The notes under the pieces were generated by a model, which was not told the origin of the DNA, searched no databases, and worked only from the letters and a program-made list of their open reading frames with translations. A program made the position numbers and the translations under genes. Below are positions 1-38,470 of a DNA stretch of 38,470 nucleotides, one piece after another. Within the stretch, counting starts at the first letter, position 1; each line of letters begins with the position of its first letter. The DNA is from an uncultured beta proteobacterium (lineage in GTDB: Bacteria; Pseudomonadota; Gammaproteobacteria; Burkholderiales; Burkholderiaceae_C). The stretch covers positions 1 to 38,470 of the forward strand of contig CAIOUR010000082.1 of NCBI GenBank assembly GCA_903861575.1. Reading direction: 5' to 3'.

Positions 1-129
1 AAACTCGAATCCATTCGCGGCGCTCTGGACAGTTTGCGTCTGCCTGGAACGGGTAGCGGCGTCGAAATTTATGACCGGCTGGGCCATGTGTCGCGTTTTT
101 CACGCGGACGCGGTTACAACGAAGCTTAG
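1..129 (+). CDS. C-terminal fragment, possibly FlgN-like export chaperone
   Basis: An open frame enters from the left edge and runs 42 codons to a TAG at 127-129; the start lies outside the window. The visible tail contains an amphipathic stretch (LESIRGALDSLRL) followed by GVEIYDRLGHVSRFS and a short basic, glycine-rich end. Many proteobacterial FlgN proteins (the chaperone for the hook-filament junction proteins FlgK and FlgL) end in a comparable 'YD..G' tail, and flgM-flgN often adjoin a fliK-like/fhlB pair as found here, so FlgN is the best guess. The identification rests on weak similarity and context only. The stop overlaps the stop of the convergent minus-strand gene by four bases. Confidence 0.4.
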   Translation, partial: KLESIRGALDSLRLPGTGSGVEIYDRLGHVSRFSRGRGYNEA

Positions 130-506
130 GCCAGACCGTCCACAGGGTCTGATGGCCCTCCGACATCGATTCCATCATCACCGCCTATGAGATCGCTGGC
201 TGGCTGTGCGGGATCGGCGGCCGCTGGACTGCTGACACCCTTCTCGTCGCCCGGACGCATGCCTTTGAGCCAATACACCCACGACAAGATCACAGAAACC
301 GCCGCATACAGCTCGGGCGGAATTTCATCGTCCACATTCAGCCGGCTCAAAAGGGCAAGCAGTTGCGGGTCCTGGGTGATGTAAACCCCGTTGGCTTGCG
401 CCTGGGCAATCATGGCCAGGGCGATTTCCTCGTCACCCTTTGCCGTGACGACCGGCGTGAGGTGCTGCCCGTACTCCAGGGCAATAGCTTGGCGGCGGAA
501 ACTCAT
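126..506 (-). CDS. fhlB: FlhB C-terminal-domain protein (FhlB / EscU-YscU-HrcU switch-domain homologue)
   Basis: This 126-residue protein matches only the cytoplasmic C-terminal domain of the flagellar export switch FlhB. It begins with RRQAIALEYGQHLTPVVTAK, corresponding to the part of FlhB just after the autocleavage loop, and continues through a GVYITQDPQLLALL segment and EIPPELYAAVSVIL, all typical of the family. It has no membrane segments and no NPTH loop. In other bacteria such proteins can partly replace the FlhB C-terminal domain during the change of export specificity. Residues from about 90 on are a low-complexity Pro/Asp/Gly tail. The start ATG overlaps the TGA of the upstream FliK-type gene (503-506), which suggests translational coupling. 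The stop overlaps the convergent gene at 126-129. Confidence 0.85.
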   Translation of the reverse strand: MSFRRQAIALEYGQHLTPVVTAKGDEEIALAMIAQAQANGVYITQDPQLLALLSRLNVDDEIPPELYAAVSVILSWVYWLKGMRPGDEKGVSSPAAADPAQPASDLIGGDDGIDVGGPSDPVDGLA

Positions 507-2440
507 GCCCGTATGTCCAAAACGGCACCAGCCAAGGCGGAGACCGGCGGCTCCTGGCTCGCGCCAGCCTGAGCGCCCGGACGCTCACCGTGTATGACCT
601 GGAAAGAGCGCATGGCAATGCCTGCAGACTGCAGCTGTTCGCCCAGAGTTGCAGCCCCGGACTGCGCCATGTCCACGACAGCGGCACTGCGCGCCCACAT
701 CATCAGGTCCACCCGGTCCTTGTCCAGCAACTCGGTCTTGAGCCACAACTCTCCGTAGTCAGCGCTGGTGGAGTGGACGTTGACAATAAAGGGCGTGGAT
801 CTTCCGTCGCTGGTGCGGCGGCGCTCAAATTGGATTTCGACGGGCGAGGCATCTTTGAAGGGAATGACCATATTGAAGACCAGCTCCTGCTGGGTTTGCG
901 CCTGGACCGCGCGAACCTGTGCGGACTCCAAATCGTCAACGCCGCGCTGCAGTTGCTGCGCATCACCTAGGTCCTCGTTGCTGAGTTCGTCCACTGCGCC
1001 CATGGATGCCAAGGCGCTCAAAAGCAATTGTTTGGTGTCGTTGGTCGGCATGTCACGGTCCACGCCGCTGAGCAAGCTGCGCTCCGAGCCCAGCGCCGCC
1101 TGTACCGCATTGCGCACATCCCGCGCAGACAACTGCGCCATGCTCAGCCGCTGGCGTGACCATTGCGCCTGCAAATCGGGACGGCCCACTTGGCGCAACA
1201 CAGCGTCCAAGGTACCGCTGTTGAACAAGTTCACCAGCTCGGGGAGCCCATTAGCCCGAAACAGCAAGCTCCCCAGGCGCGAAAAAAAATCCTGTGGCCC
1301 CAAGGTCACCCGCTGCGGCGCCTCCTCGGCCACAGTGGCCAATACACCGGAAAGGGACACCGGCGCCAGTGCCAAGGGTGGGGCGCCGGGCGCCGGCTTG
1401 GCCGCTGGTGCGAGCAAGTTGTGCAAAGTCGCGGTGCCGTCTTCGTTGATTTCAACCCGCAAGTTGACCAATAACGGGCTGTCTTGCGTACCCGGCTGCA
1501 GGGTCGGCAAAACCCGCCCTTCCACGACAAAGCCCAAAGATCCATCGCGAGCTTGGACGCTGGCCTGCAAAACCTGTCCATCTTTCAAACCCATGGCTTG
1601 CACGGTGGGGGCATCTACGCGGGCGACAGACGGTGCTGAAAGCGGCGCGGCGCGTTCCGGGAGAGCGGGCAAGGGAACGATGGGCGGCGCATACGCGCTG
1701 CTGCCCGCTTCAAGATCCTCAGACTGGTCTAAGGGCATACCGGGAGAAGGTGCCGGGCGTGGCGCTACCAGCTGGCGTGCCGGCAGTTGCCCCACCGTCT
1801 GCTGCTGAACCAAAGCACCCGCGTTGGCGGGCTGCGCCTGCATGCTTTGCGCCATGACGGCGGTAGCGACGGGTGCACTGACATTGCCTGCCGCCATGGG
1901 CGCTGGGCCTGCGTAGGCTGAGCGCTCCGTGGGGTCCGGGGGCGCTGGGGGGGCGCCAGGTACTGCGGGGGTTTGCGACTGCAGCGATGCCGCAGGTGGC
2001 GGATACAAATTACCCGCCGGCACGCTGGATGGCGCCGGCTGCGGGCTGGCCGATCTGGCCCCGCCCGCTGCGGCAGTAGCAACTGAACCACCACTGGAGC
2101 CAGAAGTCCCGCTCGCCTGCGTGCCGGCGGATTTACCCTGCCCCGGCGTGGGCAAGCGGTTGAGGGTCAGCGTTCCATCCGGGTTGATTTGGGCGCGCAA
2201 ATTCAGGCGCTGCCCGATAGTCCAATCCATTCCCGGCGGCAACTCCAGCAGGCGGCCCCTCAACAGCAGTGAGAGCTGATCGCCCTGGGCCTGCACCGTG
2301 CCCTGTACCACTTGGCCGTCCAACAGGCTCAGTAAGCGCGCGGTACTGGCTTCCACCAAAGGCAGCGACATCTGCCCCTGTGGAAAAACCACAGGGGATG
2401 GGCGCAACTGCTGCGCACTGTTTTCGGTGATGGAAATCAC
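503..2440 (-). CDS. FliK-type hook-length control protein (second copy)
   Basis: The 645-residue product has the two-part layout of FliK proteins: a long Pro/Ala/Gln-rich spacer and a C-terminal hook-length domain at about residues 517-620, including FNMVIPFKDASPVEIQ, GELWLKTELLDKDRVDL and a final FQVIHGERP. A roughly 62-residue segment occurs twice, at residues 36-96 and 279-343; both copies have 'DGQV.Q..VQA', a glycine-rich turn and an 'IN.DGT.TL..L' ending. I chose the GTG at 2440, 22 bases after the upstream gene stops. The frame stays open to 2554, but that extension lies inside the upstream gene. A second FliK is encoded at 21702-23411, so this one may act with FhlB in a related or backup role, or in another export step. 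The start is uncertain. Confidence 0.8.
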   Translation of the reverse strand: MISITENSAQQLRPSPVVFPQGQMSLPLVEASTARLLSLLDGQVVQGTVQAQGDQLSLLLRGRLLELPPGMDWTIGQRLNLRAQINPDGTLTLNRLPTPGQGKSAGTQASGTSGSSGGSVATAAAGGARSASPQPAPSSVPAGNLYPPPAASLQSQTPAVPGAPPAPPDPTERSAYAGPAPMAAGNVSAPVATAVMAQSMQAQPANAGALVQQQTVGQLPARQLVAPRPAPSPGMPLDQSEDLEAGSSAYAPPIVPLPALPERAAPLSAPSVARVDAPTVQAMGLKDGQVLQASVQARDGSLGFVVEGRVLPTLQPGTQDSPLLVNLRVEINEDGTATLHNLLAPAAKPAPGAPPLALAPVSLSGVLATVAEEAPQRVTLGPQDFFSRLGSLLFRANGLPELVNLFNSGTLDAVLRQVGRPDLQAQWSRQRLSMAQLSARDVRNAVQAALGSERSLLSGVDRDMPTNDTKQLLLSALASMGAVDELSNEDLGDAQQLQRGVDDLESAQVRAVQAQTQQELVFNMVIPFKDASPVEIQFERRRTSDGRSTPFIVNVHSTSADYGELWLKTELLDKDRVDLMMWARSAAVVDMAQSGAATLGEQLQSAGIAMRSFQVIHGERPGAQAGASQEPPVSALAGAVLDIRA

Positions 2441-2462
2441 GACTGAACCAGGCAGCCCCGGT

Positions 2463-2936
2463 TCAGGGGTAACGCACCCAGCGTTTGCGCTCTTCAGCGC
2501 TGCTGACGGCAGCCTGCCCGCGATGAGCACCACCCGCGTCGCCATCCGCCTCAATGGGCAGTGGCCCCACGACCGTCAGCAGTAATTTTTGGTGATCAGG
2601 GACGGTCAGCACCGCGCCCTTCCTCATCCTCGGCGGCGTCGTGACGGGAGTCACGAATGCCTGCGGGTTCTGGCTGATGAATGCGCGGCGCAACAGGTCC
2701 ATCTTCAGCGGGCTGTCGGGCATGGTGACCTGGATCACGTGGTCCAAGGTCTCCCCATTGCGCGGGGTGTACGTTACCGGCATTTTGGCGGGGACTTCGG
2801 CTATCGCGGCATCGCCAGCGGCGGCAGGCTCGGACTGCATCAAAGCGATAGCCAGGACGCTGCCGCTGGCCAGGCCCATCACCAGGACGCGACACAGGGA
2901 CACGAATCTGCGGGAGTGGTGGGTGATCAGGGCCAT
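2463..2936 (-). CDS. Exported FimV-like LysM-domain protein
   Basis: The 157-residue protein starts with a basic N-terminus and hydrophobic segment (VLVMGLASGSVLAIALM), followed by AAA, which fits a signal peptide or a single membrane anchor. Residues about 53-110 resemble the LysM motif of the FimV/HubP family: YTPRNGETLDHVIQ, then SQNPQAF and a closing KGAVLTVPD. LysM domains bind peptidoglycan, so a periplasmic wall-binding role is likely. The rest of FimV is absent. A GGAG ribosome site lies about eight bases before ATG 2936. The gene sits between flgT and the second fliK in the same direction. FimV/HubP proteins are polar landmarks in other species, but nothing here shows that role directly. 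Confidence 0.65.
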   Translation of the reverse strand: MALITHHSRRFVSLCRVLVMGLASGSVLAIALMQSEPAAAGDAAIAEVPAKMPVTYTPRNGETLDHVIQVTMPDSPLKMDLLRRAFISQNPQAFVTPVTTPPRMRKGAVLTVPDHQKLLLTVVGPLPIEADGDAGGAHRGQAAVSSAEERKRWVRYP

Positions 2937-2985
2937 GGGGCTTCTCCAGGTGGGGGATTAAATTGGACGCAGCGTACGAGGCCGT

Positions 2986-4206
2986 TCAGGGCAGGCTGTT
3001 GGAGGGCCACGCCCGCCATTGGGTCTGCACCGCTTTTTGGGGACCAGCCAGCCACTGCAGGCGGGCACTGCCCTCGCTCACGCTACTGACTTTAGCCAGT
3101 ACGGTTTGCGCGATCACGCCGGCGTCCAGGCTCCGCTGGGGAACTTGCTGGCTATTGACCAACACCCATTCATCGCCAACTTGGATGCCCGAGGCGGTGC
3201 CGGCATCAATATGGATCTGCGCGCCATCGACCAGCGTCACTTGCGGGTTAAAGGCCCGGCAGGCCAAAACGCCCCCGACGGAATCCGCCAGATAGGCAAT
3301 TTGGGGGCCCAGCGCGATGCGTGTGGCCTCGCTGAGCTGGACGGGACCGAAGCCAACCTGCTCGGATAACAAGTCGAGATGCAAGGTACGCTGAAAGGCC
3401 GGCCGGATGACGTCGCGCTCTTGGAGTGAAAGCTCCAAACGCACAGACAACCGGGGGGCGTTATCCCAATATAACTGGGGCGAGCTGCTTCCATTGAACC
3501 AACCCGGGACCCGCACCGCCACCGCATTGGGATCGGCTGCAGGTTTAGAGGGTGCCTGCGCCACCACGGATGGCACCTGAATCAATCGGACCGTAGCGCC
3601 CCAAGTAGGGGGCGGATTGGTCTCGCCAAGCAAGGCACGGGCATACGCCCCCTGCGGCTCCGGCAGTTTGTCGCGCAACTTCCATTGCCCACTGGCGCTG
3701 GCGCTGGCGCGCAAACGCTCGCCCACCAAGGCGCGAAGTGATTCCAGCATCCACCGCTCGTCTGCGGGCAAGTTGGCAGGCAATTCCCATTGCAGCGTCA
3801 CCAGGTGTTTGAAGCGGTCGCTCGGCGGCGGGCAGGCGGGCGCGGCCTTGTCAGCGGTATCTCCGACCTTGTCCCACTGAACCGACGCGTTAGGCTGACC
3901 CTTGGCGTCGCGCTCGTACGAAACAATGCGCACGCCCCGCACTTGCATGCCGTTGCGAAAAGAATTCATTTCCCGCAACACACCGTCGCCATCAATCCAA
4001 CTGGTGGATACCACCTGGGTTGGCGCCTCCAGCGCGGCCTGCAGCAGGCTCTGGCGTACCGCAGCCAGGCGCTCTTCGGGACTCAATGCCTCAGCCGCCA
4101 ACAAGCGCTGGCCCGTTAGCAACACCCCCAACACTGCCAGCCCCAGCGCAAATCGACCCACGCCCGGGTAGGGGCGGTTGGGCATGGGCAAGGCAAACAG
4201 GCGCAT
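2986..4206 (-). CDS. flgT: FlgT-like flagellar assembly protein (H-ring component)
   Basis: The 406-residue protein has an N-terminal signal peptide (hydrophobic core FALGLAVLGVLLTG, likely cleavage near LLAAEA). Its N-terminal part, with EERLAAVRQSLLQAALEA, resembles the first FlgT domain. Its C-terminal part has a small beta-rich domain with VTLVDGAQIHIDAGTASGIQ followed by VGDEWVLVN, as in the FlgT C-terminal domain. In Vibrio, FlgT forms the H-ring around the LP rings of the basal body and is needed to assemble the T-ring of MotX and MotY. The gene begins nine bases after the flgP stop, which fits the same complex. No strong ribosome site is visible before the ATG, so translation may be coupled to flgP. 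The middle of the protein is divergent. Confidence 0.65.
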   Translation of the reverse strand: MRLFALPMPNRPYPGVGRFALGLAVLGVLLTGQRLLAAEALSPEERLAAVRQSLLQAALEAPTQVVSTSWIDGDGVLREMNSFRNGMQVRGVRIVSYERDAKGQPNASVQWDKVGDTADKAAPACPPPSDRFKHLVTLQWELPANLPADERWMLESLRALVGERLRASASASGQWKLRDKLPEPQGAYARALLGETNPPPTWGATVRLIQVPSVVAQAPSKPAADPNAVAVRVPGWFNGSSSPQLYWDNAPRLSVRLELSLQERDVIRPAFQRTLHLDLLSEQVGFGPVQLSEATRIALGPQIAYLADSVGGVLACRAFNPQVTLVDGAQIHIDAGTASGIQVGDEWVLVNSQQVPQRSLDAGVIAQTVLAKVSSVSEGSARLQWLAGPQKAVQTQWRAWPSNSLP

Positions 4207-4215
4207 AAACCGTGC

Positions 4216-4830
4216 TTACCGCGCTTTGGCAATCATTTGGGACAGGTACAAGGAACGCAGGTCCTGGACCACCGGGCGGTCCAAAGTCAAGGTCACTTCA
4301 TAGGTATCGTCGCCCGCCGGGGTGATGCTGACCAGCGTGGCACCAAAAATCACGCCCTCCACGCGGCTGCGAAAGGTGTCGTTTTGCACCACCATGTCTG
4401 CCACGGTGGCATTGGCCTCAACCTTGAGACCATAAACCTGTTCGGTCAAGGCGCGGTAGGCATCCAACTTGGCCGCGCGAATAGCCAACAAGCGCTGTTG
4501 CGCCGGATTTCGGTGATTTTGCACGCTGATGACCGCATAACCCGTCGCAGTCAAGGTTTCCCGACGCTCCACCAGCGGAGCGATGACGGTGCCCGCCTCC
4601 ATGGTTGTCGGCACCGCAACCTTGGTGGCCGGAACCGGTGGCACTGCTGTGGAGCCACTTTCTGCGCCCGGCACAAGGCCCGCCGGCGCCCCTGGGGACA
4701 TTGGCGCAACCGCGGAAGGCGAGGCCTTTTGGGTCGCGGATGGCGCCGCGCTCAGGTGCAGGGGAATACCCTCGCAGGCAGTCAAAACAGGCACAACCAA
4801 AACAAACAGAAGTTGGACGGAGCGATTCAT
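4216..4830 (-). CDS. flgP: FlgP-like outer-membrane lipoprotein (LPP20 family)
   Basis: The 204-residue protein begins with a lipoprotein signal ending in a clear lipobox (LTAC, lipidated Cys19). After a low-complexity Pro/Ala linker comes an LPP20/FlgP domain: ATGYAVISVQNHRNPAQQRL, then AIRAAKLDAYRALTEQVYGL, and near the end DDTYEVTLTLDRPVV. FlgP forms the basal disk in Campylobacter and, with FlgO and FlgT, the H-ring in Vibrio. The start ATG at 4830 has an AAGGAA site seven bases upstream; longer readings of the frame would overlap the upstream Sel1 gene and lack the signal peptide. It is immediately followed by flgT. FlgO is not in the window. Confidence 0.75.
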   Translation of the reverse strand: MNRSVQLLFVLVVPVLTACEGIPLHLSAAPSATQKASPSAVAPMSPGAPAGLVPGAESGSTAVPPVPATKVAVPTTMEAGTVIAPLVERRETLTATGYAVISVQNHRNPAQQRLLAIRAAKLDAYRALTEQVYGLKVEANATVADMVVQNDTFRSRVEGVIFGATLVSITPAGDDTYEVTLTLDRPVVQDLRSLYLSQMIAKAR

Positions 4831-4850
4831 GGTGAATTCCTTAGATAGGG

Positions 4851-7481
4851 CTACTCTTGAACATCGGCATCCAGGCCAACTTCTTGAGCCTGTGGATCCA
4901 GTGCGGAAGGACCGGGTGGCAATCCAGCGGCCGCAAGGTACCAGCGTGCGGCCACAGCATAGTCCTGCGCCACACCCTGGCCGTTGGCGTACATGTGGCC
5001 CAGACAAAACTGGGCTCCGGAGTCACCTGTGTCAGCTGCGCGGCTGTACCACGCAAGGGTCAACGCGGGGTCGTGGGGCAGGCCCTCGGCAAGCCAATAC
5101 GCACGCGCCAACATGTACATCGCCAGCGGATCGCCCTGCAACGCGGCGCGCTCATAGGTCTGTGCGGCGCGACCAAGCGCCGCCGAATCCGCCGCGTCAG
5201 GTGCCAACGCAGCCAGGCGCAAGCCGTTAGCCAGGTTCACCATGGCTTGTACGTGGCCTTGCTGTGCCGCCTGCTCGAAATAACCTAGCGCCAGCGCGGA
5301 CGCCTCGCCGCTGTCCAGCGACTCTAAGACCCCAAGAGCAAACTGGGCCTCAGCCAGACCCGAAGACGCAGCCACATGCCACTGTGCACGGGCGCGGCCC
5401 AGAGCTGTCGCGTCCTGGTCGCGGGCACGCCAACCCATCACGCCCAGGTTGTACTGCGCGGCCAACTGATTTTGCGCGGCGGCTTTGGCATACCAGTGCG
5501 CGGCCAAGGCATGGTCGACCGGCGTGCCCTGGCCCAGGTCATACATGAGCGCCAAGTTGAACTGCGCTGATGCGTCGCCGGTATCCGCCAGGCTGCGGTA
5601 GTTATCCAGAATGCGGCGGAAGTCGGGCTGGAAATCGCGGCTGTCGGCGTGCATCAAGGTGTACTGCTGCAGTGCACCCGGGTGCCCCTGGTCGGCAGCC
5701 GCGCGCAACAAGGCGCTGGCCTCTAATGCCGCAAAGGAGGCTTGCTTGGATGATGCAGCATCGCGGATTCCCGGATTTTCCTGGGCCAGCAGCATGCCCA
5801 GCGCGTACTGGGCGCTGGGGTCACCGGCCTCGGCGGCGGCCTGGTAGTGGGTGGCGGCTTCCCAAACGTTGACGGGCGTACCTTGACCCAGCGCGTACAA
5901 AACACCCATGTTGTGGTGCGCCTGTGCGCAACCGAGTTCGGCTGCTGCACGCAAGCTACTGAGCGCGCGCGGAATGTCACGCGCAAAGGCGTGTCCGTCC
6001 TCGCGGCCGGCGCCGGGCACGGCGTCGGCAGCACCATCAGTAGCTGATGCGTAAATGACCCCCAAATTGAACCAAGCGTCCGCGTGATTTTTTAGCGCTG
6101 CTGGCTCGAAGCACAGCGCTGCCTGGGCGGCGTCGGCCTCCACACCCCAACCCTGGGCGTACATCACGCCCACGGTATACAGAGCCTCCGCGTTACCCGC
6201 ATCCGCTGACTGGCGTAGCAATTCAAAGGCTTGGGCATAACGCTGCGGCGCGTCGGGGGACTGCAGCAATAGCAGACCCCAATTGCAACGCGCCAGCGCG
6301 TCGCCTTGCTCGGCAGAACGGCGGTACCACTGCGCTGCGAGCACCGGGTCGGCGCTGACGCCCGCGCCCATGGCGTAGACCGCGCCCAGGTTGCACTGCG
6401 CACCAGCATGACCCAAATCGGCAGCGGTCTGGTAGTGCTGGCGCGCAGCCGCCAGATCCACCGCACCGGCGTCCCCGCTTTGGGCGAGACAACCCAGCAC
6501 AAAGTGGGCCTCGGCCAGACCCAAGGCTGCACTGCGCTGGTAGCCGGCCACGGCCTCTGCCATATCCAGCGGCAAGTGATCGCCTCGCGCGCTGAGTACC
6601 GCCAAATTAAAGATAGCCTGCGGATGATCCTGGGCAGCCGCGGCTCGGTAACAGTCGACTGCTTTCCCCATATCCGCCTGGCAGCCCTGACCCGTGGCAT
6701 ACATGACGCCCAAATTGAACTGGGCGCAAGCCAATCCGCTTTGCGAGGCCTGCGTGTACAGCGTGTGCGCCTCGGCAAAATCGGGCTCGGCGCCCTGACC
6801 CAGGGCGTTCATCAAGGCCAGATTGAACTGAGCCGCCGCATCGCCCTGACCGGCCGCCAGCGCGTACCACTTGCGTGCCTGCACCAGGTCTTGGGGCACA
6901 GCCGGTTGATGGCCTTGTGAGAGCAGCAGTCCCAGTTTGACTTGCGCATAGGCATGGCCTTGGGCGGCAGCGGATTCGTACCACTTGAGGGCTTGCACCA
7001 GGTCCTGGGGCAGGCCCTCACCATGGGCGTAAATCAGACCCAAATGGAATTGCGCGGTGGCATCGCCCTGGGCTGCCGCTTTGGCAAACCAATGCGCGGC
7101 GCGGGCGCTATCCTGCGGTGCACCCTGGCCATTGGCGTACATAAATGCCAGGTTGGTTTGCACATCCGACAGCCCTTGTTCGGCGGCACGCTCGTACCAT
7201 TCCAGGGCGATGGCATCGTCGCGGTCCACACCCTGGCCGTTGGCGTACATAAAGCCCAGGTTGTACTCAGCCGGCGCATAGCCCTGGTCTGCAGCCAGGC
7301 GGTACCACTTGAGGGCCTCGCGGTAATCCTGGTTCACGCCCTGGCCGTTGGCGTACATGAAGCCCAGGTTGTTTTGGGCCGCCGCATAGTCCAGCGAGGC
7401 CAGAGGCCGCGAAATGCGCAGCGCGTTGGCGAAGTCACCCCTGCGGTAGGCGGCGTTGGCGTCGTCGAGCAGGGTTTTCAC
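4851..7481 (-). CDS. Large Sel1-repeat protein (22 repeats)
   Basis: The 876-residue protein is built almost entirely of Sel1-like repeats (alpha-alpha hairpins of about 36 residues, typical unit 'AQFNLGVMYANGQGV..D...A..WY..AA.QG'). I count 22 repeats from about residue 33 to the end; the first four and the last are close to consensus, while several central ones (11, 13, 15, 16 and 18-20) are degenerate or carry insertions. There is no signal peptide or membrane segment, so it is probably cytoplasmic. Sel1 solenoids are protein-binding scaffolds; the partner is unknown. The start is a GTG at 7481, with few alternatives. The gene lies 20 bases before flgP in the same operon. A MotX-like role is unlikely because export signals and the MotX Cys-containing tail are missing. 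Confidence 0.85.
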   Translation of the reverse strand: MKTLLDDANAAYRRGDFANALRISRPLASLDYAAAQNNLGFMYANGQGVNQDYREALKWYRLAADQGYAPAEYNLGFMYANGQGVDRDDAIALEWYERAAEQGLSDVQTNLAFMYANGQGAPQDSARAAHWFAKAAAQGDATAQFHLGLIYAHGEGLPQDLVQALKWYESAAAQGHAYAQVKLGLLLSQGHQPAVPQDLVQARKWYALAAGQGDAAAQFNLALMNALGQGAEPDFAEAHTLYTQASQSGLACAQFNLGVMYATGQGCQADMGKAVDCYRAAAAQDHPQAIFNLAVLSARGDHLPLDMAEAVAGYQRSAALGLAEAHFVLGCLAQSGDAGAVDLAAARQHYQTAADLGHAGAQCNLGAVYAMGAGVSADPVLAAQWYRRSAEQGDALARCNWGLLLLQSPDAPQRYAQAFELLRQSADAGNAEALYTVGVMYAQGWGVEADAAQAALCFEPAALKNHADAWFNLGVIYASATDGAADAVPGAGREDGHAFARDIPRALSSLRAAAELGCAQAHHNMGVLYALGQGTPVNVWEAATHYQAAAEAGDPSAQYALGMLLAQENPGIRDAASSKQASFAALEASALLRAAADQGHPGALQQYTLMHADSRDFQPDFRRILDNYRSLADTGDASAQFNLALMYDLGQGTPVDHALAAHWYAKAAAQNQLAAQYNLGVMGWRARDQDATALGRARAQWHVAASSGLAEAQFALGVLESLDSGEASALALGYFEQAAQQGHVQAMVNLANGLRLAALAPDAADSAALGRAAQTYERAALQGDPLAMYMLARAYWLAEGLPHDPALTLAWYSRAADTGDSGAQFCLGHMYANGQGVAQDYAVAARWYLAAAGLPPGPSALDPQAQEVGLDADVQE

Positions 7482-7500
7482 GGCAGGCGCGGGCTTCGAA

Positions 7501-7713
7501 TCACTCTTGCGGCGTCAGGATCGGGCCCAGCGCCTGGTGCTGCGGGCGATGCCACTGGTGCGCCGCCGCCTGCAGGCGTTGCGGGTGCGGCACATGCAAT
7601 TCGTGGGAGACGATGTGCGCCGTCAAAGGCTGGGGCTCCTGGTAACCCGGGCGCGGCAGATGCGCCTGCGCCTGCATGTGCTGCGCGGGTGCGAGGGGAT
7701 GCAATAGGCTCAT
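7501..7713 (-). CDS. Small His/Gln/Pro-rich protein of unknown function
   Basis: A 70-residue frame lies between the WDW-repeat gene and the large Sel1 gene. I place the start at ATG 7713 because AAGGA lies about eight bases upstream; an in-frame ATG at 7737 would add eight residues. The product is rich in His, Gln, Pro and Leu (for example SHELHVPHPQRLQAAAHQWH) with no membrane segment or recognisable motif. It follows the WDW gene by 91 bases and ends 19 bases before the Sel1 start. The position and ribosome site favour a real gene, but the composition is unusual and chance cannot be excluded. Confidence 0.45.
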   Translation of the reverse strand: MSLLHPLAPAQHMQAQAHLPRPGYQEPQPLTAHIVSHELHVPHPQRLQAAAHQWHRPQHQALGPILTPQE

Positions 7714-7804
7714 TCCGGAATCCTTGGGAGTGGGCATACCCCGCGCCGACCGGCGTGTGCTATCGGATGGCGCAAGGCGGCAAGACGAGGCTGTTCAGCT
7801 GTCA

Positions 7805-9322
7805 CTATGCAAAATTCGCGCCCGGCAAGATGTCGCCGCTATCCAAGGCTGCCAGCAGCGAGCCCACGGTCTCTGCCGAGAGGGCACCCACCCCAAAGTC
7901 CTGGTGCTGCGCGACCAAATGCGCAAAAGCATGGGCAGCACATTGCCGGTAGAGCCCCTGCGACCACGGTAACGCAGTCTGTCCGCTCAGGGTGGCCCAG
8001 TTCCACCGGTCGGCATAGCGCTGGATGAAAGCAGCCAGCACATCTGGCGCTGCGCCGTCCCTGGCCAGCGCGGCAAACAAGGCGGGGTTGGCGCTCAGGC
8101 GCTCCCAATCCCAATGATCCGCAAATGCGTCCACCCAGCCCTGCGACCACGGCATGGTCTCGTTATGACTCAGCCCGGCCCAATCCCAACGATCAGCGTG
8201 CGCGGCCAACATCGCAGCCGCGCCGTCCTGCGCCCACGGCAAAGCGGGGTTCCAGCTGAGCCGGTCCCAATCCCAATGCGCTGCCCAGCGCGACACCAAT
8301 GCGGGACTCCAGGGTAGCGCAGGGTTCTCACTGAGTTGTTCCCAGTCCCACAGTTCGGCGTAGCGCTCCAGCAGCGCTTCGCTCCACAAAGGGGCATTGT
8401 TGCTGCTCAGCGCATGCCAATCCCAATGGGCCTCCCAACGCCTTAACAAGGCCTCATCCCAGGGTAGCGCGGCGTTGGCGCTCAGGGCTTTCCAATCCCA
8501 GCGCGGCTCGAATTGCGCCAGTAACTCGACGTCCCAACGCAGCAAGCGGCGTTGGCTCAAGGCGGTCCAGTCCCAGTGATCCGCGTACGCATGTAAAAGT
8601 GCGGCATCGGCGGAAATTTGGGTGTTGCGGCTCAACCAGGACCAGTTCCAAAAGGGCGCAAATTCAGCAACCAACTCGGCATCCAAAGGTAAGCCAGGGT
8701 TGGCGCTCAAACCCGTCCAATCCCAGCGCTCTGCAAAACGCGTCATCAGCGTCACATTCCACGGCAACCCGTCGTTCCAGCTCAAACCCACCCAATCCCA
8801 CAAGTGGGTGTTACCCGTGATCAGCGCCCCAGTCCAAGGCAGCTCCGCGTTACGACTGAGTACCCGCCAGTCCCACAGCGGAGCGAAGGTCTCCAGCAAT
8901 TCGAGGCTCCATGGCAAAGCGGGATTGCCGCTGAGGAGGCTCCAGTTCCAGCGCCGCACAAAGGCCTGCAGCAAAGCGCCGGACCACGGAAGGAAAGGAT
9001 TTTTGCTCAGGGTGTCCCAGTCCCAGCAGTCCTCAAACTGGGTCAGCAAGTCCAGCGACCAGGGTATGGCAGGGCTAGCGCTCACGCGTCGCCAGTCCCA
9101 GCGCATAGCGTGCGCCGCCAGTAGTTCCGCATCCAGGGGATAGTGGTTTTGCACGCACTGCTGCAACAAGGGAACATGGGCTTCGAAAAATGCCCGCGTC
9201 TCACGCTGTTGCACATCGTCCAAAGTTTGCGCAACCAATTCCAGCCGGTTGGCGCTGGCGGGCGTCAAAGCGTGCGCAACAACCGTGCGCAAAGCGCTAC
9301 CCGGGAGGGTGATATCAGGCAT
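7805..9322 (-). CDS. WDW-repeat protein (15 tandem 25-residue tryptophan-rich repeats)
   Basis: The 505-residue protein has a helical N-terminal part of about 70 residues and then 15 tandem units, from about residue 75 to 465, of consensus 'WDW..LS.NPALPWS..LL..F...'. Most units are exactly 25 residues; units 12 and 14 carry short insertions and three units have WNW for WDW. There is no signal peptide and no catalytic motif. Repeats with a similar 'WDW..LS.NP' core are known to me from giant-virus and scattered bacterial proteins of unknown function; that comparison is from memory. I chose ATG 9322 (product begins MPDITLPGSALR), which overlaps the end of the upstream J-domain gene by eight bases and implies coupling. 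A binding scaffold is the simplest guess. Confidence 0.8.
   Translation of the reverse strand: MPDITLPGSALRTVVAHALTPASANRLELVAQTLDDVQQRETRAFFEAHVPLLQQCVQNHYPLDAELLAAHAMRWDWRRVSASPAIPWSLDLLTQFEDCWDWDTLSKNPFLPWSGALLQAFVRRWNWSLLSGNPALPWSLELLETFAPLWDWRVLSRNAELPWTGALITGNTHLWDWVGLSWNDGLPWNVTLMTRFAERWDWTGLSANPGLPLDAELVAEFAPFWNWSWLSRNTQISADAALLHAYADHWDWTALSQRRLLRWDVELLAQFEPRWDWKALSANAALPWDEALLRRWEAHWDWHALSSNNAPLWSEALLERYAELWDWEQLSENPALPWSPALVSRWAAHWDWDRLSWNPALPWAQDGAAAMLAAHADRWDWAGLSHNETMPWSQGWVDAFADHWDWERLSANPALFAALARDGAAPDVLAAFIQRYADRWNWATLSGQTALPWSQGLYRQCAAHAFAHLVAQHQDFGVGALSAETVGSLLAALDSGDILPGANFA
7927..9100 (-). repeat. Array of about 15 degenerate 75-bp units encoding WDW repeats
   Basis: The DNA under the repeat domain is a tandem array with a period of about 75 bases. 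On the plus strand the recurring cores are CCAATCCCA or CCAGTCCCA (the WDW codons) and a weaker CCA-rich block (LPW). The units have diverged enough that the array should be genetically fairly stable, but the tryptophan codons are kept in nearly every unit, which indicates selection on the protein. Confidence 0.8.
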
Positions 9323-10619
9323 GCGCCATCGGGTCGGGTGCGGAAGGCGCGCGGGTGTGCAACTCCGCCTCAAAACGCTGCAGTTCGCCTTGCAGATACT
9401 GCTGCTGCTGCGCGAACCACAGATCCCAATTGGGTTGGCTACTCAATGTGCGCCAAGTCGCTGAGGTACGCAGTGCCGCTAGCGCCTCATGGCGCTGACC
9501 CAGAGCGCTGCGCAAGGCACGCAAGCGCGCCTCCAGTGCCACCTGTTCTTCGTGCGCCACTTGCGCATCTGCTGCTTGCGCAGAACTTCCCGCCGCTGGA
9601 GGCACATCATCGGCGCGGGCCTGCGACTGAAACCCGGCCCGCGCCACCGATTCCTGCAGCGCGTAAAGAGCCGCCATATCGCCACGGCGGTAACTGGTTT
9701 GGAGGGATTGAAATAACTGCGCGGCGCGACCCTGGTCCTCATCGGCAACACGGTCGGGATGGCACTGCATAGCGAGTTTGCGGTAGAGCTGTTTGATCTG
9801 GTCCAAGGCATCATCGTCCAGGGTGTGCGGCCCGGCATCGTGGTCGGCAGCGGCTTGCGAGGCTTCGTAATCGCTCCAGCGCTGCTGCGCAGCATGGGCC
9901 TCCTCACGCGCCGTCTGGTCTTGCAGGGCCAGCTGCTGCAGGTACAGGGCTTTGGCGCGCAGGTAGTCGCGCATCAAGGGGCCCAGCGACTGCTCCTGGG
10001 CATGGTCGAACAAAGCCATCTGGCGCTGGGTTTCGGCAATTTCCGCCTGGGTCGCCAATGCATGGTTTTGCAGGACCTGCGCCAACCAAGCCTGCTGCGC
10101 GGGGCCGCCACCGCGCCGGACCTGCACTGCGCTCGACGCGGACATGGCAGCACCAAGGTCGATATGGACAGCACCCCAGCCCGCCTCTTCGTCCAGCACC
10201 TGGCGGGTTTGGCGCACAAATTCAGCGTCACTCCAGCGCAGCAAGCCGGGCACTTCCGAGGCGTCATCGGCGGGGCAGATGCCCGTGCCGAGCTTGCCGG
10301 TGAACACCTGGGTATCGTCCGTCACGAGGGCGAGTGCAGGAAAAGGTGCTTCCGCAGCGGCCGGGTCAAGGGCGGCTTGCCGCCAGGCAATTTGTCCGCC
10401 GATGGCGCTCAGGCGCTCCCAGGCAATGGCAGATTGGCGGTTGAAGGCGGTGTCTGGAATTGACAGTTGCACCTGAAGGCCCTGGCGCCGACACTGCACC
10501 AGCGCGTCAAACACCACGCGCGCAACCGTGTGTTTGCAGCGCAAAACCACACCGGTCTGCGCGCCGGCTAATGCATCCTCCAGTTGCACCCATTCCTGAT
10601 GGAAAAAGGCTTCAGTCAT
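9315..10619 (-). CDS. J-domain protein with N-terminal PLD-like region
   Basis: The 434-residue protein has a J domain at about residues 267-325 (LYRKLAMQCHPDR, with HPD at 287-289), so it should stimulate an Hsp70 (DnaK) ATPase. It lacks the G/F-rich region and zinc finger of classical DnaJ, which points to a dedicated co-chaperone. Residues about 22-110 resemble one half of a phospholipase D fold (VVFDALVQCRRQGLQVQLS, then a parallel of the HKD strand at ALALVTDDTQVFTGK), but the HKD catalytic residues are absent. Long helices flank the J domain at about 180-250 and 355-420. ATG 10619 overlaps the upstream Sel1 stop by eight bases; the same eight-base overlap recurs at the downstream junction. 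The PLD-like reading is tentative. Confidence 0.8.
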   Translation of the reverse strand: MTEAFFHQEWVQLEDALAGAQTGVVLRCKHTVARVVFDALVQCRRQGLQVQLSIPDTAFNRQSAIAWERLSAIGGQIAWRQAALDPAAAEAPFPALALVTDDTQVFTGKLGTGICPADDASEVPGLLRWSDAEFVRQTRQVLDEEAGWGAVHIDLGAAMSASSAVQVRRGGGPAQQAWLAQVLQNHALATQAEIAETQRQMALFDHAQEQSLGPLMRDYLRAKALYLQQLALQDQTAREEAHAAQQRWSDYEASQAAADHDAGPHTLDDDALDQIKQLYRKLAMQCHPDRVADEDQGRAAQLFQSLQTSYRRGDMAALYALQESVARAGFQSQARADDVPPAAGSSAQAADAQVAHEEQVALEARLRALRSALGQRHEALAALRTSATWRTLSSQPNWDLWFAQQQQYLQGELQRFEAELHTRAPSAPDPMAHA

Positions 10620-11937
10620 AACCCTGCAGGTTCTTCTTTTGTGCCTCGCGCGCAAGGTCTTGCGCCTGGGCAATGTGCTGTGCGGACATGCGCGCCGCCA
10701 CAAACTCGCGGCCTTGCACCCCGGCGGCGTTGCCGCCAGCGGCCGCAATGTTGAACCACATGTGTGCCTTCACGAAGTCCTGCAAAGTACCTTCGCCTTT
10801 GGCGTACATCCAACCCAAAGCGGCCTGGGCCGGCGCAAAACCCAAAGCTGCAGCCGCTCGGTAAGCCGCCAGCGCCGGCTGCACCCGCGGACCACCCGGC
10901 TGCTCCCGCTGGTACAACTGGCCGAGGTTGAACCAGGCACTGGCTTCACCCTGATCAGCCGCCAATTGCAACCACTGGCAAGCAACCTCCGCGTCCGCCT
11001 GGGTACCCTGGCCATTGGCGATCAAAACGCCCATTTGCAGCTGAGCCGCAGCGTCACCCTGCTCAGCAGCTTGACCGAACCAGACCAATGCTTGCGCAAA
11101 ATCCTGCTCCATGCCCTCACCCGACAGCGCCATAACTCCCAGGTTGAATTGGGCCGACACTTCTCCAAGCCCAGCAGCCGCGCGGTAATGTTCGGCCGCT
11201 TGCGGCAGATTGCGCGGTACGCCCGTACCAGTGCCATACATGACACCGAGGTTGTAGTGCGCCGCCGAATCCCCCTGCGCAGCGGCCTTGCCGTACCAAT
11301 TCAACGCCTGGTCAAAATCGCGCGCAGGTCCAACTGCCACGCTAAAGAGGTGGCCCAGATTAAATTGAGCCCGCCCATGCCCCTGTTCGGCTGCTCGGGT
11401 GTACCAATCGCGGGCCTGCGCCCAGTCTGGCGGATTTTGTTGGGCGCACAAAACACCCATGCCATATTGGGCGGCAGGCTCGCCGGACGCGGCTCCACGC
11501 GTCAAGTGGCTGCGCGCGCGCTCCGGGTCTGGGGGAACACCCTGGCCATTGGCGAACATGATGCCCAGGTTTGCGTGGGCCAAGGGGTCGCCCTGGGCGG
11601 CAGCTTGTTCATACAGCGCGCGGGCGCGGTCGAAGTCCTGCGCCACACCCAGGCCGTTGGCGTAAAACACAGCGAGGCAGGATTGGGCGGCGGGTTCGCC
11701 TTGGGCGGCGGCGGCCTCATACCAGCGGGCTGCAGATTCAAAGTCTTGTGGAACGCCCTGCCCATGTGCGTGCATGACGCCCAGGTTAGCTTGCGCCTGC
11801 GCCTGTCCGCGCATGGCGGCCGACTCATAGCACTGCAGGGCTTGTTCAAAATCCTGCGGCACGCCCAAACCTAGGGCATACATACTCCCCAGATTGGTCA
11901 AGGCGGCGCTGCGAGGGTCAGCCAATGCAGGGGTCAT
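10612..11937 (-). CDS. Sel1-repeat protein (11 repeats), first gene of the flgP-flgT operon
   Basis: The 441-residue protein consists of 11 regular Sel1 repeats from about residue 13 to 405 (first unit ALTNLGSMYALGLGVPQDF) and a helical C-terminal cap. No signal peptide or membrane helix is present, so it should be cytoplasmic. It is the first minus-strand gene after the 207-base divergent gap shared with the FleQ-type regulator and therefore probably heads the ten-gene operon that ends with fhlB. Its stop overlaps the start of the J-domain gene. The ribosome site before ATG 11937 is weak. Similarity in design to the 22-repeat protein at 4851-7481 suggests that the two act together or arose by duplication. 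Confidence 0.85.
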   Translation of the reverse strand: MTPALADPRSAALTNLGSMYALGLGVPQDFEQALQCYESAAMRGQAQAQANLGVMHAHGQGVPQDFESAARWYEAAAAQGEPAAQSCLAVFYANGLGVAQDFDRARALYEQAAAQGDPLAHANLGIMFANGQGVPPDPERARSHLTRGAASGEPAAQYGMGVLCAQQNPPDWAQARDWYTRAAEQGHGRAQFNLGHLFSVAVGPARDFDQALNWYGKAAAQGDSAAHYNLGVMYGTGTGVPRNLPQAAEHYRAAAGLGEVSAQFNLGVMALSGEGMEQDFAQALVWFGQAAEQGDAAAQLQMGVLIANGQGTQADAEVACQWLQLAADQGEASAWFNLGQLYQREQPGGPRVQPALAAYRAAAALGFAPAQAALGWMYAKGEGTLQDFVKAHMWFNIAAAGGNAAGVQGREFVAARMSAQHIAQAQDLAREAQKKNLQGYD

Positions 11938-12060
11938 GTGCGGCTTCGCGGCAAGTGATGCAGTGGAAAAGTAAAGCGAACCGCATTATGCAATTGGGCG
12001 TCGGGTGTCGAAACCTTGGCAAAATTGTCCGTCGTTGAAAAAGTGTCCACTTGTCGACAG

Positions 12061-12076
12061 TGGCTGCTATCATGCA
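12061..12076 (+). promoter_or_regulatory. Candidate sigma-54 promoter for the FleQ-type regulator gene
   Basis: TGGCTGCTATCATGCA has the invariant GG and GC pairs of a -24/-12 promoter at exactly the right spacing (12 bases from G to G). The predicted start near 12087 lies about 58 bases before the TTG start codon at 12145. The match outside the core is moderate (no CACG after TGGC; A instead of T before TGC). Confidence 0.45.
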
Positions 12077-12144
12077 GTTTCGTTGGAAATGATGCATGTG
12101 GCATTCAAATCTCCCGGCCGTGGCCGTGTTCACACAGAAACATT

Positions 12145-13287
12145 TTGACTACGCAAAAAGCCCGCAACGTGCCGAATTTTGTCGGTGAAAGCGACGCGAT
12201 CAAAGCGATTCGCAATTTGCTGCCTGTGGTCGCGGCGTCTAACTCTACCGTGTTGATCACCGGCGAGAGCGGCACCGGTAAGGAGATCGTGGCGCGCTCA
12301 CTGCACGAACTGTCGCCACGCGCAGGTGCGAATTTCGTTCCCATCAATTGCGCCGCCATTCCGAAAGACCTGATCGAGAGCGAACTCTTCGGCCATAAAA
12401 AAGGGGCGTTCACTGGCGCAGTGACTGATCGCGTCGGGCGCTTTGAGTTGGCCCACAACGGGTCGATATTCCTGGATGAAATTGGTGATCTGCCGCTGGA
12501 ATTGCAAGTCAAGCTACTGCGGGTCTTGCAAGAACGTGTGGTCGATCCAGTGGGCGGTACCCGGCCCGTAGCCGTCGATGTGCGGGTAATCGCTGCAACC
12601 CACCGCGACCTCGAGGCCGAAATCGCCGCCGGGCGGTTCCGTGAGGACTTGTATTACCGCCTCAATGTGCTGCCGCTGAACACGCCACCCTTGCGCGAAC
12701 GCAGCGAAGACGTACCGACCCTGCTGACTTTTTTTGCCAAGCACCATGCGGCGAGCGGCGAGGCACCGATCAGCTTTGCGCCGGATTTCATGGAGGCGCT
12801 GAAGTCTTATTCATGGCCGGGCAATGTGCGGGAGCTCTCGAACCTGATTGACCGGTTCAGCACCTTATTTGCAGGACAGAAGCTGGAGTTGCGCAACTTC
12901 GCCTCCAGCCTGTTACCGCGAGGCCTGGCCGCGCTCAAAGCCGTTTCCGATCAGAACCCATCCTTGCCCCTGGAATTTGAGGAGTCTGCCGTCTTACTGG
13001 GCAACCAAGACAATCCGAGTGTCGGCGGTATTTTTGATGAAACAGAGCCTGACGAGCCAGCGCTGCATAACGAGGTCGAGCACATGACCTTTTTGTCCGA
13101 AGGCCTACCGGTGCTGCCACCCGAAGGGCTGTCGCTCAAACACCGTCTGGCCGAAATTGAGCGCGACCTGATTGCGCAGGCGCTCAGCCGAACCAAAGGC
13201 AATGTGTCGCAAACGGCGCGCATTCTGAATGTGCAGCGCACGACCTTGATCGAAAAAATCCAAAAATTCGGTCTGCGCAGCGATTGA
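12145..13287 (+). CDS. FleQ-type sigma-54-dependent transcriptional activator without N-terminal receiver domain
   Basis: The protein has a complete sigma-54 AAA+ domain from its first residues (VGESDAIKAIRNLLP): Walker A GESGTGKE, the sigma-54 contact loop GAFTGA, Walker B IFLDEIGDLP and the R-finger region REDLYYRLNVLPL, ending with SWPGNVREL. A variable acidic linker of about 90 residues follows, then a Fis-type helix-turn-helix (GNVSQTARILNVQRTTLIEK) of the kind found in FleQ, FlrA and FlrC. There is no receiver or FleQ N-terminal domain. I favour the TTG at 12145 (380 residues) because the open frame upstream to 12016 looks non-conserved and overlaps the candidate promoter. It likely activates flagellar sigma-54 promoters, such as that before flhA. 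Its own upstream region has a sigma-54-like site. Confidence 0.85.
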   Translation: MTTQKARNVPNFVGESDAIKAIRNLLPVVAASNSTVLITGESGTGKEIVARSLHELSPRAGANFVPINCAAIPKDLIESELFGHKKGAFTGAVTDRVGRFELAHNGSIFLDEIGDLPLELQVKLLRVLQERVVDPVGGTRPVAVDVRVIAATHRDLEAEIAAGRFREDLYYRLNVLPLNTPPLRERSEDVPTLLTFFAKHHAASGEAPISFAPDFMEALKSYSWPGNVRELSNLIDRFSTLFAGQKLELRNFASSLLPRGLAALKAVSDQNPSLPLEFEESAVLLGNQDNPSVGGIFDETEPDEPALHNEVEHMTFLSEGLPVLPPEGLSLKHRLAEIERDLIAQALSRTKGNVSQTARILNVQRTTLIEKIQKFGLRSD

Positions 13288-13294
13288 CGTCGCC

Positions 13295-13310
13295 GCACCC
13301 GGCAGGGTGC
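13295..13310. terminator. Hairpin between converging genes, possible terminator
   Basis: GCACCC and GGGTGC form a perfect six-pair stem with a GGCA loop in the 27-base gap between the converging regulator gene and the coiled-coil membrane protein gene. On the plus strand a run of five T follows about ten bases later. The stem is short and the T-run distant, so termination is plausible but unproven. Confidence 0.4.
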
Positions 13311-13314
13311 AAAG

Positions 13315-14307
13315 CTACTCTTTTTCGCCTGGGCGCGGGTATTGCACCGGACGCTCGCGGGGCTTAGCCGGCGGGGCTGGAGGCGGGGTAGCGGCGGCAC
13401 GCGCAGCGGCTTCCTGATCAATTTTGTCTTTTACCGATTTGGCAGCCGCCTCGGCCGCCTTCTTGAGCGCCGCCGCGTCGGTCTGCACCACGACAGGACG
13501 TTGACCTTGCGCGGCCAGCTGTTTCAATATTTCGCCTTGGGCTTGGATTTTTTGCTCCAATGCCTGCACCTGTTTAGTGGTCTGTTCCAATGCCTGCTGC
13601 AACTGCTTGGTGTTGTCCTGGGTCTGATGATCGGCCACGGGCTTCTTGGCCATCGCATCGATCATGTTGCCCAAACCTTTGACTACATCGTCAACGCGGG
13701 ACTCCAGCTGCTTTTGCGAGGTGACTAGCCCGCTTTGTTTTTGCGATACATCGCCCAACAGCGTTCCGGTGTTGTTGAACAATTCAATAGAGTCGTCCAT
13801 GGTGACAACCCGCTTGCCAACCGCTACCAGCATGGCATCGAGCTGCGCCACACGCTCCTGAAGGCGGTAGGTCATGAACCCGAAAAGGGTAATCGCCACA
13901 ACCGACAGGGCCACGAAGACTGCCAGACAAATCATCCCCAGATTCTGGGCAGCCCCGTAGGTATCAGTGAGCTTGACAGTGGCCTTCTGCATAGCGCCAC
14001 CGGCCAGTGCCGCCAAGCCGGAAGCACGTGTCGCCAACTCGGCGGAGTCAATCAGACTGGACTTCAGTTGGTTGATTTCTTCAACCTCTTTGTCGTGCAA
14101 GTCAGCTAAGACCTTTTCAACCGCTGTAGCGGTCACAGCATGGGCTTGGGCGTCAAAAACGCGGGGCTCGGTTGGTTCGTCCATCGCACTGCCCGCAGGG
14201 TTTTCATCAGCGAGGAACGGGGGATCCTCGTGGACCTCAGGCACCGTTACCGGCTCGGACGAATCCGCGGCTTCAGCAGCAGGGGTTGCAGCGTCTTCTT
14301 GACTCAT
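13315..14307 (-). CDS. Single-pass membrane protein with periplasmic coiled coil, unknown function
   Basis: The 330-residue protein has an acidic, disordered N-terminus (1-50), an amphipathic region, one membrane helix at about 122-146 (LGMICLAVFVALSVVAITLF) and a long coiled coil at about 148-270 with many Gln, Lys and Glu heptads (QLQQALEQTTKQVQALEQ). The end is a basic Ala/Pro-rich tail. There is no signal peptide, so the N-terminus is probably cytoplasmic. I recognise no family. It is the last gene of the fliK-flhB run, 39 bases after the small gene at 14347-14754, and so is probably co-expressed with the flagellar export genes. A structural or tethering role at the envelope is a guess. 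Confidence 0.75.
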   Translation of the reverse strand: MSQEDAATPAAEAADSSEPVTVPEVHEDPPFLADENPAGSAMDEPTEPRVFDAQAHAVTATAVEKVLADLHDKEVEEINQLKSSLIDSAELATRASGLAALAGGAMQKATVKLTDTYGAAQNLGMICLAVFVALSVVAITLFGFMTYRLQERVAQLDAMLVAVGKRVVTMDDSIELFNNTGTLLGDVSQKQSGLVTSQKQLESRVDDVVKGLGNMIDAMAKKPVADHQTQDNTKQLQQALEQTTKQVQALEQKIQAQGEILKQLAAQGQRPVVVQTDAAALKKAAEAAAKSVKDKIDQEAAARAAATPPPAPPAKPRERPVQYPRPGEKE

Positions 14308-14346
14308 GGGCGTCTCTCAATAAAGGGGGCACTGGGCCTAGGGGAC

Positions 14347-14754
14347 CTATGGGGCCTCAAGGGTGTGCTCCAGTTCTTCCAACACAGCGCGCACTTTCTC
14401 GTTTTCCATCCGCAGGTGTATCAGGCGGGCCGGGAAGTTCATCTCCGGCGCCAACTCACCAGCCCCATCCTCGGGCGTCGACACCGGAGCAGTCGGTTCG
14501 GCAGTGAACAAGCGGCCGCGGTTTTGGGCCAGCGCCGGCTCCTCACGGGATTCTGATCCCTGCTTAGCCTGGCCGATCGCGACGGTATCGCGATCCGATG
14601 GCCCGCCCTCCGGGATGTATTCCGTATCGGCGACCGGATTTTGCCGAATAACTGTTTCACGCGGAGCGGCAACATGGCTTTTGGCAACCGTGCTGCCCGG
14701 CGCCACCGACACCTCGTGGGCCGCGCCGCTGCGGATGACGTGGGGATCACTCAT
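14347..14754 (-). CDS. Small protein of unknown function, coupled to the DamX-like gene
   Basis: The 135-residue product has a disordered, charged middle and one confident helix near the end (FPARLIHLRMENEKVRAVLE). It has no membrane segment, signal peptide or known motif. Its ATG overlaps the TGA of the DamX-like gene (14751-14754), so the two are probably co-translated. The C-terminal helix with alternating charges could pair with another coiled coil, such as that of the next protein. No function can be assigned. Confidence 0.7.
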   Translation of the reverse strand: MSDPHVIRSGAAHEVSVAPGSTVAKSHVAAPRETVIRQNPVADTEYIPEGGPSDRDTVAIGQAKQGSESREEPALAQNRGRLFTAEPTAPVSTPEDGAGELAPEMNFPARLIHLRMENEKVRAVLEELEHTLEAP

Positions 14755-16232
14755 CGTTTGTTCTCCTGGCGCTTTTCAGCGTAAGCATTCGCGGATTCAG
14801 CGGTGAACTGTTCTTTCATGTAACGGGCCGAACGAACCTGGCCGCCACGGGGAACATTCGGATTTTGGGCATAGGCAGCCGCCTGAGCCAGCGAGTCAAA
14901 TGGCCCTGACACCACGCAATACTGGGTGTTGCTGTCATTGGGCAGATAGAAAGCGACCAAATGGGCACGCTTAAGGTTGGAGTGGGCTTGCATCCACTGA
15001 TTGGCCTCGGTGTAGCTGGGCACGATCACGTGCTGCACCAAGAAAGTCCCAGCCGGCATCTGCTGTACCCAGCTTTGACCGGCGCGGATTTGTGCGGGGG
15101 CTATAACGACTTCTTCGCTGGGTGCGGTGCGCTCCGGCAGCGGGGCCGCCGTCACCGGTGCCGCTGCAGGCGCAGGAGCCGGACTTACCGGTAGCGGGCT
15201 TGAACCGGAGGCTGCTCCAGAAGCACCGCCGTTCAGCGCCAGGCTGGTCACTGGAGCCGCCGCAACCACGGTGCTTGGGCCCGATACGGGTGCGGACGCG
15301 GACGGCACCGACGCCGCAGGCGCACTATCGGCATGCCGCGCGCCGCCTAACCAACGGACAACGGCCTCCCGGTGCAAGATGGCAACCGCAGCTGCCGATA
15401 GCAATAGCAGGACACCAATTCCAAAGACCCAAGGCATCCAAGATTTCGATGCCTTGGTCTCAGTCTTAGCTTTGGGTTTGGACGCTGCAACAGGGGCTTT
15501 CTCGGGTGGCGGCGCTTCCACCTCGGGAGGAGCGGCAGGCGCTGGCGGTGTGGCGGGCGTAGGCGCAAACAAGGGCGGCTCATCCTGCGTATCCAGGGGC
15601 TGCGGGCGCTTCTCGGGCGCGTTCAACGGCACCGCGATCTTTTGCAGCAGCGCCCGTACAGCACCCTCCCCACCCTGGACCTGCGCTTGGGCCAGCATGT
15701 TGTCGGCCTGCTCCGGTGTGGGGGGATCGATTTCCCAGTTCAGAATCCGACGGCCGAATGAAATGAGCAATTTTTGCTTTTTGCTGCCTTGTGGCAATAG
15801 CATCACCACGCGGATATTGGCACCCGGAAAATGCTGGACCAAACGGGCCAGAAGCTGGATTTCATGGTCCGGCAGGGCGGAGGCATCGTGCACGATCCAA
15901 ATTTTGGGCGGCGCAATCGGTACGTTGGCTTCCATAGCCTGCTGCACGGTGTAATCACCCAGTGCGGCGTTAAAGCGGGCCAACAAGGCCTCGGCACTGG
16001 CCGGAAAATAAATTTCGATGCCAATCTCCGGGGCCACAGCACGCAGACGCTCCACCAAAATTTTGCCGTAGTGGTCCAGGATGGCCTCATGGCGACTTAC
16101 CAAGGCCAGGCTCATGCCGTCCTGGGTCACTGCGGCGACCACGCCCTCCAGCCGCAACATATCGGCGGCTCGGAACAACAGCGGGGCCCGGCTGTCAAAC
16201 TCTTCCGCGCGGGAAGTCAATGGCGATCTCAT
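14751..16232 (-). CDS. DamX-like membrane protein: degenerate AAA-type N-domain, TM helix, SPOR-like C-domain
   Basis: The 493-residue protein has a cytoplasmic domain at about 20-200 that resembles the ExeA/DamX ATPase fold (KIWIVHDASALPDHEIQLLA in the place of Walker B) but has no visible Walker A. A proline-rich linker leads to one membrane helix at about 266-287 (FGIGVLLLLSAAAVAIL). A long Ala/Pro/Ser-rich periplasmic linker follows, then a SPOR-like domain at about 394-475 (TFLVQHVIVPSYTEANQW and QYCVVSGPFDSLAQA). SPOR domains bind glycan strands lacking stem peptides, typically at division sites. ATG 16232 overlaps the flhB stop (ATGA), so expression is tied to flhB. DamX-type architecture in a flagellar export operon is unusual. 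The SPOR and AAA readings are by pattern only. Confidence 0.7.
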   Translation of the reverse strand: MRSPLTSRAEEFDSRAPLLFRAADMLRLEGVVAAVTQDGMSLALVSRHEAILDHYGKILVERLRAVAPEIGIEIYFPASAEALLARFNAALGDYTVQQAMEANVPIAPPKIWIVHDASALPDHEIQLLARLVQHFPGANIRVVMLLPQGSKKQKLLISFGRRILNWEIDPPTPEQADNMLAQAQVQGGEGAVRALLQKIAVPLNAPEKRPQPLDTQDEPPLFAPTPATPPAPAAPPEVEAPPPEKAPVAASKPKAKTETKASKSWMPWVFGIGVLLLLSAAAVAILHREAVVRWLGGARHADSAPAASVPSASAPVSGPSTVVAAAPVTSLALNGGASGAASGSSPLPVSPAPAPAAAPVTAAPLPERTAPSEEVVIAPAQIRAGQSWVQQMPAGTFLVQHVIVPSYTEANQWMQAHSNLKRAHLVAFYLPNDSNTQYCVVSGPFDSLAQAAAYAQNPNVPRGGQVRSARYMKEQFTAESANAYAEKRQENKR

Positions 16233-17386
16233 CGAACAGCTCCAGCCAAGGGCTTGCCGTCGGTATCAAACAACATCGCCTCCGGGATTTTGGGCATCGG
16301 ACGGGCCATCGGGCCGACGCCCGGCTGCACCCCCGCCAGACTGAAAACGTAGGCAATAACCTGGGCGACGGCGTGGTAGAGCGCTTCGGGAATAGATTGG
16401 TCCAACTCGGTCGTGAAATACAAGGCACGCGCCAGTTCGGGTGCGGCAAAAATCTCGATGCCATGGGTCTTGGCTTCTTCGCGGATGCGCGAAGCCGTGA
16501 AATCCACGCCCTTGGCCAGCAAAATCGGAGCGCCATCGGAACTCGGGTCGTAGGACAAAGCAACCGCAAAATGCTCGGGGTTGGTGATGATGACGTCGGC
16601 GTCCTTGACCTTTTGCATCATCCGCTGCGTGGCGACTTCCCGTTGGCGACGGCGAATCTGTTGTTTGACCTCCGGGCGGCCCTCCATGTCTTTCATCTCA
16701 TCCTTGACTTCCTGCTTGGTCATGCGCATGCGCTTCATATAGCTGTAGCGCTGGTAGGGGACGTCAATCAAGGCAATCAACAATAAACTTCCCGCGAGCC
16801 AGAGCATGGAATCGGAAATAAGCTTGCCCGACAAGGCCATGGCGGGGCCCACGTCCAAATCTCCCACCGACATCAAGGCAGCGAAGTGGCGATCCAGCAT
16901 CCAGTACAGCACAAAGGTCACCAGGCTGAACTTCAAAATTGACTTGATGAGTTGTACCCAAGCATCTGTTCCCAGTATGCGCTTGATACCGCTCCAAGGG
17001 TCCAGTTTGGAAAATTTGGGAGCAATGGCAGAAATGGAAAAATGGTAGCCGCCCGTCACGCCGGAACCCAAAATCGCAAATACTGCGGTGAGCAGCATCA
17101 AAGGCAATAGCAAAAGCAAGCCGTTGGTCAACTGGCTGGCAAATACACCGGGCAAGAGCAAAGGCGTATCCAAGGTCTTGCGATCAAAACTGAATCCGGC
17201 AGCAAAATCCCGGGCAATCTGGCTAAACCATGCACCCCCCATGTAGACCAGCATCGCCACCGCACCCAGCACGACCGCTGCACCGGTGGCCTCAGAAGAA
17301 CTAGGGTACTGTCCTTCTTCATGGGCATTCCGCAAACGCCGCGCTGTGGGCTCTTCAGTGCGCTGTGATTCGTCTTCATCAGCCAT
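16229..17386 (-). CDS. flhB: Flagellar export switch protein FlhB
   Basis: The 385-residue protein has the hallmarks of FlhB: an N-terminal SQRTEEPTARRLRNAHEEGQ, four membrane helices at about 35-215, a charged helix and a cytoplasmic C-domain. The autocleavage loop reads NPEH (in VIITNPEHFAVALSYD) in place of the usual NPTH; Asn and Pro, which carry out the cyclisation and cleavage, are kept. FlhB switches export from rod/hook to filament substrates together with FliK. AGGAG precedes the ATG. The gene follows fliR by nine bases, and its stop overlaps the DamX-like gene. A separate FlhB C-domain protein is encoded at 126-506. Confidence 0.97.
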   Translation of the reverse strand: MADEDESQRTEEPTARRLRNAHEEGQYPSSSEATGAAVVLGAVAMLVYMGGAWFSQIARDFAAGFSFDRKTLDTPLLLPGVFASQLTNGLLLLLPLMLLTAVFAILGSGVTGGYHFSISAIAPKFSKLDPWSGIKRILGTDAWVQLIKSILKFSLVTFVLYWMLDRHFAALMSVGDLDVGPAMALSGKLISDSMLWLAGSLLLIALIDVPYQRYSYMKRMRMTKQEVKDEMKDMEGRPEVKQQIRRRQREVATQRMMQKVKDADVIITNPEHFAVALSYDPSSDGAPILLAKGVDFTASRIREEAKTHGIEIFAAPELARALYFTTELDQSIPEALYHAVAQVIAYVFSLAGVQPGVGPMARPMPKIPEAMLFDTDGKPLAGAVR

Positions 17387-17395
17387 TCGCCGCTC

Positions 17396-18166
17396 CTAGC
17401 CCAGACCCATCTGGGCACGGACCTCTTGGAATCCCTGTAACCAAATCCACTGCACACGTCCGGCCATGGCTGGTAAAGCCATCGTCAGCACGCCAAAGCC
17501 GATGATCATCATGGCGGGGAACCCGACCGAAAAAATATTCAGACTCGGTGCTGCACGGGTGGCTACACCCAGACCCAGGTTGACAAACAACATGATGATC
17601 ATTACCGGCAGCGCCAGCAACACCGCGCCAAGAAACATCATCGAACTCCAAATCACAAAGTGCGCCCATGCCCCCTCTGTGAGTAAACCTTTACCAATAG
17701 GCATGGTGTTGAAGCTGTCTATCACCATGCCAATCAGCAGCGTGTGGCCCCCCAAACCAATAAAAATCAAGGTCGACACAATCACCATGAACTGGGCTAA
17801 TACGGGCACATTACCCAAATTCGGATCCACCATGCTGGCAAAGGACAGGCCAATCGAGTTCGATAGCGACTGCCCGGCAAGAACCATCGCGGCCGTACAA
17901 ATTTGCAAGGTCAAACCCATCAGCAATCCGATGCCGATTTGGTTGACCATCTCCAAGAGTCCGGTTGCCGAAGCCGGGTCAATGGCAGGCCAGTCGTGCA
18001 AAGGAAAAACCATCCAGGTGAGTGCGGCGGCTAACAAGATGCGCAGGCGCACATTGAGCGCCCGCAGCGAAAAAATAGGGGCCGAAAGCATCAAGGCCGA
18101 AATCCGCAACATGGGCCACAAAAAAAGATAGAACCGCTGCACGATGTCGTTGGCCAAAACGTCCAT
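17396..18166 (-). CDS. fliR: Flagellar export gate protein FliR
   Basis: The 256-residue polytopic protein begins MDVLANDIVQRFYLFLWPML and continues with ISALMLSAPIFSLRALNVRL, a typical FliR N-terminus. It keeps the conserved QIGIGLLMGLTLQICTAAM and QSLSNSIGLSFASMVDPNLG segments and five or six hydrophobic helices. FliR forms the export gate with FliP and FliQ. I chose ATG 18166; a TTG at 18196 would add ten residues but does not match the family start. It lies between fliQ and flhB in the fliK-flhB operon. Confidence 0.95.
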   Translation of the reverse strand: MDVLANDIVQRFYLFLWPMLRISALMLSAPIFSLRALNVRLRILLAAALTWMVFPLHDWPAIDPASATGLLEMVNQIGIGLLMGLTLQICTAAMVLAGQSLSNSIGLSFASMVDPNLGNVPVLAQFMVIVSTLIFIGLGGHTLLIGMVIDSFNTMPIGKGLLTEGAWAHFVIWSSMMFLGAVLLALPVMIIMLFVNLGLGVATRAAPSLNIFSVGFPAMMIIGFGVLTMALPAMAGRVQWIWLQGFQEVRAQMGLG

Positions 18167-18199
18167 GGTGCTGAAGGCTCCGGTACGGCGTGACAAACT

Positions 18200-18469
18200 T
18201 CAGCTAAACAGGGTCGGAATGCGCTGAAACAAACTGCGCATGTATTCCACCATGGTGGCGATTTGCCAGCTCCCAACGATGGCAAGCGTAATACCAACCG
18301 CCGCCACCTTGGGGATAAAGCTCAACGTTGCCTCATTCACAGAGGTCGCCGCCTGGATGATGCCGATAAACAAGCCCACTGCCAACGCCACGGCAAGAAT
18401 CGGGGCGGAGATCAGCACGGTCATCCACAGCGCCTGGTGGCCCAAGTCAATCACGGTCGCAATATCCAT
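18200..18469 (-). CDS. fliQ: Flagellar export gate protein FliQ
   Basis: The 89-residue protein has two membrane helices (TVLISAPILAVALAVGLFIG and VAAVGITLAIVGSWQIATMV) and the conserved central QAATSVNEATLSFIPK. This is the usual size and layout of FliQ, which joins FliP and FliR in the helical export gate. GAGGAG lies about six bases before the ATG, nine bases after the fliP stop. Confidence 0.96.
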   Translation of the reverse strand: MDIATVIDLGHQALWMTVLISAPILAVALAVGLFIGIIQAATSVNEATLSFIPKVAAVGITLAIVGSWQIATMVEYMRSLFQRIPTLFS

Positions 18470-18478
18470 ACATGCTCC

Positions 18479-19228
18479 TCAGGTCACAAAACTGGCGGCC
18501 AATGAACCCATCAACAGGCTCCATCCGTCGACCAAAACAAACAACATCAACTTAAAGGGCATGGAAATCATCATGGGCGACAGCATGGCCATTCCCATCG
18601 CCATCAGTACGCTGGCCACAATCAAATCAATGACAACAAACGGTATGTAGATCAAGAACCCGATCGTGAAAGCGCTCTTGAGCTCCGAGGTGATGAAGGC
18701 AGGAACCAGCGTCGTGAACGGAACGGAATCGGCACTTTCAACGTCGCCCTTACGCGTCATCTGCATAAAGAGCGCAATGTCGTCCTCGCGGGTTTGCTTG
18801 GTCATAAAACCACGCAACGGTGCCTCCGCAGCCGCAAGGGCTTTATCAAATTTCATGCCCTGCTCCATGTACGGAACGACCGCGTTCTTGTACACGTCAT
18901 TGAAAACGGGGGTCATGATAAAAATCGTTAGAAACAAAGAAATGCCGACGAGAACATTGTTAGGCGGGGTCTGGCCGGTACCGAGGGCCTGACGCAAGAT
19001 TGACATGACAATGATGATGCGCACAAACGAGGTCATCATGAGCAGCAAGGAAGGCAGCAAGCTCAGAGTGGTCATGAGCGCCAGCAACTGCAAAGACAGG
19101 CTGTATTGCATGTCTTTGCCCGAGTTGGTCACATTGACCAGCGGTATGCCTTGGGACCACGCCCAAGTTGGCAACATGACCGCTAATGCAGCCAATGCGG
19201 CCCAGCGCCAACGCATCCAGGTCTTCAT
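18479..19228 (-). CDS. fliP: Flagellar export gate protein FliP
   Basis: The 249-residue protein has a cleavable signal peptide (MKTWMRWRWAALAALAVMLP, cut near WSQG), as is normal for FliP, then membrane helices and the conserved TSFVRIIIVMSILRQALGTG, QTPPNNVLVGISLFLTIFIM and PFVVIDLIVASVLMAMGMAM. FliP assembles with FliQ and FliR as the core of the export gate. The ATG overlaps the fliO stop by four bases. The open frame reaches 19465, but that extension is the fliO gene read in another frame. Confidence 0.97.
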   Translation of the reverse strand: MKTWMRWRWAALAALAVMLPTWAWSQGIPLVNVTNSGKDMQYSLSLQLLALMTTLSLLPSLLLMMTSFVRIIIVMSILRQALGTGQTPPNNVLVGISLFLTIFIMTPVFNDVYKNAVVPYMEQGMKFDKALAAAEAPLRGFMTKQTREDDIALFMQMTRKGDVESADSVPFTTLVPAFITSELKSAFTIGFLIYIPFVVIDLIVASVLMAMGMAMLSPMMISMPFKLMLFVLVDGWSLLMGSLAASFVT

Positions 19229-19545
19229 GTTGCGTGCTCCTGTGTCGGCGCCACGGTCGCCGGTGCTGTGCCGGCAACGCCCGCCGTATCCCAGCTTCCC
19301 AATGCAGTGAACTGACCCGGCGTCATCCCCACCAACACCTGACGGCTTCCCACCCGCACGAGAGCGATTTTCTGGCGTACGCCCACGCTGAGTGTTTCCA
19401 ACAATTCCATTTGACGCGGCCCGCTGTGTTTTTCCTGCATGGCCTTGAGCCGCTTGAGCATCCACAACATACCCAGCAGCAAGGCGATCACCAGCACCAG
19501 GCTCCCGGCCATGCGCAACCAGTCAATGGGGGGAGCGTTAGTCAT
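19225..19545 (-). CDS. fliO: Flagellar biosynthesis protein FliO
   Basis: The 106-residue protein has one N-terminal membrane helix (LVLVIALLLGMLWMLKRL) and a small cytoplasmic domain with the FliO pattern LETLSVGVRQKIALVRVGSR followed by QVLVGMTPGQ. FliO is a scaffold for FliP ring assembly and is usually short and divergent. Its TGA overlaps the fliP ATG, consistent with coupling of the two. Confidence 0.92.
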   Translation of the reverse strand: MTNAPPIDWLRMAGSLVLVIALLLGMLWMLKRLKAMQEKHSGPRQMELLETLSVGVRQKIALVRVGSRQVLVGMTPGQFTALGSWDTAGVAGTAPATVAPTQEHAT

Positions 19546-19561
19546 GGGGCGCAGGTCCGGG

Positions 19562-19864
19562 TTACAGGTTTTTCATGCGTTCAGAAGCAGGCACGACACG
19601 GGTCAACCGTATGCCGTATCGCTCATTCACCAGCACGACTTCGCCTTGTGCAACCACAGTGTTGTTAATCAGCAGATCCAGCGGCTCACCGGCGACACGA
19701 TCCAATTCGACCACACTGCCTTGGGTCAGGCGCATCAGGTCTTTGATCTTGATTTGGGCACGGCCTACTTCGATGCTCAAAGTCACGCTGATGTTTTGCA
19801 GAACCTCGGCGTTGATCTGGTTGTTGTCTTCGGTCAAAGCCGCTTCATCGGTGGTGTCGTTCAT
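19562..19864 (-). CDS. fliN: Flagellar switch protein FliN
   Basis: The 100-residue protein is a standard FliN: a short acidic N-terminus, then the SpoA domain with ISVTLSIEVGRAQIKIKDLM, LTQGSVVELDRVAGEPLDLL and GEVVLVNERYGIRLTRV. FliN forms the lower C-ring with FliM and docks FliH-FliI. AGGAG lies ahead of the ATG. It follows fliM by 36 bases. Confidence 0.97.
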   Translation of the reverse strand: MNDTTDEAALTEDNNQINAEVLQNISVTLSIEVGRAQIKIKDLMRLTQGSVVELDRVAGEPLDLLINNTVVAQGEVVLVNERYGIRLTRVVPASERMKNL

Positions 19865-19900
19865 GGTGTGGCTCCTGTGGATCGCTCAAAGGCGGTTCAA

Positions 19901-20893
19901 TTACTTCCCGCCGGGGGCTACGGCGCGCTCAACCTGCACCGCAACCTGGGCACCTACCGTGCCAATTCGGACTTCAAACGCGGGGATGCCGTTCGGCTGC
20001 AAAGTTGCTAACTCCGGCTTTTTAAAGTGCAAGATATCTCCGGGCTGCATCGCCTCAACGGCCCGAAAGGTCGTGTGGATTTGACCCAACACGACGCGCG
20101 AGTCCAATGACGCGCCGCCAACGGCCGCTTCCAATTCGTCATGCCAGGCCCGGTCCGACTCTTCATTGCCGTCGCCTGCCTGCAGTCGACTGCGCAACAA
20201 TTCACGGACAGGCTTGAGTGCCACGTACGGGTGAACAATATCAATGAAACCGACGTTTTGCGTCGGCGTTTCCGTTTCGAAGCGACTCAATATAACCAGG
20301 TCGTTTTCATCGGCAATTTGAGCGAACTGCGGATTAATCTCCTGGCTGACCAGTTCAAACTCCAGGGCCAAAATCGGTGCCCAGGCTTCCCGAAGCGTTT
20401 TGAATGCAGCATCCAAAATGATATTGATGATGCGCGCCTCCATCGGGGTGAACATGCGGCCCGGCGCCAAGGCGCCCAGGGTTCCTTTGCCAAAACCGCC
20501 GAAGAAGCTGTCTAGAGAACTGAAGATGACCGACGGGTCGATCAAAATGGTCGAGAACCCGCGCAGCGGATTCATGCGTATGACATTCACCGACAAAGGG
20601 GCCTTGAGCTCGCGCAGGTAATCGCCAAACTTGACCACCTGGACTTTGGTCGGGTTGATCTTCGGACTGGTACGCAACACTTCCATGAGCGCGAGCCGGA
20701 AAGTCCGGATGAATCGCTCGTTGATCATGTCGATCGAAGCGGTGTTAACCCCGAGCGAACTGTCTTCGCTGGCCAAGTCGTGCTTCTTGACCCGCGCTGC
20801 CGTATTGAAGCCGGTATCGACCGCAATCGATCCGTCGTTCACACCCTCTGTCAGCGCGGCAAGTTCTTCCGAAGAAAGCAGGTTATCGACCAT
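19901..20893 (-). CDS. fliM: Flagellar switch protein FliM
   Basis: The 330-residue protein has the middle CheC-like domain (NPLRGFSTILIDPSVIFSSL, DSFFGGFGKGTL) and the C-terminal SpoA domain (GQIHTTFRAVEAMQPGDILH). FliM binds FliG and FliN in the C-ring and receives phospho-CheY. The N-terminal CheY-binding peptide, usually LSQ-EIDALL, here reads LLSSEELAALTEG, so the Asp-Ala-Leu-Leu core is altered. A GGGGGTGG stretch serves as a possible ribosome site. It is followed closely by fliN. Confidence 0.97.
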   Translation of the reverse strand: MVDNLLSSEELAALTEGVNDGSIAVDTGFNTAARVKKHDLASEDSSLGVNTASIDMINERFIRTFRLALMEVLRTSPKINPTKVQVVKFGDYLRELKAPLSVNVIRMNPLRGFSTILIDPSVIFSSLDSFFGGFGKGTLGALAPGRMFTPMEARIINIILDAAFKTLREAWAPILALEFELVSQEINPQFAQIADENDLVILSRFETETPTQNVGFIDIVHPYVALKPVRELLRSRLQAGDGNEESDRAWHDELEAAVGGASLDSRVVLGQIHTTFRAVEAMQPGDILHFKKPELATLQPNGIPAFEVRIGTVGAQVAVQVERAVAPGGK

Positions 20894-20914
20894 ACGTGAA
20901 CGCCACCCCCGCGC

Positions 20915-21637
20915 TTATTGAACGACAAAGCCGGTAAAAATCAGTTCCTCGATGCCGCCAAAATTTTCGTACTTTTCCAACTGGGTATTCATGGCATCGC
21001 GTAACTTGGCCGCCAACTCTTTGCGGAAATCCGGTTTGGTCAAATCGGTCTCGGTCGTCATGCGCATGATGTCAAGCATCACACCACGCAAAATCAGCTC
21101 GTGCTTCTTCACGTTTTCAAACACCCGGTCGTCGTAGCGGGTCATGATGGCAATCTGTACTGACATCACCTTTTTCGAGCTCATCAAGTTGACCAGGAAG
21201 TCCTTGTCCAACTGGAGATAGCTGTACTCAAACTGCAGGCTGTCCGGCGACTTTTTCTTCAGCGTCGGGGGCCCCGAAGGCTTTTCAGCCTCCGCTTTTT
21301 TATCGCCATGCCCTGCCGCGGGTGCGCCATGGCCACCTTCAGCAGGTTTTTCGCCGTGGCCACCCTCTGCAGGTTTTTCGCCATGACCGCCCTCAGCGGG
21401 AGCGCCGTGTCCGCCTTCTGCTGCCGCTTCATGCTCGGCGCCTTGCTCCAACACGGCATCTGCATTAACCGGGGGCTTGGCAAAAAAACCACTGAGCCAC
21501 AAAGTGAGACCAATTGTTACGACGATGACCACGATGAGCGCGGTCACCGCCAGAATCAGGGGGACGAGCTTTGACTTTGGCTTCGCCTCCGCGCCTTCTT
21601 CGGCGGGAGCGGGCGCTGCAGGTGCTGCTGTAGCCAT
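20915..21637 (-). CDS. fliL: Flagellar basal body protein FliL with His/Gly-rich linker
   Basis: The 240-residue protein has a short cytoplasmic N-terminus, one membrane helix at about 24-50 (LVPLILAVTALIVVIVVTIG) and the FliL domain in the C-terminal half (FEYSYLQLDKDFLVNLMSSK, DPSV-free ring region, ending IEELIFTGFVVQ). FliL rings surround and activate stators. This copy is longer than most (about 150-180) because residues 69-112 form a repeat of GGHGEKPAE / GGHGAP units with six histidines. AGAGGTAA precedes the ATG. It follows fliK by 64 bases. Confidence 0.95.
   Translation of the reverse strand: MATAAPAAPAPAEEGAEAKPKSKLVPLILAVTALIVVIVVTIGLTLWLSGFFAKPPVNADAVLEQGAEHEAAAEGGHGAPAEGGHGEKPAEGGHGEKPAEGGHGAPAAGHGDKKAEAEKPSGPPTLKKKSPDSLQFEYSYLQLDKDFLVNLMSSKKVMSVQIAIMTRYDDRVFENVKKHELILRGVMLDIMRMTTETDLTKPDFRKELAAKLRDAMNTQLEKYENFGGIEELIFTGFVVQ
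21302..21418 (-). repeat. In-frame tandem repeat encoding the His/Gly linker of FliL
   Basis: About 117 bases encode four or five near-identical units of eight or nine residues (EGGHGEKPA, EGGHGAPA). The two central units are nearly identical at DNA level, so the copy number could change by slippage without shifting the frame. Confidence 0.7.
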
Positions 21638-21701
21638 TTCTTACCTCTCGGTCTGGGTGCCCATAGACACCACACGTTTGATTTCTACGAAAAAAGGGTA
21701 C

Positions 21702-23411
21702 TCACGCCAATACGTTAAGCCCCTCAGCAACCCCGCCAGTGTAACGGGCCGCCCTGGCGGACACCGCGCCCACTGCGGCGGGAGATGCTGACTGCTTGGG
21801 CGCAGGCTGGCGTTGTTGGGGTGTCGAATTCCCGCCAGACTGCCCACGCGCATCAGCATGTACGGTGACAGATGCAACAGTTGTGCCAGATTGGGTTAGC
21901 GCGTCTCGTAAACGCTGTGCGCCTTGACCTAACAAGTCTTGGGTCACTGCGTTATCGGTTCTGAAAACCGCATCCAGGCCGCCGGCGTGCATATCAAGCG
22001 CAACTTCCACGCGCCCGAGGGATCCGGGCTGCATGCGCAGTTGCAACTTCCATTGCCCGCGTTCAATCTGGCTGATGAGCTTGTTGGCCAATGCCTGCCC
22101 CATTCGGTCCGCCAACTGCTGGGTCTGCGCGGCGCGCTCTTGCAAAGCGGCGCGCGCGGCGTCGGCAGCTGTTTGTTGGCTTTGCGCCGCAGGAGTGGAC
22201 GCTCCCCCCTGAGGGGCGCCGCCGGACTCAGCCATCGGTGCCCCCTGGTGGTGGCTCAAGGCGCCCAAATCCAGCCCGGCTGGCACGTCCAGCGTTACGA
22301 CCTCCTCTGGAACAGCAAGGGCGGAAGCGTCGTCAGCAAGGGGAGAAGTCGGCGTGCCTGCGACCCGCTGATCTTGCAGCGCCTCGGCCGCACCAGGCTG
22401 GCCCGCAACCAACCGTGCGGCAGATGCCGACGCCGCGAGGGCTGCTGCATGGGCTGGCGATGCGCCATCGGCGTTCAAAGCACCGGATACCGAAGCTAAA
22501 GCCAGCGCAGCATCGGGGCCGGCGCCGGCAGAGGACACCGTGGAGGTTGGCGCGGAGGCACCTGCTAACGATCCGGCGTCGGCTTTGGCGGCGGCTTTGG
22601 CAACCAGCTCCGCCCAACTCAAAGAAGTTTTGGAGCCGGACAACTGCGCTAAACGGCGGGTGATCGCTTCACTCGGTATTCCCATCTGCACCCGCAGCGC
22701 GTCCAGCATCGGCGGACTGGCCTCAGCAGCGGCGGGCGCTGGGATCTCTGCGGCCTGCATAGCAGCCACAACCGGTCGGGCAGCCTGTACCGCGGCGGGA
22801 GCCAAGGCTAAGGCAATGGCAACGGCGTCTTGACCGCGCATGTTGTTATCTGCAGGGGCGGGGGCGGCGACGTCATCCACAACCGGCTTGGGCGCTACCT
22901 GCAAGCCCGTAATAGAAACACCCGGTACAGCCTGCAACAGCCCCAAAGTCAGGGGCTGCGCTGGGGAAACATTGACGTCAAGGACTCCGGTCGGCGGCGT
23001 TGCAACGGCCAACTGCCCATCACCGGAGACGCCTTGGGACAGAAAGCTCGACGCCTTTGCGCCTTGGGGCACGGCCGGCATCTCGCCGAACAGCCCAGCG
23101 ACGGCCATATCGTCCAAGCCCTGGGCCTTGGCAAAGGCGAGCAAGCTCTGGATATCTGGCACTGGGGCATCACTGGTGATGACATTGATGGTCTGCCCCA
23201 AAGGCATCATCTGCAGGCTACCCAAACCTCCTTGGGCCGCGGCAAGCCCTTGCCGCTCCAGCTTCAGCATCTGGCCTGTAAAGACCTCGGCAAAACGGCC
23301 GCCGGCGCCACTGTCGCCCCCCGCAGGCGTGGCTCTTGCGTCAGACAATCCCGCACCGACTAAGGAGGACACAGGGTTGGCAGCGGCAGAAAAGTTCAGT
23401 TGGGTCGTCAC
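21702..23411 (-). CDS. fliK: Flagellar hook-length control protein FliK
   Basis: The 569-residue protein has a long Ala/Pro/Gly-rich secreted ruler region and a C-terminal FliK domain near residues 430-525 (GQWKLQLRMQPGSLGRVEVA, then LDAVFRTDNAVTQDLL and QRLRDALTQSG). It determines hook length and signals to FlhB. The start I favour is GTG 23411 (VTTQLNFSAAANP), with AGGA about eight bases upstream; the frame continues to 23465 without a better site. It heads the fliK-flhB operon, next to the divergent flhA operon. It is distinct in sequence from the FliK-type protein at 503-2440. Confidence 0.92.
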   Translation of the reverse strand: MTTQLNFSAAANPVSSLVGAGLSDARATPAGGDSGAGGRFAEVFTGQMLKLERQGLAAAQGGLGSLQMMPLGQTINVITSDAPVPDIQSLLAFAKAQGLDDMAVAGLFGEMPAVPQGAKASSFLSQGVSGDGQLAVATPPTGVLDVNVSPAQPLTLGLLQAVPGVSITGLQVAPKPVVDDVAAPAPADNNMRGQDAVAIALALAPAAVQAARPVVAAMQAAEIPAPAAAEASPPMLDALRVQMGIPSEAITRRLAQLSGSKTSLSWAELVAKAAAKADAGSLAGASAPTSTVSSAGAGPDAALALASVSGALNADGASPAHAAALAASASAARLVAGQPGAAEALQDQRVAGTPTSPLADDASALAVPEEVVTLDVPAGLDLGALSHHQGAPMAESGGAPQGGASTPAAQSQQTAADAARAALQERAAQTQQLADRMGQALANKLISQIERGQWKLQLRMQPGSLGRVEVALDMHAGGLDAVFRTDNAVTQDLLGQGAQRLRDALTQSGTTVASVTVHADARGQSGGNSTPQQRQPAPKQSASPAAVGAVSARAARYTGGVAEGLNVLA

Positions 23412-23412
23412 G

Positions 23413-23430
23413 CTTAAATTCCTATTTAAG
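23413..23430 (-). promoter_or_regulatory. Perfect inverted repeat presenting the fliK ribosome site in its loop
   Basis: CTTAAAT and ATTTAAG form a perfect seven-pair, AT-rich inverted repeat whose four-base loop on the minus strand is AGGA, the ribosome site of fliK, just before GTG 23411. As RNA it could form a weak hairpin; as DNA it could be an operator. Confidence 0.4.
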
Positions 23431-23460
23431 TTGCCAAAATATGGCACGCATCCCAATTTA

Positions 23461-23476
23461 AGCAAGAAACGTGACC
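23461..23476 (-). promoter_or_regulatory. Candidate (degenerate) sigma-54 promoter of the fliK-flhB operon
   Basis: Read on the minus strand the site is GGTCACGTTTCTTGCT. It matches the consensus TGGCACG-N4-TTGCW at ten of twelve positions, including a perfect TTGC -12 element, but the second G of the -24 pair is T. The predicted start is about 39 bases before fliK, similar to the leader length of flhA on the other side. Confidence 0.4.
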
Positions 23477-23535
23477 GGTAACTTATGGTCCAAGCACTGT
23501 GGTGTCGGAAATCGCCTAAGCCGACTTAAAAATAC

Positions 23536-23551
23536 TGGCATTGACTTTGCT
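23536..23551 (+). promoter_or_regulatory. Sigma-54 promoter of the flhA operon
   Basis: TGGCATTGACTTTGCT has a perfect TGGCA -24 element and TTGCT -12 element at exact spacing. The predicted start, near 23562, lies about 42 bases before the flhA ATG. The FleQ-type activator at 12145-13287 is the obvious regulator. Confidence 0.72.
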
Positions 23552-23603
23552 TTCAGGGGTCTCAAAGCCTGCCCAGCCGACCCAAATTCCGCCCTTCTCC
23601 CTT

Positions 23604-25709
23604 ATGAATACCCTGTCCCTGTCAGTCATTCGACAAAATCTGTCGAAATTCAACCTAGCCGACCTGAGCATTCCGGCGTTGGTGTTGATGATCATGGGCA
23701 TGCTGGTGATTCCGCTGCACCCGGTCGTGCTGGACATTTTGTTCACTTTCAACATTGCGGCCAGTCTGCTGATCATCATGATCGCCATCAGCACCCGCAA
23801 ACCACTGGACTTTTCTTCCTTCCCGACGGTACTGTTGTTCGCAACCATGTTGCGTCTGGCGCTGAACGTCGCCTCGACGCGGGTAATTCTGGTGGACGGC
23901 CACGAAGGTCATGAGGCAGCGGGCAAGGTGGTTGCCGCCTTTGGCGAGTTCGTGATCGGTGGCAACTATGTAGTAGGTTTCATTATTTTCGCCATCCTGA
24001 TGGTGATCAACTTCATCGTGGTGACCAAGGGCGCTGGACGTGTCTCCGAGGTGAACGCACGCTTTACGCTAGACGCCATGCCGGGCAAGCAAATGGCGAT
24101 TGACGCCGATTTGAACGCCGGGGTCATCGACCAGGAGACCGCCAAGGCGCGTCGCGCCGAACTGGGACAAGAGGCCGATTTCTTCGGCTCCATGGACGGT
24201 GCTTCCAAGTTTGTGAGCGGCGACGCCATGGCGGGCCTGCTGATTTTGTTCATCAACCTGATCGGCGGTCTGGCAATCGGCATGGGACAACATGGTTTGT
24301 CGCTGAGCGACGCCGGTCAGATTTATTCCCTGCTGACCATCGGCGACGGCCTGGTCGCACAAATTCCTTCGCTGCTGCTGTCGCTGGCCACCGCCATCAT
24401 CGTGACCCGGGTGACCACGGCCGAATCGGTCACCGAGCAGGCCACGACCCAGCTGGGCAATCCCAGCGCACTGTTTGTCACCGCCAGCATCATGGCCATC
24501 TTGGGCTTGGTTCCCGGAATGCCCCATCTCGTATTCGTAGTCCTATCAGCCATGTGTGCGGGCGCAGGTCTGTGGATCCTGCGCCGCGAAGCGGCCAAAG
24601 AAACACCGGAGCAAGCCGCCGAAGCAGCGGCGCAAGCAGCCATCGAAGCACCCAAAGAATTGGATTGGGAAGACCTCGATCAAGTGGATCTGGTCGGTCT
24701 GGAAATTGGCTACGGCCTGATCCCGCTGGTGAACCCGGAGACCGGCGGTCAGTTGATGACGCGGGTCAAAGGCGTGCGCAAAAAGCTGTCCGCCGAGCTG
24801 GGCTTTTTAATTCAGCCGGTGCGCATCCGTGACGCGCTCAGCATCGACCCGGACACCTACCACATTGTTCTCAAGGGCGTGGTGCGCGGACGCGGCAAGA
24901 TCAAAGTCGGCCGGGAGATGGCCATCAACCCCGGTCAGGTCTACGGTCCGCTGGAAGGCACCCCGACACAAGAGCCCGCGTTCGGCCTGGAGGCCGTCTG
25001 GATCGAACCGTCGCAACGCGACCATGCCCGCGCCTTGGGCTACACCGTGGTCGACGCGGCAACAGCTATCGCAACCCATTTGAATAAGGTCTTGCGCGAC
25101 AACGCGGCCGATTTGCTCAGCCATGACGAAGTGCAGCAACTGCTGGACAAGCTCAGCGCCAAGTCGCCCAAGCTGGTCGAGGACCTGGTGCCGTCTAAGT
25201 TGTCGCTCGGCGTACTGACCCGTACCCTGCAAAACCTGCTTAACGATTCGGTGTCCATCCGCGATATGCGCACGATTGTGGAAACGTTGTCGGAAGCCGC
25301 AGCACGCACCCAGGATCCGGAGATGCTGACCGAACTCGTGCGCCCGCGCCTGGGCCGCATGATCGTTCAAGCGCTGGCCGATGAAAAGAATGTTTTGCCG
25401 GTCATGACACTGGACCCGGGGCTGGAGCAACTGCTGCACAACGTGCTGCAGCAGCAGGGCAACGGACCCAATGTGGTGATGGAGCCTGGTCTGGCTGAAC
25501 GCCTGTTCGCCGCCCTGCGCCAAGGTGCCAAAGAAGTGGAAGAGCTGGGCAGCGCAGCCGTACTGGTTGTATCGCCCGCGATCCGCCCATGGTTATCCAA
25601 GTCGGTACGCCACCGCGTCAGCGAGCTGATCGTGCTGTCTTATAGTGAAATTCCGGACGATCAAGCGGTCAAAGTCATCCATACCGTGCACGCCGAGCCC
25701 AAGCAATAA
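23604..25709 (+). CDS. flhA: Flagellar export apparatus protein FlhA
   Basis: The 701-residue protein has about eight N-terminal membrane helices and the FHIPEP signature region (RLALNVASTRVILVDGHEG and TKGAGRVSEVNARFTLDAMP, GKQMAIDADLNAGVID), then a large cytoplasmic domain that docks chaperone-substrate complexes (VRIRDALSIDPDTYHIVLKG). It is the major energy-coupling export component. I chose ATG 23604 (MNTLSLSVIRQ); the open frame begins at 23541, but that part overlaps the sigma-54 promoter. No good ribosome site is visible before it. It is the first gene of the plus-strand operon and lies divergent to fliK. Confidence 0.97.
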   Translation: MNTLSLSVIRQNLSKFNLADLSIPALVLMIMGMLVIPLHPVVLDILFTFNIAASLLIIMIAISTRKPLDFSSFPTVLLFATMLRLALNVASTRVILVDGHEGHEAAGKVVAAFGEFVIGGNYVVGFIIFAILMVINFIVVTKGAGRVSEVNARFTLDAMPGKQMAIDADLNAGVIDQETAKARRAELGQEADFFGSMDGASKFVSGDAMAGLLILFINLIGGLAIGMGQHGLSLSDAGQIYSLLTIGDGLVAQIPSLLLSLATAIIVTRVTTAESVTEQATTQLGNPSALFVTASIMAILGLVPGMPHLVFVVLSAMCAGAGLWILRREAAKETPEQAAEAAAQAAIEAPKELDWEDLDQVDLVGLEIGYGLIPLVNPETGGQLMTRVKGVRKKLSAELGFLIQPVRIRDALSIDPDTYHIVLKGVVRGRGKIKVGREMAINPGQVYGPLEGTPTQEPAFGLEAVWIEPSQRDHARALGYTVVDAATAIATHLNKVLRDNAADLLSHDEVQQLLDKLSAKSPKLVEDLVPSKLSLGVLTRTLQNLLNDSVSIRDMRTIVETLSEAAARTQDPEMLTELVRPRLGRMIVQALADEKNVLPVMTLDPGLEQLLHNVLQQQGNGPNVVMEPGLAERLFAALRQGAKEVEELGSAAVLVVSPAIRPWLSKSVRHRVSELIVLSYSEIPDDQAVKVIHTVHAEPKQ

Positions 25710-25726
25710 GCAAGAGAGACTAGCCC

Positions 25727-27097
25727 ATGGAACTCAAACGCATCCTCGCCCGCGACACCAAGACAGCCAATGAGCGCGCCATCGCGCTGTACGGACGCAA
25801 CGTACTGGTCATCTCGAACCACACAGTCGGCGGGCAAACCGAGCTGGTCGTCGCCGTCGATATTGACGAGTCTTCGGACCAGACCACCAACCCGGTAGTT
25901 GCTGCCGTGGCGGCCAGTGTGAATGCACCGGCACCCGCAGCCAAGACGCGCGAGTTTGCGGAAGTCATGTCGGCGGTGAACCGCCCGCAAGCGGCTGTGC
26001 CCACCGAGCCCGTAACCCAACGCGCCAGCGTACTGGCCGCTGCGCAAAGTTTTGACATGCAGCTCACCAAGAGTGCCCGCGAAGTGCAAGAACGCGACAC
26101 CCAAAACGGCCGGGAAATCATGGATCTCATCCGTGATGAGTTAGCCAGTCTGCGACGCGAGTTCAACCTGAGCCAAAAGACCTCCGGTTGGCAAAGCGGG
26201 CTGAATCTGGCCCCGGAGGTCCAGGCCCTGATGGATTCTTTCACCGAGGCCGGCATGCCCGCGTCCCTGCGTGCCCTGCTGCTCGATACCGTGAAAGACA
26301 TGCGCGATGAGCGCGAGGCATTGGCGGCCGTGCGCAACCAGTTGGAGCAGGCATTGCAACGGGAACCGGCTGCGGTACCCCGGCACGGCGTCCACGTTCT
26401 GGCAGGCCCTTCCGGCAGCGGTAAATCCCTGATGGTGGCCAAGCTGGCGCGCCTGGCCGCTAAGCGCGACGGAGCCGACCACATTGCGATCGTCAGCTAC
26501 AAAGACCTGCGGGTGGGTGCCTGGAGCCAAGTACAGTTACTCGCCGAACACATTGGCGTTGACGCTTTTTGCGTTCAGGATGCAGCCGAGCTGCCCGCCC
26601 TGTTTGAGCGGCTCAAAGGCCGCCACCTGATTCTCATCGACACCCCCGGGTCACAGACGCTGGAGCGTGTGGCCGAAGTCAAGAACGCTTTCCCGCAAGC
26701 GCAGGCCCATATGGTGATGTCTGCGGACGCCTCCAGCGCCACCCTGAACCGCGCGATGCGGGCGGGGGCAGCCCGATGGGACAGCCTGATGGTCACCAAG
26801 CTGGACGAGTCGGTCCAGCCCTGGCCCTTGGTCGAATTTCTATGCGACAACCGTTTAGCGCTGAACGCAGCGGGTGACGGCAACCAGCTCGGCGACCTTC
26901 GCCGCGAACTGGAAATCCGCTCGCTGGTGGAGATGGCCGTTGCCCAGCTGGCGCGCACCGCCAACGCCACCTCGGTCGAACCCATCAAAGCCCTGGCGCA
27001 GCAGCCATCCGTCACGCCACTGCCCCCGGCACCGTCGCCGTCGGCACGCCTGTACGCCGCCGTGGCGCCGCGTGGCATGCTGGGGGCGTATAACTGA
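25727..27097 (+). CDS. flhF: Flagellar placement GTPase FlhF (variant motifs)
   Basis: The 456-residue protein starts like FlhF (MELKRILARDTKTANERAIA, LYGRNVLVISN), has a long variable linker, an N-domain at about 155-215 and an SRP-type GTPase domain. The P-loop is GPSGSGKS (227-234), where FlhF usually has G-TGVGKTT; the G3 motif is DTPG (305-308) instead of DTAG; G4 is TKLDE (357-361). FlhF recruits the first flagellar parts to the cell pole. The gene follows flhA by 17 bases and precedes flhG, the usual order. The motif changes may weaken GTP hydrolysis or dimerisation. Confidence 0.92.
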   Translation: MELKRILARDTKTANERAIALYGRNVLVISNHTVGGQTELVVAVDIDESSDQTTNPVVAAVAASVNAPAPAAKTREFAEVMSAVNRPQAAVPTEPVTQRASVLAAAQSFDMQLTKSAREVQERDTQNGREIMDLIRDELASLRREFNLSQKTSGWQSGLNLAPEVQALMDSFTEAGMPASLRALLLDTVKDMRDEREALAAVRNQLEQALQREPAAVPRHGVHVLAGPSGSGKSLMVAKLARLAAKRDGADHIAIVSYKDLRVGAWSQVQLLAEHIGVDAFCVQDAAELPALFERLKGRHLILIDTPGSQTLERVAEVKNAFPQAQAHMVMSADASSATLNRAMRAGAARWDSLMVTKLDESVQPWPLVEFLCDNRLALNAAGDGNQLGDLRRELEIRSLVEMAVAQLARTANATSVEPIKALAQQPSVTPLPPAPSPSARLYAAVAPRGMLGAYN

Positions 27098-27151
27098 CAC
27101 AATAGGGCGCAGCGGCCGGTGCGCTGTGGCTGCGATTGACGTGAAAAAGAC

Positions 27152-27970
27152 ATGAAAAAACCCTCTCGGACAGAAGTTATTGGTATTGCCAGCGGAAAAG
27201 GCGGCGTGGGAAAAACCACGGTTGCCGTGAACCTGGCTATCGCGCTGCAAAAGGCAGGGCACCGCGTGATGCTGTTTGATGCGGATCTGGGCTTGGCGAA
27301 CTCACAAATCGCGCTGGGCTGCGCCTGTCCTTACAACCTGACGCACTTCATGAGCGGGCAAAAAACGCTGCAAGAAATCACCGTGACTTCGCGCCACGGC
27401 GTGCGCCTGATACCGGGCGCGTCGGGCGTGAAGGAAATGGCAGCCCTCAGCCAAGTGCAAGCCTCGCGCATCGTCCAGGCCTTCAGCGCGCTGGAAGATG
27501 AGATTGACTACCTGATCGTGGATATGGCCGCGGGCATCTCGCCGTCGGTGCTGGCCTTTATGGCGGCTTGTCAACGGCGCTACATCGTGGTGCGGGACGA
27601 TCCTTCGTCCATCGCTGACGCCTACGGCACCATCAAAGTCTTGATTCAGGATTACGATCTCAACGAGATCTACATCATCCCCAACGCCGTGGCCAGTCAG
27701 GCCGAAGGCCAGAACCTGTTCCGCCGCATCAACCAAGTCTGCGCACAGTTTCTCAACTACACCACCCATTACCTGGGCGCCATTGAGTACGACGACCAGA
27801 TTCTTGCTGCGCACCGCAAGTACGAACCGGTGATGGAATTTGCGCCGGGCAGTAACAGCGCACGCGACTTCAAACGCCTGGCAAAGTCGATCGCCCAAAT
27901 GCCACCAACCGCCACCGTGTCAGGCGGCATGCAGTTTTTTGTGGAGCGCCTGGTGCGCTTCCAGGCCTGA
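27152..27970 (+). CDS. flhG: Flagellar number regulator FlhG (FleN, MinD-like ATPase)
   Basis: The 272-residue protein has the deviant Walker A of MinD/ParA proteins (SGKGGVGKTTVAVNLA), the switch segments LFDADLGLANSQIALG and YLIVDMAAGISPSVLAF, and a C-terminal region that could form a membrane-targeting helix. The N-terminal MKKPSRTEVI lacks the DQA-type activation helix of classical FlhG. FlhG restricts flagellar number and inhibits FleQ in polar flagellates. It lies 54 bases after flhF and eight bases before fliA. Confidence 0.94.
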   Translation: MKKPSRTEVIGIASGKGGVGKTTVAVNLAIALQKAGHRVMLFDADLGLANSQIALGCACPYNLTHFMSGQKTLQEITVTSRHGVRLIPGASGVKEMAALSQVQASRIVQAFSALEDEIDYLIVDMAAGISPSVLAFMAACQRRYIVVRDDPSSIADAYGTIKVLIQDYDLNEIYIIPNAVASQAEGQNLFRRINQVCAQFLNYTTHYLGAIEYDDQILAAHRKYEPVMEFAPGSNSARDFKRLAKSIAQMPPTATVSGGMQFFVERLVRFQA

Positions 27971-27978
27971 GTCCACCG

Positions 27979-28728
27979 ATGGCCATTTCCACCCGCCTGT
28001 ACGAGCAGATCAGCGACAACAGCGAGGCGCTGGTCATGCAGCACCTGGGCCTGGTCAAGCGGGTGGCGCTGCATCTCAAGGTGCGTATTCCACCGTTTAT
28101 GGAACTCGACGAGCTGATCCAGGTCGGGATGATTGGGCTGCTCGAGGCTGCACGGGCTTTCAACCCGGATAAGGGCGTAGATTTTGAAAACTTCGCCTTG
28201 AGCCGCGTGCGCGGCGCCATCCTGGACGAAGTAAGGCAGCTCTCCTACTTGCCGCGCTCCGCGGTTGCGTTTAATAAATCAGAAAGCCGCGCCACCGATG
28301 CACTATCGACCGAGCTAGGACGTGCGCCAACCCAATCGGAATTGGCAGAACATCTTGGCGATGACATCGAATCGTTCCATAAGAAGCGTGGCAACGCCAG
28401 CCGCTTTGAGACTTTTTCCATGGAAGTGGTCGCTGACGAAGTCATGGGCATTGCGGACGAACGCGCACGCCAACCAGAGGCCATCGTTGAGCACGCGGAC
28501 TTCATGCGCGCCGTCACCCAAGCGATTGCTGATCTGCCCGAGCGGGATCAATTGTTGATGCAACTCTATTACGTAGAGGAACTCAATCTCAAAGAAATTG
28601 GCGAAATCGTGGGCGTCACGGAATCACGGGTGAGCCAATTGTTGACAGCAACCGTCAAAAAGCTGCGGTCCACGTTACAAATTGAAGTCGAGGCGAAGCC
28701 GCCTAAGGCGCAAAAACGCGGCAGTTAA
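27979..28728 (+). CDS. fliA: Flagellar sigma factor FliA (sigma-28)
   Basis: The 249-residue protein has sigma regions 2 (LVMQHLGLVKRVALHL, MELDELIQVGMIGLLEAARA), 3 (LGRAPTQSELAEHLGDDIES) and 4 (ERDQLLMQLYYVEELNLKEI, VTESRVSQL). It should transcribe late flagellar genes from promoters of the TAAAGTTT-N11-GCCGATAA type; one such site precedes fliS directly downstream. The gene is in the flhA-flhF-flhG operon, as in Pseudomonas and Vibrio. Confidence 0.97.
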   Translation: MAISTRLYEQISDNSEALVMQHLGLVKRVALHLKVRIPPFMELDELIQVGMIGLLEAARAFNPDKGVDFENFALSRVRGAILDEVRQLSYLPRSAVAFNKSESRATDALSTELGRAPTQSELAEHLGDDIESFHKKRGNASRFETFSMEVVADEVMGIADERARQPEAIVEHADFMRAVTQAIADLPERDQLLMQLYYVEELNLKEIGEIVGVTESRVSQLLTATVKKLRSTLQIEVEAKPPKAQKRGS

Positions 28729-28770
28729 AGACCATGGACAAAGAATTTCTCACCGCTTTACGTGAAACGC

Positions 28771-28797
28771 TCAAGTTTCCCGCCGGCGCACCGATAC
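28771..28797 (+). promoter_or_regulatory. Sigma-28 (FliA) promoter of fliS
   Basis: TCAAGTTT, 11 bases, ACCGATAC. The -35 matches TAAAGTTT at seven of eight positions, the spacing is exact and the -10 matches GCCGATAA at six of eight. The predicted start is about 29 bases before the fliS ATG at 28833. The site lies inside an open reading extension of fliS, which argues against the longer gene model. Confidence 0.65.
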
Positions 28798-28832
28798 CTA
28801 GTGGGCATACCAACCCTCTCGGAGAACCTATC

Positions 28833-29249
28833 ATGCGCATGAACTTCAAAGCAATGGAATCGTACGGAGCTGATAACGTAGCATCGCAAGCTTCGGTCGC
28901 CAATAATGTGGCCCTGATCCAAATGCTGTTCGATGGCTTGCTAGAAAATATTTCTGCGGCTAAAGGGCACATGGAGCGTGGTGCCATTATGGAAAAAGGA
29001 AACTGCATTTCGCGCGCAGGGCGCATTGTGGTGGGATTACAAGGTTCGTTGGATTTCGAAAAAGGCGGCGATCTGGCCCGCAACCTGAACGATCTCTACA
29101 GCTACGTGACCCGTCGCTTGATCCATGCGAACGCGCGCAACGATGTCGCCGCACTGGAAGAAGTGCGCGGTCTGATGGACGAAATCAGCCAAGCGTGGCG
29201 CGAAGTGCCCGCTTTGCTGCCAGTCCAAAAAGACTTTAGCTGGCATTGA
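28833..29249 (+). CDS. fliS: Flagellin export chaperone FliS
   Basis: The 138-residue protein matches FliS: a Tyr-containing N-terminus (NFKAMESYGADNVASQAS), VALIQMLFDGLLENISAAKG, GRIVVGLQGSLDFEKGGDLA and NLNDLYSYVTRRLIHANARN. FliS binds the C-terminal helices of flagellin and prevents early polymerisation. I chose ATG 28833, which has GGAGAA about eight bases upstream; the frame is open back to 28734, but that extension contains a sigma-28 promoter and is not part of the family. Flagellin and FliD genes are not in the window. Confidence 0.92.
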   Translation: MRMNFKAMESYGADNVASQASVANNVALIQMLFDGLLENISAAKGHMERGAIMEKGNCISRAGRIVVGLQGSLDFEKGGDLARNLNDLYSYVTRRLIHANARNDVAALEEVRGLMDEISQAWREVPALLPVQKDFSWH

Positions 29250-29295
29250 GTTGGTAAAGCGGGTCGGCTTCGGTCGACCCTTTGTGAAGAGGTCA

Positions 29296-29334
29296 GAGCG
29301 CCGGTGCGTCAAGCACAGGCGCTCGCCCCGTTTT
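29296..29334 (+). terminator. Strong interrupted hairpin between fliS and motA, possible terminator
   Basis: GAGCGCC and GGCGCTC pair around an inner GTGC/GCAC stem with a GTCAA loop, giving 11 G+C-rich pairs with one internal mismatch. TTTT follows six bases later. It could end fliS transcription or attenuate motAB. A second, smaller hairpin (GGGTCG/CGACCC, 29261-29280) lies just before it. Confidence 0.5.
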
Positions 29335-29345
29335 AGGAAGCGCAT

Positions 29346-30209
29346 ATGGTTGGCATTGGTGGAATCGTCTTCTTGTTGGTGTGCGTTTTTGGCAGCTTCA
29401 TCGTCGGCGGCGGGAATCTGCATCCCTTCATCCACGCGGCGCCCATTGAAGGTTGGTGTATTCTGGGCTCCGGCATCGGCGGCATGCTGATCGGCAACAG
29501 CATGGGCACCACCAAAGCCGTTTTTGCCGGCATCGGACGCACCTTTAAAGGGTCGAAGTACCACAAGGAGGATTACCTCAACACCATTTTCTGCGTCTCC
29601 AAGGTCATGAAGACGCTCAAGAGCGAGGGTGCCGTGGCCCTGGAAGCCCATATCGAAGCGCCAGAGTCCAGCGCGATATTCAGCGAATACCCCAAGATCC
29701 TGCACGACCACGCGCTCTTGCACCTGATTTGCGACACCGTTCGCCTGATGGTGGTCTCCCAAGGTACCTTGAGCCCCATGGCGGTGGAAGAGGTCATGGA
29801 CAACGCCATCAAAACCCACCACCATGACGAGCTGAAAGCCTCTACCGCCATCGGCACGCTCGCCGGTGCCCTGCCTGCGCTGGGAATCGTGTCCTGCGTG
29901 ATGGGTGTGGTGAAGACCATGGACGCGATTGACCAACCGCCGGCGATTCTGGGTGGCCTGGTGGGTGCGGCACTGGTGGGAACCTTCATCGGGGTATTTT
30001 TGGCATACGGATTTTTTGAGCCCTTCGCCAAGCGCCTGGAAGAAATCATCAACGACGAAGCCGCCATGTACGGCGTCGTCAAGCAAATCATCATCGGCAC
30101 CATGCACGGCCACCCCATGCCGCTGATTCTGGAAGGCGCGCGGGTTTGCATCAGCCACCACAACCAGCCCAGTTTTGCCGAAGTATTTGACGGGCTGCGC
30201 GGCAAGTAA
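29346..30209 (+). CDS. motA: Flagellar stator protein MotA
   Basis: The 287-residue protein has four membrane helices and the large cytoplasmic loop of MotA (PILHDHALLHLICDTVRLMV). The third and fourth helices carry the conserved STAIGTLAGALPALGIVSCV and AALVGTFIGVFLAYGFFEPF, with the usual proline residues. With MotB it forms the ion-driven stator. AGGAAG precedes ATG 29346. It is two bases from motB. Whether it uses protons or sodium cannot be decided from inspection, although the full-length form with a long loop is the classical proton type. Confidence 0.97.
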   Translation: MVGIGGIVFLLVCVFGSFIVGGGNLHPFIHAAPIEGWCILGSGIGGMLIGNSMGTTKAVFAGIGRTFKGSKYHKEDYLNTIFCVSKVMKTLKSEGAVALEAHIEAPESSAIFSEYPKILHDHALLHLICDTVRLMVVSQGTLSPMAVEEVMDNAIKTHHHDELKASTAIGTLAGALPALGIVSCVMGVVKTMDAIDQPPAILGGLVGAALVGTFIGVFLAYGFFEPFAKRLEEIINDEAAMYGVVKQIIIGTMHGHPMPLILEGARVCISHHNQPSFAEVFDGLRGK

Positions 30210-30211
30210 AC

Positions 30212-31213
30212 ATGGCGACTGAAGAAAAGGCACCGGAAGAAGAAGTCGTCCCGGCCGGGGCAGAAGAAGCCGGCCCGACGGACGCGGAAGCCCCGGCCGA
30301 AGACGCGCCCCTAGCGCCCATCATCGTCAAGAAAATTGCCGATGGTCATGGCGGTGCGCACGGCGGGGCCTGGAAAATTGCCCTCGCCGACATGATGACG
30401 GCCATGATGGCCTTTTTTCTGCTCATGTGGATTTTGGGCGCCACCAACGACTCGCAACGCAAAAGCGTGGCCGACTATTTCAAGCCCACCTCGCAAAGCG
30501 TGGTGGCCATGGGCCAACTGGCCGGATCCAACGGCATCATGGGCGGTCGCTCCATCATCGACCCCGACGGCTTTCCTTACACCGCCAAGCAAACTGCCGC
30601 GTTGCAAATGGTCACACCGCGCTCCGAAGGCGGCCCGACCGAAAACGATCCGTCTCCCAACAGCGAAAACGACCACGCCAAAGAGCGTGACGGGATGAAT
30701 GATTCGGACAAGAAAAAAATCGTCGAACAAGCGGACAAAGAAAACTTCGACAAGCTGGAAAAAGAAGTGCGCGAACAGTTGGAACAAAACCCGAACTTGC
30801 AAAAAATGCAAGGGCAGGTGCAGTTTGTTCGGGAAAAAGAAGGCCTGCGGATTGAGATCATCGACAAAGCCGATTTCTCGATGTTTGCGCTGGGCACCTC
30901 ACAAATGCAGGGCGGCGCCCAGGATTTGATTACTGAAGTTGCCAAATCGCTGGCCGGCATGAACAACAAAATTGCCGTGCGTGGTCACACCGACAGCCTG
31001 GGCTTTGCCAAGCCGGGAGCGCGCAACAACTGGTCGCTGTCCGCAGAACGCGCCGAAGCCACGCGCGCGATGTTCGAGAAAAAAGGGATCAAACCCGATC
31101 GCTTTGCGCAGATTGAGGGTGTTGCTGACACCATGCCCTACAACAACAATGATCCCAAAGATCCACGCAACCGGCGCATCAGTGTCACTGTGAAGTACCG
31201 TGACGGCGAATAA
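30212..31213 (+). CDS. motB: Flagellar stator protein MotB
   Basis: The 333-residue protein has an acidic N-terminal tail longer than usual (about 48 residues), then one membrane helix with the ion-binding Asp in WKIALADMMTAMMAFFLLMW, an acidic/Gln-rich plug region and a C-terminal OmpA-like peptidoglycan-binding domain (NKIAVRGHTDSLGFAKPGAR, NNWSLSAERAEATRAMF, DPRNRRISVTV). The domain order and the key Asp are intact. It overlaps the start of the next gene by 14 bases. Confidence 0.97.
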   Translation: MATEEKAPEEEVVPAGAEEAGPTDAEAPAEDAPLAPIIVKKIADGHGGAHGGAWKIALADMMTAMMAFFLLMWILGATNDSQRKSVADYFKPTSQSVVAMGQLAGSNGIMGGRSIIDPDGFPYTAKQTAALQMVTPRSEGGPTENDPSPNSENDHAKERDGMNDSDKKKIVEQADKENFDKLEKEVREQLEQNPNLQKMQGQVQFVREKEGLRIEIIDKADFSMFALGTSQMQGGAQDLITEVAKSLAGMNNKIAVRGHTDSLGFAKPGARNNWSLSAERAEATRAMFEKKGIKPDRFAQIEGVADTMPYNNNDPKDPRNRRISVTVKYRDGE

Positions 31214-31889
31214 GGTCCCGGCGGCGTCGCTGGTTTTTGCGCTCGAAGTCCCAGAGGGGGCCGCGACGGTGGTGCAGCCGTCCACCACTGATATGGTTTT
31301 TCTTCTGCTGCTCGGCATTGTCTTGGCGGCGGTCGGGCTGGTTGGATGGCGGGCATACGACGATGCCCAGAAGGAATTCAAAGCCGTCAGCAATGCAAAA
31401 GTCTGGGCGCAATGGCTCAGCGAGGCGGGACTGCAGCGGGGCAAGGCGAACTTTCACCCACAAGCCTGCGCACTGGCGGCAGCCAAAGAGGAACAGCCAC
31501 CACTGGCCATCCTGCTTGAGGGAAGCGGACGGGAATTGCTGCTCAACACCGAGTCCGGCCAAGGCGCCGATGTGCTGGCGGCGACGCCATCAGACGGGAG
31601 TTGGCGCGCGTGCGAGCAGGTCTTGCGAGAAGCCCGCGGGGCGCTGTCGGGCTTGCGCAACCCGTACAGCGGTGAAGTTCAAGCGAGCGCAGTGCGTTGC
31701 GATGCATCGGACCCTAAAACGGCCGGCGCAATTGTGTTGGAAAAAGCCAAGCCCTCGCTGATGGAGCCACGTCCTTTGGAGTTCACACCTCTGGCGGCCG
31801 AAGACCTTATACAGGTTCCGCTGAAGCTGAGGATATCGGTTTGCAGCCGCTGGGGTCAGCCGCGACCCGTGGCAGATCTTGATTTTTAA
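31200..31889 (+). CDS. Single-pass membrane protein of unknown function in the motAB operon
   Basis: The 229-residue protein starts at GTG 31200, overlapping the last 14 bases of motB. One membrane helix lies at about 32-51 (VFLLLLGIVLAAVGLVGW), and the remaining 175 residues should be periplasmic. That domain holds four Cys (90, 138, 167, 215) that could form two disulphides, a segment ALSGLRNPYSGE, and a beta-like end PLKLRISVCSRWGQ. I recognise no family. Expression with MotA and MotB and a periplasmic location suggest a stator accessory, but this is inference. It ends four bases before the next gene. Confidence 0.75.
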   Translation: MTANKVPAASLVFALEVPEGAATVVQPSTTDMVFLLLLGIVLAAVGLVGWRAYDDAQKEFKAVSNAKVWAQWLSEAGLQRGKANFHPQACALAAAKEEQPPLAILLEGSGRELLLNTESGQGADVLAATPSDGSWRACEQVLREARGALSGLRNPYSGEVQASAVRCDASDPKTAGAIVLEKAKPSLMEPRPLEFTPLAAEDLIQVPLKLRISVCSRWGQPRPVADLDF

Positions 31890-31893
31890 TCCC

Positions 31894-32997
31894 ATGAACG
31901 AGCCCTCTCAGCCTGCGGGTCCCGTGGCATCCGCGCATAGCCCGCGCGGCGAACAGCTGCATGCCCGGCCTTGGCGCCAGCGGCTCTACAGCCTGCTTTA
32001 TTCGGAACCACAACCCGGCTCGCCCGCGCGCACGCTGCGTATGGTGTTGTGCGCCAGTGCTGCCGTGAGCGTGGTTCTGTTCAGCCTCGACATCGCGCGC
32101 GGCTTGTACCATCAAAGCCCCGATCCGCTGCTGCATGTTTTGCATGTTCTGACGACGGCCATTTTCTGTGCTGACTACCTCGCGAGGATGTACGTTGCCG
32201 TCGAGCATCCTGGTAGCCGTGGCGATTTCGCGGCGCGTCTGGTATGCCTACGTCGACCCGAAATGGCGCTGGAAGCGGTGACGCTGGCACCGTTTTTTCT
32301 CGGCTTTTGGCTGCCCGTGACGCTCGACTTCCGGTTTTTGCGCGCGATACGCTTTCTGCAACTGATTCCATCGCGGAGTTTTGCGCGATCACGCTCCTAC
32401 ATTGCGGAACTGATGACGCAGATTTGGCCACTAACCCTTGCGGTGGGCCTGTCGCTGCTGGCCACAGGGATCACGGTCTACGGAGCGTTACAGGCACTGG
32501 GCAGTGGTGCCCTGTGGGATACCGGACTGGGCTCTGGAAGCACGCCACTTGCATTCACTTTGGTGTTGGTTGTGGTGCTGCTTTTGGTATTTTTTGCCGG
32601 ATTGTTGCTGGCGCAGCAGCGCGATGGGCGAAGCATCAGTCCGCGGCCCGAGGGAGCGGAGTCCTTGCCGATAAGCCACCCGCAAAACGCAGGCCCCTTC
32701 GCACTTCAAGTCATCAGCCCGATGCAGGTGTTGGGCAAACCAGAGCAGGCGCTTGCCCACTTTGATGTGCTACTCGCCCAAATTCGTTACATAGGGGTCC
32801 TGACCGACCATGGGCAGTTCGCGTCACTGGCCCGGGAAGGCCGCATCAGCCGTGCGGACTACGCCGTGTGGCTGCACATTCAGGGCTATCCTGTGCACCC
32901 ACTGCAAGGTGGCTTTGGCGCGCAGTGGCGGGTACGCTACTCGCAGCCTTTGTACAACCTCTTCACGCAAGCGTCCACCCACCGGTTGGATTCCTGA
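31894..32997 (+). CDS. Voltage-sensor-like membrane protein lacking a pore filter
   Basis: The 367-residue protein resembles a six-helix voltage-gated channel. The S2-like helix has FCADYLARMY (F91, D94), the S3-like one MALEAVTLAPFF (E127), and the S4-like one an RxxRxxR ladder, FRFLRAIRF (R147, R150, R153), followed by more basic residues. Two hydrophobic helices follow at about 177-198 and 219-241, where S5 and S6 would be. Between them is a short GSGALWDTGLGSGSTPLAF and no TVGYG filter or pore helix. A soluble C-terminal part of about 120 residues ends the protein. Start ATG 31894 is four bases after the previous stop. The gene shares the motAB operon. The 3' end overlaps the convergent motX-like gene by 61 bases. 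Confidence 0.75.
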   Translation: MNEPSQPAGPVASAHSPRGEQLHARPWRQRLYSLLYSEPQPGSPARTLRMVLCASAAVSVVLFSLDIARGLYHQSPDPLLHVLHVLTTAIFCADYLARMYVAVEHPGSRGDFAARLVCLRRPEMALEAVTLAPFFLGFWLPVTLDFRFLRAIRFLQLIPSRSFARSRSYIAELMTQIWPLTLAVGLSLLATGITVYGALQALGSGALWDTGLGSGSTPLAFTLVLVVVLLLVFFAGLLLAQQRDGRSISPRPEGAESLPISHPQNAGPFALQVISPMQVLGKPEQALAHFDVLLAQIRYIGVLTDHGQFASLAREGRISRADYAVWLHIQGYPVHPLQGGFGAQWRVRYSQPLYNLFTQASTHRLDS

Positions 32998-33425
32998 ATC
33001 GCGGCGGCGTCAAGCGCCGCCGCAACGCGTTGACGGTCTTTGTAAGCATCCGGGTGACCTGCTGCATCGGCAAGACCGTACCAACGGTGGGCCATGGCCG
33101 GATTCTTTTCGAACCCGTGTCCTTTCTCATACATGGATCCGAGCTTGAATTGGGCTTTGGCCACACCCTGTGCAGCCGCCATACGCAGCAAGCGATGGGC
33201 CTCCGGGTAGTTCAGCGGTACGCCCTGGCCAAAGGCATACATTTCACCGAGCAAGGACTGCGCATTGGGATTACCCGCTTCCGCAACATTGCGCCATTTT
33301 TTCACAGCCGCCGGAAAGTCACGGCGCTGGTAATCGGCATAACCGTCCTCCCAATCACCGGCGACGACAGGACGGGCCAACAAAGTGGCAAACACACAGA
33401 GGACACCAGCGCGCATCAGAGACAT
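32937..33425 (-). CDS. motX: MotX-like secreted Sel1-repeat protein (T-ring)
   Basis: The 162-residue protein has a signal peptide (MRAGVLCVFATLLARPVVAG, cut near VAGDW), about three Sel1 repeats (AQSLLGEMYAFGQGVPLNY, AKAQFKLGSMYEKGHGF) and a C-terminal NRWVDACVKRLYKGCE with a Cys pair, resembling the MotX tail of Vibrio. MotX, with MotY, forms the T-ring that holds the stators to the LP-ring/H-ring. GAGGTG lies nine bases before ATG 33425; an upstream ATG 33455 adds residues without a ribosome site. Generic secreted Sel1 proteins are an alternative, but its place beside motAB and with flgP/flgT in the window supports MotX. No motY gene was seen. Confidence 0.6.
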   Translation of the reverse strand: MSLMRAGVLCVFATLLARPVVAGDWEDGYADYQRRDFPAAVKKWRNVAEAGNPNAQSLLGEMYAFGQGVPLNYPEAHRLLRMAAAQGVAKAQFKLGSMYEKGHGFEKNPAMAHRWYGLADAAGHPDAYKDRQRVAAALDAAAIQESNRWVDACVKRLYKGCE

Positions 33426-33461
33426 AAGCCACACCTCACAAACAAGAACCAGCATTTTCGA

Positions 33462-33478
33462 TCACCCGCTACGGGTGA
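33462..33478 (-). terminator. Perfect hairpin between cca and the motX-like gene
   Basis: TCACCCG and CGGGTGA form a perfect seven-pair stem with a three-base loop, in the 101-base gap between the cca stop and the motX-like start. No T-run follows in the direction of transcription, so it may be a weak terminator for cca, a transcript stabiliser or a regulatory operator. Confidence 0.35.
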
Positions 33479-33526
33479 AATCAGCTCCCATTCATTGTAG
33501 GTCGCTGCCCATTCACCTCGTGGCAT

Positions 33527-34786
33527 TTAAGGGCTGTTAACCAAGCCAGCGAGAGCCTGCTGCCGCGCGTGCGTAACCGCCAAGCCGATAGCCGGTCCTT
33601 TGGCTCCTTCTGCAATCGCCCGCGCAGCGACCGCGTCAGTGGCCACGGAAAGCACAGCCTCAAGGGCTTGTGTAAGCCGCTCGGCCTGCCGGTATGGACT
33701 GTGTTGGCGGTGCAACCGACCTCTGGCATCACACGCGCACGCTTGCAAAGCAGCGATAAATCGTTCTGGCTTGCGCAAGGCATCGCAGCGTTCCAGCAAG
33801 CGCAACACAGCTTCTGCACCCAGTGCCCCGCTGCGGTGGATATTGCCGTGTTCGCGCGCCACGACCTCCGCCAATTCGGTGCAGGCAAGAGGCACGCGCA
33901 AACGCCGGCTGATTTGACGCAAGAGTTGCACGCTGCGGCCCTCATGGCCGATATGGCGCGGCAGCAGCGCGCTCGGCGTGGTGGCTTTACCGAGATCGTG
34001 CATTAAACAAGCCCAACGCACCTCCAAGGATGCCGCAGCCGCCACGGCTTGTTGCAAAACCATCATCAGGTGTACGCCCGTGTCAATCTCCGGGTGGTGT
34101 TCGGCACTTTGAGGCACACCCCACAGGGCATGGACTTCGGGCAGCAGCACCTGCAAAGCACCACAGGCACGCAGCACGTCAAACATCCGCTCAGGATGCT
34201 GCTCCATCAGTCCCGTGGCGAGTTCAGCCCAGACCCTCTCGGGTACCAGGGCCGCCATTTCACCTGCGTTAACCATCTCACGCATAAGCAAAGCGGTGGA
34301 TTGGGTTGCCTCGAATTCTGCGAATCGTGCCGCAAAGCGAGCTAGGCGCAGGATGCGCACCGGATCCTCGCGAAATGCATCCGTGCAATGGCGCAAGGTA
34401 CAGGTCCGCAAGTCAACCATACCGCCGAAGGGGTCCACAACCTGCGAGGGGTCGAAGCTGCCGTCAGCGCGAACATGCGCGGCCGCAACCGCCATCGCGT
34501 TGATCGTCAAATCACGCCGACCCAGATCCTGCTCCAGGGTCACCGCGGCATCGGCATGCACCATGAAACCGCGGTAACCGGGCCCTGTCTTACGCTCGGT
34601 GCGGGCCAACGCGTATTCCTCACGGGTCACGGGATGCAAAAAAACAGGGAAGTCGCGACCTACCGGTTTGTAGCCGGCGTCCAGCATGGCTTGCGGGCTG
34701 CTACCAACCACCACCCAGTCGCGGTCCTGCACCGGCAGGCCCATCAAGGCATCGCGCACTGCGCCACCGACGAGGTAGATTTGCAT
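33527..34786 (-). CDS. cca: Multifunctional CCA-adding tRNA nucleotidyltransferase
   Basis: The 419-residue enzyme adds or repairs the 3' CCA end of tRNA. It has the nucleotidyltransferase motif VGGAVRDALMG with metal-binding DRDW (20-23), the RRDLTINAMAVA motif, and the head-neck region FREDPVRILRLARFAARF. The C-terminal half has an HD phosphohydrolase site (CLMHDLGK), as in the E. coli form, with additional phosphatase/phosphodiesterase activity. Length is standard. It lies 32 bases after hexR in the same direction and may be co-transcribed with zwf-hexR. Confidence 0.97.
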   Translation of the reverse strand: MQIYLVGGAVRDALMGLPVQDRDWVVVGSSPQAMLDAGYKPVGRDFPVFLHPVTREEYALARTERKTGPGYRGFMVHADAAVTLEQDLGRRDLTINAMAVAAAHVRADGSFDPSQVVDPFGGMVDLRTCTLRHCTDAFREDPVRILRLARFAARFAEFEATQSTALLMREMVNAGEMAALVPERVWAELATGLMEQHPERMFDVLRACGALQVLLPEVHALWGVPQSAEHHPEIDTGVHLMMVLQQAVAAAASLEVRWACLMHDLGKATTPSALLPRHIGHEGRSVQLLRQISRRLRVPLACTELAEVVAREHGNIHRSGALGAEAVLRLLERCDALRKPERFIAALQACACDARGRLHRQHSPYRQAERLTQALEAVLSVATDAVAARAIAEGAKGPAIGLAVTHARQQALAGLVNSP

Positions 34787-34818
34787 TTACAAATTATGTG
34801 CCCAACCAGGGCCGCGCC

Positions 34819-35667
34819 TCAGGTGTAGCGCTTGCTGCGCAAGTTGTCTTTCATGCGGCTGAGCATGGGTTGCACGATAGTGCCGCCTATGCGCAAGGCG
34901 ACTGTGGTTGCCAACACATCGATGATCAAAAGATGCAACAAGCGTGACACCATCGGGCTGTAGCGGTCAAAACCTTCTGGATGATCGGCGCTCAGGTGAA
35001 TATGCCCTGCGCTGGCCAAAGGCGATCCGCTGGCGGTGACGACGATCGTTGTCGCGCCGTTTTTGCGCGCGATGTCGCACGCGTCTATCAAGTCGCGGGT
35101 GCGGCCTGAGTTACTGATGATCAGTACGCAATCCCCTTTTTGCAAGATAGAAGCACTCATCACCTGCATGTGACCGTCGCTATACGCCGTGCTGTGCAAC
35201 CCGAGACGGAAGAATTTGTGCTGCGCGTCCTGTGCCACGATGCCCGAATTTCCGACCCCGAAAAACTGAACTTGCCGTCCGTTTTGGAAGGCTGCAACCA
35301 GGGCGGCAACGGCCTTGTCGATCTGGTTGCTACTGGCCTCATTACGGTATTTCAAAAATGCAGCGACCGTGTTGTCGATCACCTTGACGAGCACATCCGC
35401 CGTCTTGTCATCAACGTCAACACTGCGGTGGATAAAAGGAACGCCCTCGTTCACCGTACCGGTCAGTTTCTGCTTGAAATCGGCCAGCCCGTTGTAGCCC
35501 ACGCTACGGCAAAAGCGAACCACGGTGGGCTTGCTTACGTGGGCGCGATCGGCCAATTGCGCAACCGGCAGCATGGTGAACGCGCGCGGGTCGGCCAGAC
35601 ACAACTTGGCAACACGCTGTTCAGCGGGCGCCAGCGAGGGTAAGCAGGCTTGGACGCGGTCCAGCAT
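34819..35667 (-). CDS. hexR: HexR-type RpiR-family transcriptional regulator
   Basis: The 282-residue protein has an N-terminal RpiR helix-turn-helix (LADRAHVSKPTVVRFCRSVG) and a C-terminal SIS domain that binds sugar phosphates (VQFFGVGNSGIVAQDAQHKF, DCVLIISNSGRTRDLIDAC). HexR represses zwf, edd-eda and related genes and is released by 2-keto-3-deoxy-6-phosphogluconate. It starts four bases after zwf, with AGGAG overlapping the zwf end, and a HexR-like site lies upstream of zwf, consistent with autoregulation. Confidence 0.92.
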   Translation of the reverse strand: MLDRVQACLPSLAPAEQRVAKLCLADPRAFTMLPVAQLADRAHVSKPTVVRFCRSVGYNGLADFKQKLTGTVNEGVPFIHRSVDVDDKTADVLVKVIDNTVAAFLKYRNEASSNQIDKAVAALVAAFQNGRQVQFFGVGNSGIVAQDAQHKFFRLGLHSTAYSDGHMQVMSASILQKGDCVLIISNSGRTRDLIDACDIARKNGATTIVVTASGSPLASAGHIHLSADHPEGFDRYSPMVSRLLHLLIIDVLATTVALRIGGTIVQPMLSRMKDNLRSKRYT

Positions 35668-35671
35668 GGCT

Positions 35672-37132
35672 TTAGGACTCCTCGGCCCAGCAATGGCCGT
35701 CGCGGGCGATCATGGCGCTGGAGGCACTCGGGCCCCAGCTACCGGCCGCATAAGGCCGGGGCCCTTGCGTATCCGCCGCCCAATGCTCAATGAGGGGTTC
35801 CACCCAGCGCCAGGCTTCCTCTTGCTCGTCACTGCGCACAAAAAGATTCAGGCGGCCGCCAATCACGTCGAGCAGCAGTCGCTCGTATGCGCCAACCCGC
35901 TCAGAGCCGAAGCGTTTGTCGAAGTCGAGATCGAGTTGTACCGGCACCAAAGCGGCCGCGACCCGGCTTTGTCGGCCAGCCTGTCCTTGCGCCAACAGGT
36001 GCAACTCCAACCCATCCTTGGGTTGCAGGTGTATTACGAGCTGGTTGGCGCTGTTAGCCGGGGCGTTGAAAATGGCGTGCGGCGTGGGCCGGAAGTTAAC
36101 CACGATGCGCGCATCGCGCCCGGCCAGTCGCTTGCCGGTGCGGATGTAAAACGGCACACCGGCCCAGCGCCAATTGGCGATCTCGGTGCGCAATGCCACA
36201 AAGGTTTCGGTCTGGCTGTGCGGGTTTACGCCCGCCTCTTCGCGGTAGCCGGGCACGGCAGCGCCACCAGCCGTGCCCTTGCTGTACTGCCCGCGCACCA
36301 CGTCGCTGTCCAGCGTCTGCGCCGTCCAGGGCTTGAGCGAGCGCAAAACCTTGAGTTTTTCATCACGGATCGCGTCCGCATGGGCATTGATGGGCGGCTC
36401 CATACCAATAGCGCACAGCAACTGCAAGGCGTGGTTTTGCACCATATCGCGCAGGGCTCCTGTGGTTTCATAAAAGGCGCCTCGGCTTTCGACTCCCAGA
36501 TCTTCCGCAATGGTGATCTGGATGTTGGCGATGTGCTCGCGCCGCCAGAGTGGCTCAAACAAGGCGTTGCCAAAGCGCAGCGCAAACAGGTTTTGCACCG
36601 CCGGTTTACCCAGGTAGTGGTCAATCCGGAACACCTGCTTTTCTTCGAAGTAGCGGCGCACAGTCTGATTGATCGCGCGGTTGCTGGCCAGGTCGTGGCC
36701 CAGCGGCTTTTCCAAGACCACGCGGATGTGGGGGGCGTTCAAGCCCACGGCAGCAAGTTGCTCGCACACCATGGTGAACAGCGAGGGAGCCGTGGCCACA
36801 TACATGACCACCGTGTCCGCGCGGCGGGCATTGAGGCTGTCGGCCAGGGCAGCGTAATCGACCACCTTGGACAAGTCCATGGGAATGAATTCCAGCAACG
36901 CCGCAAAGCGGGCAAACTCTTCCGCACTGGGGCGCTTGGCGAGCTCCACGTTGTCAAACCGCGATTGAATCAAGGCGCGGTATTGTTCATGGCTGTATTT
37001 GTCGCGTCCGATGCCGATGATGCGGCCACCCTCGGGCAAAGTTCCATGGCGAAAAGCCTGAAATAAAGCGGGCATGAGTTTGCGCCAAGCCAGGTCGCCG
37101 GTGCCGCCGAAGAGAACAAGATCGAAGCTCAT
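35672..37132 (-). CDS. zwf: Glucose-6-phosphate 1-dehydrogenase
   Basis: The 486-residue enzyme oxidises glucose 6-phosphate to 6-phosphogluconolactone with reduction of NADP. The N-terminal nucleotide-binding motif is GGTGDLAWRKLMPALF, where Ala-Trp replaces the common Ala-Lys or Ala-Ser, and the active site is RIDHYLGKPAVQN with the catalytic His in the following VQNHALQL region. The length is normal. The gene is the first of zwf-hexR-cca on the minus strand, divergent from tal, so the oxidative and non-oxidative pentose phosphate genes share a control region. Confidence 0.97.
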   Translation of the reverse strand: MSFDLVLFGGTGDLAWRKLMPALFQAFRHGTLPEGGRIIGIGRDKYSHEQYRALIQSRFDNVELAKRPSAEEFARFAALLEFIPMDLSKVVDYAALADSLNARRADTVVMYVATAPSLFTMVCEQLAAVGLNAPHIRVVLEKPLGHDLASNRAINQTVRRYFEEKQVFRIDHYLGKPAVQNLFALRFGNALFEPLWRREHIANIQITIAEDLGVESRGAFYETTGALRDMVQNHALQLLCAIGMEPPINAHADAIRDEKLKVLRSLKPWTAQTLDSDVVRGQYSKGTAGGAAVPGYREEAGVNPHSQTETFVALRTEIANWRWAGVPFYIRTGKRLAGRDARIVVNFRPTPHAIFNAPANSANQLVIHLQPKDGLELHLLAQGQAGRQSRVAAALVPVQLDLDFDKRFGSERVGAYERLLLDVIGGRLNLFVRSDEQEEAWRWVEPLIEHWAADTQGPRPYAAGSWGPSASSAMIARDGHCWAEES

Positions 37133-37155
37133 AATGGGACGCGAATAGAATGTTG

Positions 37156-37184
37156 GTTACTTAATTTTTTAATTTTATTGTAAC
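37156..37184. promoter_or_regulatory. HexR-like operator overlapping divergent zwf / tal promoters
   Basis: The zwf-tal gap holds a very AT-rich block bounded by the inverted repeat GTTAC ... GTAAC. Within it, TTTAATTTTATTGTA (37168-37182) agrees at 12 of 15 positions with the HexR-type palindrome TGTAATTTTATTACA (consensus from memory). A possible plus-strand promoter, TTGGTT-17-TATTGT (37153-37181), overlaps it, so binding could repress tal as well as zwf. Confidence 0.45.
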
Positions 37185-37257
37185 TTTGTTTCATGGGCGC
37201 GAGTTGTAGCCCCATGGTGCGTTGGATCCAATACCCATCCCAGAACCGAGGACCGCT

Positions 37258-38205
37258 ATGAACCAGCTCGAGGCACTCAAGCAGCACACCACCGTGGTCG
37301 CCGACACCGGCGACTTCAAGCAACTCAGCGCCTACCAGCCGCAAGATGCCACCACCAATCCATCCCTGATTCTTAAAGCGGTGCAAAAACCGGAATACGC
37401 GCCCTTGCTGAACGCTGCGGTTTCGGCCCACCGCGGCCGGCCACTGGACGAGGTGATGGACCACCTGCTGGTGCATTTCGGCTGCGAGATTCTGGCCATC
37501 ATTCCGGGCCGCGTCTCCACTGAAGTCGACGCGCGCTTGAGTTTCGACACCGCGGCCACCGTTGCCAGAGGCAAGCGCCTGATCGCTATGTACCAGGCCC
37601 AGGGCATTGCGAAAGACCGGGTTCTGATCAAGGTAGCCTCGACCTGGGAAGGCATTCAAGCCGCGGCGCAATTGCAGCAAGCGGGTATTCACACCAACCT
37701 TACGCTGCTGTTCGCGTTTTGCCAGGCGGTGGCCTGCGGCCAAGCCCAGGTGCAGCTGATTTCGCCCTTTGTCGGGCGCATTTACGACTGGTACAAAAAG
37801 TCGGCAGGCGCGGCGTGGGTGGAAGCCGACAAGGCCGCCGAGAACGACCCCGGCGTGCAATCGGTGGTGCAGATTTACAACTACTACAAACACCACGGCA
37901 TCAAGACCGAAGTGATGGGCGCGAGCTTTCGCAATGTGGGGCAGATCACTGCGCTGGCAGGCTGTGACCTGCTCACCATCAGCCCCGAACTGCTGGCCGG
38001 TCTGGCCGCCAGTGATGCGCCGCTGGCGCCCCGCTTGCACGCCCCGGCTGCGTTGGCCATGGACATTCCAGCGGTGCAGTATGACGAAGCGGGTTTCCGC
38101 TTTGCTTTGAACGAAGATGCCATGGCCACCGAGAAGCTGGCCGAGGGCATACGCGCATTCTGCGTCGACGCGATCAAGCTGGAAAAGCTGCTGTTGGCGG
38201 CCTGA
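37258..38205 (+). CDS. tal: Transaldolase
   Basis: The 315-residue enzyme exchanges dihydroxyacetone units between sugar phosphates in the pentose phosphate pathway. It is a class I (TalB-type) transaldolase: an early [10 protein letters not shown] motif with the conserved Asp and the Schiff-base lysine in [12 protein letters not shown], then [14 protein letters not shown] chose ATG 37258 with GAGGA upstream; an earlier in-frame ATG at 37222 lacks support. The gene lies divergent from zwf and 33 bases ahead of pgi. Confidence 0.97.
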
Positions 38206-38238
38206 ATGGCTCACCACCACCCTACAAGGAATTACTCC

Positions 38239-38470
38239 ATGACCCGTCTGCGTTGCGACCGCGCACCCGCGTGGGCAAGCCTACAAAACGCCTATGAAAC
38301 GCAGGGGCGGCGTTTCGATCTGCGCGAAGCCTTTGCTGCGGATCCGCAGCGATTTACCCACTTCAGCCAGCAGGCGCCATACGTGTTTGGCGATCTATCC
38401 AAGAACTTAATCGACACGGCCACCATGCAATTGCTGCTGGAACTGGCGGAGCAATGCGGAGTGGCGGCAC
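38239..38470 (+). CDS. pgi: Glucose-6-phosphate isomerase, N-terminal part (cut by window edge)
   Basis: Seventy-seven codons are visible, starting at ATG 38239 with AAGGA eight bases upstream. The product starts MTRLRCDRAPAWASLQNAYE and continues with a short helix and FGDLSKNLIDTATMQLLLEL, which matches the N-terminal YvD-SKN region of Pgi. The enzyme interconverts glucose 6-phosphate and fructose 6-phosphate. The gene is 33 bases after tal and probably co-transcribed with it. The catalytic part lies beyond the window. Confidence 0.9.
   Translation, partial: MTRLRCDRAPAWASLQNAYETQGRRFDLREAFAADPQRFTHFSQQAPYVFGDLSKNLIDTATMQLLLELAEQCGVAA

Follow-up and report, generated by a model that had tools for sequence, protein, structure and literature searches.

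Genes at the flagellar locus

The DNA analysed here (a stretch of 38,470 nucleotides, referred to as the window) carries a flagellar gene cluster in which FlhB, FliM, FliK and FlhA lie ahead of motA and motB. The ORFs between FlhA and motA are, from their sequence, presumably FlhF, FlhG and FliA. Two further ORFs, unk229 and P0001, follow motB on the same strand (Table 1). An earlier sequence-only reading had placed P0001 after motA-motB and one unknown gene, and this arrangement was confirmed: the genes behind motB are overlapping or near-contiguous, as the GTG start of unk229 overlaps the motB stop by 14 bases and P0001 begins 4 bases after unk229.

At its other end P0001 meets a Sel1-repeat gene on the opposite strand, the 3' end of which is overlapped by the last 20 codons of P0001 (window 32937-32997). 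Part of the C-terminal extension of P0001 is encoded antisense to Sel1, and Sel1 itself has a deviating C-terminus in the clade with P0001-like genes. All NCBIfam matches of the Sel1 gene (32937-33455, minus strand) were below cut-off, with MotX (E 0.0014) ranking after MerG, ExoR and AlgK. The match to MotX, known from Vibrio, is weak; the gene may encode a stator accessory protein. Two long Sel1-repeat proteins are encoded in the same flagellar cluster (window 4851-7481 and 10615-11937, both on the minus strand).

Table 1. Genes behind the flagellar cluster and segments of P0001, with window coordinates.
Feature	Position	Strand	Basis or remark
motA, stator protein	29346..30209	+	NCBIfam TIGR03818 MotA1, 310.8 bits against a cut-off of 303.8
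motB, stator protein	30212..31213	+	Pfam MotB_plug and OmpA above cut-off
unk229, 229 residues	31200..31889	+	homologue of the gene upstream of cassette-type two-sensor channels
P0001, filter-less single voltage-sensor protein, 367 aa	31894..32997	+	ORF translation
S1 of P0001, residues 48-66, acid D66	32035..32091	+	E in 12/12 aligned channels
S2 of P0001, residues 79-100, F91 and D94	32128..32193	+	F and E in 12/12 aligned channels
S3 of P0001, residues 124-141, E127	32263..32316	+	D in 12/12 aligned channels
S4 of P0001, residues 147-160	32332..32373	+	R147, R150, R153 kept; R4 replaced by Q156, K5 by P159
S5-like helix of P0001, residues 177-200	32422..32493	+	hydropathy and structure model
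Short Gly/Ser loop of P0001, residues 201-217	32494..32544	+	channels have the pore helix and (V/I)GYGD filter there
Last membrane helix of P0001, residues 218-241	32545..32616	+	alignment to channel S6 insecure
C-terminal tail of P0001, residues 277-331	32722..32886	+	more conserved than the sensor
C-terminal extension of P0001, residues 332-367	32887..32994	+	missing from aligned channels
Sel1-repeat protein, far side of the insertion	32937..33455	-	Pfam Sel1 E 1.1e-16

Sensor residues and loop of P0001

Hydropathy peaks were found in P0001 at residues 50-68, 79-97, 124-142, 177-195 and 221-239. Together with the arginine-bearing S4 (147-160), which has no such peak, these make up the six segments recognized in the sequence-only reading. 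F91, D94, E127, R147, R150 and R153 all lie where that reading had put them, and the S1 acid D66 was identified as an additional sensor residue. Relative to the channels described below, all three acidic partners were switched conservatively (E to D in S1 and S2, D to E in S3). The S4 motif is R-F-L-R-A-I-R. The RxxRxxR ladder (R147, R150, R153) is therefore present as proposed but requires a correction: compared with the channel, R4 became Q, H or L and K5 became P in P0001 and its relatives, so that the ladder is cut to three arginines. With three gating arginines, the voltage sensitivity of P0001 may be weak.

A GYG-type filter is absent between the last two helices of P0001, in agreement with the earlier description, and only ALGSGALWDTGLGSGST is found there. 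Genes of the same kind (filter-less genes) were identified in seven of the 103 genomes of the genus, the window's own genome included. Among 61 related genomes (own included), two others carried one, whole in G005 and split over two contigs in G016. In a family sample of 399 genomes it was present in the window's own genome only. The searches covered 61 relatives, 103 genomes of the genus, 299 and 399 of the family and 398 of the phylum. The GYGD filter is missing in all seven members. The loop between the last two helices, about 17 residues in P0001, varies in length and sequence among them, with G211, S216, T217 and P218 invariant in the seven rows. GYGA occurs in the loop of two members, G005 and G372 (TGYGA / AGYGA), and GYG is absent in the other five. 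This motif was considered as a filter relic and dropped, as five of the seven members are without it and the loop length varies.

Relationship to two-sensor K+ channels

Direct searches of P0001 against Pfam, NCBIfam and, with the single sequence, the PDB yielded nothing usable. The search of the 61 genomes also detected two-sensor proteins of about 550 residues; two are encoded in the window's own genome and the others elsewhere in the genus. These parent proteins have the order VSD-VSD-pore-tail: a pair of voltage sensors in tandem is followed by a single pore, whose filter reads (V/I)GYGD, and by a C-terminal tail. Pfam Ion_trans matched twice in each of the two examples scanned. P0001 aligned to the second sensor, S5 and the tail of the channel; the first sensor, the pore helix and the filter are missing, and the region of the first sensor was empty in the filter-less rows except for one stray residue. 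The alignments contained 12 channels picked from the first hits (A2), or the seven filter-less rows with 29 channel rows picked for spread (A5).

Comparison of the filter-less and channel profiles with hhalign gave a probability of 99.8 and an E value of 6.5e-29 (columns 24-345 to 185-555), and the single sequence of P0001 matched a channel in another genome of the genus with an E value of 2.5e-16. The likeness of P0001 to K+ channels therefore exceeds chance. These comparisons indicate that P0001 descends from the two-sensor K+ channel family, from which it retains the second sensor and the tail but neither the first sensor nor the filter. The branch of the filter-less clade was too long (2.76) for a tree to reveal its sister channel.

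Homologues with an intact filter, which the sequence-only reading had named as counter-evidence if they conduct ions, do exist among the channels, where TLAS(V/I)GYGD is kept in 86 of 86 ORFs from 80 named genome loci, but there are none within the filter-less group. The 80 loci are those kept of 523 relatives in a scan of genome contigs. Most of them are recorded as metagenome bins of Comamonadaceae or Burkholderiales; the titles include Limnohabitans, Rhodoferax and Polaromonas, and several name lakes. The channel family was found in 35 of the 103 genus genomes and in seven of 299 sampled family genomes. Elsewhere in the genome, a whole or partial two-sensor channel accompanies the filter-less gene in six of seven cases; in the seventh (G016, 75% complete) no channel copy was found.

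The likeness of P0001 to a voltage sensor, for which structure prediction and fold comparison had been recommended, held up, with homology and the predicted fold both agreeing with a voltage sensor. The best PDB profile match was KCNQ2, and Ion_trans (PF00520) matched five of the seven members at E <= 1 (best 1.6e-5), P0001 itself having no match. Of the features of the voltage-gated ion channel superfamily, those of the sensor are present and the GYGD filter is not. The structure model was built from 36 rows, 29 of them channels, which may bias the fold, and its confidence drops to 53-72 from S5 to the last helix. No pore helix is predicted in the loop, which lies in this low-confidence region. 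Foldseek with the model gave no match at E <= 0.001 (best 1.3e-3).

No report of a two-sensor, one-pore channel or of its cassette was found among the literature matches listed (open-licence papers). The architecture, usually with a single-helix partner gene, is recurrent in Comamonadaceae genomes (L042-L121). In another family of the order, G786 has a two-sensor relative, judged by match range alone. One locus titled Rickettsia typhi (L108) has a cassette of the Comamonadaceae type and is probably a wrongly named metagenome bin. In G237 the channel match falls in two overlapping frames (L127:8050-9880), and this copy may be broken or misread.

unk229 and the channel cassette

unk229 has one hydrophobic helix by hydropathy (residues ~32-50) and a part presumed to be periplasmic, the membrane orientation being inferred. 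Four cysteines (C90, C138, C167 and C215) are invariant in an alignment of 40 rows (A7). Searches of unk229 against Pfam, NCBIfam and the PDB gave no convincing match.

A homologue of unk229 lies directly upstream of the channel in 75 of the 80 loci, and in the other five the contig begins fewer than 225 bases ahead of the channel. Further channel-like ORFs are common in these loci, one (Kv2) in 62 and a second (Kv3) in 57; in the window's own genome their filters are SGYGN and SGWGN. That genome holds such a cassette at G000:C31 (L021:7298-11573), made up of unk229, a two-sensor K+ channel and two channel-like genes, and beside it on the other strand lies a fourth Ion_trans gene with TTGYGD. 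Within at most 8 kb on each side of the cassette, motA or motB was found in none of the 80 loci.

The pairing of unk229 and channel is not fixed, and channels of other subtypes occur without unk229. In the sample of 299 family genomes, unk229 was present in five, always with a channel, and two of the seven channel-bearing genomes (G319, G335) had no unk229 match. The channel copy G000:C88, of another subtype, was likewise without an unk229 match in the search of its genome. Among six second channel copies in the 80 loci, five had no unk229 upstream and the sixth was cut by a contig end. Both unk229 and P0001 go back to a K+ channel cassette now situated behind motB, an ancestry that was not visible to the sequence-only reading.

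The insertion behind motB

The order motB-unk229-P0001 was seen in six of the seven members; in the seventh (G372) the contig starts just upstream of unk229. An antisense Sel1 gene follows the filter-less gene in all seven genomes (in G016 on the second contig). Two other genomes, G031 and G008, carry unk229 and an intact two-sensor channel in the space from motB to a Sel1 gene, so two lineages carry an insertion behind motB, one of them with an intact channel. Here 500-600 bases with other coding frames separate the channel from Sel1, and in one G031 copy (C204) Sel1 runs in the direction of motB. G031 contains three motB-linked channel copies (C8, C161 and C204); its bin contamination is 7%, and it probably represents mixed strains.

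Elsewhere in the genus the junction is empty, motB being directly followed by the antisense Sel1 gene in 17 loci of 16 other genomes. Of the 38 genus genomes with this MotB, those inspected were 19 genomes with 20 regions, the seven filter-less genomes, G031 and G008, and 10 were left out; the 20 regions comprise the 17 empty junctions and three contigs that end at motB. In a MotAB tree, which is unrooted, filled and empty loci were split by one branch (support 99/97), three of the 19 'empty' rows having an unseen junction. The tree left out L172 (partial) and G372 (motB on another contig), and one of the three G031 copies was used. Since a single branch separates the two groups, either one insertion or one loss would be enough.

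The flagellar link of P0001 therefore stands in part: it is kept within the filter-less clade but is not genus-wide, as the 17 empty junctions demonstrate. Because 16 other motAB genomes have an empty junction, P0001 is not a core part of the motor. Among the 103 genomes, the MotB type and the two-sensor channel were found together in 28, MotB only in 10 and the channel only in seven (hand count). This co-occurrence is strong in the genus (among good genomes the same 13 of 51), and it was not used as functional evidence because one clade may explain it.

Conservation and selection in the filter-less clade

D66, F91, D94, E127, D145, R147, R150 and R153 are invariant in the six full-length members, and the pieces of the seventh, split over two contigs, agree with them. 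All eight sensor positions are thus invariant compared with 50 of the 113 S1-S4 positions (hypergeometric p 0.001, only indicative because D66 and D145 were added after looking).

Internal stop codons were found in none of the seven genomes. dN/dS was 0.20-0.27 overall, and 0.21-0.27 for P0001 paired with each of five members (residues 1-347). By part, these pairs gave 0.15-0.28 in S1-S4, 0.15-0.27 in S5-S6, 0.48-0.66 in the linker and 0.035-0.14 in the tail (residues 277-347). These ranges exclude the last 20 codons, which overlap Sel1, and the ratios are rough, as synonymous changes between distant pairs approach saturation (0.44-0.70). They indicate purifying selection on the filter-less members compared, with the tail most constrained.

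Conservation among the 12 channels is highest in the pore (0.83) and weak in the tail (0.53), and in the six filter-less proteins the tail scores 0.79, the sensor 0.67 and S5-S6 0.65; only the order within each set counts, because the sets differ in depth. In six genomes searched with the tail, matches were found only in P0001 and two-sensor channels, and none in a motor protein.

Possible function of P0001

The explanation that we favour, with about even confidence, is that P0001 is a filter-less derivative of a K+ channel, most likely a non-conducting voltage sensor made together with the stators. It builds on the ancestry, the loss of the filter, the kept sensor residues, the purifying selection and the gene order, all of which are read from sequence. 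A copy of the cassette (unk229 and channel) would have become placed between motB and a Sel1 gene. In one clade the first voltage sensor and the K+ filter of the channel would then have disappeared, and its second sensor, the two helices after it, the C-terminal tail and the unk229 partner would have been retained. S4 of P0001 would move with the membrane potential in the physiological range, no ions would pass through the protein, and the conserved tail would hand on the state of the sensor as an output, the proposed target being the flagellar motor or some process that is switched together with the motor. P0001 may thus let the cell feel membrane voltage without passing ions. A wider proposal, less likely than not, is that P0001 would be the first bacterial voltage sensor that has no ion-selective pore: a former K+ channel that now gauges membrane potential without conducting and would report to the stators through its conserved tail, with the four-cysteine membrane protein unk229 as its partner.

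Counting against the motor as the target, the gene order was inherited in one clade and so reflects roughly a single evolutionary event, and the gene is dispensed with in 16 other genomes. The long branch of the clade, the S4 ladder shorter than in the parent, the possible bias and low-confidence part of the structure model and the GYGA of two members also weigh against the favoured explanation. Two-sensor channels, whole or partial, are encoded elsewhere in six of the seven genomes and could be the target instead. P0001 would then be a silent subunit that joins intact two-sensor channels through the shared tail and lowers or shifts the K+ current, and flagellar gene expression would therefore be tied to membrane K+ conductance. 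The confinement of the tail to P0001 and the channels in the six genomes searched gives this explanation real weight, and the presence of whole or partial channels in six filter-less genomes and of the unk229 family beside cassette channels are consistent with it. However, the loss of pore helix and filter would probably bar P0001 from the normal place in a tetramer, its tail has gained an extension missing from the aligned channels, and no channel copy was found in G016, though that genome is 75% complete. We regard a silent subunit as rather unlikely.

Three other explanations have a low probability compared with that of a non-conducting sensor. One would be an Hv1-like sensor, permeable to protons or cations, that leaks H+ beside the H+-driven stators, as the three-arginine S4 with a polar fourth position, the S1 acid and the missing K+ filter would suggest. 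At the site that we take to be that of the Hv1 selectivity aspartate, seven residues before the S1 acid by ungapped counting, P0001 has S59, and its S5-S6 are kept, unlike in Hv1. The Hv motif RxWRxxR, as given in passages of a review (PMC10377628), differs from RFLRAIR in P0001, and this makes proton conduction less likely; we consider it improbable. An equally improbable explanation is a channel that still conducts unselectively through a rebuilt pore loop. The remaining S5- and S6-like helices, the four invariant loop residues (G211, S216, T217 and P218) and the GYGA of two members would fit such a channel, but the loop is only about 17 residues long in P0001 and variable among the members, five of seven are without GYG, and no pore helix is predicted in the loop, with low confidence. 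Finally, the loss of one sensor and the filter, the long branch and the overlap of the 3' end with Sel1 would be expected of a decaying, functionless channel remnant within the motAB operon. The codon analysis already disfavours decay, given the dN/dS values in five comparisons (0.21-0.27; tail 0.035-0.14), the absence of internal stop codons in seven genomes and the kept sensor residues, and we consider a remnant likewise improbable.

Comparison with known voltage sensors

According to passages of a 2023 review (PMC10377628), every known prokaryotic voltage-sensing domain has a pore selective for K+, Na+ or Ca2+; the review offers no evidence of Hv channels in prokaryotes. A filter-less sensor under selection in a motAB operon would be an exception to the first of these statements as worded there, and would offer a direct way to test voltage sensing in motility. 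The sequence-only reading knew of no flagellar component like P0001; correspondingly, neither such a component nor a pore-less bacterial sensor appeared among the literature matches listed (open-licence papers).

The nearest relatives found for P0001 are bacterial K+ channels. With the two-sensor K+ channels it shares the second sensor, the tail and, for the cassette type, the unk229 partner gene, and it differs from them in the missing first sensor, pore helix and GYGD filter and in its extended tail. Kv channels (KCNQ, Kv4 and others in the PDB) have the same sensor fold and residues, whereas P0001 is without a pore helix or filter.

TMEM266 is described in excerpts of one study (PMC6392501) as a vertebrate-restricted, pore-less voltage sensor of four helices with Hv1 as its closest relative. 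P0001 has in common with it the RxxRxxR S4, the S2 phenylalanine and acid and the S3 acid of the charge-transfer centre (with D and E exchanged), an S1 acid, a cytoplasmic tail and the lack of a K+ pore, but has two extra helices and originates from a bacterial K+ channel. Hv1 is similarly a voltage sensor with three S4 arginines and no K+ filter; P0001 differs in having no tryptophan in S4 and in the presence of S5-S6.

A link between a voltage-gated protein and motility is reported in parts of a study on alkaliphilic Bacillus, in which NaVBP and its kin are voltage-gated Na+ channels tied to motility (PMC4225499). NaVBP conducts Na+, and in this it would differ from P0001. Voltage sensors in general are treated in a further review, here cited from excerpts (PMC13095418). 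Tandem channels of the 6TM-6TM type, described for eukaryotes in sections of PMC7576140, resemble the bacterial parent family in having two voltage sensors per chain, but contain two pores compared with one.
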